This document shows positions 1-64,000 of a stretch of DNA of 64,000 nucleotides, one piece after another. Position 1 is the stretch's first letter. Each line of letters starts with the position of its first letter. The notes under the pieces are model-generated. The model did not search any database. It worked only from the letters and a program-made list of their open reading frames with translations, and was not told the DNA's origin. This DNA is from Spirochaeta cellobiosiphila DSM 17781 (GTDB lineage: Bacteria; Spirochaetota; Spirochaetia; DSM-17781). The position numbers and the translations under genes were made by a program. The stretch covers positions 304,876 through 368,875 of the forward strand of contig NZ_KE384556.1 in assembly GCF_000426705.1 (NCBI RefSeq), given 5' to 3'.

Positions 1-221
1 TTGAAAATACACTCATTACCGTCCAAAAATATTTGTCCATCAAAAGAACCATGTGGGTGGACTCCTGATAACACTTTCATTAATGTAGATTTTCCGGCTC
101 CATTCTCACCTACAATGGCATGGATTTCCTGACTGATTACAGATAAACTTACTTCATGTAGAGCAGTCACACCGGCAAACTTTTTTGTAATGTTTCTCAT
201 CTCTAATAAATTGTTTGCCAT
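1..221 (-). CDS. gguA: Sugar ABC transporter ATP-binding protein, N-terminal part (partial)
   Basis: Only the first 73 codons lie in the window; the gene continues past base 1. The start is ATG at 221. The Walker A motif GENGAGKST sits near residue 40, preceded by a typical ABC beta-strand opening ([13 protein letters not shown]). Together with the ChvE-type binding protein just upstream (58-bp gap, same strand) this fits the ATPase of a multiple-monosaccharide importer of the ChvE-GguAB/MmsAB kind, which would energise uptake of arabinose or related sugars at the inner membrane. The ATPase call is certain from the motif; the GguA assignment rests on the neighbour. Confidence 0.85.
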
Positions 222-279
222 TTAATTACCCCAGACAAGAGGAGGATGTAGAAAACATCCTCCCATTTAAATAAATACT

Positions 280-1350
280 CTACATTCCCAATTGAGCTTT
301 GGTGTAATAACCAGAGTCAACCAATGCAGATTCCCAATTATTAATATCAACGGAAACAGGTTCTTCAAGATAAGAAGGAACGACTTTAACACCATTGTTA
401 TAGGTTTTTGTGTCATTGATTTCAGGAGTTCCACCACTTAAAACAGCATCAACCATATCAGCAGCTCTTTTCGCAAGAGTTCTTGTATCTTTAAATACAG
501 TTTGAGCCTGTTCACCAGCTAAGATAGATTTGACTGAAGGTATTTCAGCATCTTGTCCTGTTACTACAGGGATATCCTTTGTGGAACCATAACCAACAGA
601 TTTAAGAGCTGACAAGATTCCAATGGACAAACCATCATAAGGAGAAAGTACAGCGTCAACATGTTTATCTGTATAATAAGCAGCTAATAAGTTATCCATT
701 CTTTGTTGAGCGACAACCCCATCCCATCGAAGTGTGGCTACCTGATCAAAATTAGTTTGACCAGAAGGTATCACTAATTGACCTTTATCAACATAAGGTT
801 GAAGAACACTCATGGCACCATCAAAGAAGTAATATGCATTAGTATCATCAGGAGAACCAGCAAATAATTCTATATTGTATGGACCTGAACCAGAGGCCAG
901 TTCTAGTGCTTTAATGATATAGGATCCCTGTAGAACTCCAACTTTGAAATTGTCAAAGGTTGCATAATAACTTACATGTGGTGAGTTCACGATAAGTCTA
1001 TCGTAAGCTATAATCTTAACATCATTTTGAGCTGCTTGTTCTAAAACATTAAATAAAGCAGCCCCATCTATGGCAGCAATCACTAAGCAGTTAGCCCCTT
1101 TAACAATCATATTTTCAATCTGTGCAACCTGGGCATCAATATTATCTTCTGCATATTGAAGATCTACCTTATAACCACGCTCTTCAAGGATATCCTTCAT
1201 GTATCCACCATCTTGAATCCATCTTTGAGAGGATTGTGTGGGCATGGCAATTCCTACTATTTGTTCTCCTCCACCATCTTTCCCATTACATCCTGAAATG
1301 AGCAAGAGTACAGAAAATATCAGTATGACAATTCCTATAAATCTTTTCAT
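280..1350 (-). CDS. chvE: ChvE-type sugar-binding lipoprotein of an ABC importer
   Basis: A 356-residue periplasmic binding protein that delivers monosaccharides to the ABC importer encoded downstream. A lipoprotein signal peptide is visible (hydrophobic segment, lipobox LISGC with Cys21), so it is probably membrane-anchored. The mature start [16 protein letters not shown] and the stretch [19 protein letters not shown] closely resemble the ChvE / multiple-monosaccharide-binding family, which is known to bind arabinose, galactose, xylose and glucose. A good Shine-Dalgarno (AAGGAG) precedes the ATG. It follows the arabinose genes and their LacI regulator on the same strand and has its own operator-like site upstream, so L-arabinose is the likely main substrate; that specificity is inferred. 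Confidence 0.9.
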
Positions 1351-1442
1351 ACTTTTCTCCTTTTGTTGATTTTCTCATGGGGGGCCGTACACGAAATCTG
1401 ATTAATATTTCACCCATGAAACTACATTCATGGTAAGTCGGG

Positions 1443-1479
1443 ATTATAGGCCTGTCAATGAAAATGTGTTCGTTAACGC
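1443..1479 (-). promoter_or_regulatory. Probable promoter and LacI-type operator ahead of chvE
   Basis: On the minus strand the site GCGTTAACGAACA (1467-1479) matches a site at the araB promoter (GCGTAAACGTACA, 6512-6524) at 11 of 13 positions and has the core palindrome CGTTAACG. Downstream of it lie TTGACA (1453-1458) and TATAAT (1443-1448). These two boxes are too close to pair with each other, so which is used is unclear: TTGACA could pair with TACCAT at 1430-1435 (17-bp spacing), or TATAAT could use a poor -35 box inside the operator. Either way repression of chvE by the adjacent LacI protein is plausible. Confidence 0.6.
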
Positions 1480-1495
1480 ATCAAACATAAAAGGA

Positions 1496-2542
1496 TTAAT
1501 GTAAGTTTTCTTTTGTAATTATATCAACAGGGAGAAGAACCTTATCATCAATATGTTGCTTAAGACCTTGACTTCGGTGCATATTCTGAAGAGCAAAAAT
1601 AGCTTGAACAGCAGGGCGTTGTGATAAAATAAACTCTATCCTACCATCTTTTAACATCTGCTTGTTACTCTCAACAACATCATAACCAACAACCTTAATC
1701 TCTTTATATCCTAAAGCTTCACAAGCAGAAACATATAAATGTGTAGTGGCATTAGGAACAAAAAGACCAGGCTGTTCGTGACTAGGGTTTCTAAAAAAGG
1801 GTTCAATCAAGAGCTGAGCATCTTTTAAGTTATCCGTATCAGAGCCAATAACAGAAAACACTCTTTTATCCGGATTTTTAGTAAAAAATTGACAAAATCC
1901 ATTTATTCGTTCTTTTAGGTGATTATCCTTTTCAGATATGTCTACCACTATCACATGAGCCTTTTCATCAATAAGCAAATGCAATAAACGACCAGCAAGT
2001 TTACCGGATTGATAATCATCTAGACCAATATAGCAAAATGTTTCCAACTCAATCTCTTGTTCAATACCCGGAAGGTTACTATCGAATAGAATGATATTCC
2101 TTCCCAATTTACCTTCGCGAATCGCGGACTTAAAAAGGGAAGGTCTTACAGGAGCTAGTATATACCCTGATAAATTGAGCTCGGAAGCTAAGTTAAGAGT
2201 ATCCTGAATATTCACTTCATCAAACCTATTGAAGTGAAAGAATTTGACAGATACCCCAAGAGGGTTCAAATCCTTTTCAGCTTCTTTAAAACCATTATAA
2301 CAAAGTTGCCAATATCCAGAATCCTGATCCAAATTGGGCATAATAACGCCATAGGTGACATTGTTTTTCTGTTTTAATCTAGAGGCCATAAAATCCAGCG
2401 TAAAACCAGTTTCTTCAATGATACTGAGAATCCTTGTCTTCGTATCATCACTTACACGGCCTCTATTATGCAAAACTCTATCAACCGTACCTATTGATAC
2501 TCCTGCCAGTTTAGCAATGTCTTTTATTGTCACCTTATTCAT
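1496..2542 (-). CDS. LacI-family repressor, probable regulator of the arabinose genes
   Basis: A 348-residue LacI/GalR-family protein. The N-terminal helix-turn-helix (TIKDIAKLAGVSIGTVDRVL, residues 5-24) is followed by a hinge and a periplasmic-binding-protein-like sensor domain to the C-terminus. It lies between araD (47 bp upstream) and chvE on the same strand, so it is probably co-transcribed with araBAD. Candidate operators at 1467-1479 and 6512-6524 have the partly palindromic form expected of this family. By context it is the local arabinose repressor, functionally like AraR, but the Bacillus AraR has a GntR-type DNA-binding domain, so no symbol is given. The inducer is inferred to be L-arabinose. 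Confidence 0.85.
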   Translation of the reverse strand: MNKVTIKDIAKLAGVSIGTVDRVLHNRGRVSDDTKTRILSIIEETGFTLDFMASRLKQKNNVTYGVIMPNLDQDSGYWQLCYNGFKEAEKDLNPLGVSVKFFHFNRFDEVNIQDTLNLASELNLSGYILAPVRPSLFKSAIREGKLGRNIILFDSNLPGIEQEIELETFCYIGLDDYQSGKLAGRLLHLLIDEKAHVIVVDISEKDNHLKERINGFCQFFTKNPDKRVFSVIGSDTDNLKDAQLLIEPFFRNPSHEQPGLFVPNATTHLYVSACEALGYKEIKVVGYDVVESNKQMLKDGRIEFILSQRPAVQAIFALQNMHRSQGLKQHIDDKVLLPVDIITKENLH

Positions 2543-2589
2543 ATTACTTAGCCTCAGTTCGATTTGATAAGGTAATATAAAAAAAGGAT

Positions 2590-3294
2590 CTACTTCTGTC
2601 CATAATAGGCATTTGGACCATGCTTTCTCTGAAAGTGTTTCTGAACTAAATATTCGGGTAATCCGTTCTTCTGACCTCCATATATAGACTCTGTAAGTTT
2701 TGCCATTTGAGCAAGTTCCTCTAATACAGCCGCATTATATAGAGCTTTCGAAGGAGTCGCCCCCCAAGTAAAGGGTCCATGACCTTCAATCAATACCATC
2801 TGACAATATTCAGGATTGATATTTTGCGCTTTAAGATATTCCGTAATCTGCAACCCCGTTTCGACTTCATAGTCTTTCATAATACGATCTTCACTCATTA
2901 TAGGAGCACATGGTATAGCAACAGGGGAATGATCTGCATGAGTCGTTCCGTATACAGGAATAGAGCGTCCTGCCTGAGCCCATGCAGTGGCATGAGTTGA
3001 ATGGGTATGAACAACACCTCCAATATCAGGAAAGTGTCTATACAAATGAAGATGAGTAGGAGTATCACTAGAGGGACGCAATGTCCCCTCTTTTATATTT
3101 CCTTCAAGATCCAATACCACAATATCATCAGCTTTCAATTTATCATAACTTACTCCACTTGGTTTTATCCCGACCAAACCAAGTTCTGGATAATACGCTG
3201 ATACATTACCAAAAGTAAAAATAGCTAATTTTAATTCTGGTATTTGTTTATTAGCCTCTAAAACTTCCTGTTTTAATTCTTTTACTGTCTTCAT
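2590..3294 (-). CDS. araD: L-ribulose-5-phosphate 4-epimerase
   Basis: Converts L-ribulose 5-phosphate to D-xylulose 5-phosphate, the last step of arabinose entry into the pentose phosphate pathway. The protein has 234 residues, close to the family norm. The class II aldolase/epimerase fold is shown by GNVSAYYPELGLVGIKPSG near residue 29, the zinc-binding HTHSTH near residue 97 and a third histidine in EGHGPFTWG near residue 170. It starts 5 bp after araA ends and is clearly in one operon with it. The neighbouring araA and araB make the epimerase call firm over a fuculose-phosphate aldolase. Confidence 0.95.
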   Translation of the reverse strand: MKTVKELKQEVLEANKQIPELKLAIFTFGNVSAYYPELGLVGIKPSGVSYDKLKADDIVVLDLEGNIKEGTLRPSSDTPTHLHLYRHFPDIGGVVHTHSTHATAWAQAGRSIPVYGTTHADHSPVAIPCAPIMSEDRIMKDYEVETGLQITEYLKAQNINPEYCQMVLIEGHGPFTWGATPSKALYNAAVLEELAQMAKLTESIYGGQKNGLPEYLVQKHFQRKHGPNAYYGQK

Positions 3295-3299
3295 TGTTA

Positions 3300-4799
3300 T
3301 TACCTTAGCTTTGCTGCCAATTCACTAAGAATAAGATCGGTATCTAACTCTTTGCTTGTAGTCCCTTCTCCAATTCGAATAAGCTCCATATCCAGAATAT
3401 TTGCCAAATCAGCTATGTGATTATAATTTAGAGCTGTAGAAAAAACAGTATGGTGAGCCCCTCCTGCCTTAATCCAGCTTTCTAAACCGGTCTTAAAATC
3501 TGGTTTTGGTTTCCACAATACGCGAGCAACTGGTAATTTGGGCATAGGAATCGTTGGTTTTATTGCGTCTACTTCATTGACAATTAATCTTAATCGATTA
3601 CCCATATCAACAAGGGATACGTTGATAGCATTACCACCATCACCATCAAATACTAATCTAGCAGGATCATCTTTATCTCCTATTCCCAAAGGATGAACCT
3701 CTAATTTGGGTTTTATATTAGGATTACCAATGGACGGACAGATTTCAAGCATATGAGCTCCTAAGACCATTTTATCATTAGGATCCATATGATAAGTATA
3801 ATCTTCCATAAAAGACGTACCACCGCCTAAGCCTTTTGCCATAGTTTTAAGCGCTCTCACCATAGAAGCGTGTTTCCAATCACCTTCTGCCCCAAATCCG
3901 TAACCATCAGAAAGCAAATTCTGCACAGCCAAACCGGGGAGCTGAGGCAATCCATGAAGATCTTCAAATGTGGTAGTAAAAGCACCAAAGCCACCATCTT
4001 CTAAGAATTTACGCAAACCTAATTCAATCTTGGCCTGTTCTTTTATCCTCTTTACAGACAAAGAATTATTGATTATATCATCAGATATTTGGAACTTTTG
4101 TTGATATTGCTTATACTGTTCATCTACCGATTTATCAGATATTTGATTTACAACGTCTACCAGGTCCATAATCCCATAACCATCAACCCGAATTCCCATC
4201 TTGATTTGGACCTCGACTTTATCACCTTCAGTTACAGCCACATTTCGCATATTGTCCCCAAAGCGGGCGACTCGTAAATTCTGTAAATCATCCCAACCTA
4301 CGACGGCTCTCATCCATTGGCCGAGTTCTCCTTGAATACTCTTATCTTTCCAATAGCCAGCAATTATTTTCCTCTTAATCCGCATTCTGGCGCCAATATA
4401 TCCATATTCCCGATCACCATGAGCACTCTGATTGAGGTTCATAAAATCCATATCAATACTATCCCAGGGGATGTCTCTATTAAATTGAGTATGAAGATGA
4501 GCCAGTGGTTTTGCTAATAGGGATAAACCTTTAATCCACATTTTAGCAGGTGAAAATGTGTGCATCCAAGTAACAACACCAATACAATCTTCGTCAGCAC
4601 TTGCTTCAGTTAATGCTTTCGCAATTCCTTCTGAAGTTAGTACAGTAGGTCTCCATAAGAGCTCGACAGGTAAATTAGCAGACTCATTCAATTCTCCAAC
4701 CATTTGTTTTGAATGACGGGCTACTTCTTTCAAAGTATCTTCTCCGTATAGATCCTGACTGCCTGTAATAAACCATATTTTTTTATTGCTAATTCTCAT
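3300..4799 (-). CDS. araA: L-arabinose isomerase
   Basis: Interconverts L-arabinose and L-ribulose in the cytoplasm using Mn2+. The length (499 residues) matches the E. coli enzyme. The residues expected as metal ligands are present in GFGAEGDWK, SFMEDYTYH, GAHMLEICPS and GGAHHTVFS, corresponding to the two glutamates and two histidines of the family. It sits between araB (9-bp gap) and araD (5-bp gap), all on the minus strand. Expression is probably from the araB promoter at 6526-6554. Confidence 0.97.
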   Translation of the reverse strand: MRISNKKIWFITGSQDLYGEDTLKEVARHSKQMVGELNESANLPVELLWRPTVLTSEGIAKALTEASADEDCIGVVTWMHTFSPAKMWIKGLSLLAKPLAHLHTQFNRDIPWDSIDMDFMNLNQSAHGDREYGYIGARMRIKRKIIAGYWKDKSIQGELGQWMRAVVGWDDLQNLRVARFGDNMRNVAVTEGDKVEVQIKMGIRVDGYGIMDLVDVVNQISDKSVDEQYKQYQQKFQISDDIINNSLSVKRIKEQAKIELGLRKFLEDGGFGAFTTTFEDLHGLPQLPGLAVQNLLSDGYGFGAEGDWKHASMVRALKTMAKGLGGGTSFMEDYTYHMDPNDKMVLGAHMLEICPSIGNPNIKPKLEVHPLGIGDKDDPARLVFDGDGGNAINVSLVDMGNRLRLIVNEVDAIKPTIPMPKLPVARVLWKPKPDFKTGLESWIKAGGAHHTVFSTALNYNHIADLANILDMELIRIGEGTTSKELDTDLILSELAAKLR

Positions 4800-4808
4800 A
4801 ATAACTCC

Positions 4809-6488
4809 TTAAGCTTCCTTACGTAATTCAACTAATTGCTCTTCACAATTACCAACAAGCTGATATTGCTTATAGATTTCTTTATATACTTCAACCATCT
4901 TTGGATCAGGTTTATAGACTTTAGAAAAACCAGCGCTCATTTTATTTTGAGCATCATCCAGATTTGTGAATTTGCCAGCAGCTACAGAGGCAAACATCGC
5001 CGCTCCCAAAGCACAAGCTTGATCAGCAGCAGAAACAGAGATATCCATGTCAAGGATATCTGCCACTATCTGCATGACAAGTTCTGCTTTTTGAGAAACA
5101 CCTCCCAAAGCAATGACCGAATTGATGGGAATTCCTTGACTACGAAATCTATCAACAATGGCTTTAGAACCAAAAGCAGTCGATTCGACAAGAGCCCTAT
5201 AAATGCGCGGTGCATCCGTACCCAAACTAAGTCCTGTAATAGCCCCTTTCAATCTCTGATCAGCATCAGGGGTTCTTCGACCATTTAACCAATCCAGAGC
5301 AATAACCCCACTTTCTTTTGGATTGATTTGATTAGCCTCTTTCTCCAGTGAGGGGATAATATTATCCTCGAGATAGGTTTTTATTTTTTCAGATTCTGTA
5401 AAATCATCATTTTGCTCCAATAATGTTAGAGGCCATAGCAGTAGTTTTTTAAACCATGCGTAGACATCACCAAAAGCGGATTGTCCAGCCTCATAGCCTA
5501 CCAAGCCGGGGAGAACAGATCCATCAACCTGGCCACAAATACCTTCAACCAAAATCTCATCTTTCTTGATGTCCTGAGGAGGTGCAACTAAAATATCACA
5601 AGTACTAGTCCCCATGACCTTAGCTAACTGATAAGACCGAACATCAGCACCGACAGCGCCCATATGAGCATCAAAAGCACCAACAGCAATATGACAAGTT
5701 TCAGGAACTCCTAATCTTTGAGCCCATTCTAAAGAGATAGAGCCAGCACTTTTATCTGAAGTGTAGGTTTCAGTTCCTAAGGACCTCACAAGAGGTATCA
5801 ATCGTTCATCTAACTGAGCAAAAAAATCTTCAGATGGATAACCATCAAAATTCTCATTCCATAAGGCCTTGTGTCCTGCAGCGCATCGACTTCGTTTTAT
5901 CTCTCTCATATCCTTAACACCTGTTAATAAAGCAGGAATCCAATCACAGTGTTCAATGATAGTACTGGCAGCTTTAGCTACCTTGTCATTCTGCCTAATA
6001 ATATGAAGAGTTTTGGCCCAAAACCATTCAGAACTATAGATACCTCCAACATAAGCTGTAGGATCAATACCATCCCATTTACGGGCCATCTTATTGATTT
6101 CTGCTGCTTCATCTACAGAGGAATGATCTTTCCATAAAATAAACAGAGCATCAGGATCATTCTCAAACTCATTAAGTAGTCCTAAGGGGACACCGTCACT
6201 ATTTGCTAATACAGGAGTAGATCCTGTTGTATCAACACCAATACCAATTATTTCCTCGGCCACAGAAGAAGGACACTGCTTCAAAGCTTCTTTAATCACA
6301 GTCTCCATAGATTCTATATAATCTAATGGATGCTGACGAAAAATGTTTTTCGAAGGTTCACAGTATTGTCCTTTGCGCCAACGGGGATAATAGCAAACAG
6401 CCTGGGAAAGTAACTCACCAGAGTCAGTGTTTACTATTACAGCCCTAACAGAATCACTACCAAAATCCAATCCAATAACTTTAGCCAC
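4809..6488 (-). CDS. araB: L-ribulokinase
   Basis: Phosphorylates L-ribulose with ATP; FGGY-family kinase of 559 residues. The N-terminal phosphate-binding motif is GLDFGSDSVRA and a second FGGY-type motif is GVSQKAELVMQIVADIL. The open frame extends to an ATG at 6506, but that ATG has no Shine-Dalgarno. The GTG at 6488 is preceded at 7 nt by AAGGA (6496-6500), giving MAKVIGLDFG, which is how this family normally begins, so 6488 is preferred. This places the operator 24-36 nt upstream of the start, over the transcription start. First gene of araBAD. Confidence 0.95.
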   Translation of the reverse strand: MAKVIGLDFGSDSVRAVIVNTDSGELLSQAVCYYPRWRKGQYCEPSKNIFRQHPLDYIESMETVIKEALKQCPSSVAEEIIGIGVDTTGSTPVLANSDGVPLGLLNEFENDPDALFILWKDHSSVDEAAEINKMARKWDGIDPTAYVGGIYSSEWFWAKTLHIIRQNDKVAKAASTIIEHCDWIPALLTGVKDMREIKRSRCAAGHKALWNENFDGYPSEDFFAQLDERLIPLVRSLGTETYTSDKSAGSISLEWAQRLGVPETCHIAVGAFDAHMGAVGADVRSYQLAKVMGTSTCDILVAPPQDIKKDEILVEGICGQVDGSVLPGLVGYEAGQSAFGDVYAWFKKLLLWPLTLLEQNDDFTESEKIKTYLEDNIIPSLEKEANQINPKESGVIALDWLNGRRTPDADQRLKGAITGLSLGTDAPRIYRALVESTAFGSKAIVDRFRSQGIPINSVIALGGVSQKAELVMQIVADILDMDISVSAADQACALGAAMFASVAAGKFTNLDDAQNKMSAGFSKVYKPDPKMVEVYKEIYKQYQLVGNCEEQLVELRKEA

Positions 6489-6511
6489 TATATTTTCCTT
6501 CATCATTTGCG

Positions 6512-6554
6512 TGTACGTTTACGCTATAATACACCCCCTTTTTTTACCAGTCAA
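6512..6554 (-). promoter_or_regulatory. araB promoter with overlapping LacI-type operator
   Basis: Read on the minus strand: -35 box TTGACT (6549-6554), 17-bp spacer, -10 box TATTAT (6526-6531), then GCGTAAACGTACA (6512-6524) directly downstream, covering the expected transcription start. The 13-mer is shared with the site ahead of chvE. The position is ideal for repression by blocking RNA polymerase, relieved by arabinose. The boxes and repeat are seen; the regulator assignment is inferred from proximity. Confidence 0.8.
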
Positions 6555-6651
6555 ATTAATTTAGGAATGTTAATTTTCTTATTATTTCAGAGGAGATCTA
6601 TCATGGAATAAACAACAATTAAGTATATATACAAATAAAACATTTCTACTA

Positions 6652-6712
6652 TTGACAGCAAAAATCAAACTCCTTGTATAATAAGATTAGCAAAAATGAG
6701 TGACTGCTCACT
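6652..6712 (+). promoter_or_regulatory. Promoter and TetR-type operator of the aminotransferase-kinase operon
   Basis: A -35 box TTGACA (6652-6657) and a -10 box TATAAT (6677-6682) are 19 bp apart; an overlapping TGTATA would give 17 bp. Downstream, at 6699-6712, lies the inverted repeat AGTGA-CTGC-TCACT, overlapping a second symmetry TGAG-N6-CTCA (6697-6710). It falls just ahead of the AAGGAG (6718-6723) of the first gene. The third gene of the operon encodes a TetR-family protein, so autoregulation through this dyad is likely. Confidence 0.65.
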
Positions 6713-6729
6713 TTTATAAGGAGAATGTA

Positions 6730-8193
6730 ATGTCCGATTTCTCAATATCCGAATACCATGACACACAGGCAATATACAAGAAGCTATATACCCTTTTAGA
6801 CCAACCTATTCGCTCCATAAAAAAAGATAAGTTGAAAGAATATATTAGTGAGTATTATGAAAAGAAATGCGCAAAATCCAAAGCCATGACTACCGAAGCT
6901 ATGAAATACATTCCGGGAGGAGTACAGCATAACCTGGCTTTTAATCATCCCTTCCCATTAGTATTCACGAAAGCAGAAGGGGCTTATCTTGAAGATCTTG
7001 ATGGAAACACATATATCGACTTTTTACAGGCAGGAGGACCTACTGTTCTAGGTTCAAATCCTATTGATATCAGAGAAAAAGTTATTAACCTTCTTAATAC
7101 AACAGGGCCTGTTACAGGTCTTTTTCATGAATATGAAATGAAGTTGGCAAAACTAATCTCAGAACATGTACCTTCTGTGGACATGTTCAGAATGCTAGGC
7201 TCAGGAACAGAAGCAGATATGGCGGCTATAAGAGTGGCTCGTCTTGCTACAAAAAAGAAAAACATAATCAAAATGGGGGGAGCTTATCATGGATGGTCTG
7301 ACCAATTAGCTTACGGGATAAGAATACCCGGAACTATGCATATGGAAGCCCATGGTGTTCCACGACATGTTTTCAAATATACTCAGGAGTTTTTCCCAAA
7401 TGATCTTAAATCACTGGAACGTGTTCTCAGAAGAAATCAACTCCGTGGAGGGACAGCTGCTGTATTAATTGAACCAATAGGACCAGAGTCTGGAACAAGA
7501 CCTTTAGATTATGATTTTAATATGGGAGTAAGAAAGCTTTGTGATAAATACGGCTCACTCCTTATTTATGATGAAGTGGTAACTGGATTTAGAATCGGAA
7601 TGAGTGGAGCTCAAGGTTATTTTGGAGTACAACCAGATTTAACAGTATTCGGTAAAGTTGTAGCAGGAGGTTATCCAGCAGCTGGTGGGATTGGTGGTAA
7701 AGAACAATATATGAAATATCTGGCAGCAGGCATTCAAGCTGGACATAAAAAGGCCTTGGTTGGTGGTACCATGGCAGCTAACCCTCTTTCTTCCTTAGCG
7801 GGATATTACACTCTTAAGAAAATCCACGAAACAAAAGCCTGTGTGACAGCAGGAAAAGCAGGAGATAGACTAACCAAGGGGCTTCAAAAACTTATTGACA
7901 AATACGCCCTCCCTTTCGTTGCCTTCAACCAGGGATCCATATGTCATTTGGAATCAGTAGGAACAATCTTACTCCATGTTGATCTAAAAAAACCTTGGAA
8001 GATTGCTTCCACCATAAAGGAAGCAAAACTTAGAAAAAACGCAATGGAAGAAATGGGAGCAGCCTATATGGCCGAGGGTATAGTTACTTTAGCAGGTAGT
8101 CGCCTTTATACAAATGCAATGCAAACGGATTCCATAATTGACGAGGCTCTTAATCGGTTCGAAAGAGTATTTCAGAATATAGAAGGAGTCTAA
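6730..8193 (+). CDS. Class III PLP-dependent aminotransferase (GSA-aminomutase-like)
   Basis: A 487-residue fold-type I PLP enzyme. Motifs of the class III aminotransferase/glutamate-1-semialdehyde aminomutase group: IPGGVQHN, MLGSGTEADMAAIRVAR, GGAYHGWSDQ, LIYDEVVTGFR (PLP-ring Asp) and FGKVVAGGYPAAG with the Schiff-base lysine. About 45 residues precede the usual start of such proteins. A GTG at 6700 would extend the frame, but it lies inside the operator dyad; the ATG at 6730 has AAGGAG at a 6-nt spacing and is chosen. No other haem-synthesis gene is near. Its partners are an aldolase, a TetR regulator and a sugar kinase, so it probably transaminates an aldehyde or keto intermediate in a catabolic route. 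The substrate is unknown. Confidence 0.8.
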   Translation: MSDFSISEYHDTQAIYKKLYTLLDQPIRSIKKDKLKEYISEYYEKKCAKSKAMTTEAMKYIPGGVQHNLAFNHPFPLVFTKAEGAYLEDLDGNTYIDFLQAGGPTVLGSNPIDIREKVINLLNTTGPVTGLFHEYEMKLAKLISEHVPSVDMFRMLGSGTEADMAAIRVARLATKKKNIIKMGGAYHGWSDQLAYGIRIPGTMHMEAHGVPRHVFKYTQEFFPNDLKSLERVLRRNQLRGGTAAVLIEPIGPESGTRPLDYDFNMGVRKLCDKYGSLLIYDEVVTGFRIGMSGAQGYFGVQPDLTVFGKVVAGGYPAAGGIGGKEQYMKYLAAGIQAGHKKALVGGTMAANPLSSLAGYYTLKKIHETKACVTAGKAGDRLTKGLQKLIDKYALPFVAFNQGSICHLESVGTILLHVDLKKPWKIASTIKEAKLRKNAMEEMGAAYMAEGIVTLAGSRLYTNAMQTDSIIDEALNRFERVFQNIEGV

Positions 8194-8194
8194 A

Positions 8195-9265
8195 ATGACC
8201 CTGGCTCAAATAAAACAGTTGTTATGTGATACAGGAGTTCAATTACTTCAAGCTGGGCTTGTTGCCCGTACCTGGGGCAATATTAGTATAAGAATCGATG
8301 AGAAATCCTTTGCCATTACTCCAAGCGGCGTTTTCTATAAAGACATAAAGGTAGAACACATTTCTGTAATATCAATAGATGATTTATCATGGACAGGAAT
8401 GACAAAACCAAGCTCCGAAAAAGGGTTACATGCCAATATATACAAAGAGCATCCGAAGATAAATGCTATCATTCATACTCACCAACCAGCAGCTTCTGCA
8501 ATAGCAGCTGCCAGATTAGATCTAAATGAAGATACACCATGTGTTCCTTATGCCTTACCCACTACAGCAAAACTGGCTAGAAAAGCAGCTTCACTGTTAC
8601 GATCCAGAACAGAATGGGTGAACGGAAGTATTCTCTTAGCCAATCATGGTACTATTTGTACAGGATCTACTATTGAACAAGCAGTGAAAGAAGCTCTTGA
8701 TCTGGAAAATAAGTCCGTACAATTTATCAAATCTTACTCTAATAAACTTCCTAGAACCAATGATATCTATTCTGCCTATCATAAAGCTCAAGAATTGATG
8801 AGTCCCTTAAGGGAAGAACTATCTAAAACTTACTCAAATACTGAAGAAAATCCAGAATGGATAAACAAGGTATTTGCCCAAAGACCTGACATCAATACTA
8901 TCATTTGGTCAAAATGGCCCTATACACAAGCCTATTCTGAAATGGGGAAAAAGCTAATTCCCCTTCTAGATGATATGGCCCAACTTATAGGAATAGAGGC
9001 TCCCTACTTTATCGATTCAGATCATATAAAAATAAAAGAACGAAATGCCCTCTTTATCAAAAATAAAGGGGCTCTTTGTCTCGGACCAACCAAATCTGAA
9101 AGTCTCGCCATCCAAATGGTCTTAGAAAAATCAGCACGAAGCTATATAGAAGCAAATATTGTTGGTAAAGGACATCCTATTACTCTCTTTGAAAGAATAC
9201 TGATGCGTTTTATATACAAAACAAAATATAGCAAAATGAGTCAAAAACAATTGGAGAAACAATGA
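8195..9265 (+). CDS. Class II aldolase with a degenerate second aldolase domain
   Basis: A 356-residue protein. Residues 1 to about 200 form a class II aldolase/adducin domain like L-fuculose- or L-rhamnulose-phosphate aldolase: GNISIRIDEKSFAITPSG, the catalytic-type SSEKGLH, zinc-binding HTHQPAA and the third ligand in LANHGTI. Residues from about 225 to 340 resemble a second copy, with FIKNKGALCLGPTKSES aligning to LLANHGTICTGSTIEQA, but the zinc histidine is replaced by lysine. So one active and one degraded half are likely. It starts 1 bp after the aminotransferase stop and overlaps the next gene by 4 bp. It probably cleaves the phosphorylated sugar made by the FGGY kinase in the same operon. 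Confidence 0.8.
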   Translation: MTLAQIKQLLCDTGVQLLQAGLVARTWGNISIRIDEKSFAITPSGVFYKDIKVEHISVISIDDLSWTGMTKPSSEKGLHANIYKEHPKINAIIHTHQPAASAIAAARLDLNEDTPCVPYALPTTAKLARKAASLLRSRTEWVNGSILLANHGTICTGSTIEQAVKEALDLENKSVQFIKSYSNKLPRTNDIYSAYHKAQELMSPLREELSKTYSNTEENPEWINKVFAQRPDINTIIWSKWPYTQAYSEMGKKLIPLLDDMAQLIGIEAPYFIDSDHIKIKERNALFIKNKGALCLGPTKSESLAIQMVLEKSARSYIEANIVGKGHPITLFERILMRFIYKTKYSKMSQKQLEKQ

Positions 9266-9915
9266 TTTATGGTACTCCTCTATTTGACAGAATATCAACT
9301 CAGAAAAAAGAACGCATTCTTAGTTATGCAGGAAAAGAGTTCGCCCAAAAAGGTTATGTAGGGGCCAATATTAATGTAATAGCAAAAAACATTGGAATTT
9401 CAGTAGGAAGTCTTTATCAGTACTTTGGAACAAAAGAAAATCTATTCCTCGCGACTGTTCATAGAGGAAGACGGGAACTGGAAGTGGTCATTGAAAAAAA
9501 TGCTATGTTAGAGACGAGTTTCCTTGGCAAGATAGAAAACCTCATTGAAGCAGTACAAGTTCATAGCCGCAGAAATCCTGACTCTATATTGTTATATGCT
9601 GAATTAACAGCAGAAGGAAATAATAGCATTGCAGATAGACTCAGTAGTGAAATGGAAACGATAACAGCTAGATACTATACGGAACTCATATCTTATTATC
9701 AGAAAAAAGGAATCATAACCAACAAGGGAGAACCTCACTATCTTGCCTTTTTTATTGATAACTTACTACTAACTCTTCAATTCAGCTATGTTAATGCTTA
9801 TTACAGGGAACGAATGAAAGTCTTCCTTCACAAAGAGAATGTAGATAATGATGAAACACTAAAAGAGGCTCTAACAGAGTTTATTAGCAATTCCCTTGGA
9901 GTCACTAATGAATAA
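9262..9915 (+). CDS. TetR/AcrR-family transcriptional regulator
   Basis: A 217-residue regulator. The N-terminal helix-turn-helix is clear (GANINVIAKNIGISVGSLYQ and YFGTKENLF, residues about 33-60), followed by an all-helical ligand-binding region. It overlaps the aldolase gene by 4 bp (ATGA) and the kinase gene by 8 bp, so it is translated within the operon. It most probably represses its own operon through the AGTGA-N4-TCACT dyad at 6699-6712, with a pathway intermediate or substrate as inducer. The ligand cannot be read from sequence. Confidence 0.85.
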   Translation: MIYGTPLFDRISTQKKERILSYAGKEFAQKGYVGANINVIAKNIGISVGSLYQYFGTKENLFLATVHRGRRELEVVIEKNAMLETSFLGKIENLIEAVQVHSRRNPDSILLYAELTAEGNNSIADRLSSEMETITARYYTELISYYQKKGIITNKGEPHYLAFFIDNLLLTLQFSYVNAYYRERMKVFLHKENVDNDETLKEALTEFISNSLGVTNE

Positions 9916-11506
9916 ACACGTACTCACTTTTGATGTAGGAACCACAGGATTGAAAACCTGTATCTATACCTACAGAAAAGGACTCACACTATCAGCGTCT
10001 ACAAGCAAAACCTACCCTCTCACCATCCTGGAAGGGGGCAAAGTGGAACAGAATCCCGACATGTGGTGGCAAGCTATTAAAGATACCATTCCGATTGTCC
10101 TTAAGAAAGCCAATGTACCCAAAACTGATATAGGAGCCATAGCCTTTTGCTCACAAATGCAAGGCTTAGTGCTTTGTGATGATAAAGGACAAGCCTTACG
10201 GCCTGCGATGAGTTATCTTGATACGAGAGCAGAAGAACAGAAAAAACGTTTCATGACAGCCGGACCTCAAGTGGCAGATATTCGTGTAGATGTTCTCCGT
10301 GGCTTATGGGTAAATGGAGCTGTGCCTGCCAGTGTTAAGGATCCTATATGGAAATATTTATGGGTTAAAGAAAATGAGCCGGACCTATTTAGTAAAGTCA
10401 AATATTGGTTAGATGTAAAGGAATATCTTATATTCCGACTGACAGGTAAAGCTATTATGACCACAGATACCGCTTTTACAACCTTTTTATATGACACTCG
10501 TCCCGGACGTTATCAATGGGATAATACACTAATACGAAAATATAAGATAAATAAGGAACACTTACCTCCTGTGGTGGAAACTTCAGCCTGCGTTGGTCAG
10601 GTCAAAACCGACATCCTTAATGAGCTTGATCTTAGCGGAGAAATCCAGGTCTTTGGATCTGGAGGAGATGCTTGCTTGATAGGATTAGGAGCAGGCTCTG
10701 TTGATCCTGGAGATACCCATGTGTACACAGGGACATCAGGCTGGGTTTCCACCTATTCAGACTCAAGAAAACTGGACATTAATGCCATGATAGCCTCTGT
10801 TCCTGCATCAAAGTTGGGGTACTTCAATTTCTTTGCTGAACAAGAAACAGCCGGTAAATGTCTAGAATGGGTTAGAGATCATTTGGCACTAGACGAAATT
10901 GACCTCTATCTGGATACAAAAACAGTAGTAGACGATCCAGAAACGATCTACGATAATTTATTCGATTTTCTTGTTGAAGAAATATCAAAAGTCCCACCAG
11001 GATCCCACGGAGTCATTTTCACACCATGGTTACATGGCAATAGAAGCCCTGTTGAAGATCCTAATTCAAGGGGTATATTTTTTAATCTAAGTCTGGATAC
11101 AGGTAAGAGAGCAATGATCAGAGCTGTTGTAGAAGGAATTATATTCAACGAACGATGGCTACTGGAGTCAATTGAGAAAACGACAAAAACCAACAAAGTA
11201 ATTCGTTATGTAGGAGGTGGAGCACAAAACGCCTATATAGGACAAATGATGGCAGACATCCTTCAACGTCCCATAGAGATTCCTGAACATCCACAATATG
11301 CAGGGACAACTGGTGCAGCCATAGTTGCAGCAGTAGGTTTAGGCCTAATCACTGATATTGACAAAGCGGCTAGAGCCTTAAAAGTATCCAATAGATTTGA
11401 ACCGGATCCTCAGCTTGCCAAAGCCTACGATAAGAACTATGAAGTTTTCAAAAAACTATATGTAGCAAACAAAAAGTTTTTTAAAATTCTAAATCATAAG
11501 ACATGA
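9908..11506 (+). CDS. FGGY-family carbohydrate kinase (xylulokinase-like)
   Basis: A 532-residue sugar kinase. The nucleotide-phosphate motif TFDVGTTGLKTCIY starts at residue 5; SQMQGLVLCDDKG, YTGTSGWVS and YVGGGAQNAYIGQMMADIL follow, the last corresponding to the FGGY signature 2 region. A TTG at 9896 could extend the frame, but GGAG (9898-9901) lies 6 nt before the ATG at 9908, so 9908 is used; it overlaps the TetR gene by 8 bp. Closest in look to xylulokinase, but with an aldolase and an aminotransferase alongside instead of xylose isomerase the substrate is probably another ketose or polyol. Its stop abuts the convergent stop of the next gene with no spacer. Confidence 0.85.
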   Translation: MNKHVLTFDVGTTGLKTCIYTYRKGLTLSASTSKTYPLTILEGGKVEQNPDMWWQAIKDTIPIVLKKANVPKTDIGAIAFCSQMQGLVLCDDKGQALRPAMSYLDTRAEEQKKRFMTAGPQVADIRVDVLRGLWVNGAVPASVKDPIWKYLWVKENEPDLFSKVKYWLDVKEYLIFRLTGKAIMTTDTAFTTFLYDTRPGRYQWDNTLIRKYKINKEHLPPVVETSACVGQVKTDILNELDLSGEIQVFGSGGDACLIGLGAGSVDPGDTHVYTGTSGWVSTYSDSRKLDINAMIASVPASKLGYFNFFAEQETAGKCLEWVRDHLALDEIDLYLDTKTVVDDPETIYDNLFDFLVEEISKVPPGSHGVIFTPWLHGNRSPVEDPNSRGIFFNLSLDTGKRAMIRAVVEGIIFNERWLLESIEKTTKTNKVIRYVGGGAQNAYIGQMMADILQRPIEIPEHPQYAGTTGAAIVAAVGLGLITDIDKAARALKVSNRFEPDPQLAKAYDKNYEVFKKLYVANKKFFKILNHKT

Positions 11507-12121
11507 CTAAAAGAAGCTAAACAGCCCCATCCCCAATACAACAGATAAACCTATTGAGGGAATTGGTTTCCAGTTAAATTTCTTAGACAATACAAATATC
11601 AATAGCGCAATTAGTAAAGCAGGAAGGTGTACCCCCAGAGACATCCATGGAGATATCAAATCCCTAATACTTGATAGCCCCTTATATAAAGACAAATTCA
11701 ATGGCAACTCAGTACTGAACACGGAATTTTCTGCAAAAAAAAGTACAGCAGTACCAATCATACCAATAGAGGCGACTCTCACCCCCTTTATAAAAGGTTT
11801 TAATTTACTAGATTGTCCCAGATACTTTGAAGCCTTAAGCAATATAAACAAATAAATCATAGGAGGAATAGCCAAACTCAATGAAGCAATAATAGCCCCA
11901 AAAATTCCTCCTGTTAATTTACCAGTATAGGTAGCCGTATTCATAGCAATAGGGCCAGGAGTCATCTGTGAAACAGCAACAATATTGGCAAAATCTTCAG
12001 GAGTAACCCATCCCCTGCTAACAACTTCCTGAAGAAATAAAGATATCATAGCATAACCACCACCATAAGTTACGGCGCCGATTTTGCCAAAGACCCAAAT
12101 TAACTGAAGATAAATGGTCAT
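11507..12121 (-). CDS. Chromate-transporter-family half protein, second gene
   Basis: A 204-residue membrane protein of the CHR (ChrA) family in its single-domain form. Signature stretches are GKIGAVTYGGGYAMISLF, GWVTPEDF, VSQMTPGPIAMNTATYTG and about six hydrophobic segments. It overlaps the preceding half gene by 4 bp. Full-length ChrA proteins contain two such domains in opposite orientation; here they are separate polypeptides that presumably form a heterodimer. ChrA exports chromate, but many homologues have unproven substrates, and here a binding-protein-like gene lies upstream, so the anion is uncertain. Confidence 0.85.
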   Translation of the reverse strand: MTIYLQLIWVFGKIGAVTYGGGYAMISLFLQEVVSRGWVTPEDFANIVAVSQMTPGPIAMNTATYTGKLTGGIFGAIIASLSLAIPPMIYLFILLKASKYLGQSSKLKPFIKGVRVASIGMIGTAVLFFAENSVFSTELPLNLSLYKGLSSIRDLISPWMSLGVHLPALLIALLIFVLSKKFNWKPIPSIGLSVVLGMGLFSFF

Positions 12122-12663
12122 TTTGTTTCCTCATTTCTAAAGAAAACAAAGCCCAATATTCCTGATATAAGAATAACCAGAATAGGATGAATGCCAAAGG
12201 TCTCTACAGCAATAAAAGCTAAGGCGGCTAATAAAAGTTCCTTCCAGGAATGAATTACTTTTTTACCAAGCTTAATTAACATGACTAACATGATAGCCGT
12301 CACTCCTGCTCTCACCCCTGTGAAGGCATAATCTACAAGAACAAGACTACTCAATCTTTGGATGATTTCCGCTAGGGCTGTAATAATAATAACCGATGGG
12401 GTTAATACGGCAAGAACAGAAACAAGAGATCCCATTATACCTGCTACCCAATAACCAATGAGCAAAGAACTATTGATAGCAATCACACCAGGCATAGATT
12501 GAGTTAAGGCATACACATCTAGCATTTGCTTAGGGTCCAGGAGTTGCTTCTTATGAACAAACTCCTCCTCCATAAGGGGCAACATAACCATTCCCCCTCC
12601 AAGTGTGAAACCTGATATTTTAAAAAAAGAGAAATATAAAGAGGTAAGAGCCTTAATATCCAC
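12118..12663 (-). CDS. Chromate-transporter-family half protein, first gene
   Basis: A 181-residue CHR-domain membrane protein: FKISGFTLGGGMVMLPLME, ALTQSMPGVIAINSSLLIGY and several transmembrane segments. It overlaps the upstream binding-protein-like gene by 11 bp and the downstream CHR half by 4 bp, indicating translational coupling and a stoichiometric complex. Its GGG and MPG motifs match those of the second half (TYGGGYAM, MTPGP), showing the two arose by duplication. Substrate unknown, as for its partner. Confidence 0.85.
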   Translation of the reverse strand: MDIKALTSLYFSFFKISGFTLGGGMVMLPLMEEEFVHKKQLLDPKQMLDVYALTQSMPGVIAINSSLLIGYWVAGIMGSLVSVLAVLTPSVIIITALAEIIQRLSSLVLVDYAFTGVRAGVTAIMLVMLIKLGKKVIHSWKELLLAALAFIAVETFGIHPILVILISGILGFVFFRNEETK

Positions 12664-13381
12664 TAACCAGTGACCTTACATTGTATTCAATGACATCAGA
12701 AAGGGTTTTTGTCCCCTCTATCCCAGGAAATCGGATCCAACTTATATACCCCGTTCCTGGAAGATCTGCCAACAAGACTTTCCCAACAGGATAATTAGAA
12801 TCATCAATGATATACTTAGCATTGGTTTGAGACATTCCCTGGAGCTGTTGAGCGGTTAATTTATCAGGGCCAAAGAGACCAATCACATTTAATCCTAATT
12901 CATTAGCCAAAGCTTGGTACTTTACATTAACAAGAACTGGATCTCTGATAATGGATTGTTGGGATAAGGTCTGCTTAGCTTTACTATAGACTGTCTGAAT
13001 TTCTTCAATGGAAATACGAGCCTGTTTTTCCGATCCAAAAACATGAGCTATAGATAATAGAGACTCTTTTATTGTATCAATAGACAAATCTGTTTTTATA
13101 GGTATCACATAATTAACTTTTGTACCTGTCGTTATCTGCTTAACCATAGCCTCATAACCGGAAAAGATTAGATAATCCGATTGACTAATACTTTTGAGAT
13201 CCTTCCCTGTAAGCTTATACTCAGCAGGATTTTGACTATCCACAGGCGCTAAACACTTCACAGCTCTCACACCAGCAGCTAGGGCGAAGGCCTGGGTCAA
13301 AGAGGTCGATGCCAATATATCCTGTGCAATGAGTGGCATATTCAACAGTATATACACCAATACGATGCCCTTGAATTTCAT
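12653..13381 (-). CDS. Secreted TroA/ZnuA-like binding protein lacking metal-ligand histidines
   Basis: A 242-residue protein with an N-terminal signal sequence (hydrophobic, ending near IAQ). The layout resembles cluster A-I metal-binding proteins: LTQAFALAAG, then PVDSQNPAEYKLTGKDLKSI where ZnuA has a P..SPH.YEPTP.D region, then SDYLIFSGYE, and a C-terminal half with NVIGLFGPDKLTAQQL. The histidine normally next to the proline motif is absent and the whole protein has only one His (in SIAHVFGS), so zinc or manganese binding of the usual kind is unlikely. It is coupled to the two CHR transporter halves (11-bp overlap), so it may be a solute receptor for them. Family assignment is moderate. 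Confidence 0.6.
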   Translation of the reverse strand: MKFKGIVLVYILLNMPLIAQDILASTSLTQAFALAAGVRAVKCLAPVDSQNPAEYKLTGKDLKSISQSDYLIFSGYEAMVKQITTGTKVNYVIPIKTDLSIDTIKESLLSIAHVFGSEKQARISIEEIQTVYSKAKQTLSQQSIIRDPVLVNVKYQALANELGLNVIGLFGPDKLTAQQLQGMSQTNAKYIIDDSNYPVGKVLLADLPGTGYISWIRFPGIEGTKTLSDVIEYNVRSLVSGY

Positions 13382-13433
13382 ATATATTCCTTATTATTCA
13401 AATAACTAAAAAATTGCCTACATACTATAGACA

Positions 13434-13467
13434 ATATGAAAAGAAAGGCCAATTAGTCTTTTCATAT
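13434..13467. promoter_or_regulatory. Dyad in the divergent promoter region of the transporter unit and msrC
   Basis: Arms ATATGAAAAGA (13434-13444) and TCTTTTCATAT (13457-13467) are perfectly complementary over 11 bp around a 12-nt centre. The dyad lies between the start codons of two divergent genes, 21 bp before the msrC ATG. A TATAAG box at 13470-13475 could be the msrC -10 element. It could be an operator for either gene or a 5' hairpin; no regulator gene adjoins. Confidence 0.4.
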
Positions 13468-13487
13468 AGTATAAGTTTGACTATATT

Positions 13488-14012
13488 ATGGCCATGTTTT
13501 CCTTACAAGATAATACAGATAGCGATCTCAATTATGATCTATTGAAGAAACAGACCAAGGCTCTCACAGAAGGGATAGGTTCTGCCCTAGCTAACTTAAG
13601 CAATATATCATCCCTACTATACCACGCATTACCAATGGTAAACTGGGTAGGGTTCTACCTAAAACCAGAGACATCTGAGAACCTGACTCTAGGCCCCTTC
13701 CAGGGAAAGCCAGCTTGTATTGAGATCCCCTTTGGGGTAGGGGTGTGTGGTACTGCCGTTAAAGAAGACAAAACCATGCGTATCGATGATGTCCATAGTT
13801 TCCCAGGTCATATAGCCTGTGATAGTGATAGCCGTTCAGAACTGGTAATTCCTATTAAGATAGATAACAAAATTATTGGAGTTCTGGATATCGATAGTCC
13901 CCAAGAATCACGATTCACCCCAGAGGATCAAGAAAATATGGAGGATATATGTATGATTCTAAGGGAAGCCCTTAAAAGGGGTAACATAAAATCCTTAATA
14001 AACTCTATCTAA
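13488..14012 (+). CDS. msrC: Free methionine-(R)-sulfoxide reductase (GAF-domain)
   Basis: Reduces free Met-(R)-sulfoxide, an antioxidant function in the cytoplasm. The protein has 174 residues and a single GAF domain. The three cysteines expected for fRMsr are in place: Cys77 (KPACIEIPFG), Cys87 (GVGVCGTA) and Cys111 (HIACDSDSRSE), followed by LVIPI and GVLDIDSP. No Shine-Dalgarno is visible before ATG 13488 or the in-frame ATG 13494, and a -10-like TATAAG ends only 12 bp before the start, so the mRNA may be leaderless or nearly so. The 3' end overlaps the convergent next gene by 18 bp. Confidence 0.9.
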   Translation: MAMFSLQDNTDSDLNYDLLKKQTKALTEGIGSALANLSNISSLLYHALPMVNWVGFYLKPETSENLTLGPFQGKPACIEIPFGVGVCGTAVKEDKTMRIDDVHSFPGHIACDSDSRSELVIPIKIDNKIIGVLDIDSPQESRFTPEDQENMEDICMILREALKRGNIKSLINSI

Positions 14013-14885
14013 CTTTTTTTGAGCCCTGTGAAGATAAAAAGTCAACAAGGGCGTCTCTTTCAGATAATCCCGACCACTGGCGTACCAGTTTAATATCCAG
14101 TTAATCGATGTCGAAATACTGGATCTAAGATAATGCCTATAAAATTCTAGATATTCTTCATTAGCATACTCGTTCTTAATACGCGAAAAACCTAAACCTA
14201 ACTGGTCCATAGAGGCTAATCGATAAGAAGCAGATAACCTCTGGCCGTACTTACTTTGGCTCCACTTATCCCCCTCTTTTGCTGCTCTAAATACACGGTC
14301 CACATCTTCTTTTTCCAAATCTAAAGGATAATCGTCCGATTCATTCAATAAATTATACAAAAGTATATTACGCCAGTGCTTATTCCAGGTTTGAAGCCAT
14401 ACTTGTTTGCTTTTGACTCCCGATATGATAGCGCCCTTGTTAAAAATGCGGGAAACACCGGCGATATCCTTATCAACATAGACTTCCAAAGGGAATAACT
14501 TGTTATTTTTTTTATATAGCCAGAAATGAACTGTATTCTTGTCTTGATAAAGAGGGAAAAGACTAACCATTGAATGCTCTTTTTTCTGTCCTGATATATA
14601 GGAATTATAGAGAATAGTCATATGCCCCGATAAGTTGTGTTGCGAAATATCTTGATTCTTATTAGCGATAATAAGGTCATAACCTTCATTTTCAGCGATT
14701 GTCAGTATTGGCAGGAATATACGGAGTTCTTCATTATTATAGTCATTGACTAAAAGAATACCCTCTTCTCTTAACGTATTCCTTTCCCTGGGATCAACAA
14801 ACAAAGCTACATCTTCACCAACAGATTTCAAATAAGCAGCCCAGAACAGAGATTCTACCCACGTACCAATAACTAGAACACGCAA
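13995..14885 (-). CDS. Ketopantoate-reductase-like protein with degenerate nucleotide loop
   Basis: A 296-residue protein not recognised with certainty. The first 45 residues look like the Rossmann start of PanE/ApbA (RVLVIGTWVESLFWAAYLK, then VALFVDPRERNTLREEGI), but the glycine-rich loop GxGxxG is reduced to GTWVES. Mid-protein GVKSKQVWLQTWNKHWRNIL could correspond to the helix carrying the catalytic lysine. The rest gives no clear motif. It is monocistronic between msrC (18-bp convergent overlap) and a 303-bp gap. NADP binding is doubtful, so it may be a non-enzymatic relative. Confidence 0.55.
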   Translation of the reverse strand: MRVLVIGTWVESLFWAAYLKSVGEDVALFVDPRERNTLREEGILLVNDYNNEELRIFLPILTIAENEGYDLIIANKNQDISQHNLSGHMTILYNSYISGQKKEHSMVSLFPLYQDKNTVHFWLYKKNNKLFPLEVYVDKDIAGVSRIFNKGAIISGVKSKQVWLQTWNKHWRNILLYNLLNESDDYPLDLEKEDVDRVFRAAKEGDKWSQSKYGQRLSASYRLASMDQLGLGFSRIKNEYANEEYLEFYRHYLRSSISTSINWILNWYASGRDYLKETPLLTFYLHRAQKKLDRVY

Positions 14886-15130
14886 TATATCCTCCTTATC
14901 CTTGATATTATATACCTAAAATTATTTTTTATATTTCCACTATCGTTCTAACAAATTTAACCATTAGTTCTATTCGAATAAGGCCTCACTGAGGATAATA
15001 TGAGCTTAGTTAAAAAAAAACAACAATTAAAAGTTTTTATATAAAAGTGTGAATTAATAAAACGAAGACAAAATATATTGGGAATGAATTAAAAATAGTT
15101 ATATATAAAAATCTATGATGCAATTAATAA
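14886..15130. other. Intergenic stretch without recognised gene
   Basis: Very AT-rich DNA between the divergently placed PanE-like gene (start 14885) and the leuA terminator. It presumably carries the promoter of the PanE-like gene. No ORF with a ribosome site, RNA gene or repeat was seen. Confidence 0.5.
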
Positions 15131-15170
15131 AAAAAGGGGGGGGAGCGCTTTCACGCTCCCATTTTTTTTT
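15131..15170 (-). terminator. leuA intrinsic terminator
   Basis: Stem GGGAGCG (15141-15147) / CGCTCCC (15154-15160) with a 6-nt loop, flanked by a T tract on both strands (A5 before the G run, T9 after the stem). It follows the leuA stop by about 20 bp on the minus strand and could act in both directions. Confidence 0.85.
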
Positions 15171-15188
15171 TGCCCTTTTCTTATATTA

Positions 15189-16838
15189 CTATCCTTGAGA
15201 TCTATTGAAGGCACTAACCAAAGCAAGAAGAGAAGCAGCAGTACTATCCGTATTTCTTCCTGCTCCCCAGAAAGTTCTCCCCATATTGTCTTTTATCTGA
15301 ATGTAAGCAGCAGCTTCTGTTTCAGTTCCACCACCTATAGATTGTTCGCTGAAGTTCTCGATTTGAAAACCATTCCAGTGATGTACATGCATAGCTTGAA
15401 TAAAAGCACTCAAAGGACCATTACCTTCTCCTTGGATTTCAAAAATCTCTCCCTTGAACTCAGTCTTTGCTTTGCAAGCCACTTTATCCCCTACAGAAGA
15501 GGTAATATCATAACTAAGGATACGGAAGGGTTCTTGCTTATTAACAAATTCTTTAGAGAAAATCTCATATATTTCTTGTGGTTTTAACTCTTTAACAAGA
15601 GAATCTGATACGGCATTAACGACCTTACCCACAGAAGGATGCATCGCTTTAGGTAATTTGAGGGCAAATTCCCTATCCAATATGTAGGAAACTCCCCCTT
15701 TTCCACTTTGAGAATTGATACGAATAATAGCTTCATAGCTCTTACCAATATCACGTGGATCAATAGGAAGATAAGGAACTTCCCAATGAATCATAGAGTC
15801 CTGTTCCATCCTATCCATTCCCTTCTTGATGGCATCTTGATGACTACCAGAAAAAGCTGTAAAAACTAATTCCCCTGCATAGGGATGCCGCGGGTGAATG
15901 GTCATGTTAGTACATTCCTCATAAATAGCTTCCACCTTGGATAGTTCATGAAAGTCTAGTTCTGGATCAATACCTTGGCTAAACATATTCAAAGCAACTG
16001 TTACAATATCAAGATTACCCGTTCGTTCTCCATTACCAAACAAAGTCCCTTCGACCCTATCAGCACCAGCCATCAAAGCTAATTCAGTTGCGGCTACTCC
16101 TGTTCCTCTATCGTTGTGGGTATGCAAACTTAAGATGACCTGGTCACGACGTTTTAAGCTCTTATGAAACCATTCAATCTGATCAGCATAGATATTAGGT
16201 GTGGACATCTCAACAGTTGCAGGGAGATTAATAATAACTGGACCTCGTTTATCAGGATTCCAGACATCAATAACAGACTCACAAACATCTAACGCATAAT
16301 CGAGTTCCGTTCCTGTAAAGCTTTCAGGACTATATTCAAGCCGAATATCTGTACCTTCCACTTCACCCAACAAATCTGCCACTAACTTAGTTCCCTCAAT
16401 GGCAATAGTTTTGATCTCTTCTTTAGACTTATTAAAAGTAACCTTCCGTTGAAGAGTGCTAGTTGAATTATATAAATGAAGTATTGCTTTTTTGACACCC
16501 TTTAAGGATTCAAAAGTTCGTCTAATCAAATGCTCCCTTGCTTGCGTTAAAACCTGAAGAGTCACACCATCGGGAATACGGTTCTCATCTACTAATCGCC
16601 TTATAAAGTCAAATTCGATCTGACTAGCAGAAGGAAATCCCACTTCGATTTCCTTGAAACCTAATTCTACGAGGAGGTCAAACATCTTCAGCTTCTGATC
16701 AACATTCATAGGAACAGCCAGGGCCTGATTCCCATCACGAAGATCTACACTACACCAAATGGGTGCTTTTTCAATCACTTTGTCAGGCCAGTCTCTACTG
16801 TCTAATTTAACCTGAGGGTAAGCTTGGTATTTTGACAT
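15189..16838 (-). CDS. leuA: 2-isopropylmalate synthase
   Basis: Commits 2-oxoisovalerate and acetyl-CoA to leucine synthesis. The 549-residue protein belongs to the longer type (as in mycobacteria and yeast): it opens with PIWCSVDLRDGNQAL, the metal-site motif, contains HTHNDRGTGVAATELAL and the glycine motif FGNGERTGN, and ends with a regulatory domain (about 420-549) expected to bind leucine. The start ATG has a strong AGGAGG. Directly upstream is a complete attenuator (leader peptide 16914-17003, terminator 16851-16890), so expression should respond to charged tRNA-Leu. Other leu genes are not nearby. Confidence 0.96.
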   Translation of the reverse strand: MSKYQAYPQVKLDSRDWPDKVIEKAPIWCSVDLRDGNQALAVPMNVDQKLKMFDLLVELGFKEIEVGFPSASQIEFDFIRRLVDENRIPDGVTLQVLTQAREHLIRRTFESLKGVKKAILHLYNSTSTLQRKVTFNKSKEEIKTIAIEGTKLVADLLGEVEGTDIRLEYSPESFTGTELDYALDVCESVIDVWNPDKRGPVIINLPATVEMSTPNIYADQIEWFHKSLKRRDQVILSLHTHNDRGTGVAATELALMAGADRVEGTLFGNGERTGNLDIVTVALNMFSQGIDPELDFHELSKVEAIYEECTNMTIHPRHPYAGELVFTAFSGSHQDAIKKGMDRMEQDSMIHWEVPYLPIDPRDIGKSYEAIIRINSQSGKGGVSYILDREFALKLPKAMHPSVGKVVNAVSDSLVKELKPQEIYEIFSKEFVNKQEPFRILSYDITSSVGDKVACKAKTEFKGEIFEIQGEGNGPLSAFIQAMHVHHWNGFQIENFSEQSIGGGTETEAAAYIQIKDNMGRTFWGAGRNTDSTAASLLALVSAFNRSQG

Positions 16839-16850
16839 TTTGTCCTCCTG

Positions 16851-16890
16851 TAAAAAAAAACCCGCTTCCTGGCAAGCCAGAAGCGGGTTT
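16851..16890 (-). terminator. Attenuator terminator of leuA
   Basis: On the RNA (minus strand): CCCGCTTCTGGC (16876-16887), two-nt loop, GCCAGGAAGCGGG (16861-16873), then nine U (16852-16860); the stem has one bulged base. It lies 10 nt upstream of the AGGAGG of leuA, so it can only act as a conditional terminator. The 5' arm is also complementary, with one bulge, to CAGAGCGGG in the leader (16938-16946), which would form the antiterminator. Confidence 0.9.
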
Positions 16891-16913
16891 GATAATCTTG
16901 GTTACACTTAAAA

Positions 16914-17003
16914 TTAAAAGCTCACCTGTACATCATCCCCGCTCTGCCAGAGCAGTAAAAGGCCGAGAAGATTAAGGTTTAATAAAAATTGAGCTTTGTT
17001 CAC
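16914..17003 (-). CDS. leuL: leuA leader peptide (leucine-rich, 29 residues)
   Basis: A 30-codon ORF starting with GTG at 17003. Residues 7-18 read LLNLNLLGLLLL, i.e. nine leucines in twelve, followed by WQSGDD and ending VQVSF before TAA. The leucine codons are mixed (TTA, CTT, CTC, CTG). The Leu run is immediately followed by the segment GCTCT-GGC-AGAGC (hairpin 16941-16953), whose 3' part can alternatively pair with the terminator's 5' arm. This is the classical layout of ribosome-mediated attenuation. The start codon lacks a clear Shine-Dalgarno and no consensus promoter was found in the 79 bp between the upstream gene and the leader, so read-through from that gene is possible. Confidence 0.85.
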   Translation of the reverse strand: MNKAQFLLNLNLLGLLLLWQSGDDVQVSF

Positions 17004-17081
17004 ACAACTAATTTGCAGATTTCTTTAAAAAAAATCAAGCCTTTTTTGTGATACTTAAGGTGTTATTACAGAATAAAGCAG

Positions 17082-18116
17082 CTAATCCTCTAATGGATAA
17101 GGAAATGCCCTGCCTAATGCATCATGAAGAATATACCATCGCCCACTAATCTCCCAATCCCCGGTAAGAGGAATACGCCCCCCCCCATCGGGCATATCAA
17201 CGGCATAGGTAGGGACAGACAAAGCACTCATTTCTTTACGAAGAGCTTTTGTTAATCCTACCCCCTTGTCCAGAGACACCCGAAAATGACTGGTTCCAAT
17301 GGCTAAATCCGGCTGTAATAAATAACCTGCGGCAATACCACAACTCACCAACCCACGATATAAATCTCTTAATGTCACAAAATTATCATTTACTCCCTTC
17401 AGTAATACGGCCTGATTGATGATAGGAATACCCGAATCTATGAGGAGTTTAATGCTATCTCGACTTTCCTGAGTCAATTCTCTAGGGTGGTTAAATTGAA
17501 CAGTAAACCACAGAGGGGAGTACTTTTTAAGGATTTTCACTAATCTTGCGGTTACCCTACTGGGGAGAACAACGGGCATTCTGGTGGATATGCGAAACAC
17601 AATATCCTGACGTCTCTCTTTGACTTTTAATAATAGATAATCAAGAAGGGGATCACTCAACATAAGAGGATCACCGCCGGTAATCAAGATCTCCTTTACC
17701 TCTTTGTGACTAGCTAAATACATCGCAATTTGATCCGTCTGATACCGGGTAATCATTCCCTGTGATTGCCCAAGAAATGATCTTCTAAAACAATGGCGGC
17801 AATAAGTAGGACACTGGTCAGTTGTCAAAATAATAGCCCGTGAGGGGTAGCGATGAATGAACCGGGGTAAGGGATGATGTTTTTCTTCCATAAGGGGATC
17901 ACTAGATTCATAACTTAGAAAGTTCAATTCTTTTACAGAAGGAACAAATTGTTTTCTTATAGGATCAGAAGGATCTTTTTTTGCCAGCTCCATATAATAG
18001 GGACTAACACCAACAGGGAGATGAGGATTCTGATGTGCTTCTTTAAAAAACTGCTCTTCATCAGAAGATAACTCGAACTTTTCATCTAAAATTTTATTGA
18101 TTCGGCTATAGTCCAT
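17082..18116 (-). CDS. KamA-family radical SAM protein (EpmB-like)
   Basis: A 344-residue radical SAM enzyme of the lysine 2,3-aminomutase superfamily. The cluster motif CPTYCRHC with FRRSFLGQ follows TTD near residue 106; ILITGGDPLML and RISTRMPVVLPSRVT are further family stretches, and a PLP-binding lysine is expected near the C-terminal third. The length fits EpmB (beta-lysylation of elongation factor P) better than true KamA (over 400 residues, with an extra C-terminal region). No epmA or efp gene is near to settle this. It lies 79 bp upstream of the leuA leader on the same strand. Confidence 0.75.
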   Translation of the reverse strand: MDYSRINKILDEKFELSSDEEQFFKEAHQNPHLPVGVSPYYMELAKKDPSDPIRKQFVPSVKELNFLSYESSDPLMEEKHHPLPRFIHRYPSRAIILTTDQCPTYCRHCFRRSFLGQSQGMITRYQTDQIAMYLASHKEVKEILITGGDPLMLSDPLLDYLLLKVKERRQDIVFRISTRMPVVLPSRVTARLVKILKKYSPLWFTVQFNHPRELTQESRDSIKLLIDSGIPIINQAVLLKGVNDNFVTLRDLYRGLVSCGIAAGYLLQPDLAIGTSHFRVSLDKGVGLTKALRKEMSALSVPTYAVDMPDGGGRIPLTGDWEISGRWYILHDALGRAFPYPLED

Positions 18117-18249
18117 AGTATTTTGTTATCACTAATAGCCTATTAAAAGCAAGAGTCCCAAGTATAGCCTATATAGAGCTTTTATCTTTTCAGGATGGTA
18201 AAATTTCATTACCTTTACTTTGAGTAACCAAACATAAGGGAATATTACA

Positions 18250-19170
18250 ATGGAACCAGACCTGAACCTAACAGAACTAATCTCTAATATCCTGAGGACC
18301 TACGACGAAATCGGAGGTATCAACCACTTAAAAGGACCAAATCTACCTAGTCGAGAAAGTATCTACAGCATCATTGAAGATTTAGAGTCCTTAGTCTTTC
18401 CTGGTTTCAAGCAAGAAGTTCAACTTGATGCTGGAGCTATTCCTTATTTTACAACATCCCGTGTGGCCAAAGCTGCTGGGAGTTTGATGCGGGAAATAAA
18501 AAAAAGCCTTTTCTTTAAACACCGTGATGAAAAAAATCCTCCTTCCCGTGAGGATCTATGTAAACTATCGCGAATTATAACCTGTGAATTTATGAACACC
18601 CTACCTAGCTTAAGACAGCGGATCCATACAGATGTTTATGCAGCCTTCCAAGGAGATCCTGCGGCGAAAAGTATTGAGGAAGTCATACTAAGTTATCCTG
18701 GTATTGAAGCAATCATGGTATATCGCCTGGCACACGAACTCTATCTTAAGCAAGTTCCCCTCATACCAAGAATGATGAGTGAGATCATTCATGGCAAAAC
18801 AGGAATTGATATACATCCTGGAGCACAGATAGGAGAAGCCTTCTTCATTGATCATGGAACGGGAGTCGTTATAGGAGAAACATCACGTATTGGTAATAAT
18901 GTCAAAATATACCAAGGGGTGACCCTGGGAGCTCTCAGTGTTAAGAAAAATGAAGCGGATGTAAAACGTCACCCTACTATTGAGGACAATGTAACCATCT
19001 ATGCGGGGGCCACAATACTAGGGGGGGATACGATTATAGGAGCAGATTCAACCATAGGAGGAAATGTTTGGTTAGTAACCTCCGTCCCCCATCATAGCAA
19101 AATATATAATCAACCCATTGAATATGTCATCCGTCGAGATACCTACGAAGAACCTGATTTCCAGATATAA
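18250..19170 (+). CDS. cysE: Serine O-acetyltransferase
   Basis: Acetylates L-serine with acetyl-CoA, first step of cysteine synthesis. The 306-residue protein has an N-terminal helical domain and a C-terminal left-handed beta-helix of hexapeptide repeats: [20 protein letters not shown], then [20 protein letters not shown] and a second set [19 protein letters not shown]. The [11 protein letters not shown] segment is diagnostic for CysE, with the catalytic Asp-His. It is slightly longer than the E. coli enzyme, as in EpsC-like serine acetyltransferases. Followed by an intrinsic terminator; transcribed alone, divergent from the radical SAM gene. Confidence 0.93.
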
Positions 19171-19174
19171 TAGA

Positions 19175-19198
19175 GGCTTCCCATTCGGGGAGCTTTTT
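19175..19198 (+). terminator. cysE terminator
   Basis: Stem GCTTCCC (19176-19182) with GGGGAGC (19187-19193), including one G-U pair, then TTTTT. It begins six bases after the cysE stop. Confidence 0.75.
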
Positions 19199-19351
19199 GA
19201 ATCACATCCATAATAAGCTGTTCTGACACAGATTTAAGGAAATGAGAAATTAATGTGCCAGAATAGACACCTATAAATGTTACATCATTACAACACCTCA
19301 AAAAGAGGAATATTAACAAAGGGAATCCTTTGATCATTTATAGGAGACAAA

Positions 19352-20503
19352 ATGAAAAAAAGCAAAGGCTTACTGTTCGCCTTATTAGTACTATCACTCT
19401 CCCTTTTCATGGGATGTGAGACAACAAAAAGGGAAGAACCTTCGGGCATTACTCGACAAGAGATACAGGACATTATCAGTCAAGCTCAAGATATACAGAC
19501 ACCAAGGGGTATCAATGAACGAAAAGAGATCGAGATCGGCGGCATCAAACAATGGATATCAGTTCGAGGTCGGGATCGCAGAAACCCAGTACTCCTTTTC
19601 ATACATGGTGGACCAGGAACTACGGAGATGCCTGTAAGCTGGTTTTATCAGGCCCCTTTGGAAGATTACTTCACTGTAGTCCAGTGGGATCAAAGGGGGG
19701 GAGGAAAGTCTGTGGGGTCCAATGATCAAGCAGCAGTAATCCCAACAATCACCTATGAACGTATGATTAATGATGGAGAAGAGGTCCTTTCCTATCTACA
19801 AAAGGAATATGGAAAAGAAAAGATCTTCGTTCTCGGTCATTCCTGGGGAACTCTTATTGGACTGGAATTAGCCCTAAGACATCCCGATAGTCTGTATGCT
19901 TATATTGGAATGGGACAGGTTCTCTCAACACATGAGAATGAAGTCCTGGGCTATCAATTTGCCTTGGAAGAAGCACGTCGGAATAATAATGAAAAGGCTA
20001 TTCAAGAACTTGAGTCTATCGCCCCCTACCCCGAAGAGGATGGATCACTGGCGGTACAAGAGGTTCTTATTCAAAGATATTGGGTATCATTCTATGGCGG
20101 TATGACATGGGGACGTACAAATCTAGATTATGAATATAATCTTCGTCTTCTGTCGCCGGATTATACTGATAAGGATCTGGAAGCAGACAATGAAGCGGTC
20201 AATGTTGTTTTAAAATTGCTCCCTCAATTAGTTGATATAGACTATAGGGACATAACAAAACTTGATGTTCCCCTGTTTCTCTTTTCCGGGCGCCACGATT
20301 ATGCAGTACCGTCTGCTATATCTGCCAAATGGTTTGAAGAGCTACAGGCGCCAGACAAAAAACTTGTCTGGTTTGAACATTCAGCTCACATGATGCCTAT
20401 GGAACAGCCAGGTAAATTTCTCTTACACTTAATCCAGGATGTCAGACCGATTGCTGTCAAGGCTGGAGATGCGGCTCCAGAAGATACACCAGGGCTGAAA
20501 TAG
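19352..20503 (+). CDS. Alpha/beta-hydrolase lipoprotein (proline-iminopeptidase-like)
   Basis: A 383-residue secreted hydrolase. The signal peptide ends in the lipobox LFMGC (Cys22), so it should be a lipoprotein. The alpha/beta-hydrolase triad is visible: nucleophile in VLGHSWGTLIG, acid in FSGRHDYAVP and His in EHSAHMMPMEQP; the oxyanion region is HGGPGTTEMP followed by VVQWDQRGGGKS, as in peptidase family S33. A good AGGAG precedes ATG 19352. It stands alone between cysE and a convergent MerR gene. The natural substrate (peptide or ester) cannot be told. Confidence 0.85.
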   Translation: MKKSKGLLFALLVLSLSLFMGCETTKREEPSGITRQEIQDIISQAQDIQTPRGINERKEIEIGGIKQWISVRGRDRRNPVLLFIHGGPGTTEMPVSWFYQAPLEDYFTVVQWDQRGGGKSVGSNDQAAVIPTITYERMINDGEEVLSYLQKEYGKEKIFVLGHSWGTLIGLELALRHPDSLYAYIGMGQVLSTHENEVLGYQFALEEARRNNNEKAIQELESIAPYPEEDGSLAVQEVLIQRYWVSFYGGMTWGRTNLDYEYNLRLLSPDYTDKDLEADNEAVNVVLKLLPQLVDIDYRDITKLDVPLFLFSGRHDYAVPSAISAKWFEELQAPDKKLVWFEHSAHMMPMEQPGKFLLHLIQDVRPIAVKAGDAAPEDTPGLK

Positions 20504-20576
20504 TTTTTCTTATCAATCAAGGTTAAAGATCAGGAAACTGTTTCTTTAACCTTGACTTCTTGTAGGCCTAAGGAAG

Positions 20577-20948
20577 TTAATCCAAAAAGGAGAGAATAGA
20601 TTCTCCTTTCGGACAAGTACTCTGAATACCTTTCAACGCTGCTAAATTCTTCCATAAGGAAGCAATCCCCCCTTCGATCTCATCAATCTTCTCTTGTAAT
20701 GTTCTTTCAAAATCACGGAAAGTCATGGATCCAGACATGATACCATCCAGGAAAGTCTTAATTTCCCTCAAGGTGAAACCCAAATCTTTAGAGCGTTTAA
20801 TCACTTGTACGGTAGCAACATAACGTTCAGAATAGTCTCTATAACTGTTTGGCCCTCGTTCAACCTCCCCTAATAGTCCCAACTTCTCGTAATAACGCAA
20901 AGTATCTTTGGATACACCTGCCTTCTGTGCTAGTTCACCAATATTCAT
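20577..20948 (-). CDS. MerR-family transcriptional regulator
   Basis: A 123-residue one-component regulator. The winged helix-turn-helix is typical (MNIGELAQKAGVSKDTLRYY and EKLGLL), followed by YRDYSERYVATVQVIKRSK, then a coiled coil (about 75-110) for dimerisation. A single Cys (STCPKGES) lies near the C-terminus; the paired Cys of metal sensors are absent, so it resembles YyaN/AdhR-type members that sense reactive small molecules. It is divergent from an SDR gene, with a perfect MerR-type dyad between them. Confidence 0.9.
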   Translation of the reverse strand: MNIGELAQKAGVSKDTLRYYEKLGLLGEVERGPNSYRDYSERYVATVQVIKRSKDLGFTLREIKTFLDGIMSGSMTFRDFERTLQEKIDEIEGGIASLWKNLAALKGIQSTCPKGESILSFLD

Positions 20949-20959
20949 CTAAAAACCTC

Positions 20960-20991
20960 TTTACCCTGGAGTATACTCCACTGTTTATCTT
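20960..20991 (+). promoter_or_regulatory. MerR-type operator within a wide-spaced promoter
   Basis: The perfect palindrome TGGAGTATACTCCA (20967-20980) lies between a -35-like TTTACC (20960-20965) and a -10-like TTATCT/TATCTT (20985-20991), giving a 19-20 bp spacer. Over-long spacing with the dyad in the spacer is the hallmark of promoters activated by MerR-type proteins through DNA distortion. It would drive the SDR gene at 21035. Confidence 0.8.
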
Positions 20992-21034
20992 ATTTTCAAA
21001 TAGTAAGTCTCATACTGGAGACACAGGAGAAAAT

Positions 21035-21988
21035 ATGGAAGCTATTGTATTTGGGGCCAGCGGTTTTATAGGAAGCCATGTAGCCCAGCAATTAAAAGAA
21101 GTCGGATATCATGTCACCGGAATTATTAGAAAAAGCAGTGACAGTCATTTTCTGGAAACCCTCGGTATCACCATTGAAAGGCTAGATTTTTCTTCAGACG
21201 ATCAACTGTTTCAGAGTATGAGGAAAAAGGCTCTGGTCTACAACTGCATAGCAGCAGTAACGGCCACAGATGAGGCAATCCTACGAGAGACAGAAATAGA
21301 ATTGCCTCGCCGTATCATAAGGGCCGCAGCCAAAGGAGGAGTTGCTGGATATATTCAGCTGAGCTCCATCATCGCCTACGGGCCCCACATGCCTGACAGC
21401 CCTCTCAATGAAAACTTCACACCCCGCCCCAAAGATTTGCTTGATAGAATATCATGGGAACGGGAACTCGCAGTGAAAGAAGAATGTCATAAGAGAAACG
21501 TACCCTTTGTTATCCTTGAACCGGTCACGACTATTGGCTCAAGAGATAAGCACTCCGCACTACACCAGCTTTTCCTCGGACACAAAAAGGGGGAGTTCCC
21601 CCTTGTGAAGGATGGTGAAAGCAGAATGTCAGGAATCGATACAAGAGATATAGGTAGAGCGATGGCATGGATAGGCGATAATATGGATATTCTCAAAGGA
21701 GAAACCCTGATCACAAAGGGGTATGATTTTCAATGGAAAGAGCTGAAATCTCTTTTGGACGAATTCTGGGGAATAAAGGCAAAAGAAGGAAAATTGAATT
21801 TTCACTTGCTCTATCCTTTAAGCTTTCTTCTAGAGAAAATCATGAAGAATCCCCCTGTCACAAGAGCACTGCTTCTGGCCCTCGGCAAAAATAAGATCTA
21901 CGATGATACTAAGATACGGAATCTGGGGTTCAAAACTATTTACACAGTCCAAGACTCTCTCAAGTACGCCTTGAATACGATTAATTAA
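21035..21988 (+). CDS. NAD-dependent epimerase/dehydratase-like protein
   Basis: A 317-residue extended short-chain dehydrogenase-like protein. The NAD(P)-binding motif GASGFIGSHVAQQL opens the protein. The start is ATG 21035 with AGGAG five bases upstream; the reading frame extends further but runs back through the MerR operator. The expected YxxxK catalytic pair after LSSIIAYG is not recognisable: the position reads ISWERELAVKEE. So it may be an atypical or binding-only member of the family. It is under a MerR-type promoter, which suggests a role against an electrophile or related stress. Confidence 0.75.
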   Translation: MEAIVFGASGFIGSHVAQQLKEVGYHVTGIIRKSSDSHFLETLGITIERLDFSSDDQLFQSMRKKALVYNCIAAVTATDEAILRETEIELPRRIIRAAAKGGVAGYIQLSSIIAYGPHMPDSPLNENFTPRPKDLLDRISWERELAVKEECHKRNVPFVILEPVTTIGSRDKHSALHQLFLGHKKGEFPLVKDGESRMSGIDTRDIGRAMAWIGDNMDILKGETLITKGYDFQWKELKSLLDEFWGIKAKEGKLNFHLLYPLSFLLEKIMKNPPVTRALLLALGKNKIYDDTKIRNLGFKTIYTVQDSLKYALNTIN

Positions 21989-22073
21989 ACCGACTTATCC
22001 CATACAACGAGCCGATTAGAAGATCTAAGCTTCTGATTCCAGTAGAGCTTTTAGAATTGTAAATCACAATAAA

Positions 22074-22097
22074 AAACCCACCAATCATGGTGGGTTT
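22074..22097. terminator. Bidirectional terminator after the SDR gene
   Basis: Perfect stem AAACCCACCA (22074-22083) / TGGTGGGTTT (22088-22097) with a 4-nt loop, preceded by an A run and ending in T's. Its stem sequence is nearly the same as the second hairpin at 22346-22369 on the other side of the tandem palindromes. Confidence 0.8.
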
Positions 22098-22154
22098 GGT
22101 TAGTAAGCTCTGTTCCCATCATGAGAAAAGAATCCTTTTACTACTTAGTCTGAA

Positions 22155-22241
22155 TGTTAGAAGGTCCTTCTAACTTTTTTAGCAGGTCCTCCTAAAAGTT
22201 TTAGAAGGACCTTCTAAAACTTTTAGAAAGGCTTTCTAAAA
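22155..22241. repeat. Four tandem palindromes with exact 22-bp periodicity
   Basis: Four units are centred at 22165, 22187, 22209 and 22231. Each is a near-perfect palindrome of 19-23 bp, one base separating neighbours, with core TAGAAGG-N-CCTTCTA. Unit 1 ends GTTAG...CTAAC instead of TTTTAG...CTAAAA, and unit 4 has GAAAG...CTTTC instead of GAAGG...CCTTC: both arms changed together, so symmetry was kept. Unit 2 has one mismatch (AGCAGG / CCTCCT). The array lies in a gap between converging genes, so it is not an ordinary promoter element. It could be a protein-binding array (two helical turns apart) or a set of RNA hairpins. Confidence 0.85.
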
Positions 22242-22345
22242 TTAAAACATCCCAACCATAACAACATACTCTATGGCTTCAAAGCCCTCCCTTACTGATG
22301 TGAAACTGGAAGGATATGAAGGCGGTCAGCATAATAGACATAACA

Positions 22346-22369
22346 AAACCCACCATAACAGGTGGGTTT
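22346..22369. terminator. Terminator after the SPOR-protein gene
   Basis: Stem AAACCCACC (22346-22354) / GGTGGGTTT (22361-22369), 6-nt loop, with T's following on the minus strand (GGTGGGTTTTG). It lies 25 bp beyond the stop of the SPOR gene. The rest of 22098-22345 outside the tandem palindromes contains nothing recognisable. Confidence 0.75.
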
Positions 22370-22393
22370 CTCAGGGGGGATGATTCTGATATT

Positions 22394-23074
22394 TTAGTTT
22401 AAAGTCTTCTCAACATAGACCTTAGTCACATAACTTTCACCAAAGCCCTCTAGACCTTTAACCCAATCCAGGTATTTTTCAGCTTCAGCAGAATTGCTAT
22501 AAGGACCTATTCGGACTCTAAAGTAGGTTTTGTCCCCTGATGTTTTAGTAAATACAGTTACGGGAACATCATTCTCTTCCAGAGTTTTCTTGGTCTCATC
22601 AGCTCTGTACCTATCAGTGTAACTTGCCACTTGAATCCAGTGTTCTGTTACACGAATGGTTTGTTGAGGTGCCGGTTTAGGTTCTACCTTAGGCTTGGGA
22701 GTATTCTGAACAGGTGCTGTTTTTTGTACAGCCGCTGGTTGAACTTGCTTTATTTCATCAGGGACAATAGGTTCTATGACCTTGTCTTTATTTCCCTCTT
22801 CTTTGACATCATAGGTGATGACTAAGTCTTTGGATTCTTCTGATTCTGGTTTCTGCTCAAAGTTCTCTTCCGAGGGGATTGTCTCTGGGTTACGAACCCA
22901 CTCCATCACGTCATCCTGGGTTGTGATTTCTTCAGGAGCTGGGGCTGAGGCAAAAATAGCCTGATCAGAATCCTTTACTTGAGGGTAATACCAGAAGGCG
23001 GCGACTGCAGCCAACAATATCAACGCTGTGATAGCTGATATAAATATAATTAGTGGCTTATTGTTCTGATCCAT
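22394..23074 (-). CDS. SPOR-domain membrane protein
   Basis: A protein of about 226 residues. One transmembrane helix near the N-terminus (PLIIFISAITALILLAAVA) is followed by an acidic, proline-rich linker (about 30-145) and a C-terminal SPOR domain (about 150-226; HWIQVASYTDRYRADE, FRVRIGPYSNSAEAE). SPOR domains bind denuded septal peptidoglycan, so a role in cell division or wall remodelling in the periplasm is likely. The frame runs to a TTG at 23113, but ATG 23074 gives a normal N-terminus (MDQNNKPL); it overlaps coaE by 17 bp. Last gene of the fliS-polA-coaE operon. Confidence 0.85.
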   Translation of the reverse strand: MDQNNKPLIIFISAITALILLAAVAAFWYYPQVKDSDQAIFASAPAPEEITTQDDVMEWVRNPETIPSEENFEQKPESEESKDLVITYDVKEEGNKDKVIEPIVPDEIKQVQPAAVQKTAPVQNTPKPKVEPKPAPQQTIRVTEHWIQVASYTDRYRADETKKTLEENDVPVTVFTKTSGDKTYFRVRIGPYSNSAEAEKYLDWVKGLEGFGESYVTKVYVEKTLN

Positions 23075-23660
23075 GGAACGATACCAATCCTTTTTTAATA
23101 AGTAGGGAGTCAAGAATCGCTTTGGTTTTTGAAAAACTCCCCCGATTATCTACTCTATAAATATCGGTATCTGCCAAAGAGGCTTGAGAGAATAATCCTC
23201 TTTGCGTCTTAAATCGTCTATAGACTTGAATGATACTGATGTGGTCTCTTTTCATACATCTCATAAAACGCCTTAGATAAGGAGCCGTAACAAAGAAAAC
23301 AAAGTCACATAATACATGGAGCTTCATCTTATATAAAAGAGCCGCGTTAATTACAACCGTTTCTTGTGATTGTTCAACGATATCTTTGCATATCTGCACC
23401 ATTTGCGGGTGTACAATACTTTCTAGGGCAATGAGTTTTTCAGGATCATTGAATACAATAGATCCTAGTACTTTTCGGTTGACCTGATTCGTCTCATCCA
23501 AGATGGAGGGACCAAATCGCTTGACCACTTCCTCTTTACTATTAACCAAAGCTTGATGTCCTAAGGCATCCACATCAATCTCTTTGTAGCCTTTGCCTTG
23601 TAGATACTCTGCTATTTTACTTTTCCCGGAACAAGATAATCCTGTAACACCTATGACCAT
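23058..23660 (-). CDS. coaE: Dephospho-CoA kinase
   Basis: Catalyses the last step of CoA synthesis. It has 200 residues, the normal size, with the P-loop GLSCSGKSKIAEYL at residue 6 and DVDALGHQ and VIVINAALL-like stretches (VVINAALLYK) of the family. It begins directly after the polA stop with no spacer. The C-terminal quarter is less conserved than usual. Confidence 0.92.
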   Translation of the reverse strand: MVIGVTGLSCSGKSKIAEYLQGKGYKEIDVDALGHQALVNSKEEVVKRFGPSILDETNQVNRKVLGSIVFNDPEKLIALESIVHPQMVQICKDIVEQSQETVVINAALLYKMKLHVLCDFVFFVTAPYLRRFMRCMKRDHISIIQVYRRFKTQRGLFSQASLADTDIYRVDNRGSFSKTKAILDSLLIKKGLVSFHGSEQ

Positions 23661-26339
23661 TTAGTGAAGTTCTCCCCAACTAGTGCCATTTTCAACAGTA
23701 GCTCTTAAAGGGATAGATAAAGTAATAGCACTTTCCATGGTATCTTTAACTAATTGGGACACTTTATCCACGTCACTATCAACACATTCCAGTATTAATT
23801 CATCATGTACTTGTAATAATATTTGAGCATCGTATCCTGAGGATTTTAGATTACTATCTAGTTTTAACATGGCCGTTTTAACAATATCCGCAGCACTTCC
23901 CTGTATGGGAGTGTTAATAGCTATTCGTTCGGCACTGTTCTTTTCTGTTTTATTTCTACTATTAATACCAGCCAGTTTTCTATAGTGGCCCAGCATGGTC
24001 CTTACACCACCTTGCTGTTCCCCTTCTTTTACTGTGATACTAATGAAGTCTTTTATCTTATTGTAGGTCTCAAAATAGGAATTGATAAATTTGTCCGCAT
24101 CCTTTCGGGGTATACCTAACTCACGGCTCAAACGGAAAGCACTCATCCCATACATGACGCCAAAGTTAATGGTTTTAGCTATCCGACGTTGTCCAGGAGC
24201 GACTAATTCAGGTACCACATCAAAGATCAAACTAGCTGTTCTTGAGTGAATATCTTCTCCCGTTTTAAAGGCTTCACTTAAGGCTTCATCCCCTGATAAA
24301 TGGGCCAGAACAACCAACTCGATTTGACTATAGTCAGCAGATATGAACTTATAACCTTCTTTAGGAACAAAGGCCTGTCGAATACGACGCCCTTCTAATT
24401 CCTTAATAGGGATATTTTGTAAGTTAGGATCTTTACTGGAGAGCCTACCTGTTGCTGTTCCCGTCTGAATAAAATGAGTATGGACCCTATTGGTATCTCT
24501 ATTGATCAATTCAGGAAGGGTATCAACATAGGTAGACTTAAGTTTGCTTAACATCCTGTGTCGTAATATTCTCTCAGGAACAGGATCTTCTTTCGCTAAT
24601 TCTTCCAATACGGAGGAGTCTGTTGAATAACCTGTCTTTGTTTTTTTAATAGGCTTTAAGCCTCTTTCTTCAAATAAGATGGTTTGTAATTGCTGAGTGG
24701 ACTTAATATTAAATTCTTTGCCGCAAAGCTTGTAAATTTCTTCTTCGATTTTGACTAATTCTGTTTCCAATTCAAAACGGAATGTACTCAACTGATCTGC
24801 ATCTAGCTGAATTCCTCTGTATTCCATATCACCTAACATCTTAACCAAAGGCATCTCTAATTGTTCAAAGAGCTCCCAAAAACCATTCTTTCTAAGTTCA
24901 GGTTCCAGATATTCATAGAGACGTAATGTGATATCCGCATCTTCTGCGGCGTACTCTAGGGCTTTATCCAAGGGAACCTCATCAAAAGTTCCTCCCTTGG
25001 GTAGGAGATCTTTGAAATGTACTGTTTTATACCCCAGGAAGTCCTCAGCCAAGCTATCCATAGAAAAGGAATTACGAGTTGAGTCTAATAACCAGGCGGC
25101 TATCATTGTATCAAAATACAGGTGCTCCAGTTCCAGTCCCCATCTTTTGAGGACTTTGTAATCGTATTTAATGTTTTGCCCAATAATCCTGAGATCTTCA
25201 CGATTAAGAGCATTTTTCAGCATACGTTTTACAAAATCTTCCCTTAAGCATTCCGTATCCGGAGCTTTAAAGGGCAGATAGTAACCGGTCTTGGACTGAA
25301 TAGAAAAACACAGACCAACAGGATGGGCTGACATAGCATCTATATTATCAGTCTCAACGTCGAGGGATAATAAATCTACTGAACGTAATTCACTTAAGAA
25401 GCTTTCCAACTCCTGTTTTGTCAGGATTAATTGATACTCTCCCTTCTCTGAGGATAGGCCTCCTTGAACAGTAGGCACCTCTTCACTACCTAGATATTCA
25501 GCCAAAGACTTCATTCCCATATCTAAAAACTTTTTAGCCACAGCCCCTTTATTATGGAGTTCAAAATCTATAGAACTATCATAACTTACAGGAACATCAA
25601 ACTTTAACTCTGCTAATTGACGGCTTAAATAGGCACTGTCCCTGCCTTCCAGCAGCTTCTCCTTCATCTTTCCTTTAACAGAATCAATATTTTCATATAT
25701 CCCTTCAAGAGTTGTGTGCTCTGCTAATAGTTTGGAAGCGGTTTTAGGACCGACTCCTTTAACACCGGGAATATTATCTGCACTATCCCCCATGAGGGCT
25801 AAGAGATCCAAGATTTGATCTGGGTTAACACCCTTATCTTCTACCACCCCTCCCGCATCTATTTGTTCGAAACCACCACTTTTGGAAGAACGAAGCATAT
25901 AGATGTTGTCATTTACTAACTGCATTAGGTCCTTATCACTGGATATAATGAAACCAGTATCCCCGTCTGTTTCGATTTGTCGACACAAGGTAGCAATAAC
26001 ATCATCCGCTTCATACCCAGAAGCTTCTATAGAAGGAATTTTTAATTCTTTTAGGATTTCGAGGATGGTGGGAATCTGATCTACCAGATCATCAGGGGCG
26101 GCTTCTCTATTGGCCTTGTAATCATTGTACAATTGTTTTCTAAAAGTAGGATCTTTGGAATCTAAGGCCACTACAAAATTTTTAATATTATAGGAATCAA
26201 ATAAAGAGAAAAGAGTCCGGTAAAAACCAAAGATCGCCGAAACATTTCGACCATCAGGACTATATAAAGGACTTCGCATAAAAGCAAAATAGGATCGGAA
26301 TATTAATCCAAAACCATCGAGTATATATATTTTTTTCAT
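23661..26339 (-). CDS. polA: DNA polymerase I
   Basis: An 892-residue repair and Okazaki-fragment-processing polymerase. Three domains are visible: 5' nuclease (1 to about 290; SSDKDLMQLV, GDSADNIPGVKGVGPKTAS), 3'-5' exonuclease (about 300-490; LSLDVETD, DTMIAAWLLD and YAAEDAD, so the metal-binding acidic residues of proofreading are kept) and polymerase (about 500-892; motif A SADYSQIELVVLAHLSGD, motif B RRIAKTINFGVMYGMSAF, motif C QVHDELILE). It overlaps the flgN-like gene by 4 bp and abuts coaE. Confidence 0.98.
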   Translation of the reverse strand: MKKIYILDGFGLIFRSYFAFMRSPLYSPDGRNVSAIFGFYRTLFSLFDSYNIKNFVVALDSKDPTFRKQLYNDYKANREAAPDDLVDQIPTILEILKELKIPSIEASGYEADDVIATLCRQIETDGDTGFIISSDKDLMQLVNDNIYMLRSSKSGGFEQIDAGGVVEDKGVNPDQILDLLALMGDSADNIPGVKGVGPKTASKLLAEHTTLEGIYENIDSVKGKMKEKLLEGRDSAYLSRQLAELKFDVPVSYDSSIDFELHNKGAVAKKFLDMGMKSLAEYLGSEEVPTVQGGLSSEKGEYQLILTKQELESFLSELRSVDLLSLDVETDNIDAMSAHPVGLCFSIQSKTGYYLPFKAPDTECLREDFVKRMLKNALNREDLRIIGQNIKYDYKVLKRWGLELEHLYFDTMIAAWLLDSTRNSFSMDSLAEDFLGYKTVHFKDLLPKGGTFDEVPLDKALEYAAEDADITLRLYEYLEPELRKNGFWELFEQLEMPLVKMLGDMEYRGIQLDADQLSTFRFELETELVKIEEEIYKLCGKEFNIKSTQQLQTILFEERGLKPIKKTKTGYSTDSSVLEELAKEDPVPERILRHRMLSKLKSTYVDTLPELINRDTNRVHTHFIQTGTATGRLSSKDPNLQNIPIKELEGRRIRQAFVPKEGYKFISADYSQIELVVLAHLSGDEALSEAFKTGEDIHSRTASLIFDVVPELVAPGQRRIAKTINFGVMYGMSAFRLSRELGIPRKDADKFINSYFETYNKIKDFISITVKEGEQQGGVRTMLGHYRKLAGINSRNKTEKNSAERIAINTPIQGSAADIVKTAMLKLDSNLKSSGYDAQILLQVHDELILECVDSDVDKVSQLVKDTMESAITLSIPLRATVENGTSWGELH

Positions 26340-26800
26340 GTTGAGATGTCAATCATATGAGGCGAAGCCTCATTTTTTCCCCCGTAGACTGATTTTCTCT
26401 TAGGAGGAACTTTGACTGATTGAATCTTATTGCGTATCTCAACCATTCGTTCTTTTAATAGACTACGGTTGCGAGCATTCCTATCCAAAACCTCTTCCTG
26501 AAGAGAAGTAAGTGAATCTTTCAATGAAGATATCTCACTTGTACGGGAAGGATAGGCTAATGTGTACATATCTTCAAGGGGCTTAATAACCTTTTGAAAA
26601 CTGTAGATTTCATTAACAATGCTTTTTTCAAACATGACTTGCTTTTCCAGCTTCTCAATATCCCCTGCTTTGATGGAAACTTCTTCCACATCAAGAACAC
26701 GCAGATATTCTTTGAACTTGTCCCTTTGTTTTTCGAGATTTTCCCGTAGTCTCGTTAGTATAGCAACCCGTTGATCTAGCTCTTCCTGGGATAGGGACAT
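26336..26800 (-). CDS. FlgN-like flagellar export chaperone
   Basis: A 154-residue, largely helical and coiled-coil protein, rich in charged residues. Length, heptad-like pattern (LTRLRENLEKQRDKFKEYL; LKDSLTSLQEEVLDRNAR) and its place 9 bp after fliS agree with a FlgN-type chaperone for hook-associated proteins. Sequence conservation in this family is low, so the call depends heavily on context. Alternative: an unrelated coiled-coil protein of the flagellar gene set. Confidence 0.6.
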   Translation of the reverse strand: MSLSQEELDQRVAILTRLRENLEKQRDKFKEYLRVLDVEEVSIKAGDIEKLEKQVMFEKSIVNEIYSFQKVIKPLEDMYTLAYPSRTSEISSLKDSLTSLQEEVLDRNARNRSLLKERMVEIRNKIQSVKVPPKRKSVYGGKNEASPHMIDIST

Positions 26801-26809
26801 AGAAACTCC

Positions 26810-27232
26810 TTAACCAGCGATATTGACACCACTAGTGGTACGCGAATCTTCTGATACAGCCGTATTTGATATTTGATCCCAGGCACTTCGCAGATCTGTG
26901 GCCATTTTACAAATATGTTTTATTTTTCCTGAATTCTTCTCTATATTGGCAGATACCAATTCCTGGTTAAAGAACATATACAAGTTCAGTAAATTGTTAG
27001 CAATATCACCGCCTTTCTCAAAATCCAGACCAACCATTAACTCGGTAAAAACATCCTGAGCCTTTATAATGGCAGCATTAACCTTATCAAAGGACTTTGA
27101 CTCTGATTCAAGAAGCTCTACAGCTTTATCCATTTGTCGGATAGCTTCGTCATAGAGCATAACAATCAGCTTTCCCTGACCGGCTGTTTTAACTTTAGTC
27201 TGCTTATAGGCATTCAATGCATTATTTCGCAT
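26810..27232 (-). CDS. fliS: Flagellin export chaperone FliS
   Basis: A 140-residue protein. The N-terminal ALNAYKQTKVKTAGQGKLIV followed by MLYDEAIRQMDKA is diagnostic for FliS, which caps the C-terminus of flagellin before export. Helical throughout, normal length. First gene of the unit flowing into the flgN-like gene, polA, coaE and the SPOR gene. It shows the organism is flagellated. Confidence 0.93.
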   Translation of the reverse strand: MRNNALNAYKQTKVKTAGQGKLIVMLYDEAIRQMDKAVELLESESKSFDKVNAAIIKAQDVFTELMVGLDFEKGGDIANNLLNLYMFFNQELVSANIEKNSGKIKHICKMATDLRSAWDQISNTAVSEDSRTTSGVNIAG

Positions 27233-27260
27233 TACTGACTCCTTTCTTTACTTTCGAGAG

Positions 27261-27284
27261 GTCGACACACCTTACATTGTCGAC
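27261..27284. promoter_or_regulatory. Inverted repeat ahead of fliS
   Basis: GTCGACA (27261-27267) and TGTCGAC (27278-27284) face each other 10 nt apart; each contains the self-complementary GTCGAC. On the plus strand the second arm is followed by ATTTTTTC, but no plus-strand gene ends here. It lies 29-52 bp before the fliS start and may be an operator, or the terminator-like end of some antisense transcript. Confidence 0.35.
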
Positions 27285-27340
27285 ATTTTTTCACAAACCC
27301 TTAACCATGTTCTACAGGATTTTGTGACACAGCTTCAATA

Positions 27341-29614
27341 CTAACGGCTATGTTCTAACAAATCTGAAACAGAAACGATATCATAACCAACTTCAATTAA
27401 ACCATCTATTAATAAATCCAGATTCTGAAAGAGGTAGTCATCACGTCTACCTTCCAGCTTCCCTAATCTAATAGGTATCACAGAACCTGGCTTTTTCTCA
27501 TCTAAAATTTTCTGGACTATCTCTCGTGAAGACAGATAAGGGTTCCCGTATCGTCCCTGGTCTTCCAGGGATACCCAATCTAAAGGATCCACATCTTTAT
27601 CAACATAGATATAGTTCAATTCTTCAGTAATCTCTTCAATCTCGGAATTGAAATAATAATCAGGAGCATGCCAGAGAAGAGATAATTCTTGACCCGTGGC
27701 ATTATAGTAATCGTCTTCGTTACGGGCTAATCCTTGCTTTAGAAAATCTTTGCCCAACTTATAACGAGGGTCACCCATGGCATAATTGACATAGAAGAGA
27801 TTGGCTGTCTCATGTCCAGCTTTGGCTATCTCCTTTGTCGCACCTGGATTCTGCCGTATGAAATCACCGTTAATAAAAAAAGTAGCCTTGATACCATAGG
27901 TCTTTAATACATGTAAAACGGTGCTTACTCCTTCCGCATTATCAAGTGCATTAAATACTAAAGCCACCTCCCTCCTCCGAATACGGGATCCATGGGTAAA
28001 ACGAACAAAATCAACAGGTTCTTCCTGGGAAGGGAATTCTTCATATTCCTGTGGAGAAAAAGAAAACAAGGGGATCGTGTTAACCCCTGCCAAATTACGC
28101 ATCATAACAACGTTCTCAAAGGCATATCCTGATATCATTTTCAGATAAACACGATAATTTTCACTTACCACAGTGGGGTCGCTAAAGGTTATGCTATCCT
28201 TTTGTTCCCATATTTTTTTATCAGGAGACCATAACCATTTATTATTGTTAACCACTTGACCTGGTAAAGAGCTCTGAGAATCCTCTCCAATCGTACCAGG
28301 CTGGGAGAAACAAACTAAAGAGGTAACACCTGTATTGATAGACCACGTTTGGGTTTTGGAATAACCAGAGATAATGACTTTGGCATCATCTAACCAATAT
28401 CCCCATAAGGGTCTATCTGCTGCTACTTCGGTTAACTTACTCCAAGTCTTAACATTTCGTATCTCACTCTTGCCTTTACGTAAGACAAGTACATTTTGCT
28501 CATCCGGGGATAAATATAAATCGCGAACCTCTTCTTTATCCGCTAAAACAAATCGAGGAGATCCATCTTGCTTTAAACGATATACCATACGATGCCCATC
28601 CTTTGATAAGGTTCCAACAAGAATCAGGATTTGATTGTCATAGGTCCATAAAACGGATTGGGCAATACCGTCTCGGGGTAGGAGAAGGTAAGGCAAGGAA
28701 GGAGCTTCATCAACTTTGAAGAAATCATTATTTACTAGATTATAAAGGTACATTCTTTGACCAGATCGTGATAGTAGAATCTGTTCGCCTGTGGGAGATA
28801 TCCAAAACCGATCAAACTGTGGTTCAAAATCATCGGGAATCTTCCCCATAATGGTTCCTGTACGAAACTGCCCCCCATAAAGGGCTCGGGTAAAAAACTC
28901 ACCTGTTAATATGCGATAAACTAAACGTCCTGATACGTAGAATAATTCACTACGAGGCGACCAGGCAACATTGGCAAGAGTTCCCGCTCCCAACCTCCGA
29001 AAGCTTTCTGTGGGTATACGGTTATCCAGCATCTGCTGAATAGAATAATAATAGATAGACTGATTCTTTTCATAGACAAAATACTGAGAATCGGGAGACC
29101 ACATGGCTGGTAACTGATCAAGGGATAGCTGAAGATCTGTGGAAACTTCCGATATTTTACTTGTCTGGACATCAAATAAATAAAGATTAGCTGTAACTGC
29201 GTTTTTCTTTTCCAGATAAACAATGAAACGTCCATCCCGAGAGGCTTCCAATGGTAATATCTTACCTGAACTGAGGCCATTTCCACTAACAAAGGAAGGA
29301 AAATTATCTACCCGTGCAATATCATTGAGAGTCTTGTCACTTCTGAACACACCAAAACGATTATGGAACTGAATTTGACCTGATTGGGGAAGGTAAAAAA
29401 CCTTCTCAGGAAAAAAGGTTAGCTGTTCCATCGTCTTATCTGCTAGATTGGCATAAAACAAAGTCTTATAATCTCCATTACCAGGAGAAGGAGTTACGGC
29501 AGTAAATATTGCTCTATCTCCTTTTAAGGCTTGTATTTGATCAAAATGAATTTGGCCAAACAATAAATCTGTCAGTAAAAATAAAATAAGTGGAAGTACA
29601 AGTCGCCTCTTCAT
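27341..29614 (-). CDS. Secreted beta-propeller protein with inactive NodB-like domain
   Basis: A 757-residue exported protein (signal peptide, hydrophobic run then LLFGQ). Residues about 30-540 contain repeated WD/TolB-like blades (SRDGRFIVYLEKK, WSPDSQYFVYEK, SPDEQNVLVLRKG). Residues about 550-757 resemble a polysaccharide deacetylase (VLHVLKTYGIKATFFINGDF), but every catalytic motif is altered: the TFDD position reads VFNALDN, the zinc His pair position reads HETANLFYVNY, and the arginine motif reads WHAPDYY. It is therefore probably a non-catalytic glycan-binding or structural protein. Same strand as the zinc-ribbon and HDOD genes. Confidence 0.75.
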   Translation of the reverse strand: MKRRLVLPLILFLLTDLLFGQIHFDQIQALKGDRAIFTAVTPSPGNGDYKTLFYANLADKTMEQLTFFPEKVFYLPQSGQIQFHNRFGVFRSDKTLNDIARVDNFPSFVSGNGLSSGKILPLEASRDGRFIVYLEKKNAVTANLYLFDVQTSKISEVSTDLQLSLDQLPAMWSPDSQYFVYEKNQSIYYYSIQQMLDNRIPTESFRRLGAGTLANVAWSPRSELFYVSGRLVYRILTGEFFTRALYGGQFRTGTIMGKIPDDFEPQFDRFWISPTGEQILLSRSGQRMYLYNLVNNDFFKVDEAPSLPYLLLPRDGIAQSVLWTYDNQILILVGTLSKDGHRMVYRLKQDGSPRFVLADKEEVRDLYLSPDEQNVLVLRKGKSEIRNVKTWSKLTEVAADRPLWGYWLDDAKVIISGYSKTQTWSINTGVTSLVCFSQPGTIGEDSQSSLPGQVVNNNKWLWSPDKKIWEQKDSITFSDPTVVSENYRVYLKMISGYAFENVVMMRNLAGVNTIPLFSFSPQEYEEFPSQEEPVDFVRFTHGSRIRRREVALVFNALDNAEGVSTVLHVLKTYGIKATFFINGDFIRQNPGATKEIAKAGHETANLFYVNYAMGDPRYKLGKDFLKQGLARNEDDYYNATGQELSLLWHAPDYYFNSEIEEITEELNYIYVDKDVDPLDWVSLEDQGRYGNPYLSSREIVQKILDEKKPGSVIPIRLGKLEGRRDDYLFQNLDLLIDGLIEVGYDIVSVSDLLEHSR

Positions 29615-29632
29615 GTTCCTATTGTCGGAACC

Positions 29633-29872
29633 TTAGACGCTATGACTTAAGAAAAGTTCCAGTTCTGAATCAATTATATCAAGCTTGTTGGATAATTGTT
29701 CCAATGTATTAAGAGTACTATTGATCTCCCTATGCTCTAACGGCTCGAAACCTTTGTCGACTATCTCTTCCATAGTGGAATCATCCTTCCATTCTTGACC
29801 GCAGTAAGGACAATACAAAAACCCTTCTTTGAGGAGATGACGACAATGTTTACAAAATCTTACCCTTTCCAT
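29633..29872 (-). CDS. Small zinc-ribbon protein
   Basis: A 79-residue protein with one zinc ribbon at the N-terminus (FCKHC near residue 7 and YCPYC near residue 20) and a helical acidic tail. It lies 18 bp upstream of the propeller protein gene. Zinc-ribbon proteins of this kind usually act as binding adaptors; no function is assigned. Confidence 0.75.
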   Translation of the reverse strand: MERVRFCKHCRHLLKEGFLYCPYCGQEWKDDSTMEEIVDKGFEPLEHREINSTLNTLEQLSNKLDIIDSELELFLSHSV

Positions 29873-29926
29873 CTTGATAAAAATCTAAATCAAACCATTT
29901 TTTTTTGCAACAATTATAAACGAAAA

Positions 29927-31417
29927 TTAAACCCCATACCCTTTTGACTTAACATCATCAACAAACTCTAAAAAGGCATCTTCCGATTGCATTCCAAAAA
30001 ACTCTAGAACCTGGTAGTTAATATCGAACAGATCACGTTCCCCTTGTATGTAATAATATATTTCATTACCAAGGTAGACCGTATAAGTGAGAACCTTGAA
30101 TTCATCACTAACTTCTGTAGGTATATGATGATAGTGAATGGCATTTATGTATTTCTCTGGGAACTGCCACTTCTTGGCAAGTTCACTCCCCACAACAGCA
30201 TGATTATACCCAGCAGTCAAATCCTCTAAAATAGCAATGGGAATATGTTTATCTGCACATAGTTGCTGTAACTTCATAGAGAGGTCACTTTGAAGAGCAC
30301 TAATAACAATTCGACCCATATCATGAAGTAAGGCCCCAACATAAATGTCCTGAACCAGACTGGATAATCCTTTATACTTGCCCAGGTAAGACGCAATAAG
30401 AGCAACATCATAGGAATGGTCATTTAGGCTTTGAATGATTTTTTTGTCATATTTCATCTCAAAGATTTTATTGGCGCCATAATTATATAAGATAGCTTTA
30501 ACCCCCAACATGCCCACTAAACGAACAGCTGCAGCAACAGTGTCTATCTTATTAGGCACTTTATAAATGGGTGAATTGGCTATTCTAATAACTTCAGCAG
30601 AAAAAGAAGGATCAGCTGACATTGTTTTTGCTATAGACTCAAAGTTACAATGGGGATTATTAAGTTCATTCTGAAGATGAAGAACATTTTCTGGAATGGA
30701 AGGCATTTGTTTAAGCTCTTGGGCTATCTTCTCAGCAATGATAGCAGAATGTTCTTCTTCTATTAAGTTTAAGGGAATACGCAATGAAACCCTACTTATA
30801 TGATCATCCTTATGAAAGAGTAATGACTTCTCATCCAGATTTATCTTTCTCAACATTAGAATGATCATAATTAAGCCATATCCAGCCCCCTCTTCCTCAT
30901 CAAAGCCAAAGGCAAGAACTTCTGTTAGATCGCTAAATTTGCGAGCCATCTTAACTCTATCACCAATACGGGCGATTTCTTCCGGTGTGAAGGGACTGTT
31001 ATTTTCCACATCTATACTAAGGAAACCATCTTGAACAGCCATATCGACCTTGATATAAAGACCTTCTTTAACATGCATCTCTTCATAATCTTCAAAATGA
31101 TCGAATACTTTAGACTTAAAACTTCTCATGCCCTTTGCATAATGGTCCGGGTTATGGATATCCAGTTCATTAGATTTAAAAAATAAACGCTTTGTGTTGG
31201 CTTTACTAGCATTCATTACCAGCTCATTCAAAGCATATTCTAAATGGCTATGCAGTCCGGAACGACCGATCTCCTCCAGATAAGCTTGAAGATTGACAGA
31301 TAAAAAAAGATCTGAAGTTCTATTCGCATAGGGAATCCAACACACAAAAGTCTGAGTATCCTCTATAGAAGGGAGAACTCCATTGTTCTTTTGCAAATTA
31401 ATAGCTGTATATTCCAT
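29927..31417 (-). CDS. GHKL-ATPase-like plus HDOD-domain signalling protein
   Basis: A 496-residue soluble protein. Residues about 55-220 have the look of a histidine-kinase-like ATPase: N-box-like LNELVMNASKANTKR (64-77), VENNSPFT (137-144) and a glycine-rich EGAGYGLIMI (176-185). Residues about 235-440 are an HDOD domain (SADPSFSAEVIRIANSPIY, LLHDMGRIVIS), a family used in signalling and chemotaxis-related control. No receiver, His phosphotransfer or membrane segment is seen. The ATPase half is inferred from motifs and deserves a structural check; the HDOD call is firm. Confidence 0.75.
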   Translation of the reverse strand: MEYTAINLQKNNGVLPSIEDTQTFVCWIPYANRTSDLFLSVNLQAYLEEIGRSGLHSHLEYALNELVMNASKANTKRLFFKSNELDIHNPDHYAKGMRSFKSKVFDHFEDYEEMHVKEGLYIKVDMAVQDGFLSIDVENNSPFTPEEIARIGDRVKMARKFSDLTEVLAFGFDEEEGAGYGLIMIILMLRKINLDEKSLLFHKDDHISRVSLRIPLNLIEEEHSAIIAEKIAQELKQMPSIPENVLHLQNELNNPHCNFESIAKTMSADPSFSAEVIRIANSPIYKVPNKIDTVAAAVRLVGMLGVKAILYNYGANKIFEMKYDKKIIQSLNDHSYDVALIASYLGKYKGLSSLVQDIYVGALLHDMGRIVISALQSDLSMKLQQLCADKHIPIAILEDLTAGYNHAVVGSELAKKWQFPEKYINAIHYHHIPTEVSDEFKVLTYTVYLGNEIYYYIQGERDLFDINYQVLEFFGMQSEDAFLEFVDDVKSKGYGV

Positions 31418-31469
31418 AAATTAATTATGGTTTGTCAGCTAATAAAACACAAATAAAAGAGTCAATAAA

Positions 31470-32687
31470 TTAGAGGGAATCCCGAAGTAAGGGCATACTC
31501 ATACAACGGGGACCACCACGACCACGAACAAGCTCGGAACCTTCTATTTCAACAACTTCAACGCCAGCCTTACGTAATGTATCATTACTCATGACATTCC
31601 TATTATAGGTAACGACTTTCCCCGGAGCGATGGCCAAGGTATTGGTACTATCATTCCATTGTTCACGTGCGGCCGATATTAGATCACCACCACCGGAAAA
31701 TATAAACTCAACACTACTAATAGACAGAACCTTTTTGAGGGCATCTTTCAAGTTGTTTAAGGGAGTAATATTTAATGAACTATGGCCTGGAGTTAATAGA
31801 AATAGATGTAATAATTTCTCAACCCCCGGAAATATGGTGAATTTGTCATAGTCTACCATGGTAAACACTGTGTCCAAATGCATGTACGCTCGGGCAAAGG
31901 GTATTTGAATAACTAGGATCTGTCTGATAGAGCTGTTACTATTAAACAAATTTTCACTTAACCTTTCTATAGCTTCGGGCGTTGTTCGATCACTACAACC
32001 AATGGCGAGGGTATTTTTATTAAGAACAAGAATATCTCCTCCTTCAATACTATCATGACAATTCTGGATAATATTCTCTTTAGGTAAGCTAAAAGAATCA
32101 TGATAATTCATAATCATATCCAGTAAAAAACTCTCTCGACGTCTAGCGGGAGTTTTCATGGAACTAATAGAGACTTGAGAGCCTATAACAACCCCTGGAT
32201 CTCGGGTGAAATATAAGTTGGGTAGGGGATTAATATAAAAAGGATAATTCTCTTTTATATAAAAGCTAAGGCGTTTTTCTTGACGTTTATGATGGATTTG
32301 CTGTTTTGAGAGGCCCCCGATAAGGACATCAACAAGTTCAGAAGGGGTTAAATGTTCCATCTCCTCCTGAATTTCTTTCCGTAGGCCAGCATAATGGATG
32401 CCCTCTTCCTTAAGGACATGCTCTATCACTAAATGTCTTACATCATCCTTTCCGATAACATCGCCGATCAAATCCTGATAATACAGGACATTGCAACCTT
32501 GATCCCTCAAGGTTTGAGCAAATAAATCATGCTCTTCCCTCATTCGTGTTAAATAAGGAATATCATCAAAAAGCATTTCTGTTAGATATTGTGGTGTTAG
32601 ATTCTCCAGTTCATGACCAGGTCGATGAAGAAGAACTGTTTTGAGGGCCCCTATCTCAGATTCTATTTTAAGATTTACTATTGACAT
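31470..32687 (-). CDS. arcA: Arginine deiminase
   Basis: Hydrolyses arginine to citrulline and ammonia, the first step of the ADI route for energy and acid resistance. The 405-residue length is typical. Family motifs: NLYFTRDPGVVIG, EGGDILVLN, AYMHLDTVFTMVDYD and the C-terminal RGRGGPRCMSMPL carrying the catalytic Cys. No arcB or arcC gene adjoins, so the remaining ADI steps must be encoded elsewhere, or the enzyme serves nitrogen or pH homeostasis alone. Confidence 0.95.
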   Translation of the reverse strand: MSIVNLKIESEIGALKTVLLHRPGHELENLTPQYLTEMLFDDIPYLTRMREEHDLFAQTLRDQGCNVLYYQDLIGDVIGKDDVRHLVIEHVLKEEGIHYAGLRKEIQEEMEHLTPSELVDVLIGGLSKQQIHHKRQEKRLSFYIKENYPFYINPLPNLYFTRDPGVVIGSQVSISSMKTPARRRESFLLDMIMNYHDSFSLPKENIIQNCHDSIEGGDILVLNKNTLAIGCSDRTTPEAIERLSENLFNSNSSIRQILVIQIPFARAYMHLDTVFTMVDYDKFTIFPGVEKLLHLFLLTPGHSSLNITPLNNLKDALKKVLSISSVEFIFSGGGDLISAAREQWNDSTNTLAIAPGKVVTYNRNVMSNDTLRKAGVEVVEIEGSELVRGRGGPRCMSMPLLRDSL

Positions 32688-32730
32688 TCACATAACATAG
32701 CACATTTCTAATATTTGCTCATCCCCTCAC

Positions 32731-32760
32731 TTGCGTCCATTATTGGAAGGTCGGTATTAT
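32731..32760 (+). promoter_or_regulatory. Probable promoter of the chemoreceptor gene
   Basis: TTGCGT (32731-32736) and TATTAT (32755-32760) with an 18-bp spacer, 18 bp before the ATG, followed by AGGAG at 32769-32773. It lies in the 90-bp gap divergent from arcA. Confidence 0.45.
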
Positions 32761-32777
32761 AGAGTCTAGGAGATTTT

Positions 32778-34922
32778 ATGAAACTTTCAATTCAACAGAA
32801 AATAATGCTACCTATCATTCTATTTCTGCTAATTACATTCGTAACTATATTTGGATTAAACTTTTATAGCCAACAGAAAATAACACGAGTGAACATGGAA
32901 GAGAAAGTTAACGACGTGCTTTTTGATTTTTATAACAGAGCTATTTCGGTAAGTAAACAGAATGAATTTACTCAGAAAATTCAAAACAGAAGTTATCTTA
33001 ACTTACTTAATTATCTTGTTAGTCATGAATTGTCCTCAGCGAAAATCAATCAACAATGGGTAGAGGAACAGGTCAAATACTTGAATATTGAGGCACTCAG
33101 TTACATTAATGAGAAGGGCATCATCCAATATTCTTCCAAGCCAGATATGATCGGAAGAACAATTGATGATGATCCTGTTAGAAAAGAGTATCGTTTTGGC
33201 TTAAAGAATGATGATTACACGTTGGCAACAGATCTTTTTGAAGATGATGGAACAAAGAAGGAATTTGTACAGTCCATTCCTGAACAGGGAGGAATACTGG
33301 TCATAACCATATATCCCGATATATTGGAGACCTTAACAAATGCAACGAATAGAGAAACCCTTATTAAAAACCTGAAAGTGGACGACTACGAAGGCTATGC
33401 CTTTATTGTTGATACCAATGGGAATTTTGTGCTCCATCCTGATGAATCCATGAAAGGTTCAAACGTAGAACAATATGGGTTAAAAAGAATGCTCGGTAAA
33501 TCACAAGATGAATTTTACTACACATTCCAGGGAACACAGAAGTTCTTAAGTTTTAGACAGGGAGGAGGATATTATTATGCCATCTCTGTTGACTTGGCTC
33601 CCTATTATAGACCTATTTATGACAACCTAATTAATCAGTTAATTGCGACAATCATAGGATTATTAGCTTTAGCCATTACCACCTGGTTTGTGATTCACCA
33701 AGGAGTCCTTAAACCTCTCAAATCGATACGGATTAAAGTATGGGAAATATCGAAGGGAGAAGGAGACTTAACCTACAGGATTGAGCACAATAATCAAGAT
33801 GAATTAGGAGATCTGGCAGAGGGCTTTAATTCCTTTTTAGAAACCTTGGGAAACATCATTGGCAAAATTAAAGGATCATCTTTCGAGACGGGAACTATCA
33901 AAGATAGTCTTACCAGTAGTTCTGAGGAGACAGCTGCCACTATTAAACAAATTAATAGTAACATCAAATCCATAAGGAACCAGATTGGGATCCTTAATGA
34001 ACACATCGAAACAACAGCTGATAAATCAAGAAAAATCCAAGGAGAGACGACTAGTCTTAGTGGTGAAATAGATAATCAAACAGCCTCTACCGAACAAGCT
34101 AGTGCCTCTATCAATGAAATGGTAAGTAGTCTGCAAAATGTTGCCAAAATTACCTCTAGTAAGAAAGAGGCCACGAAAAAGCTGACAAACACAACCATAT
34201 CAGGCGGTGAGAAGCTAATAGAAATGATTGCTATGGTTCATGAGATCCATCAAAATTTAGGCTCCATATCTGACATGGTAGGTCTCATCAATAGTATAGC
34301 AACACAAACAAACTTATTAGCCATGAATGCTGCCATAGAAGCAGCTCATGCTGGTGATGCGGGAAAAGGCTTTGCTGTTGTGGCGGATGAAATACGAAAG
34401 CTGGCAGAAAACTCAGGTTCTAATGCCAAAAGTATATCCAAGGAACTAAAAGAAATTGCTACTAAGATCGTCAAAGCTGTGGATTCCAGTGAAACAACAA
34501 AACAGGCCTTTGAAGATATTCAGGCAGAGGTTCAGGGAGTGGATAAAGCATTAGCTGAGATTACATCAGCTACAGAAGAACTAAATACTGGAGGGATGGA
34601 AATCTTGAAGGCTATGGACGTACTATCCCAGGTAAGTTCTACAGTCACAGACACAATAAAAATTATCACAGGAGACACAAACCAAATAGGACTATCCATG
34701 CAGGATATCAACAGAATATCAAGAGAAGTGAACAACGCCATGGAAGAGATCAACATGGGAGCAGAGGAAATAAGTAGCGGTGTTAGTCATCTAAACACCT
34801 TATCTCATAATTTGCAGACGACAGCAGATACTCTTCAAAACCAGGTAGGACAATTCAAGACTGAGGAAAAACTTCTCGAAGAATCCCCTGATATTGAACC
34901 GGACAATGGTATAATGCAGTAA
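32778..34922 (+). CDS. Methyl-accepting chemotaxis protein
   Basis: A 714-residue transmembrane chemoreceptor. TM1 (about 8-29) and TM2 (about 285-307) flank a periplasmic Cache-like sensor domain ([24 protein letters not shown]). A HAMP domain follows ([20 protein letters not shown]), then a long coiled coil with the conserved signalling tip [20 protein letters not shown] and [20 protein letters not shown]. The tip couples to CheA/CheW. The sensed ligand is unknown. It has its own promoter, divergent from arcA. Confidence 0.95.
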
Positions 34923-35060
34923 TTTCTGCTGTTAAAACAAGAAAGGCCTATTGTCATAGAACAAAAGTACGTCGATAATTAGGATGTGTCTACTTGACCA
35001 TTGCATTCTTGACTATTATCATCATAATAACATCCCTTGTGGAAGTGAAGGAGTAACCGT

Positions 35061-35672
35061 ATGAAGATCAATGCTGATCTATTCGTAGAAATACATTATG
35101 AAGTCAAAAACGGAGAAGGAGAGGTTCTTGATTCCTCAGAGATGAATGGACCCTTAAGCTTTATTTATGGCAGAGAATCGTTAATGCCAGGGTTGGAAAG
35201 GGCTCTGTTAGGCAAAGAAGAAGGTCAAAGATTTCAATTTCATTTGTCCCAAACCGATGCATTTGGAGCATGGGATCCTGATAAAACTTTGACTGTAGCC
35301 AAAAATCTATTTGAAGATCCCAGTATGATTGAACTGGGTCGACCTTTAGAAGTTCAACACAAAACAGGTCGAAGAGTAATGACCATAAAAGAAATCAAGG
35401 AAGAGACAGTTCTTCTTGACGGAAACCATCCTTGGGCCGGACAAGATCTTGATTTTGATGTAGAAGTCGTAGAAGTAAGAGATGCAACTCCTGAAGAATG
35501 GTACGCTCGTAAGTCAGGAGGTTGTGGCTGTGGAAGTGGTGGCGGAAGCTGCGGATGTGGAAGCGGAGATTCCCATGGTGAAGGAGAATCTTGCGGATGC
35601 GGAGGTCATGACAACGCTGAAGCAGAATCCTGCTCTTGTGGTGGTAACTGTGATTGCGGAGCTAGTGCTTAG
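35061..35672 (+). CDS. slyD: SlyD-like FKBP peptidyl-prolyl isomerase with Cys-rich tail
   Basis: A 203-residue cytoplasmic isomerase and chaperone. FKBP core residues occur in IHYEVKNGEGEVLDSS, PLSFIYGRESLMPGLERAL and the insert-in-flap segment (about 70-130). The C-terminal 50 residues are almost only Gly, Cys, Ser and His (GGCGCGSGGGSCGCGSG and similar), a metal-binding tail like that of SlyD but richer in cysteine. SlyD delivers nickel and folds proteins. Monocistronic, with a strong terminator. Confidence 0.88.
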   Translation: MKINADLFVEIHYEVKNGEGEVLDSSEMNGPLSFIYGRESLMPGLERALLGKEEGQRFQFHLSQTDAFGAWDPDKTLTVAKNLFEDPSMIELGRPLEVQHKTGRRVMTIKEIKEETVLLDGNHPWAGQDLDFDVEVVEVRDATPEEWYARKSGGCGCGSGGGSCGCGSGDSHGEGESCGCGGHDNAEAESCSCGGNCDCGASA

Positions 35673-35704
35673 TTCCTATCCAGATATTTTAATAAATTAT
35701 GTGA

Positions 35705-35733
35705 GACGGAACGTTAGGTTCCGTCTTTTTTTT
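35705..35733 (+). terminator. slyD terminator
   Basis: Perfect stem GACGGAAC (35705-35712) / GTTCCGTC (35718-35725), 5-nt loop, then eight T. Confidence 0.92.
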
Positions 35734-35817
35734 GGTTACATATCTACATCTTTATAACTTTATCCTTGACTCAAGCAAAGTTACATATTATCTATTTTAT
35801 AACTTAAGGAGACAATA

Positions 35818-36423
35818 TTGCCACGAACAGGATTACCTTCTGATCAATTGCTCGAAAAAATCATCATGCTAGCAGAGCAAAAAATCAGAGAGGATGGATT
35901 TAGCCATTTAAAACTAACCCTTTTGGCCAAAGAGTTAGGAGTATCTCATGCCGCCCTCTATAAGCATGTAAAGAACAAGGAAGACTTGCTGGATTTGATA
36001 TCCATGAAGCTTTTAAGGGAACTTGATGATAAACTGGAAATGGTTAGCCGACAAACCAATGATCCTGGTGAATGCCTCCAACAATGGTTCGAGACCTACC
36101 ATACACTTAAACTTGAGAAGGTAAAGAAGGATCCAGAGATTTATAAAACCTTCAATATGACTGTGGAACAAAAAAAACCTTTTATCAAAGCCCACCTAAA
36201 AGAATTGGATCAACAATTGATTAGTGTCCTGGAAAGATGCCAGGCCCAAAACCTCTACACCTTATTTAGTGTGGAACAAAGCGCTCAAATATTGATGAGT
36301 GGGACTATAAGTTTTCACCATCCCCGATTGGTGGTTGAACATAAAGAGGAAGATCGTTTACCACAGTTAAAGCAACTACTTAGTGTATTACTCCAGGGAC
36401 TGAACCAACCCAAAGGAGAATAA
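35818..36423 (+). CDS. TetR-family transcriptional regulator
   Basis: A 201-residue regulator with N-terminal helix-turn-helix (LKLTLLAKELGVSHAALYKH, then VKNKEDLLD). The start is TTG at 35818, with AAGGAG (35806-35811) six bases upstream and no ATG in a better place. The gene after it, an SDR oxidoreductase, starts one base beyond the stop, so the two are co-transcribed and the regulator probably controls this pair. Ligand unknown. Confidence 0.85.
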   Translation: MPRTGLPSDQLLEKIIMLAEQKIREDGFSHLKLTLLAKELGVSHAALYKHVKNKEDLLDLISMKLLRELDDKLEMVSRQTNDPGECLQQWFETYHTLKLEKVKKDPEIYKTFNMTVEQKKPFIKAHLKELDQQLISVLERCQAQNLYTLFSVEQSAQILMSGTISFHHPRLVVEHKEEDRLPQLKQLLSVLLQGLNQPKGE

Positions 36424-36424
36424 T

Positions 36425-37162
36425 ATGTCCAATAGAATAGAGAGAACAGCCCTAATCACTGGAGGAACTAGAGGAATAGGTTATGGGACAGCAAGCCTCT
36501 TAGCTGAGCAGGGGTATAAGCTATCCCTGGTTTATAACAGGGATGACAAAGCCGCGCAGGTGGTTCAAAAAGAGCTTATTAATCAAGGAGCCTCTGTCAT
36601 TACTTTTAAAGCAGATGTAGCAGACGAAGATCAAATGACTCAAGTCTTTGCAAATACAAAGAAACAACTAGGTGGAATTGATGTAGTCATCAATTCTGCG
36701 GGTATCATGCGTTTAGCTCCTATTGCTAATATCGATTGGGAAGCCCTTGATGCTATGCACAGAACCAATATCAGGGGAAGCTTTATTGTTAACCATTTAG
36801 CAACTAATCACGTGAGGAAAGGGGGAGCCATCATTAATCTAACCACTTCTGTAAAGAAATTAGCCTTCCCTCAATACGCAGGTTATGCAGCCTCCAAGGC
36901 TGCTGTAGAAGCCATGGTTCCTATTCTGGCAAAGGAATTAAGAGGTAGGGATATTACTGTAAATTGTGTGGCTCCAGGACCAACAGCTACAGACTTTTTC
37001 TTAAAAGGAAAAGACGAAGCCACTATAGAAAAGCTTTCAAAAGCAGCTCCTTTAGAGCGTCTTGGAACTCCTGAAGATATAGCTGAAGTCATAGCTTTCC
37101 TGGCAGGACCCTGTCGCTGGATAAACGGGCAAGTCATCTATACAAATGGCGGAATCATCTAA
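36425..37162 (+). CDS. Short-chain dehydrogenase/reductase
   Basis: A 245-residue classical SDR. Cofactor motif TGGTRGIGYGTA at residues 12-23, structural NSAG, the active-site tyrosine and lysine in YAGYAASKAAVEA, and the C-terminal INGQVIYTNGG. The basic surroundings of the nucleotide motif (YNRDDK) suggest NADPH. Preceded by AGGAGAATA and coupled with the TetR gene. It resembles 3-oxoacyl-ACP-reductase-like SDRs, but the substrate is unknown. Confidence 0.88.
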   Translation: MSNRIERTALITGGTRGIGYGTASLLAEQGYKLSLVYNRDDKAAQVVQKELINQGASVITFKADVADEDQMTQVFANTKKQLGGIDVVINSAGIMRLAPIANIDWEALDAMHRTNIRGSFIVNHLATNHVRKGGAIINLTTSVKKLAFPQYAGYAASKAAVEAMVPILAKELRGRDITVNCVAPGPTATDFFLKGKDEATIEKLSKAAPLERLGTPEDIAEVIAFLAGPCRWINGQVIYTNGGII

Positions 37163-37171
37163 ATAGTCGAT

Positions 37172-37191
37172 AGGCTCCCTGAGGGGAGCCT
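37172..37191 (+). terminator. Terminator after the SDR gene
   Basis: Stem AGGCTCCC (37172-37179) / GGGAGCCT (37184-37191) with a 4-nt loop, then a T-rich tail (TCTCTATCATTTT). Confidence 0.75.
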
Positions 37192-37323
37192 TCTCTATCA
37201 TTTTAAAACTTTTGATGGTCATTCCCATTATATTTGGTACATATTTATAAAAGAAAGTAATAAATTTAACCAAGCCCAACATTATATAAATATATAAACA
37301 TTAAAAAAGAGGTAAATCCAACC

Positions 37324-37671
37324 ATGAAGGGAGCAATAATAAAAACCCTAAAATTAGCACTAATAACAATGTCAGCCCTTGCGGCTTTTGTGGGAGGAGA
37401 GACTTTAATTGATCACAGTCTTATCAATCCGATGGCATCAGCAATACCCTCTATAATAGGTACGATACTGCATTGCTATGCTCTCTTTATTACGGCTCTC
37501 ATCATCGTTAAAGCATCCGGTATCATTTATAGGCTGCCTTCCCGATTCAAAAAAGTATTCACCAGAATATCCCGTACGCGTGCTAATTATGAGCGATGCA
37601 AACTATGCTTACCCATGTTTTTCATCATAGCCAGCCCCATAATGTCTCATGTACTGTGGTCTAACCTTTAA
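37324..37671 (+). CDS. Small membrane protein of unknown function
   Basis: A 115-residue protein not recognised. Hydrophobic segments at about 10-28 and 42-64 and a weaker one at 96-112; basic residues (RLPSRFKKVFTRISRTR) between them. An AGAGGT lies 12 nt before the ATG. It overlaps the end of the convergent ankyrin-protease gene by 11 bp. Could be a real small membrane protein; composition resembles its neighbours. Confidence 0.5.
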   Translation: MKGAIIKTLKLALITMSALAAFVGGETLIDHSLINPMASAIPSIIGTILHCYALFITALIIVKASGIIYRLPSRFKKVFTRISRTRANYERCKLCLPMFFIIASPIMSHVLWSNL

Positions 37672-40600
37672 ATAAGGACTGTAAAGCTTCATTAGAATCT
37701 GGAACAAGATCTCCGGGGAGTAAACCTTCCTTATTAGAAATATTTTTATCAGCACCATATTCCAATAGTAATTGAACAACCTTGGTATTACCTGCAATCA
37801 CAGCTCGATGGAGGGGTGTATTCCCCTGATTATCTAAAAGGTTAACACCTGCCCCTTTATCTATGAGATACATAACAATATTAGGATTGTAACTCACAGC
37901 CAGATGAAGAGCAGTATATCCTTGAGCATTACGGTAATTAATACGAACATCTTGTGACATTAATAAACGGGCGACTCGGGCCGAATCATATCTGACAGCT
38001 AAATGAAGATCTGTCCACCCTTCTTTATTCTGACCCTGATCAATTTTTGCCCCTCTGCGGATTAGCTTCTGTATCGTTTCCTCTTCGTCATAGCGAAGAG
38101 CTAAACGTAAGGGGCTCCAGCCCTGTTCATTATCAACATTTACCGAAGAACCAGCATCTATAAGATAAGAAGCAATATCCTTTTTACCATAGCGAAGAGC
38201 CATCATTAAAGGAGTATAACCGTCAGGGGAGGTATCTTCCAGTGAAGCTTCTTGACTAACAAGTTTTCGAACGACCTCAAGAGAGGAATAACGGCTTGCT
38301 AATATAAGCGCTGAAGAATCAGCTGAAGAAGGAGTTTTACTAGAGTAGCCCTTCTCTATCATATCCAAAACAAGTTCAGGCGTACCATAACGAATAGCTA
38401 ACATAACAGGAGTCCATTGGGGATCCGAGCCATTATCTACAGTTGTTGCACTTTCAAGGATTTGTTTAATTTGCTCCTCATTGCCATAACGAATACTCGT
38501 CATCAAGGGAGTCCAGCCATTAGGTTGTTCTTGATCAACATCTAGTCCCAAGCTTATATAGTAATTGGGAACATCAGGATAATCGCCATTGAGAAGACTT
38601 AATGTTAAAGCCCCGGCTCCTGATTGTTTGATTTGTGTGTGAGGATCTGCACCAGCCTCTACAAGAGCTTTGTTTATATCCATAGAACCATATCTGGCAG
38701 CCAATAGTAAGGGAGTCCAACCTTTACTATCAGGAGCATTTATGTCATCCATAAGGGGGATAAGCTTAAGAGAAACTTTCTCCTTATCTTGACGTAATGC
38801 GGCATGAAGCACAGTCCATCCCCCTGTAGTCAGACCGTTTACACTACTCCCCTTTTCCAATAGATCAAGGACGATTGCTTCTGAACTATGATCAATAGCC
38901 GCCATAAGGAGACTGTAACTAACGCCAGGAGAAAGATTAACCGGAGCCCCCCTATCTATCATCTGAGTAGCCATCGTATTCTGTCCTTTGTAGAGAGAAT
39001 AAAACAAAGCAGAACGCCCTTCTTTATCCACTTCATCTAAAGACACATTATAATCCAGTAAAACCTGAGCCATTTCCCACTGCTCCTCTTTAATAGCCAA
39101 AACAAGAGGAGTAGAAAAATCATCGTCCCGTGCTTCCATATCTACACGACGATTGATAAACTCGTCAAAGACCTGCTTATTACCAGAGCGGATGGAATCA
39201 AATATTGTCAATCCTTCGATCAAGGCCAGACCTTTGCTATTCAACTCCAAAGGAAGCTCTCTATCCTTTAGCTTAAATCCCAATTCAAGTTTCGTTAATT
39301 GGGTAGCCATGTATTTCTTATTCTTATTACCCTGTTGGGACAAATAGTATTCCCAGACAGCACTAGGTTCATCCTGTTCCTCAACAACAGGCCTTGTACC
39401 ATGAATAAAGGTATTCCCCTTGGATAAATAGGGATCCTTATTGTAAGGATATTGTTCCTCTGTTAACTTCTGCCACAATTCAATTTGGTCCTTATCCAGA
39501 GCTCCAATAGGAGGATAGACTTTCTCTAATCCAAAGTAATTAGCACTCGTTTCATTTTCATAGAAAAATAATCTTGAATAATCCCAGCGAACCTTAGATC
39601 CTATGGGGTAAAAACCAGTTACAGCGAACAATTTGGAATCATCACTGATGGGAACCAAATCTTCATCATAGGACATAGCAACTTCATCCGACTCAAAAAG
39701 AAATTCCCCTTTAGCATCATATTCAAATCTGGTCTGGACAAATAAATCAGACAAATTCTCTTTATGATCCAAATAATACTTCCACTGATCATAGGTTGCA
39801 TTAAAAGATAAATAGATGTAGTTGATCATTGTTTTTATGTCTAACTGAATAGAATAAGAGGCATTCGTTGGTACCAATATGGTCAAACCGATCATTCCCG
39901 AAGGAGTAGGCAAGGCGGTGATTATACTTTGATAATCCGCAAAAGGAAGATCATTAATAACCATTAACCACCGTCTGTCCCACTGATCAGTAATCCACTC
40001 AGTCTTACTGGGTTTACCAAAGCTAGTGATTCTAATCTCAGAAGAACCTATATTACGTGTTATCTTGTCACCTTCCAGATAAAGGTCAATAAGCCGTTCA
40101 GGATCATCAAAGTACTCCCAACTATGATCATTGCGAGGAAGCTCTATCTGCCAATAAGTATCCTTAGCCAAGGAGCCTGCCTTCATATATCCCCCCTGGG
40201 ATAACTCAAAGGTTTCTATGTCGCTAGGAGCGGCTAAACCCCATGTAGAATCATCCTTCTCATGAATTAGGCAAGGAAACATAGAAGCATAGGTTTTACG
40301 CAACATATCTTTGGAACCAGAATCATTCGGGAATAATTCCTTCTTGTATTCTTCCAGTAGAGCATCAAGACTCTCTTTTAAGGAACTGTCATAATAGACG
40401 GGTAATTCCTTCTGCAGATTCTGATAGCTTTGAGGCAAGTCAAAATCATACTCGAATATATTGTGATATTTATGATTAATATTAGGTAAAACATAGCGCC
40501 AATTTAGATGAAGAGTTCCTTTACCGGCTTTTAGCTCACCCACATCAGAGATAGACAAACCATAATTTAAGTTCTCATTTTCGTTTTTGGCCCGGACAAT

Positions 40601-41227
40601 ACCAATAACCTTCCCTTCACTATTGAGAAGGGGGCCACCACTATTGCCTGGAGAAGCAGGAGCAGAAAAGCGTAGCCATTTCCATGCCCCTTTTTCAGCT
40701 TCAGGAGTCAAAGAGGTAAGCAGGCCATTACGGATAATAACCCCTTCTCCATAGGCGTTACCTACAGCATATACCCCTTGATTAAGTTCTAAATCATCAG
40801 AAATATCGAGATAGACTTCATTATTCATATTCTTAGTTGTGAATAAAATGAAATCTTTATTGTTATCATATTTAAGCACCTGATCAACAGGATAAGTGGT
40901 GCCATCAGAATCACGAAGAGAGAACTCCCCCTGTTGAGTATGCTGTTCTAAAGTAAAGACATGGGCTGCGGATAAAAATAAATTAGGCCCCACGGCAAAG
41001 GCTGTTCCAATAGATTGGTAAGGATCATTGCGAACCTGATAGGGGACCTGATCCCATGGCAGTTCTTTTTCATATTCCAAAGGATCGTCAGGAGCGTCAG
41101 CAATTACCACCTCATATACAGATTGGGATATTTTTTGAGTTATATCCGCTGTTAAAGTTGTCTGGGCCATAGCAGGAACCAAACTGAACCATAACAAACA
41201 TAGTATCCCCATACTCGCCTTCTGCAT
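37661..41227 (-). CDS. Secreted trypsin-like protease with ankyrin-repeat array
   Basis: An exported protein of 1188 residues from ATG 41227 (AGGAG six bases upstream); the frame runs on to 41293 without a ribosome site. A signal peptide ends at PAMAQ. A trypsin-like domain (about 30-230) keeps the triad: His89 (LSAAHVF), Asp125 (NNKDFILF) and Ser196 (SPGNSGGPLLN). The middle region (230-690) is unrecognised. From about 700 to the end are some 14 ankyrin repeats (GWTPLLLAARYG, GYTPLMMALRYG, GNTPLHRAVIAG), seven of them carrying an unusual RY(G/D/S) after the LA. It is the last gene of the polyamine operon, 13 bp after speD. Confidence 0.85.
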   Translation of the reverse strand: MQKASMGILCLLWFSLVPAMAQTTLTADITQKISQSVYEVVIADAPDDPLEYEKELPWDQVPYQVRNDPYQSIGTAFAVGPNLFLSAAHVFTLEQHTQQGEFSLRDSDGTTYPVDQVLKYDNNKDFILFTTKNMNNEVYLDISDDLELNQGVYAVGNAYGEGVIIRNGLLTSLTPEAEKGAWKWLRFSAPASPGNSGGPLLNSEGKVIGIVRAKNENENLNYGLSISDVGELKAGKGTLHLNWRYVLPNINHKYHNIFEYDFDLPQSYQNLQKELPVYYDSSLKESLDALLEEYKKELFPNDSGSKDMLRKTYASMFPCLIHEKDDSTWGLAAPSDIETFELSQGGYMKAGSLAKDTYWQIELPRNDHSWEYFDDPERLIDLYLEGDKITRNIGSSEIRITSFGKPSKTEWITDQWDRRWLMVINDLPFADYQSIITALPTPSGMIGLTILVPTNASYSIQLDIKTMINYIYLSFNATYDQWKYYLDHKENLSDLFVQTRFEYDAKGEFLFESDEVAMSYDEDLVPISDDSKLFAVTGFYPIGSKVRWDYSRLFFYENETSANYFGLEKVYPPIGALDKDQIELWQKLTEEQYPYNKDPYLSKGNTFIHGTRPVVEEQDEPSAVWEYYLSQQGNKNKKYMATQLTKLELGFKLKDRELPLELNSKGLALIEGLTIFDSIRSGNKQVFDEFINRRVDMEARDDDFSTPLVLAIKEEQWEMAQVLLDYNVSLDEVDKEGRSALFYSLYKGQNTMATQMIDRGAPVNLSPGVSYSLLMAAIDHSSEAIVLDLLEKGSSVNGLTTGGWTVLHAALRQDKEKVSLKLIPLMDDINAPDSKGWTPLLLAARYGSMDINKALVEAGADPHTQIKQSGAGALTLSLLNGDYPDVPNYYISLGLDVDQEQPNGWTPLMTSIRYGNEEQIKQILESATTVDNGSDPQWTPVMLAIRYGTPELVLDMIEKGYSSKTPSSADSSALILASRYSSLEVVRKLVSQEASLEDTSPDGYTPLMMALRYGKKDIASYLIDAGSSVNVDNEQGWSPLRLALRYDEEETIQKLIRRGAKIDQGQNKEGWTDLHLAVRYDSARVARLLMSQDVRINYRNAQGYTALHLAVSYNPNIVMYLIDKGAGVNLLDNQGNTPLHRAVIAGNTKVVQLLLEYGADKNISNKEGLLPGDLVPDSNEALQSLFKG

Positions 41228-41240
41228 GCCTTTCTCCTTT

Positions 41241-41588
41241 TTAATTATGTATTTCTCTTTTGATCTCTTTGACATCATAACTGCTAGACTCAAAGTCTTC
41301 CTTTAAACTTTCAAATGCCCTTTGCCAATCAATATCCTTACTACAGGTAAAATAATCCACAGCACAATAAGAATGTTCCGGCCAGGTATGAATAGCCAAA
41401 TGACTTTCTGCTATAACCACGACCCCACTCACCCCATAAGGACTAAATTGATGAAAAACATTATCCACAATATGGGCGCCACTCAATTCAGCAGCCTTTA
41501 GCAACGCAGACCTAACCCCATCCACATGGGATATTATATCAGGATTACAATCGTAGAGATCAACTACAAACTGTTGTCCCAGTAGCAT
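41241..41588 (-). CDS. speD: S-adenosylmethionine decarboxylase proenzyme
   Basis: Provides decarboxylated AdoMet for spermidine synthesis. The 115-residue single-domain bacterial type self-cleaves to create its pyruvoyl group; the cleavage site is Glu61-Ser62 in VVIAESHLAIHTWPEH, with the processing His and catalytic Cys82 (DYFTCSK) in place. It lies 18 bp after speE and shares its operon. Confidence 0.95.
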   Translation of the reverse strand: MLLGQQFVVDLYDCNPDIISHVDGVRSALLKAAELSGAHIVDNVFHQFSPYGVSGVVVIAESHLAIHTWPEHSYCAVDYFTCSKDIDWQRAFESLKEDFESSSYDVKEIKREIHN

Positions 41589-41606
41589 AATATTATCTCC
41601 TTAGGA

Positions 41607-43130
41607 TTAGTTCCAATTCAACCATTCCTTATGATAACTGTGAACAACCTTAGGATCATCCAGAGTCGATATAGTATCATAAATATTGTTCCTGTCCGAG
41701 CCAAATTGGAAGACCTGGGCAACAACACCATCATTCAAATATTTGGTAGGAACCTTCAATTCAATGTCATGAATCCGTGAAGGACCATTATAAGCCATGT
41801 TAAAACCCCAATCCCCAAAAGAAGGAACATAACAATGATAGGAATCTACATTAGCAAATCCACCAGCCTGTATACTATTATGAATGGTCCAAAAAGTTTT
41901 CCTCGCATGATAAGGGCTGGTAGACTGAACCACAAGAACCCCATACATAGCTAGACTATTATGCAATATTCTATAGAATTCCCGGCTATACATACGCCCG
42001 AGGGACACATTATTCGGATCAGGCAAATCGGAGATGATCAAATCATATTGATGCTCCCCATGATCCTTGGCAAAAATAAAGGCATCCACATTATGAACAT
42101 GAACAATCGGATTGGATAAGCTATCCTCATTGGCTGCCCTAAGATAAGGATAGGATCGAGCCAACCTAACAATTTCTGGATCAATATCTACCAAATCAAT
42201 ATGATCAACACTGGGGTATTTCAAGATTTCCCTAACGGCTAAACCATCGCCCCCTCCCAAGATTAGAACTTTACGGGGATGATCCAACAGGCCCATGGGT
42301 ATATGAATCAAAGCCTCATGATAACGGTATTCATCGACAGTTGAGAACTGAAGATTCCCATTAATGAACATCCTCAAGTCATCTTTTTTCCTTGTCATAA
42401 TCACGCTTTGGTATTTTGTCTCCTTAGATAGAACAATAGGATCACGATACAAAGAATTGCTCCAGGTAGTAATCAGGGACCAGGAGAACACAAACACAAG
42501 GAGGAGACATAAAGTAGCCACGATATTGGCCAGAATAAGCCTTAAACGCAGCCCTCTGGATAAACGATCCTTAAAACACCACAAGTTGATAAAACCAATA
42601 GCCATATTCACAAGGCCAAAGAACAATGAACTCCGAAAAGTCCCCAGCAGAGGAAGAAGGACAAAGGGAAACAACAAAGTGGCTAACAAGGACCCCACAT
42701 AGTCGACAGATAAAACATTAGAGATATTCACTTTCAAGGAGTAATAATGCTCCATAATTCTTGTCAGAAGGGGAATCTCCAACCCAATGAGCACACCAAT
42801 GAGTATAATGACAATAGCCATGATCAATTCATAGCTCTGTGTATATCCATAAGCCAAATACAGGATAGGTATACTCAATCCCCCAAGAAGCCCCAGAATG
42901 ATCTCAATCTGAATAAAATGTCCCATCAAATTATCTTTTATCTTACGGGACAGATAAGAGCCTCCTCCCATAGCGGCCATATACAAACCAATTGTAATAG
43001 AGAACTGGCGTATACTGTCACCAAGAAAATAAGAGGATGCCGTACTGATTAGCAATTCATATATAATAGAACAAAGCCCTGCCAAAAAGACAGAGCTTAT
43101 AAGAACAACAGAATCCTTATTCCCCTTCAC
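41607..43130 (-). CDS. speE: Membrane-anchored spermidine synthase
   Basis: A 507-residue aminopropyltransferase fused to a membrane domain. Residues 1 to about 220 hold about seven hydrophobic segments (FLAGLCSIIYELLISTAS, IVIILIGVLIGLEIP). Residues about 225-480 are the synthase: VLILGGGDGLAVREILK, DLVDIDPEIVRLAR and the catalytic region LIISDLPDPNN. GTG start at 43130 with AGGAG nine bases before. It works with SpeD on putrescine; the membrane anchor and neighbours (K+ channel, DUF350) suggest local polyamine production at the membrane. Confidence 0.93.
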   Translation of the reverse strand: MKGNKDSVVLISSVFLAGLCSIIYELLISTASSYFLGDSIRQFSITIGLYMAAMGGGSYLSRKIKDNLMGHFIQIEIILGLLGGLSIPILYLAYGYTQSYELIMAIVIILIGVLIGLEIPLLTRIMEHYYSLKVNISNVLSVDYVGSLLATLLFPFVLLPLLGTFRSSLFFGLVNMAIGFINLWCFKDRLSRGLRLRLILANIVATLCLLLVFVFSWSLITTWSNSLYRDPIVLSKETKYQSVIMTRKKDDLRMFINGNLQFSTVDEYRYHEALIHIPMGLLDHPRKVLILGGGDGLAVREILKYPSVDHIDLVDIDPEIVRLARSYPYLRAANEDSLSNPIVHVHNVDAFIFAKDHGEHQYDLIISDLPDPNNVSLGRMYSREFYRILHNSLAMYGVLVVQSTSPYHARKTFWTIHNSIQAGGFANVDSYHCYVPSFGDWGFNMAYNGPSRIHDIELKVPTKYLNDGVVAQVFQFGSDRNNIYDTISTLDDPKVVHSYHKEWLNWN

Positions 43131-43166
43131 CCAAGAACACTCCTGGGATCCATAATATACAGACTG

Positions 43167-43403
43167 TTATTTACCATAACCGGGTCCTCCTCCATAGCTA
43201 CTAGAGCCACCAACACTCCCGGATCTAAAAGAACGGGAAGAACCATTATAGTAGTGACGAGAACCACCGGAATAAAATATAGAAGGGCCATGATGATAAC
43301 CGCCATAACCAGCATATCCCCAGCCTCTAAAACTCATAAAAAACAATACAATAACAATAACAACCACAACGATGATCACTGTTAAACCTGGCTTATCATT
43401 CAT
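43167..43403 (-). CDS. Small membrane protein with glycine-rich tail
   Basis: A 78-residue protein from ATG 43403, chosen because AGGAG lies just upstream; a longer frame to 43466 overlaps the previous gene more. One strongly hydrophobic helix (LTVIIVVVVIVIVLFFMSF) is followed by a tail rich in Gly, Ser, Tyr and His (GYAGYGGYHHGPSIFY, ending GGGPGYGK). It overlaps the previous gene by 8 bp and lies 36 bp before speE. Function unknown; membership of the operon suggests a part in the same membrane complex. Confidence 0.7.
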   Translation of the reverse strand: MNDKPGLTVIIVVVVIVIVLFFMSFRGWGYAGYGGYHHGPSIFYSGGSRHYYNGSSRSFRSGSVGGSSSYGGGPGYGK

Positions 43404-43956
43404 TATTATCTCCTGTAGAATCTTTAATTGATCTTCGATTGACCCAAATAATAGAGCCCAAAGCAAGGATAGCGAACAACCAACCTGCTAAAGTAAAGGG
43501 AAGGGTAGAAGCCCAATAAGCTATAACCTTAACCTCGATATCCTGTTGGGCTAGATCATTATGATTGGTATTAATCCGAAAACCATACTGACCTGGTTCT
43601 GGTATGGTAAACTTTGTATTCAACATAGTATCAGAGTCAGTCCAGGCCCCTTCTGAGTCATATCCCGTTTCATAATACAAATCTTTGGACACACTTAACA
43701 GGACATTGGAATTCTTATCAAGAAGATCCACTAACACTGTGTTTTGACCACCAGCTTGATCCAGATTCTGGGATACCTTTACACTAATAACTTGATTCTT
43801 ACGAGATATCTCAAAGGAAGAAATAAGTCCCCCCTCACTGGAAAGGGTCACATCCTGGATAGTCTTACCGGAATTATTAATAAAAAGGGACAAAACAAAA
43901 AAGATCACAGATGTAAGAACACAACCTAAAATATATATTTCCTGTTTTTTCATCAT
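43396..43956 (-). CDS. Membrane protein with extracytoplasmic domain, unknown function
   Basis: A 186-residue protein not recognised. TM helix at about 8-26 (ILGCVLTSVIFFVLSLF), an extracytoplasmic beta-rich domain (30-148, with FTIPEPGQYGFRINTNHND), then a second TM helix (150-170, LAGWLFAILALGSIIWV) and a short basic tail. It is 6 bp after the DUF350 gene and overlaps the next small gene by 8 bp. By position it is an accessory part of the DUF350/polyamine cluster. Confidence 0.75.
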   Translation of the reverse strand: MMKKQEIYILGCVLTSVIFFVLSLFINNSGKTIQDVTLSSEGGLISSFEISRKNQVISVKVSQNLDQAGGQNTVLVDLLDKNSNVLLSVSKDLYYETGYDSEGAWTDSDTMLNTKFTIPEPGQYGFRINTNHNDLAQQDIEVKVIAYWASTLPFTLAGWLFAILALGSIIWVNRRSIKDSTGDNNE

Positions 43957-43962
43957 GACCTC

Positions 43963-44808
43963 CTATTTTAAGTTCAACATAATAACAACAGCGATGGCAA
44001 TAGTGATTACCCCTTCAAGAAAACCGGCACCAACGTTTTGATCCCTTTGGATCTCTTCATGTAAAGTACTTTTAGGAATGATCACCCTATCAAAGAACCA
44101 TCGAATCAATGGCAAAAGAATAAAAATAAACACACTGGTAATAAAGAAATCCCTGATGTTAATAACCCAGGATATAAAGTTGCCTGAAGTAGCCCCAAGA
44201 AGAATAACACCGATAGCAATTAAAGAGCCACCGAAGGACATACCTGCGGCTACATTATCCCGTTCAATCTCAACGTGAACATCATAGGAAGTAATAAAAT
44301 TATATACGAAACCTGCCAGAATCAATACGAATTGTCCAAGAAGGTAGAACACAATCACTGATAACAGACCGCCCCCTTCCCCTTGTATTGATCCAGCAAT
44401 TATCAAGGCAGAAGCAACATAAGAACCAAACTGAACGGCACCAGTCCCCACATTACGATCTTCAATGATTTCTTTACGGTTAGAGAACTTATACAATACA
44501 AGTTTATCATTAATGATACGGGACAAGTTTAAGAGAATAATACCAAAAGCAGAGTATCCACCTACCACTTTTACATCCTGCCATAAACCTAAAGAAGGCC
44601 CCATAAGAGCACCAATATAAATGATCAATACTCCCAAAAGATAACCGGCCACACTTACAGCTACAGCAGGATTATCCTTTGAAGTTAGCTCCTCATCAAG
44701 GGAATAAGGGGTTAATACATCATTGATGAATTTGGCTATCACCAATAAGGCAACAAATAAAATAACAAGCGACCCGCCATAGGCTATTTCATACAATAAC
44801 TCATTCAT
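43963..44808 (-). CDS. Tandem DUF350 membrane protein
   Basis: A 281-residue membrane protein built of two DUF350 units, about eight TM helices. The repeat shows in NPAVAVSVAGYLLGVLIIY / NVAAGMSFGGSLIAIGVILL and RNVGTGAVQFGSYVASAL / QNVGAGFLEGVITIAIA. ATG 44808 is preceded by AAGGAG, which is itself inside the end of the DUF4178 gene (8-bp overlap); an upstream ATG at 44826 has no site. DUF350 (YjfL-like) proteins recur next to polyamine or glutathionylspermidine enzymes and envelope-stress genes in many bacteria, but their biochemical role is unknown. Confidence 0.85.
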   Translation of the reverse strand: MNELLYEIAYGGSLVILFVALLVIAKFINDVLTPYSLDEELTSKDNPAVAVSVAGYLLGVLIIYIGALMGPSLGLWQDVKVVGGYSAFGIILLNLSRIINDKLVLYKFSNRKEIIEDRNVGTGAVQFGSYVASALIIAGSIQGEGGGLLSVIVFYLLGQFVLILAGFVYNFITSYDVHVEIERDNVAAGMSFGGSLIAIGVILLGATSGNFISWVINIRDFFITSVFIFILLPLIRWFFDRVIIPKSTLHEEIQRDQNVGAGFLEGVITIAIAVVIMLNLK

Positions 44809-45418
44809 TATCCGTGTCTCCTTCATTACTGAAAATATTAATTTGGGATGGATTCAGATACTGACTGACATAAGCCTCAATACCACCGGATTCCCACTTC
44901 TCTATGCTAAAATTATACATTTGATCTTCCGATTCAAAATCAACATATTGATAGGTCTCTGGTTGATTTTTATCTCCATTGCGATAGAAATTGGCCTTAC
45001 CCGCTTCTTCAAAGTAGTACTTGCGTCCATCATAGGTAAGGGAGCCTTTTCCTTTTTTCTTCATAGCTTTTACATCGTCCCAAGTAACTGGTACTTGATT
45101 AGCATTTAATTTATCCAAAGTGAGAGTCACTATGAGTTCATCATCCTCTTCATATTCAAGCCAAACCTTGCCTCTCCCATCATTACCCTCTAGTTCATAC
45201 CAATAGTATCCTCCAGACTGGTAAGTATGTTTGGCTTCGATACTCATATCAAAGGAAGCCTTGTCCCAACCGACATTCATTAAGCTAACCACACCGCCAA
45301 CACCGACATTGGGCAGACTAAGATCTTTCTTCCTAGCCTTCAAAGATGACTTATCTTTTTTCTTAAAAACTAGATACAATCCTATACCTAGAATCAATAA
45401 TAATATTAAGAACTTCAT
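44801..45418 (-). CDS. DUF4178-type membrane-anchored protein
   Basis: A 205-residue protein with one N-terminal TM helix (KFLILLLILGIGLYLVF) and a soluble domain resembling DUF4178 (YYWYELEGNDGRGKVWLEYE; TWDDVKAMKK; YYFEEAGKANFYRNGD). It overlaps the K+ channel gene by 4 bp and the DUF350 gene by 8 bp. DUF4178 genes are known to travel with DUF350 and SpeD/SpeE genes; no activity has been defined. Family call from memory of these features, moderately sure. Confidence 0.75.
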   Translation of the reverse strand: MKFLILLLILGIGLYLVFKKKDKSSLKARKKDLSLPNVGVGGVVSLMNVGWDKASFDMSIEAKHTYQSGGYYWYELEGNDGRGKVWLEYEEDDELIVTLTLDKLNANQVPVTWDDVKAMKKKGKGSLTYDGRKYYFEEAGKANFYRNGDKNQPETYQYVDFESEDQMYNFSIEKWESGGIEAYVSQYLNPSQINIFSNEGDTDNE

Positions 45419-46341
45419 CTGTTTGATTTTCTCCTTTTCGTCCTTAGCAAACGCTGGACTTTTGACTTATTTGAATTACCCCCGTTACGAGCTTTTTTTA
45501 TTGATTTACTGATATGTAATGTCGATTCATATTCTTCGATAAATCCACTACTTATAATACCAGTCGGCAATGCGACTAGGCCAACACCAAGGAGGGCCAC
45601 AATACCGGCCAGTATCTTTCCCCACAAAGTAATCGGATAAACATCTCCATAGCCAACAGTTGTCAGAGTCGCGATAGCCCACCAGAAGGAAGCTATGATA
45701 TTGGGAAAAGCTTCAGGCTGTTTGTCCGTTTCCAGGTAGAACATAGCCGTAGAGGCAAAAAGCATCAGAATAAAGGTCACAAACATGGTGACGATTAGCT
45801 TTTCTTTGGCCCTATTTAAAACACGACCCAATAACTGTAGTGAATTGGAATAACGATTAATCTTAAGAATTCTAAGTAATCTAGTTAATCTGAGCACCCT
45901 AATAAAACGCAGATCAATAGTGAACAAGAAAGGAATATAAAAAGGAATGATAGCAAACAAATCTATCAGAGCCATAGGGGTCAGTACATAATACAATAAG
46001 CTTCTTAGACGTGATGAGGCTGGATACTTCAGATCTGAGGTCAATAAACGGAGTAAATATTCAATAGTAAAAAAGCTTATTGATATGATCTCGATGAGTC
46101 GAAATAACGATTCATACTGTTCATTTACCTGAGGAAAAGACTCCAATATAATGGATATTATATTAATAGATATCAGAATAATGACGGTTTTATCAAACAC
46201 CAGACTTGGAGTTTCAAACTTATTACCTGCAGGTTCAATTATATTAAATAGTTTTTTTCTTAGTACGATAAACGTCACAATATCGTCATCATAACTAAGA
46301 AATGCAATTTTTCCTAGTGAAATATTAAACACTAAGTACAA
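45415..46341 (-). CDS. Voltage-gated-type potassium channel
   Basis: A channel of up to 308 residues with six TM segments. S4 carries regularly spaced arginines (RFIRVLRLTRLLRILKINR) and the pore has the K+ filter TLTTVGYGDVYP; the C-terminal tail is short and very basic. The start is uncertain: the frame opens with TTG at 46341, no ATG occurs before S1, and no clear Shine-Dalgarno is seen, so a GTG inside (about 23 codons on) is an alternative. First gene of the polyamine operon. It may set potassium flux or membrane potential in concert with polyamines, which block such channels. Confidence 0.88.
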   Translation of the reverse strand: MYLVFNISLGKIAFLSYDDDIVTFIVLRKKLFNIIEPAGNKFETPSLVFDKTVIILISINIISIILESFPQVNEQYESLFRLIEIISISFFTIEYLLRLLTSDLKYPASSRLRSLLYYVLTPMALIDLFAIIPFYIPFLFTIDLRFIRVLRLTRLLRILKINRYSNSLQLLGRVLNRAKEKLIVTMFVTFILMLFASTAMFYLETDKQPEAFPNIIASFWWAIATLTTVGYGDVYPITLWGKILAGIVALLGVGLVALPTGIISSGFIEEYESTLHISKSIKKARNGGNSNKSKVQRLLRTKRRKSNR

Positions 46342-46395
46342 TACCTATTACAGAGGGTCTAAGCATTTTTTTGATTTGGTTCAAGGAAAGGAGAG

Positions 46396-46433
46396 GACGG
46401 GACTAGTGTTCACAGATACACTGAGGTCCCGCC
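46396..46433. other. Long interrupted hairpin between permease and channel genes
   Basis: Outer arms GACGGGAC (46396-46403) / GTCCCGCC (46426-46433, one mismatch) and inner arms AGTGT (46405-46409) / ACACT (46418-46422) nest into one hairpin. No T tract follows on either strand. It may be a weak terminator of the permease unit or a 5' structure of the polyamine operon. Confidence 0.5.
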
Positions 46434-46502
46434 TTCTCAACATGCCTATACTAATTAAACAAACAAAGTCATTACATTAAGGATACAAAAAGAATCATAT
46501 CT

Positions 46503-47048
46503 TTACATTTTGGGAAGAGGATCGTGTTCGGCTCTATTATAAATATCCTCTAACTGATTAGTAGATAGGGATTTTTCCAATAGGTAGGACCCAATTAGAT
46601 ACACAATGATAAGTGTAATATTAGTCACCACTGTAAAACCTAAGCCCATAGTAGACGACTGAAACACCAAGATAGGTAATTTTGCACTAGCCCAAATGGT
46701 CAAAAAGAATATGACATTGCTGTAACGTGCTCCTTTATTGAGCATTAATGCCGCTACAGGAAAAGCGGCGACTAAAGGACCTGCGGAGAAGGTACCAAAA
46801 AGAAAAGCTATACTAATACCAAGTAGACCCGATTCTTTGCCCATGATTTTGATCATCGTTTCCCTGGGAACCCAAACATCTAATAAACCAATGAGAATAA
46901 AGATGGGAGGTAAAACTTTCAGCATTTCCCAGAATTGAAACACCCCTTGCCCTGCCGCATGAAAAGCATCTTCCCTCGAATACAGAAAGGTTCCTATCAT
47001 TAAAATGATAGCGGCTATCATCATGTTATTAGGTTTTCGTAATCTCAT
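46503..47048 (-). CDS. Half-size permease (COG0701-like), second gene
   Basis: A 181-residue membrane protein with about five helices. LPPIFILIGLLDVWVPRETM, IMGKESGLLGISIAFLFG and SAGPLVAAFPVAALMLNKGA are typical of the permease family often annotated COG0701/DUF318, in which two such halves normally form one protein. It overlaps its partner by 4 bp. Substrate unknown; relatives include ArsP-like organoarsenical exporters, but no arsenic gene is here. Confidence 0.75.
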   Translation of the reverse strand: MRLRKPNNMMIAAIILMIGTFLYSREDAFHAAGQGVFQFWEMLKVLPPIFILIGLLDVWVPRETMIKIMGKESGLLGISIAFLFGTFSAGPLVAAFPVAALMLNKGARYSNVIFFLTIWASAKLPILVFQSSTMGLGFTVVTNITLIIVYLIGSYLLEKSLSTNQLEDIYNRAEHDPLPKM

Positions 47049-47527
47049 AGAATCACTCCAACAACTCCTGCGACGATAACAGCTGCAAATAAGGCCAAAG
47101 CATTACGTCTTAAGGTGGAAGCTAGGCCGAAAAACTTGGTTTCTGCCTGCATATACACGACTCCAACTCCCATTAGCGCTGTCACTAAAGCAGCCACTTG
47201 AGATAAACCAGCCCCTTGATCTATGAGTTCTGCTCCTAAGGGATAGGTCACAAAGGGGGGCATAAAGGCCACACTTCCCATCACTAAAGCGATGAGAATT
47301 CCCGTAATTCCTGATTCTTTACCCATGACAGATTGAATCATGGTTGGGGTAATATAAGTAAGAAGAACTCCAACAATTAAAAAGAGGGGAACCACTAAAG
47401 GAAGGATTTTCAGGAAAGCTTTGCCTCCTTTCTTTAAGCCCTTATAGGTTTTACCTCTATCTTTGACAAAGCTAAGGACGAGAAGAATGAACGCCAAAGC
47501 ATATAAGAGGATGGTTGATATATTCAT
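47045..47527 (-). CDS. Half-size permease (COG0701-like), first gene
   Basis: A 160-residue membrane protein matching its partner motif by motif: LVVPLFLIVGVLLTYITPTM, VMGKESGITGILIALVMG and AFMPPFVTYPLGAELIDQGA. The conserved MGKESG in both halves shows they are duplicates. No clear Shine-Dalgarno before the ATG. Together the pair should form a heterodimeric transporter. Confidence 0.75.
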   Translation of the reverse strand: MNISTILLYALAFILLVLSFVKDRGKTYKGLKKGGKAFLKILPLVVPLFLIVGVLLTYITPTMIQSVMGKESGITGILIALVMGSVAFMPPFVTYPLGAELIDQGAGLSQVAALVTALMGVGVVYMQAETKFFGLASTLRRNALALFAAVIVAGVVGVIL

Positions 47528-47573
47528 AATATATAAGACTTATTATATATATTAAAAATAATCAATATAGACA

Positions 47574-47598
47574 AAAGGGCTTAATGGATAAGCCCTTT
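47574..47598 (-). terminator. Terminator after the aminopeptidase gene
   Basis: Perfect stem AAAGGGCTTA (47574-47583) / TAAGCCCTTT (47589-47598), 5-nt loop; on the minus strand followed by TTTTG, 8 bp after the stop. Confidence 0.8.
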
Positions 47599-47605
47599 AT
47601 TTATT

Positions 47606-48835
47606 TTATAAGCAGAAAGTACCATTCTTGATAATGTCTACTGTCGATCCGTCTTTACAATAGGCGGTAACATCCACCTCTTCTCCACCAATCATCATAT
47701 CTTCATGAACACTAGCAGGATTGAATCCCAATTCCATAAACTCTTCATCACTGACGGTTTTAGGCTCTTTCATGGTAAAATCATAGGCTTTTCCTAAGGC
47801 AATATGACAGGCTGCATTCTCATCATAGAGACCGTTATAGAATACAAATCCTTCTTTGGCAAAGGGAGACTGGGGATCAACTAAGGCCAATTCACCGATG
47901 TATTTACTTCTAGGATCAATAGCAAAGAAGGCATCTAAAGATTCCTTTCCCTGTTTGGCACCATAATCGACAACCTTACCATCCTTGAATTCAAACCAGG
48001 CCTCCAGTATTTGAGGGCCTAAGTTCTGATGCATTGTAAAGGGTTTTGTTAAGGCCACTCGACCTTCTGTCTTATTCCAAAGAGGGGTTGTGAAGATTTC
48101 ATCAGTAGGAAGGTTAGCCATAAATAGTTGACCATCCTGTGTCTTATCCATTCCTCCAATCCAATGAGCTTTAGGATTGGGATAGACTTTGAGATCTGTT
48201 CCCGGTCCTACAAAATGAAGATACTCTGCCTGAATCTTTTCCATGGTCTGCATACGCTGGGCATCTTTAGCAGTCTTATCCTTCCAATATTGAACAGGAT
48301 CCTCTTCGTCCAAATGCATGATTCGGATAACAGCTTGTTCATACCGTTCAAGAGCTTCTTCATCGCTGAGATGAGGAAAAGACTTTTTTGCCATAGGTAT
48401 AGAAGGTAGGAACGTTAAACACCAAGGAAGCTGATTAGACATTTGAGCCTTACGCATAATGGAACCGACTTGAGATTTTTGCTTGAAGTAAGCTGAAGAT
48501 CTATCTGAGGGTAAACCTTCAAAGACGTCATCTTCTATTCCTGAATAAATACCTATACTCTTCCAACCTGGTTGGGATACTTCTTTTTGTATAACCTGAA
48601 GGTAATTAGGGAAAAAGATCTCCTCCCGACTCCCCCCAATGGCTGCGGCATCAAGGAATTTATCGATGTAATTAAGCTTAACATAGGAAGCACCCTTGTT
48701 ATAAACCAAGCGTACCAGATGTTTGGCTAATTCCCGCTGATCATGATCAATAGTAATGCTGATCTTGTCCTCTTTGCGGAAGTTAATACCGAAAAGTAAT
48801 AGTTCGGATATTTTATCATAATATTTATTTAGCAT
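47606..48835 (-). CDS. M29-family aminopeptidase
   Basis: A 409-residue thermophilic-type (AmpS/PepS-like) metallo-aminopeptidase that trims N-terminal residues from peptides in the cytoplasm. Family stretches: FVGPGTDLKVYPNPKAHWIGG, NLPTDEIFTTPLW, GELALVDPQSPFA, FYNGLYDENAACHIALGKAY and the terminal MMIGGEEVDV; the metal-binding Glu, His and Asp residues lie in these. Start ATG 48835 with AAAGGAG eight bases before, sharing one base with the MATE stop (TAATG); the frame goes on upstream but only as overlap. Confidence 0.92.
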   Translation of the reverse strand: MLNKYYDKISELLLFGINFRKEDKISITIDHDQRELAKHLVRLVYNKGASYVKLNYIDKFLDAAAIGGSREEIFFPNYLQVIQKEVSQPGWKSIGIYSGIEDDVFEGLPSDRSSAYFKQKSQVGSIMRKAQMSNQLPWCLTFLPSIPMAKKSFPHLSDEEALERYEQAVIRIMHLDEEDPVQYWKDKTAKDAQRMQTMEKIQAEYLHFVGPGTDLKVYPNPKAHWIGGMDKTQDGQLFMANLPTDEIFTTPLWNKTEGRVALTKPFTMHQNLGPQILEAWFEFKDGKVVDYGAKQGKESLDAFFAIDPRSKYIGELALVDPQSPFAKEGFVFYNGLYDENAACHIALGKAYDFTMKEPKTVSDEEFMELGFNPASVHEDMMIGGEEVDVTAYCKDGSTVDIIKNGTFCL

Positions 48836-50175
48836 TATAATGCTCCTTTCATAAGTTTTTTCTTGTACCAACGCCCCGTATTCCATCTAGCAGCAGAGAA
48901 AATACCTCTGAAGGATTCATCACAAGTGATTCCCCACCAGACACCAGCCAAACCCCATCCCAGAACATGGCCGAATATCAAGGCAAAACACACACCTATA
49001 CCCCACATAGAAAGGACTCCAATAACAACAGGGTATTTAACGTCTCCTGCTCCCTTCATAGCATTAATGAAAACAAGATTAAAAGAACGACCTGCTTCAA
49101 GGGGGATTTGTATTAATAATAAGAGGGCGATGAGGGAGATCACTTCAGGATCCTTAGTTAATAAAGAAATCAGGGGATACCGGAATATAGCTACGACCGT
49201 AGCAATAGACACAGAGACAATGAAGGCAATATAAAAGACTCTTCGTACTCTGCGTTGAGCCTCGTCATACCGGCCTCCTCCAACTAAATACCCTGCCAGA
49301 ATCTGACCAGCAGCGCCTAGGGATTGGGAACAAACAAAAATGAATCGCCCTATGTTCTGAGTATAGGTCATGGCCGCTAAAGGAGCGGTTCCGAAGGATG
49401 CAACAATACGTATCATAAAGAGTTGGGCCGTATTGTAACTAAGCATTTCTGCAGCTGTTGGGCCACCTATCTTAAGAATAGAGCTGTATATGGACTTAGG
49501 AATCCTGGCAATATCCTTAAAGGGAAGCCAGATATCCTTCATATTGAATATGAAGATGATCATGACAACAGCCCCTATTCCTCTGGCTATGGACGTGGAT
49601 AAGGCGACCCCCGTAACCCCTAGTACGGGCATTCCAAAAGCTCCAAAGATAAAAACATAATTGCCAAAGACATTAAAAACATTGGCCCCCATATTGATAA
49701 GCATAGGGAGCTTGGCATAGCCATAGGATCTTAGAATGGCGGAAAAAGCTATATTAGAAGCCTGAGTTAAGGATGTTAGGGCAAAGATGACCCAATACTC
49801 CTTGGCAAAGCCTTTGACAGTGTCTGTAAAGCCGAACATATTCATGATGACATCTGTAGACAAGGATAGGATAACCGATAGAACGACACCTAAGAGAAGC
49901 ATCATGTTCATAGCGGCTAAAGCAGTATCACCAGCTTCCCGTGGTTTATCCGCTCCTAAATGTTGTGATATAACGATACCAGCCCCATTACCGACAATGG
50001 CATATAATATCATTACAAAAAATGTCATGGTCGTTACAGGCCCTACCGCGGCTACAGCCTTAGAGGAGTAGTAACCAATCATGATGACATCCACATTCAT
50101 AAACATGATTCGCAAAAACTGCTCAATCAATATGGGCCAGGCTAAAGGCCAAACCTGCATTCGTCTCTCAATCAT
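48835..50175 (-). CDS. MATE-family efflux transporter
   Basis: A protein of about 446 residues with 12 TM segments. N-terminal WPLAWPILIEQFLRIMF and FMNVDVIMIGYYSS, AVAAVGPV and the mid-protein repeat (KIGGPTAAEMLSYNTAQLF) are typical of MATE multidrug/sodium exporters. The frame begins at a GTG at 50208; ATG 50175 gives the usual distance to TM1, but neither has a good ribosome site. Translationally coupled to the aminopeptidase gene. Substrate unknown. Confidence 0.9.
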   Translation of the reverse strand: MIERRMQVWPLAWPILIEQFLRIMFMNVDVIMIGYYSSKAVAAVGPVTTMTFFVMILYAIVGNGAGIVISQHLGADKPREAGDTALAAMNMMLLLGVVLSVILSLSTDVIMNMFGFTDTVKGFAKEYWVIFALTSLTQASNIAFSAILRSYGYAKLPMLINMGANVFNVFGNYVFIFGAFGMPVLGVTGVALSTSIARGIGAVVMIIFIFNMKDIWLPFKDIARIPKSIYSSILKIGGPTAAEMLSYNTAQLFMIRIVASFGTAPLAAMTYTQNIGRFIFVCSQSLGAAGQILAGYLVGGGRYDEAQRRVRRVFYIAFIVSVSIATVVAIFRYPLISLLTKDPEVISLIALLLLIQIPLEAGRSFNLVFINAMKGAGDVKYPVVIGVLSMWGIGVCFALIFGHVLGWGLAGVWWGITCDESFRGIFSAARWNTGRWYKKKLMKGAL

Positions 50176-50286
50176 AAAGTGCGAGTCTAGTACGATTGGT
50201 AGGAACACTCAAGTAGTTTAGACACCCTTTACGACTTTAGTTCCCCTGGCCAAGGGCCGAAATTACTATATGTGAGGTAATGTTTG

Positions 50287-50907
50287 ATGAATTTGAAGTA
50301 TAATGCACCAGTGACTATGACCTTTGGGATTCTCTGTGCCCTGGTTATGGCTTTAGATCTCTATGTGTTTCCTGGGTTAGGAATGAACTACTTCCTGGCA
50401 CCAGGGCAGGACTTCGACTCACAAAGTGTATGGAATTATTTTGGACTTGTCTTTCATATTTTTGCCCATGATTCCTGGGATCATCTTCTACAGAACTTTC
50501 TCTACATTCTGCTCCTGGGGCCTGTTCTAGAAGAAAAATACGGGTCAAAAACCTTAGCTGTTTTCATCTTTATTACCGCTTTATTTACAGGGATACTCAA
50601 TGTTCTTCTTATGCAGCCTACACATATCCTGGGTGCTTCAGGGATAGTCTTCATGATGATTCTTCTGGTTTCTTTTGCTGGAATTAAAAAAGGTGAGATC
50701 CCCATAACGCTCATTGTCATTGCCCTTCTCTACCCTGTCAAAGAGATAGCCGTTGCTATTCAAAATCCTGATGATGGGGTCAGTTTGACAGCACATATAG
50801 CCGGAGGCATATCGGGCACGCTCTTTGGTTTTGTTAAACATCTGGAAAGTAGTAAGGGGCGTAAAAAGAAAGAAGAAAGCCCTTCAGAGGCAACCATAGT
50901 CAACTGA
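50287..50907 (+). CDS. Rhomboid-family intramembrane protease
   Basis: A 206-residue membrane protein with about six TM segments. The catalytic serine lies in HILGASGIVFMMI (GASG) and the catalytic histidine in TAHIAGGISGTLFG; the first-loop region reads HDSWDHLLQNFLYILLLGP, as HxxxxHxxxN-like in rhomboids (here H, H and N present). It should cleave TM substrates within the inner membrane. Start ATG 50287 with GAGGT ten bases upstream. Alone, followed by a terminator. Confidence 0.9.
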   Translation: MNLKYNAPVTMTFGILCALVMALDLYVFPGLGMNYFLAPGQDFDSQSVWNYFGLVFHIFAHDSWDHLLQNFLYILLLGPVLEEKYGSKTLAVFIFITALFTGILNVLLMQPTHILGASGIVFMMILLVSFAGIKKGEIPITLIVIALLYPVKEIAVAIQNPDDGVSLTAHIAGGISGTLFGFVKHLESSKGRKKKEESPSEATIVN

Positions 50908-50942
50908 CATATCACCACACATTCTTATCTCTACAATTAAGT

Positions 50943-50973
50943 ATGAATCATATGAGCCTTTGGTTCATTTTTT
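50943..50973 (+). terminator. Terminator after the rhomboid gene
   Basis: Stem ATGAATC (50943-50949) / GGTTCAT (50962-50968), one G-U pair, 12-nt loop, then T6. The remaining 115 bp to ald is AT-rich promoter DNA without clear boxes. Confidence 0.65.
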
Positions 50974-51088
50974 ACATTTATGTACATTATTCGTATTAAA
51001 TTCAACTTATTTTACGCTTTACGTATTTATACTTGATTATAAAACATAAAACGAATTACGCTTCTCTTATAAAGAGGAGGTATCAAAC

Positions 51089-52195
51089 ATGATTGTAGCT
51101 GTTGCTAAAGAAATTAAAGTACATGAATACAGAGTAGGACTAACACCTGCCAATGCCAAAGTATACGCAAAGAAAGGACATATTGTTCTAGTGGAAAAGG
51201 ATGCTGGTCTCTATTCAGGATATACTAATGAAGACTATGAAAAAGCCGGTGCTCAGATATATGAGGATAAGAAAGCTATGTTCGATAAAGCGGATATGAT
51301 CATTAAGGTTAAAGAACCACAACCATCAGAATACGATCTATTCCACGAAGGTCAGATACTATACACCTACCTTCACTTAGCAGCAGATAAACCACAGGCA
51401 GAAGCGTTGATGAAGAAAAAAGTCAAAGCAGTTGCTTATGAAACAATGGAAGAAAAAGGGAAACTCCCCTGCCTAAATCCTATGAGTGAGATAGCTGGAC
51501 GATTGTCCATACAAGAAGGAGCTCGTTTCCTGGAAAGACCCCAAGGAGGAAAAGGGGTTCTCCTAGGAGGAATCCCTGGTGTTAACAGGGGAAAAGTTGT
51601 TGTTATAGGAGGTGGAGTCGTTGGCATTAATGCGGCCAAGATGGCTGTAGGAATGGGAGCAGAAGTTACTATACTTGATATCAATCCTGAACGTTTAGCC
51701 TATCTTGATGATATTTTTGGTGGCCAAGTGACAACTCTGTATTCTACAGAAGAGAATATCTCCCTATCGATAAGGCAGGCAGATCTTGTAGTTGGTGCAG
51801 TGCTGATTCCCGGAGCCAAAGCCCCCCACCTTATTAAGAAAAGCGATTTAAAAGAGATGAAACCTGGATCTGTTATTGTCGATGTTGCTGTAGATCAAGG
51901 TGGATGTTTTGAAACAACGAAAGCCACAAATCACGACGATCCTGTCTTTACAATAGATGGTGTTGTTCATTATTGTGTTGCTAACATGCCTGGTGCTGTT
52001 GCCATTACTTCGACACAAGCTTTAACGGGAGTCACTCTGAAGTACGGACTAATGATTGCCGATCTTGGAGTTGAAGAAGCAGTACGACAGAATGATACCA
52101 TTAATAAAGGACTGAATGTATACATGGGCCATATGACCTGTCCCCAAGTGGCTGCAGATCTGGATCTACCCTATACAGCATTCAAAAACATATAA
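51089..52195 (+). CDS. ald: Alanine dehydrogenase
   Basis: Reversible NAD-dependent deamination of L-alanine to pyruvate. The 368 residues fit the family. N-terminal EIKVHEYRVGLTPANAK, the substrate-site lysine region YTYLHLAADK, the nucleotide fold VVVIGGGVVGINAAKMAVGM with ILDIN, and HYCVANMPGAVAITST are all diagnostic. AGGAGG precedes the start. The next gene, an Lrp-type regulator, begins within its stop codon (TAATG), so the two form an operon. Confidence 0.96.
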   Translation: MIVAVAKEIKVHEYRVGLTPANAKVYAKKGHIVLVEKDAGLYSGYTNEDYEKAGAQIYEDKKAMFDKADMIIKVKEPQPSEYDLFHEGQILYTYLHLAADKPQAEALMKKKVKAVAYETMEEKGKLPCLNPMSEIAGRLSIQEGARFLERPQGGKGVLLGGIPGVNRGKVVVIGGGVVGINAAKMAVGMGAEVTILDINPERLAYLDDIFGGQVTTLYSTEENISLSIRQADLVVGAVLIPGAKAPHLIKKSDLKEMKPGSVIVDVAVDQGGCFETTKATNHDDPVFTIDGVVHYCVANMPGAVAITSTQALTGVTLKYGLMIADLGVEEAVRQNDTINKGLNVYMGHMTCPQVAADLDLPYTAFKNI

Positions 52196-52629
52196 TGCAA
52201 CCAGATGATATCGATTGGAATATTATTAATATATTAAGAGAATCCCACCAGAATAATAATAGCCTAGCTCGAGAGCTAGGCATTTCTGAAGGAACTGTCA
52301 GACAGCGTATTAAGAAACTTAAAGAGGTGGGGATTCTGAAGATCAGAGCCTCTATCAATCCTGATGTCCTAGAGAATCAACAATTAGCCACCATCGCTAT
52401 TAACATTGGTGAGTCATCCCAATTGGAAGCAAAAGCCAAGGAGATCGCCCAGTTACCCGGCGTATTGAACGTGTCCATTACCTCCGGAAGGTATGATCTC
52501 TTTGTAGAACTTCTTACTTTTTCCAATAAGGGTTTGGTTAAGTTCCTCACTCAAGAGCTCTCCACCATACAGGGGATCACCTCGACAGAATCCTTTCTTA
52601 TGCTAAAAAGCTATAATCGTTATGTCTAA
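52195..52629 (+). CDS. Lrp/AsnC-family regulator
   Basis: A 144-residue regulator: N-terminal winged helix (LARELGISEGTVRQRIKKLK) and C-terminal RAM/ACT-like domain (PGVLNVSITSGRYDLFVELL). Translationally coupled to ald, so it probably senses alanine or another amino acid and controls this operon. The last four bases overlap the convergent trpS end. Confidence 0.9.
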   Translation: MQPDDIDWNIINILRESHQNNNSLARELGISEGTVRQRIKKLKEVGILKIRASINPDVLENQQLATIAINIGESSQLEAKAKEIAQLPGVLNVSITSGRYDLFVELLTFSNKGLVKFLTQELSTIQGITSTESFLMLKSYNRYV

Positions 52630-53606
52630 AACCCTACAGCTTCTTTGACTTTGTCTAAGGTTACTTTCGATTTTCCCATAGCCTTTTCACAACCTTCTTT
52701 GGCTAATTGTTCCAAATAAGAGTGATCTTCTTTGTAATGATGATACCGTTCCTGTATGGGAACTAAGTGAGCGAGGATGACATCCACTAAAGAATCTTTA
52801 AAAACCTTATATCCTTGAGGTTCAAATTGATTAATAACAAAGGAGCGGTCCTCCCCTGTCAAAGAGCAATAGATGGTCACAAGATTATTGATTCCACTCA
52901 GCTCTTCTCCTGTATCAAAACGTCCTTGAGAATCTGTTATAGCTTTAGAAATTTTTGCTCTCACTTCATCGGGAGTATCTAAGAGTGTAATATAGGATTT
53001 GGGATTAGGACTGGATTTGTCCATCTTCTTTCCTGGATCTTGTAAATCCATCACCTTGGCCCCCTCTGTAGGCAGGTAGGCTTCGGGCATTGTAAAAATT
53101 GAACCGTAGCGATTGTTAAATCGTTCTGCCAGATCTCGTGTTATTTCCAAATGCTGAACCTGATCCTTTCCAACAGGAACAAGACTGGTTTGGTAGAGCA
53201 AGATGTCCGTTGCCATGAGAATAGGATAGGTAAAAAGTCCCACAGTGCTTTCATGTTTCCTGGATTTAGATTTGAATTGAGTCATTCGTGACATCTCACC
53301 AAACATGGTCAAGCAAGAGAGGACCCAGGTTAGCTCACTATGATGGGGATTATGGGACTGAATAAAAATCGTGCTTTTATCTGGAGTCAAGCCACAAGCT
53401 AGATACAAAGCATAGAAATCCCATACTCTTTGACGTAGTAAATAGGGATCCTGTTTGACCGTTATGGCATGCATATCGACCACACAATAGATGCCATCGT
53501 AGTCATCCTGGCACTGTACCCATTGTTTGACAGCCCCGATGTAATTGCCTAATGTTAGCGTTCCTGAGGGGGAACACCCAGAGAATAGTGTTGATTGTAA
53601 TGACAT
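52626..53606 (-). CDS. trpS: Tryptophanyl-tRNA synthetase
   Basis: Charges tRNA-Trp. The 326-residue class I synthetase has the HIGH-type motif in SGCSPSGTLTLGNYIGA (TLGN) and the KMSKS-type motif in PGKKMDKSSPNP. AGGAGG lies 5 nt before the ATG. A 183-nt leader upstream (53607-53790) encodes a short peptide with three consecutive Trp codons and competing hairpins, so synthesis is expected to rise when charged tRNA-Trp falls. Confidence 0.97.
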   Translation of the reverse strand: MSLQSTLFSGCSPSGTLTLGNYIGAVKQWVQCQDDYDGIYCVVDMHAITVKQDPYLLRQRVWDFYALYLACGLTPDKSTIFIQSHNPHHSELTWVLSCLTMFGEMSRMTQFKSKSRKHESTVGLFTYPILMATDILLYQTSLVPVGKDQVQHLEITRDLAERFNNRYGSIFTMPEAYLPTEGAKVMDLQDPGKKMDKSSPNPKSYITLLDTPDEVRAKISKAITDSQGRFDTGEELSGINNLVTIYCSLTGEDRSFVINQFEPQGYKVFKDSLVDVILAHLVPIQERYHHYKEDHSYLEQLAKEGCEKAMGKSKVTLDKVKEAVGF

Positions 53607-53651
53607 ATTAGCCTCCTTATGTCCTTATGACTAAGAAGACTATCAAAGACA

Positions 53652-53739
53652 GGATGCACCTTTCATCCCAACTCACTATATCCGACAGCCTTCAAAGCCA
53701 TCAAATACAGTTCGATCAAATGGCTTATTACTTAAGCCA
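53652..53739 (-). promoter_or_regulatory. Competing hairpins in the trpS leader
   Basis: Hairpin A on the RNA is TGGCTTA-AGTAA-TAAGCCA (53721-53739) and includes the last Trp codon. Hairpin B pairs AAGCCAT (53720-53726) with ATGGCTT (53695-53701). They share the AAGCCA strand and cannot coexist. A third small hairpin GGATG/CATCC lies at 53652-53668. No U tract follows any of them, so the output may be translational or Rho-dependent rather than an intrinsic terminator. Confidence 0.65.
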
Positions 53740-53790
53740 CCACCATGAGAGGTTTGTTGATCTGTTGTTATTAATAGGTGCTATTACCAT
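53728..53790 (-). CDS. trpS leader peptide (Trp-Trp-Trp, 20 residues)
   Basis: An ATG at 53790 opens a 20-codon frame, MVIAPINNNRSTNLSWWWLK, closed by two TAA codons. Three adjacent Trp codons near the end of a short leader, directly upstream of trpS and overlapping mutually exclusive hairpins, is the hallmark of a ribosome-stalling control peptide. The Shine-Dalgarno is weak (AGGA about 17 nt upstream). Confidence 0.75.
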   Translation of the reverse strand: MVIAPINNNRSTNLSWWWLK

Positions 53791-53822
53791 GGAGATGATT
53801 ATGATTATTCCTGCGAACTATG

Positions 53823-54371
53823 TCAACTTAGTTTGATAAGACCAAGATCTATTAAACCATAGAATATGGTATTCAATAGGAGGGAATGAACAAATTCACC
53901 TTTTTTAAAACGATCATAGAACTCTTCCAATGGCATTAAAACAAGTTCTAAATCTTCTGTATCATCCAGGTTTAGTTTATGAGTCTTTTCCAAACCTGTG
54001 GCAATAAAACCATAGGTCATATTATTCTGGACGGCAGGATTAGCGGCTACTGCGGATATTTGTTTGAAACTCCCACCAGAATATCCTGTTTCTTCCAGGA
54101 GCTCTCTTTTAATACCTTCTAATAAATCCTCTCCCTCCTCTACAATACCCCCGGGTATCTCGAGATAGGTTTCCTGGACACCATGGCGGTATTGTTTGAC
54201 TAAAATGACTTGATTGTCCTTGGTCAAAGGGAGAACATTAGCCCATCTGGGGAATTCCAAAACATAACAGGGATCAATTAGTGTTCCATTTGGTAACTCA
54301 CAAGAGTCTGCTCTCAGTGTTAAAAAATCACTTTGTACAATATATTCTGATTTTTGAGTCTTCCATTTCAT
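53823..54371 (-). CDS. Nudix hydrolase (ADP-ribose pyrophosphatase-like)
   Basis: A 182-residue hydrolase of nucleoside diphosphate derivatives. The Nudix box is complete: GGIVEEGEDLLEGIKRELLE followed by ETG. The N-terminal sequence and length suggest the ADP-ribose/ADP-sugar pyrophosphatase branch. The frame extends to 54491, but ATG 54371 is preceded by GAGGA at a normal distance and gives a typical N-terminus (MKWKTQKSEYIV). Divergent from prfA. Confidence 0.88.
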   Translation of the reverse strand: MKWKTQKSEYIVQSDFLTLRADSCELPNGTLIDPCYVLEFPRWANVLPLTKDNQVILVKQYRHGVQETYLEIPGGIVEEGEDLLEGIKRELLEETGYSGGSFKQISAVAANPAVQNNMTYGFIATGLEKTHKLNLDDTEDLELVLMPLEEFYDRFKKGEFVHSLLLNTIFYGLIDLGLIKLS

Positions 54372-54492
54372 AGCTTTTTCCTCATTAGAACCATAGAATA
54401 CTGTAAGGTGTGCCAAATGAACAGTCTCAGCATTGATTTCCCTGTCTAAATTTGCTATAAAGGCGAGAATCCCCCTGATAATAGGAAGCATA

Positions 54493-55557
54493 ATGCAAGA
54501 TAAGTTAGAAGCAGCCCAGATCCGTTATAAAGAGCTTGAAATGCTTATTGCGGATCCCGACATAACGAAGGATGCTAAAAAATACAAAGAAACCATGCAG
54601 GAATATACCCATATGTCCGAGTTGGTTTCTACATATAATGAGTACAAGGATACACTCCAGGCTATTGCCGACTCTAAAACTTTGTTGGAAGAAGAGTCCG
54701 ATCCTGATATGAAGGAAATGGCCAAGGATGAACTCACTCAGGCAGAAGAAGCTAAAGCTACTATTGAAGATAAGCTCAAAGTTCTTCTTGTTCCCCGTGA
54801 TCCTATGGATTCTAAAAATATCATTGTGGAAATCAGAGCTGGAACGGGTGGTGATGAGGCTGCTCTTTTTGCAGCTGACCTTTATAGAATGTATTCCCGT
54901 TACGCAGAATCCAAGAAATGGCAAATCGAGATCATGGATATAAATGAAATCGAACTTGGAGGATATAAGGAAATCGTTTTCAGCGTTCAAGGAAAGGATG
55001 TTTTTGCTGATATGCGTTATGAATCGGGAGTTCACCGGGTTCAACGTGTTCCTGCTACAGAATCAGGAGGTCGTGTTCATACTTCAGCCGTAACAGTAGC
55101 CGTACTACCTGAGGCAGAGGAAACAGAAATTGATATCAATCAAAATGATCTTCGTATAGATACCTTTAGATCACAAGGAGCTGGAGGTCAGCACGTTAAT
55201 ACGACAGACTCGGCGGTCCGTATCACTCACTTGCCCACAGGGGTGGTAGTCTCTTGTCAGGATGAAAGGTCACAGATTAAGAACCGGGCCAAAGCAATGC
55301 GTGTACTTAGAGCACGATTATTCGAAATCGAAGAAGAAAAGAAAAATGCAGCTCGAGCAGAAAATCGTAAAAACCAGGTTGGTTCAGGCGATAGGTCTGA
55401 GCGTATTCGTACATATAACTATCCTCAAAACCGTGTTACCGATCATAGAATTAATCTTACTTTATACAAACTGGATGCGATTACCCAAGGGGATATGGCA
55501 GAAGTGATTGAAGCTCTTAAGTTAAGTGCTCAGGAAGCTGCGTTAAAAGCACAGTAA
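54493..55557 (+). CDS. prfA: Peptide chain release factor 1
   Basis: Terminates translation at UAA/UAG. From ATG 54493 (AGGAAG upstream) it has 354 residues, the usual length. [38 protein letters not shown] and the catalytic GGQ in [19 protein letters not shown] are clear. Overlaps prmC by one base (TAATG); PrmC methylates this GGQ glutamine, so the pairing is functional. Confidence 0.97.
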
Positions 55558-56381
55558 TGACAGTACGAGAGGCCCTACTAGAAGGCCGCAACACTTTATC
55601 ATCTAATGAGTCTCCTTATCTGGAGGCTCTTTTATTATTAGCTAAGGTCCTGAAGACAACAAAGGAAAAGCTCCTGGCCATGGGACCTGATGAGCTAACA
55701 ACTTATGAACAAGAACAATTTCACTCTTTTATCAAAAGCCGAGAACAGGGAGAACCTATTGCTTATATATTAGGTTATAGAGAGTTCTACGGTCTTAAGC
55801 TTCATGTAGATCATCGAGTATTGGATCCAAGACCGGACACTGAAATCTTAGTTGAGGCCAGTCTGGAACTTATGCAGGATAAGGGGAACTTTCTGGATCT
55901 ATGTACCGGCTCAGGGTGTGTGGCTTTGGCTATCAAGGATAATAAACCCCAATGGGATGTTCATGCTTGTGACCTCAGTACAGAAGCCTTGGATGTAGCC
56001 AAAATGAATAGTCAAAATCTGAACATTGAAGTTCAGTTTCATCATTCTGATCTACTATCTGATGTACCAGGAAAATATAACTTAATCGCTACAAATCCCC
56101 CCTATCTATCCCCACAAGAAACTCAAGACCGGATCAAGGCAGGATGGGTAGAACCAGCTATGGCCCTGGATGGATTTGGATCAGACGGATTGGAGCTGAT
56201 TAGAAAAATAATCCCCCAGGCTATAGCCACTCTCCACTCAAAGGGTTATCTTTTAATAGAGGCGGCACCATGGCAAATGGTGGAAATAGCAAAGCTCTTC
56301 CATGAGGTTGGTTATATTAACATACAACAATGGAAAGATTTGTCAGGACAAGTAAGAGTTACTGGCGGGATGAGACCATGA
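55557..56381 (+). CDS. prmC: Release-factor glutamine methyltransferase
   Basis: Methylates the GGQ glutamine of release factors with AdoMet. The 274-residue protein has a helical N-terminal domain, AdoMet motif FLDLCTGSGCVALAIKD and the substrate motif NLIATNPPYLSPQE (NPPY), typical of HemK/PrmC. It is coupled to prfA upstream and overlaps rel by 4 bp (ATGA). Confidence 0.96.
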   Translation: MTVREALLEGRNTLSSNESPYLEALLLLAKVLKTTKEKLLAMGPDELTTYEQEQFHSFIKSREQGEPIAYILGYREFYGLKLHVDHRVLDPRPDTEILVEASLELMQDKGNFLDLCTGSGCVALAIKDNKPQWDVHACDLSTEALDVAKMNSQNLNIEVQFHHSDLLSDVPGKYNLIATNPPYLSPQETQDRIKAGWVEPAMALDGFGSDGLELIRKIIPQAIATLHSKGYLLIEAAPWQMVEIAKLFHEVGYINIQQWKDLSGQVRVTGGMRP

Positions 56382-58411
56382 TAGAGGCAAAATTAGTAAG
56401 CAGAGATCAAATAAGTGATTTATTTGAAGATTTTAGGAAGACGTTAGACAGGTTCCCTCCTGAAGAACAGGATAAAATTATGGAGGCGGCCCATTTCGCA
56501 GACTCTCTTCATAAGGAACAGAAAAGAGCTAGTGGGGAACCTTATATCATTCATCCATTAAAGGTTGCGACGATTCTGAACCAAGATCTCAAAATGGATC
56601 CTAACACGATTATGGCAGGTCTCCTTCATGACATTATTGAAGATACAGAGATTACCAATCAACAGTTAAAAGATAAATTTGGGGAAGAAGTGGAGCGTCT
56701 GGTAGACGGGGTCACCAAAATCTCCATACTCCATGCCAAAAGCAAATCCGTTCAAGAAGCAGAAACCATCCGAAAGATGTTCTTTGCCATGATTAAAGAT
56801 ATTCGGGTCATCCTGATTAAGCTATCAGACAAAGTACATAACATGAGCACTTTACAACATCTGCCTCCTCATAAAATCAAACGAATTGCCACAGAATGCT
56901 TAGATATCTATGCCCCTTTGGCAGGTAGATTAGGGATATCCAATATTAAATCTGAATTGGAAGACTTAGCCCTAAAAAACCTTTACAAAGAAGCTTATTA
57001 CGAAATAAAAGCCGTCGTAGATGCCAAACGTGGTGAGCGAGCTAAATACCTTCAAAGAGTAAAGGATAAATTACTATCTGCCGCTCATGCAGAGCGTTTG
57101 GATGTAGAAGTAGAAACAAGAGCTAAACACTTTTATTCCATATATAAGAAGATGAAGAAAAAGGGACGGAGTGCCAGTCGTATATATGATCTGTTAGGAA
57201 TACGGGTATACTGCAATACCCCTTCTGAATGTTATACCATGTTGGGAATAGTCCATAAAAATATGACCCCCATTGAAGGCCGATTCAAAGACTACATAGC
57301 GATGCCCAAAGCTAATGGCTATCAAAGTCTTCATACCACAGTTATGGGGGATCAGGGTAAACTCATGGAGATCCAAATACGAACTCATGAAATGCATAGA
57401 ACAGCAGAGTATGGGATTGCTGCCCATTGGATATACAAGAAAGGGACAACCATCGACAAAGTAAACACTGATGAGATTGCCTTTGTTCAAAAGCTTAAGA
57501 GCTGGGATAATATGAAATTTGAATCCCAGGAGTTTTTATCTGAGATCAAGGGAGAGCTTCTCAAAGATGATATCTATGTGTTCACTCCCAAAGGGAAAGT
57601 TATCCAGTTAGCCAAAGGATCTACAGCTATTGACTTTGCCTATCATATCCACACAGACATAGGCGACCATATTATCGGAGCAAAAGCCGATGGTCAGATT
57701 ATACCTCTCAATAGACCACTAGGAAACACTCAGGTTATAGAGGTAATAACCAGTCCCAATGCTCACCCCCACATAAGCTGGCTACGTTCTGTTAAATCTG
57801 CCAGAGCCAGATCCAAGGTTCGAAGCTGGCTCAATAAACATGATGATGTCATTATTGATCAGAATATTGTAGCAAAAAGAAAATCCTTCCAGGAAAAACC
57901 GGAAGGAGAACCTCATGATAAAAAGAAAAATCTTCCTGAAGGTTATGAAGAAGGACGAATCCTTGATCAAAGCAAGGTAGGTATCAAGATCGATGGGGAA
58001 AGTAACCTCATGATTAAACTTGCCAACTGCTGTAATCCTACTATGGGAGATGATATTGTTGGTTATGTCAGTCGAGGCAGGGGTATAATCGTTCACAAAA
58101 CAGCTTGTAAAAATCTCGCCTCAATAAATGAGATAGAAGATAGACAAATAGAAGTAGAGTGGGAGACCATTAGTCCTCTGGCCACTCGTCGTTTTAAGTT
58201 CGTAGCTAATAAAACATCAGATCTCTTTAGCGAAATCGAAGGAGCTGTCCGTAAACACAGAGGACACCTTATCGAAGGAAAGATAGAAGAGGATCATAAA
58301 GGACACTTAACTGGTCAATTCACCATGGAACTTCAACGCAAAGAGGATACTCAAAAAGTTCTTAAATCCCTAAGAACATTACCATCCATGTTAACAATTC
58401 AAAGAATTTAA
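56378..58411 (+). CDS. rel: Bifunctional (p)ppGpp synthetase/hydrolase
   Basis: A 677-residue stringent-response enzyme from ATG 56378, overlapping the prmC stop. Order: HD hydrolase domain (GEPYIIHPLKVA; LLHDIIEDTE), synthetase (SRIYDLLGIRVY, then RFKDYIAMPKANGYQSLHTT, where RFKD marks the bifunctional class), TGS (IYVFTPKGKVIQLAKGSTAI), a conserved Cys region (LANCCNPTMGDDIVGYVSRG) and a C-terminal ACT domain. The HD metal ligands look intact, so it should both make and degrade the alarmone. Confidence 0.96.
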   Translation: MIEAKLVSRDQISDLFEDFRKTLDRFPPEEQDKIMEAAHFADSLHKEQKRASGEPYIIHPLKVATILNQDLKMDPNTIMAGLLHDIIEDTEITNQQLKDKFGEEVERLVDGVTKISILHAKSKSVQEAETIRKMFFAMIKDIRVILIKLSDKVHNMSTLQHLPPHKIKRIATECLDIYAPLAGRLGISNIKSELEDLALKNLYKEAYYEIKAVVDAKRGERAKYLQRVKDKLLSAAHAERLDVEVETRAKHFYSIYKKMKKKGRSASRIYDLLGIRVYCNTPSECYTMLGIVHKNMTPIEGRFKDYIAMPKANGYQSLHTTVMGDQGKLMEIQIRTHEMHRTAEYGIAAHWIYKKGTTIDKVNTDEIAFVQKLKSWDNMKFESQEFLSEIKGELLKDDIYVFTPKGKVIQLAKGSTAIDFAYHIHTDIGDHIIGAKADGQIIPLNRPLGNTQVIEVITSPNAHPHISWLRSVKSARARSKVRSWLNKHDDVIIDQNIVAKRKSFQEKPEGEPHDKKKNLPEGYEEGRILDQSKVGIKIDGESNLMIKLANCCNPTMGDDIVGYVSRGRGIIVHKTACKNLASINEIEDRQIEVEWETISPLATRRFKFVANKTSDLFSEIEGAVRKHRGHLIEGKIEEDHKGHLTGQFTMELQRKEDTQKVLKSLRTLPSMLTIQRI

Positions 58412-58487
58412 TAATACTTTTCTAACTTGACTATAAGGTTAGACATACTTAGCTTTTTATAAAATCTTTACTAAAAAGGACGAGTAT

Positions 58488-58991
58488 ATGAGTACAATTA
58501 CTTTTCAAGGTAATCCCATCGAGACCATAGGGTCTTTGCCAAGCGTTGGATCCCAGGCTCCTGATTTTACATTAACCAAAGGAGATCTTTCTGATGTAAG
58601 TCTGGCTGATTTCAAAGGCAAATGGAAAATACTTAACATTGTTCCCAGTTTGGATACTGGTGTATGTGCTAAAAGTGCTAAAGAGTTCAATGATGAAGTT
58701 AAGAACTATAGCAACTTAGTTGTGCTTAATATTAGCCGTGATCTTCCCTTTGCTGCTACAAGGTTCTGTTCTGCTGAAGGTGTTGACAATATAATCCCTT
58801 TGAGTGAAATGAGGGATCAATCCTTTGGTAAAACTTATGGTGTCACAATGACAACTGGGCCCTTAGCGGGAATTCATTCTCGAGCCGTTGTAGTTCTGGA
58901 TGATCAGGATAAAGTGGTATATACAGAGCAGGTTCCTGAAATAGCTCAGGAACCTAACTATGTAGAAGCATTAAAAGTTGTTAAGAAATGA
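58488..58991 (+). CDS. tpx: Thiol peroxidase
   Basis: A 167-residue atypical 2-Cys peroxiredoxin. The peroxidatic Cys lies in PSLDTGVCAKSAKEFND and the resolving Cys in TRFCSAEGVDN. It reduces hydroperoxides using thioredoxin. A TTGACT at 58427-58432 may be the -35 box. Monocistronic; a long hairpin follows. Confidence 0.95.
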   Translation: MSTITFQGNPIETIGSLPSVGSQAPDFTLTKGDLSDVSLADFKGKWKILNIVPSLDTGVCAKSAKEFNDEVKNYSNLVVLNISRDLPFAATRFCSAEGVDNIIPLSEMRDQSFGKTYGVTMTTGPLAGIHSRAVVVLDDQDKVVYTEQVPEIAQEPNYVEALKVVKK

Positions 58992-58998
58992 TTTTTCC

Positions 58999-59036
58999 AA
59001 GGAGATATCCCTATGAAATATTTAGGATATCTCCTT
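58999..59036. terminator. Perfect 12-bp hairpin between tpx and the outer-membrane gene
   Basis: AAGGAGATATCC (58999-59010) pairs fully with GGATATCTCCTT (59025-59036) around a 14-nt loop. It begins 7 bp after the tpx stop, between converging genes. No T tract follows on either strand, so termination is less certain than RNA 3'-end protection. Confidence 0.6.
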
Positions 59037-59046
59037 GATTGATCTA

Positions 59047-60882
59047 TTAAAAGAAATGAATCCTGGTCAATCCTACAGAGACATTCCATCCATAACCCGA
59101 TTCCCGTTGAGCATTCCAGCCCAAGGAGGCTTTGGTTATTAACTCAAACGAATAGGGAAGTTTAAATGCAAATCCTAATGAGGATCCTTGATAGAGTTCA
59201 CTGTCATCCTGATCATAGAAAACATCATGCTCCAATAACAATGCAGCCGCCTGAGGGATAAAAACCCAGGTAGAACCCATATTAAGAAGAGGAGCATTTG
59301 TGATACGAAACTCATTAGAGTAATACCCTGTAATACCAGGTGAAGGTTGAAGATTGGAACTCTCCCCCACTACCCAACGTTCTAATTCGTAAGGATTTTC
59401 ACTCCATAGATAAGAACCAGTCATACCCAACTGAAGGGTCTCCCCTATTACTTTGTTATAAGTAAGGGATACAATACCTTTAAACTCCGGCAGATCATCG
59501 TGGGTGTATTCTTTTCCATCTTCACCCCATTTTTGATGATCCAATTGATATATTATCTGATTTGATGATAGAAAGCTAATGCCTGAACTTAGATTAAATG
59601 CTGATGGTAATCCAGATGATCCACCAATCTCCAAACCAAAGTCGCCCACATAGGTCCAATTATTCTGAGGGGCTGTAAAGTTTTTTGAATCTGTATCAAA
59701 ACTCTGGAACTTCATACCATTTGTCATATACAGGGAACTTCCCATTGGTAGATTCTTGGATAAGGTCAAACTACCTTGAGCATTCGGTCCATTAATACTC
59801 CAGTCACTGGTACGACCTTCATCGACAAAATCAACCTCATTTCCATAAACTTGGGTATCCCCCTTCAGGCCTATATTGAAAGGCATACCAGGACGTTCAG
59901 GCATCTGATAATCTAGACCTAAATAAACGCCAGCAAACAAAACTGTGAATTGATTGCCTGTTCCTAACCAATTTTGGTCCAAATACATTAAAATAGGAGT
60001 AGCAGACATGTCTAACTCGTTTTCATAAGTCCCATATAAGTTAGCTTCAGCAAGTAGACCCACCCCTCTCATTTTTAATTCCACAGGATATACGTCTATT
60101 TTAACATTTTGATCATCGATAGGGGTTACTTTGATGGAACAGGAACTTATGAATGGATAAGCCAAAATAGAATCATTTATTTTCTGTTTTGTATCTACTC
60201 TATAGATAGTATCTACATACTCATCAAGGGCTCTATCAAGAATTTCTTTATTACCAGAGAGGTCTCCTTGAATGGTAATAGAGATAATAGAGTATTCCTT
60301 TTCGTCTATAGCTATATCTCCCAGGATAATATTGGCTGGTGTGTAATTCTCATCGACTTCTAGAACTCGAAGGTAAAACTCTTTCGCTTTTTCTACATTA
60401 CCAGTTTGTTGGTGGTACTTTCCATTAAGCATGAGAGCGGAAACACTATCAGGGTGAACTTCCAATAACTGATCCAATAGCTCTCTTCCCTTCTCCTCAT
60501 TACCCCCTGCATTTGGAGGAAACATTAAGAGAGAAGCAATCTCGAGGACTTGGGCATCAAGATTGTCAGGGTTCAATCTCAAAGATTCCTTTACGGCATT
60601 CTTCTTGGAATTATTATACTTAAGCCAAGAAGCTCCATCCACTATGAGAGCATCATAAAGTGCGGCAAGACGATAATAATCTTGGGAAGTAGCTTCATCA
60701 GGATTATTTCTTATTTTAGTTTTAATTAGGGAAATAGTATCTTCAGCTGTTTGTTGAATATCATCAGTTGTGGATTGATATTTTACCTCTTCAAAGCGTT
60801 GAAAGGCTTCATCAACACTATCGCTGAAGGAGAAAGAAAGGATAGTGGTAAAGCCCAATATTAATAAACTTAATTTTTTCAC
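59047..60882 (-). CDS. TPR-POTRA-beta-barrel outer-membrane protein
   Basis: A 611-residue exported protein with GTG start (AGGAG ten bases before) and a signal peptide (LSLLILGFTTILSFSFS). Residues about 75-190 contain TPR repeats (ALMLNGKYHQQTGNVEKAKE). Residues about 195-270 look like one POTRA unit (IISITIQGDLSGNKEILDRA; YPFISSCSIKVTPID). The remaining 340 residues alternate polar and hydrophobic positions as in a beta-barrel, and the chain ends RIHFF, an aromatic C-terminus typical of barrel proteins inserted by BamA. The closest general type is the BamA/TamA-like group; the substrate is unknown. Confidence 0.7.
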   Translation of the reverse strand: MKKLSLLILGFTTILSFSFSDSVDEAFQRFEEVKYQSTTDDIQQTAEDTISLIKTKIRNNPDEATSQDYYRLAALYDALIVDGASWLKYNNSKKNAVKESLRLNPDNLDAQVLEIASLLMFPPNAGGNEEKGRELLDQLLEVHPDSVSALMLNGKYHQQTGNVEKAKEFYLRVLEVDENYTPANIILGDIAIDEKEYSIISITIQGDLSGNKEILDRALDEYVDTIYRVDTKQKINDSILAYPFISSCSIKVTPIDDQNVKIDVYPVELKMRGVGLLAEANLYGTYENELDMSATPILMYLDQNWLGTGNQFTVLFAGVYLGLDYQMPERPGMPFNIGLKGDTQVYGNEVDFVDEGRTSDWSINGPNAQGSLTLSKNLPMGSSLYMTNGMKFQSFDTDSKNFTAPQNNWTYVGDFGLEIGGSSGLPSAFNLSSGISFLSSNQIIYQLDHQKWGEDGKEYTHDDLPEFKGIVSLTYNKVIGETLQLGMTGSYLWSENPYELERWVVGESSNLQPSPGITGYYSNEFRITNAPLLNMGSTWVFIPQAAALLLEHDVFYDQDDSELYQGSSLGFAFKLPYSFELITKASLGWNAQRESGYGWNVSVGLTRIHFF

Positions 60883-60973
60883 AGTAACGGCACTCCTTGT
60901 ATGTTTACTACTCTTTATGTATGTTCAGTAAGGGGGGAATCTGTTACTTTTTTTAGTCACGGGATTATTTGTT

Positions 60974-61840
60974 ATGGTTAATAAATTAAAGAACCTTGTT
61001 CATTTGCTTACAGAAAGAGGAATTGATGGACATTGGAAAATCAAGAAAGATGAAATATTTAACATATTAGATTTAGACATTAGACAAGTTTATCAAGATA
61101 TTCATCGAAGCAAAACCCCCCTACTTAATTTCCATAAAGAGCTATATAAGGACAAAGATTCGGGGACTTTAATTAGTCTTTTAGAAACCCTGGGGTACTT
61201 TCAAGCAGAACGTCTTTTCGTACAAAAGGGACTACATTTAGGCTATGATGATATTATTACCCTTCAAGAGGATTTTCTCAAAGAAATTCAAACAGCGACA
61301 GAAATACATACAATGGACTTTTACACCTTTCTTAATATGTATGACCACAGCAAAAACTTTCATCTTGCCTATCCCTTATATATTGAAGAATTCTTTCCTT
61401 TAGCCTATTTGAAAAAACAAACTCTAGATAGCTTTCTTATAGGAAAGCCAAATTACAAAACAAATCCAGGCAGAACAAGAATCGAAGAGATGCTTGATGA
61501 GCTTGTTAAACGCCGTATATTGGATTATTACAATTTATTCTCACCCGTACTTAAACAATTACGGGAGTTTATACTTACTCAAAGAGAGGCTCCGGAAATT
61601 CGGCCCAGAGAACGTATTGGGGAAGATAAGGGAAGGGAAACCTTAACAACGGATCCCTTAATGAAGTATCGAACACTTCTCAATCTGCCCCGGCAATTTG
61701 ATCTAGCAGACCTGAAACAAGCTTACAAAAAAATGATGAGAGAGTATCATCCTGATGTGAATCCTAGGGGCTTAGAGATGTCAAAACGTATTAATGAAGC
61801 TTATGGTGTTCTATTGGAGAGCAAAAAAAGGTCTAACTGA
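60974..61840 (+). CDS. J-domain protein with C-terminal J-domain
   Basis: A 288-residue protein whose last 60 residues are a J-domain (LLNLPRQFDLADLKQAYKKM and MREYHPDVNPRG with the HPD motif), which stimulates DnaK. The first 225 residues are charged and largely helical and were not recognised. It lacks the Gly/Phe and zinc regions of DnaJ, so it is a type III co-chaperone that probably targets DnaK to a special client. Divergent from the outer-membrane protein gene. Its last codons contain the A/T run that serves as the terminator tract of the convergent peroxiredoxin gene. Confidence 0.85.
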   Translation: MVNKLKNLVHLLTERGIDGHWKIKKDEIFNILDLDIRQVYQDIHRSKTPLLNFHKELYKDKDSGTLISLLETLGYFQAERLFVQKGLHLGYDDIITLQEDFLKEIQTATEIHTMDFYTFLNMYDHSKNFHLAYPLYIEEFFPLAYLKKQTLDSFLIGKPNYKTNPGRTRIEEMLDELVKRRILDYYNLFSPVLKQLREFILTQREAPEIRPRERIGEDKGRETLTTDPLMKYRTLLNLPRQFDLADLKQAYKKMMREYHPDVNPRGLEMSKRINEAYGVLLESKKRSN

Positions 61841-61859
61841 AATGATACAGCTAGACCTT
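61822..61859 (-). terminator. Peroxiredoxin terminator, embedded in the opposing gene
   Basis: On the minus strand AAGGTCTA (61852-61859) pairs with TAGACCTT (61828-61835), followed by TTTTT (61823-61827) inside the C-terminal lysine codons of the J-domain gene. Confidence 0.8.
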
Positions 61860-61880
61860 GAACACAATATATAGAGGCTA

Positions 61881-62456
61881 TTACCCTTTTGTAAGAAATT
61901 CCTTTCCAGGTGTCCACCCACAGGGAACAAGCTTTCCTTCTGCTTCATTTTTAAAGACTTCGAGTGTTCGTAGAACCTCGTCTACGTTTCGTCCACCTTC
62001 ACCATGATTAACATGTGCAGCTTTAAGAGTTCCTTCTGGATCAATAATAAAAGTACCTCTCCAAGCAACACCCTTTTCATCATCATAAATACCATAGGCA
62101 GCACTAATCTCACCTGTTTTATCAGAGGCATGAGGATGCTCTAATCTACCTAAATCTTTACGGTCCTGCCATGCAAGATGAGAGAATACTGAGTCGCAAG
62201 AACAAGCTACTAATTCAGCACCTAATTCCTTAAACTTAGGATATAGTTCATTAAACCTTTTGATTTCTGTCGGACAAACAAATGTGAAGTCTAAGGGATA
62301 AAAATATAGAACAGTCCACTTGCCAGCAGCCTTGATCTCTTCTAGAGAAACCTTTCCAAAACGGTCAAGACCCTCCCCTTCTGCTAATACAGCTTCCATT
62401 TCAAAGTTGGGAGCAGGTTTTCCAACCTTTGCTTCTGTGTAATATGCTTCAGACAT
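61881..62456 (-). CDS. 2-Cys peroxiredoxin
   Basis: A 191-residue typical 2-Cys (AhpC/Prx1-type) peroxidase. The peroxidatic Cys is in DFTFVCPTEIKRFNELYPKF and the resolving Cys in KLVPCGWTPG near the C-terminus. It detoxifies peroxides in the cytoplasm as a dimer or decamer. GGAGG precedes the ATG. A PerR/Fur-like palindrome sits in its promoter region. No ahpF gene adjoins, so reduction is probably by thioredoxin. Confidence 0.93.
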   Translation of the reverse strand: MSEAYYTEAKVGKPAPNFEMEAVLAEGEGLDRFGKVSLEEIKAAGKWTVLYFYPLDFTFVCPTEIKRFNELYPKFKELGAELVACSCDSVFSHLAWQDRKDLGRLEHPHASDKTGEISAAYGIYDDEKGVAWRGTFIIDPEGTLKAAHVNHGEGGRNVDEVLRTLEVFKNEAEGKLVPCGWTPGKEFLTKG

Positions 62457-62479
62457 TTACAGTTTTCCTCCATTTAGTT

Positions 62480-62498
62480 AATAGTAATAATTACTATT
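62480..62498. promoter_or_regulatory. Fur/PerR-like palindrome upstream of the peroxiredoxin gene
   Basis: AATAGTAAT-A-ATTACTATT is a perfect 19-bp palindrome with the 7-1-7 geometry of Fur-family boxes (PerR consensus TTATAAT-N-ATTATAA). It lies 24-42 bp before the start codon. Peroxide control by a PerR-like repressor is inferred. Confidence 0.6.
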
Positions 62499-62603
62499 TA
62501 TCAAATAAATGAACTTTTGAAAAGGCTTTTTAGGAATTATTATTAATTATCATAAACTTTGTACTTCTTTACCAGAGGAATAAAAAAGACTACACTAGCT
62601 ACC

Positions 62604-63116
62604 ATGGCTCTTAACATTGTATTAGTGGAACCCGAGATCCCTCAAAACACGGGAAATATCGCAAGAACTTGTGCTGCCTTGGGGGTGACTCTTCATTTGA
62701 TTGAACCCTTAGGATTTAAAATAGATGAAAAGCAAGTACGCAGGGCTGGATTGGATTATTGGCCTTATCTGACTTTACATACCTATCCTAATTTGGATGA
62801 TTTTTTTGCCAAGAATCCAGGAATCTATTATATGGCCACAACTAAAGCTGAACATACTTATTCAGATCCCCAGTATAGCCAGGATCAAGATGTGTATTTA
62901 ATGTTTGGTAAGGAAAGCGCTGGCTTACCTGAAGAATTGCTAGTACAACATAGACAAAATTGTGTAAGAATCCCTATGAAAGAAGTAGCAAGATCACTGA
63001 ATTTGTCTAATGCAGTAGCTATCATGTCCTATGAAGTTATGCGTCAATGGAACTTTCCTACCTTGGAAGAGGAAGGACAATTACATAGACTAAAGTGGAA
63101 TGACGAGGGTAAATAA
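62604..63116 (+). CDS. trmL: tRNA (cytidine/uridine-34 2'-O)-methyltransferase
   Basis: A 170-residue SPOUT-class methyltransferase that modifies the wobble base of tRNA-Leu. NIVLVEPEIPQNTGNIARTC, the knot motif LMFGKESAGLP and IPMKEVARSLNLSNAVAIMS are diagnostic. The frame opens at TTG 62559, but the family N-terminus begins at ATG 62604. No strong ribosome site is visible. Directly followed by proC with no spacer. Confidence 0.94.
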   Translation: MALNIVLVEPEIPQNTGNIARTCAALGVTLHLIEPLGFKIDEKQVRRAGLDYWPYLTLHTYPNLDDFFAKNPGIYYMATTKAEHTYSDPQYSQDQDVYLMFGKESAGLPEELLVQHRQNCVRIPMKEVARSLNLSNAVAIMSYEVMRQWNFPTLEEEGQLHRLKWNDEGK

Positions 63117-63911
63117 ATGATAAAAATTGGTGTAATCGGATTTGGCAATATGGGCGAAGCCCTAACAGCGGGTATGATTAAAAATCTGGACCCTTTTGAA
63201 CTTTTAGTATGTTCACGCAGTAAGCCATCAGTACAAAAAGCCAGTGAATCCTATAACGCAAAGATATATAGTGACCCTTGTGATTTAGTTGAGGCATCTG
63301 ACTTTATCATACTCAGTATTAAGCCCCAAGATATGATTCCCATGTTAGAAAAAATAAGCCCCTATTGTGACAATAAAAAGGGAATTATATCTGTCGCAGC
63401 AGGGATAAAATTATCTCTATTACGAGACTATATCAAAGAAGCCTCCCTAAGTCGCTTTATGCCCAATCTGGCAGCTAAAGTGGGCTCCAGCCCTGTTGCT
63501 GTATCCTTTCCTGATGATACAAATCAGAACTTTAAAGATAAAGCTCTAAGTTTTGCCAGTGCTGTTGGCAAAGCCTATGAGATGAAAGAAGAGCTAATAT
63601 CGGCTTTTATCGGAATATCCGGTTCAGGAATAGCCTACCTCTTTGATGTTATTCATGGCTTGGCTTTAGGTGGAACCAGAGAAGGTTTGGCATATAGCAA
63701 AAGTCTGGAAATTGTTTTAGACACTATGGAAGGAGCTGCAAAAGTTCTTAAATCTAATGAGGAAAATCCTGCAGCCATGTTAAGCAAAGTCACCTCTCCT
63801 GCTGGTACAACTATTGAAGGAGTCAAGGCCTTGGCAGAAGGTAAATTACAAGATACATTGATGGAAGCCGTTCACCGTGCTGCAACCAGATCAAGAGAAT
63901 TGGAAGGATAG
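63117..63911 (+). CDS. proC: Pyrroline-5-carboxylate reductase
   Basis: Last step of proline synthesis, reducing P5C with NAD(P)H. The 264 residues fit. IGVIGFGNMGEALTAGMI is the nucleotide motif; SRFMPNLAAKVGSSPVAVS and the C-terminal KVTSPAGTTIEGVKALAEG are typical. It starts at the base after the trmL stop and is 6 bp before serS. Confidence 0.95.
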   Translation: MIKIGVIGFGNMGEALTAGMIKNLDPFELLVCSRSKPSVQKASESYNAKIYSDPCDLVEASDFIILSIKPQDMIPMLEKISPYCDNKKGIISVAAGIKLSLLRDYIKEASLSRFMPNLAAKVGSSPVAVSFPDDTNQNFKDKALSFASAVGKAYEMKEELISAFIGISGSGIAYLFDVIHGLALGGTREGLAYSKSLEIVLDTMEGAAKVLKSNEENPAAMLSKVTSPAGTTIEGVKALAEGKLQDTLMEAVHRAATRSRELEG

Positions 63912-63917
63912 AAAATT

Positions 63918-64000
63918 ATGCTGGATTTAAAATTTATAAAAGAAAATATTGATGCTGTAAAAGCCAATATACAAGCAAGAAACATGTCAGCAGATGCAGA
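63918..64000 (+). CDS. serS: Seryl-tRNA synthetase, N-terminal part (partial)
   Basis: The gene starts with ATG 63918 after AAGGATAG and runs off the window. The first 27 residues (MLDLKFIKENIDAVKANIQA and onward) match the start of the coiled-coil arm of SerRS. Confidence 0.85.
   Translation, partial: MLDLKFIKENIDAVKANIQARNMSADA

Follow-up and report, generated by a model that had tools for sequence, protein, structure and literature searches.

The window, by which we mean the whole 64-kb stretch of DNA that was analysed, carries on its minus strand a tryptophanyl-tRNA synthetase (TrpRS) gene, trpS, and a 216-nt intergenic stretch separates it from a NUDIX-like gene (53823-54491). The features of the leader and the gene that follows it are:

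53826-53821 and 53803-53798, minus strand: promoter, TTGACA and CATAAT with a 17-nt spacer, matching 11 of the 12 consensus positions
53790 (ATG) to 53728 (TAA), minus strand: leader ORF of 20 codons, MVIAPINNNRSTNLSWWWLK, with a second TAA at 53727-53725
53745-53737, minus strand: three Trp codons of the leader ORF (leader nt 46-54)
52626-53606, minus strand: trpS, taken here as an auxiliary copy, 326 aa, E. coli/Bacillus-type branch, KMDKS replacing KMSKS

The assignment of the encoded enzyme to the E. coli/Bacillus-type branch is based on PDB relatives found at E values of 1e-112 to 1e-105. The genome (29 contigs, approximately 96% complete) contains two trpS genes, the second of which (G000:C5:50828-51799) is 31% identical to the window copy and is clustered with genes whose domains were named by inspection as CheW-like, STAS-like and HAD-like. 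In the TrpRS tree this second copy clusters with trpS genes from many members of the class, and for this reason it is taken as the housekeeping copy and the window gene as the auxiliary one.

A leader ORF with three consecutive Trp codons had been proposed for this locus in a preliminary description and is confirmed here. It ends in tandem stop codons 121 nt upstream of trpS and is the sole ATG ORF of 8-40 codons in the window that has WWW among its last eight codons, while ten first-order Markov sequences of 64 kb yielded no ATG ORF with WWW near its end; when the whole genome was searched for TGGTGG with a stop codon after it, the matches were too numerous to be of use. An attenuator would be expected to have just such a short ORF, with regulatory codons in tandem close to its end. 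The leader ATG lies 36 nt from the first base of TTGACA, which would imply that transcription starts at the ATG or within about one base of it, and no Shine-Dalgarno sequence lies upstream of this ATG at a usable distance. The leader ORF is therefore probably leaderless.

Competing strands of the leader RNA

The predicted fold of the leader region is more stable than all 200 dinucleotide shuffles (z = -4.9) and can be described as a chain of six strands that pair as 1:2, 2:3, 3:4, 4:5 and 5:6:

53740-53733 / 53727-53720, minus strand: hairpin 1:2, GUGGCUUA / UAAGCCAU, 8 bp, -8.7 kcal/mol
53726-53719 / 53702-53695, minus strand: hairpin 2:3, AAGCCAUU / GAUGGCUU, 8 bp, -9.2 kcal/mol
53711-53695 / 53691-53675, minus strand: hairpin 3:4, 17 bp, -17.6 kcal/mol
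53693-53683 / 53645-53635, minus strand: predicted anti-sequestor helix 4:5, GAAGGCUGUCG / UGAUAGUCUUC, 11 bp
53642-53632 / 53619-53609 and 53631-53629 / 53623-53621, minus strand: sequestor hairpin 5:6, 14 bp in all, -15.5 kcal/mol

Hairpins 1:2 and 2:3 correspond to two structures (A and B) already described as mutually exclusive, and this holds, with the 3' strand of 1:2 being common to 2:3 and strand 1 overlapping the third Trp codon. Together with 3:4 they form the set of mutually exclusive hairpins, the first of them on the regulatory codons, that is typical of an attenuator. Helix 4:5 extends the two hairpins into the longer chain and is predicted to exclude both 3:4 and 5:6 by competition. 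The preliminary description did not include 3:4, 4:5 or 5:6, nor the second trpS of the genome. The trpS Shine-Dalgarno sequence GGAGG (53616-53612) lies inside hairpin 5:6 and the alternative helix 4:5 would free it, an arrangement which by prediction is that of a translational attenuator. The leader differs from a classical trpL-type attenuator, as a terminator scan found no convincing U-tract terminator before trpS. Hairpin 3:4 is followed by GAGUUGGGAUG, which is not a U tract, and the sole weak candidate, at 53670-53650, has 7 bp of which 3 are G-C pairs and an interrupted tail, TCTTTGATAG; the earlier statement that no intrinsic terminator tract is present thus stands, this one unconvincing site aside. 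An Rfam search returned no T-box or other family in the window or in the other loci with Trp-Trp leaders described below, and the same search picked up T-boxes in two Clostridium homologues (L035 and L036).

Growing transcripts were folded with the footprint of a ribosome masked either at the Trp codons or at the stop codon. With the ribosome at the Trp codons, the combination of 2:3 and 4:5 is the minimum at transcript lengths 160-175 (-31.0 kcal/mol at 160), and with the ribosome at the stop codon, 3:4 is the minimum at length 160 (-27.3 kcal/mol) and a mixed state is found at lengths 165-175. The probability that strand 5 pairs upstream is 0.81 with the ribosome at Trp versus 0.10 with the ribosome at the stop at length 160, nearly equal at length 165 (0.80 versus 0.78) and 0.61 versus 0.35 at length 170, and an equally large contrast arose in 0.7% of shuffles (nt 62-144 shuffled) at length 160 and in 9% at length 170, figures which are suggestive only, as length 160 was picked after the folds had been seen. 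The computation supports the view that the choice of helix may depend on ribosome position for as long as strand 6 has not been made.

Once strand 6 has been made, the closed state wins whatever the ribosome state (-42.8 versus -31.0 kcal/mol) and the unpaired probability of the trpS Shine-Dalgarno is approximately 0.001 at full length, which would imply that any control is transient or kinetic and that the ribosome loads before the hairpin closes. The terminator hairpin likewise wins at equilibrium in every state in the leaders of Streptomyces, Embleya and G162 (a genome of the same class), and the closed equilibrium state is therefore no argument against regulation. Equilibrium folding alone was rejected as a test, as the Shine-Dalgarno lies in a hairpin in all states and the outcome neither supports nor excludes regulation.

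The favoured course of events is that transcription starts at the leader ATG and that, given an ample supply of Trp-tRNA, translation proceeds as far as the stop codon, where the ribosome covers strand 2, upon which 3:4 would form and leave strand 5 free to pair with strand 6, hiding the trpS Shine-Dalgarno. An untranslated leader would adopt the hidden state as well (1:2, 3:4, 5:6). Under a shortage of Trp-tRNA, or with the housekeeping TrpRS inhibited, the ribosome would stall on the three Trp codons and cover strand 1; hairpin 2:3 would then form and strand 4 pair with strand 5, and the Shine-Dalgarno, with strand 5 already taken, would be exposed as it is made, allowing trpS to be translated.

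A sister gene and other Trp leaders before trpS

Relatives were searched for at the level of family, order, class and phylum, which yielded one sister gene only (L114 of G162, 53% identical, tree support 100/98) and no other genome in the family or order, and a search of viral contigs yielded none. G162 is a draft genome (approximately 90% complete) that also has two trpS genes, and in both genomes the second trpS falls in another clade. In gene content the two genomes give a spirochaete-like impression. The sister resembles the window gene in its KMDKS motif, its tandem Trp codons and its second trpS. Both enzymes also lack the glutamine of the GxQPSG motif; the position of Gln9 is Ser or Ala in the two sisters, being Ser in the window copy, which keeps the equivalent of His43, two positions looked at with indolmycin resistance in mind. 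The KMDKS and Gln9 changes are possibly the mark of a specialised enzyme.

The leader of the sister gene is MNRNFDGYSFSSHNSRLNWWRPAQ, and the distance from TTGACA to its ATG is also 36 nt. Unlike the window leader it has two Trp codons and not three, and it is followed by GGCGGC...GCCGCC and seven U, a classical U-tract terminator. With the ribosome at Trp, a competing helix of approximately -10 kcal/mol is predicted before the 3' strand of the terminator is made, and with the ribosome at the stop (-2.9 kcal/mol) this helix is absent, so that the G162 leader looks like a textbook attenuator in these folds. A comparison with relatives had been suggested for the Trp codons and stems, and the regulatory Trp codons are indeed conserved in the single sister gene found and absent from single-copy homologues. 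The sole close relative found has a terminator output and thus lends strands 3-6 no comparative support.

A survey of 152 trpS upstream regions of 350 nt each, in which ATG ORFs of 8-45 codons with WW in the last eight codons were sought, found such leaders in six: those of the window, G162, Embleya, Streptomyces, Microbacterium and Klebsiella, the last four all from plasmid records. The reverse strand of the same 152 regions served as a control and gave none. The six genes are spread over three distinct regions of the TrpRS tree, and two-copy status has been established for two of the six loci, those of the window genome and G162. Ten further genomes of the class, which carry the nearest TrpRS types, each have a single trpS and no WW leader. 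The Microbacterium gene (L184, Microbacterium sp. No. 7 plasmid B) adjoins an IS21 element and has the leader MNFNRSAWWWLR with WWW, no U tract and a Shine-Dalgarno hairpin, a layout that resembles that of the window. The Klebsiella gene (L185, Klebsiella pneumoniae plasmid pB18083_2) is approximately 28% identical to the window trpS and lies downstream of the Trp permease gene mtr, its leader MNRNVVISHLRRWWLPA being accompanied by a terminator-like hairpin.

In the trp and pheST attenuators of gamma-proteobacteria the regulatory codons overlap strand 1, the alternatives are 1:2, 2:3 and 3:4, and the terminator is located at 3:4. The window leader has the same three alternatives but two extra strands, which would carry the decision to the ribosome-binding site. 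The erm and cat leaders are translational attenuators in which a stalled ribosome exposes a hidden ribosome-binding site, like the output proposed here, but their signal is a ribosome-targeting antibiotic and not the scarcity of one charged tRNA. The T-box leaders of trpS in Bacillota also sense the charging of tRNA-Trp before a synthetase gene, and do so without a leader ORF. Work by Kitabatake from 2002 reportedly describes the induction of the second, indolmycin-resistant TrpRS of S. coelicolor, and trpRS1 of this species is said to be under ribosome-mediated attenuation, the controlled gene being one of two trpS. The genome studied here resembles this auxiliary TrpRS1 system in having a second, divergent trpS (31% identical in this case).

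Leader-peptide control is on record for the Streptomyces genes trpS and leuS and, in gamma-proteobacteria, for pheST, and S. avermitilis trpS2 has a Trp leader attenuator (PMC1262725), while leader peptides precede trpS, leuS, alaS and thrS in S. lividans (PMC8079986). The preliminary view that such control of a synthetase gene is uncommon outside the T-box world can thus not be kept. Some of the Streptomyces trpS leaders are leaderless and some have no U tract (PMC1262725, PMC8079986). Like the window, with its probable leaderless start, the Streptomyces attenuators combine a short Trp-containing leader peptide before trpS with a leaderless start and competing hairpins. They are read as transcription attenuators, however, whereas the window leader would hide the trpS Shine-Dalgarno and has no U tract. 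In the tree, the window TrpRS is on another branch than the WW-leader copies of Streptomyces and Embleya, and the lineage is apparently another one too.

Within the same genome, the leuA leader (16839-17081, minus strand) has a GTG-started ORF, VNKAQFLLNLNLLGLLLLWQSGDDVQVSF, read by eye, after which a strong terminator with a U tract immediately precedes the ribosome-binding site of leuA; by appearance this leader would be a classical Leu attenuator. No Trp-rich leader was found before the genome's own trp operon (L189, G000 contig C2). The suggestion that the trpS and leuA leaders reflect a general strategy is consequently upheld in part, by the Leu-rich leader and strong terminator of leuA, and fails for the trp operon, from which it follows that Trp-codon sensing seems to have been assigned to the spare trpS rather than to biosynthesis.

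Mode of control and its meaning

The sensor part of the system is well supported and the leader is very probably a Trp-codon attenuator of trpS. A leader ORF that is translated without regulating, with hairpins that merely keep trpS low, or an ORF that is a chance feature, would be in keeping with a Shine-Dalgarno that is buried at equilibrium for any ribosome position, but would leave unexplained why 6 of 152 trpS genes, the sister among them, have a Trp-Trp leader and the reverse strand has none, why the third Trp codon lies under strand 1 and why the fold has a z-score of -4.9; we consider this quite improbable.

The output step is one that we infer from the predicted folds. Translational or Rho-dependent control had been hinted at in the preliminary description, and translational control is the better guess, also when set against a terminator; that the output is translational and set by 4:5 versus 5:6 is somewhat favoured. 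In Rho-dependent control the translation state of the leader would decide whether Rho terminates transcription before trpS, which would suit a leader with no intrinsic terminator, but the 118-nt spacer between leader and trpS is rich in G and poor in C (33 G, 16 C), with nearly all of it paired, which is contrary to what a Rho loading site usually looks like, and this half of the earlier suggestion is very unlikely to be right. The Trp codons might also act on transcription if hairpin 3:4 or the 53670-53650 stem were to stop RNA polymerase without a good U tract. The G162 sister uses a transcription terminator, termination without a good U tract has been proposed for some actinobacterial leaders, and for trpL2 before trpS of S. 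lividans two hairpins without any U-rich stretch are reported (PMC8079986). Downstream of the 17-bp hairpin 3:4, however, the sequence is other than U, and the weak terminator-like site at 53670-53650 that could be invoked in its place counts just 3 G-C pairs, with a tail that is interrupted, while the long Shine-Dalgarno hairpin would be left without a role, so that transcriptional attenuation is judged unlikely, if less so than control by Rho.

The preferred reading is that a ribosome-mediated attenuator ties the auxiliary trpS to the supply of charged tRNA-Trp, probably acting at translation, to which we assign a probability of about 0.6. What seems new is that a known sensor, the Trp leader of trpS, has as its apparent output a hidden ribosome-binding site and not a transcription stop. 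A broader proposal, for which we would offer slightly less than even odds, is that a six-strand relay conveys the Trp-codon signal beyond the three usual hairpins and as far as the ribosome-binding site in front of a spare trpS, such that the supply of charged tRNA sets translation and not termination, and that spare trpS genes have acquired leaders of this kind on three or more occasions, the output, be it a terminator or a ribosome-binding site, having been swapped between sisters.

These observations take the control of spare synthetase genes by Trp leaders beyond the actinobacteria and suggest a common rule in which the extra trpS is held off for as long as the housekeeping enzyme and its product do not fail. 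Such a rule would fit a gene that serves as an inducible back-up when TrpRS meets an inhibitor or Trp is scarce. Should the relay function in the way the folds predict, it would be a natural sensor of an amino acid, one whose output is translational and which requires neither a regulatory protein nor a terminator.
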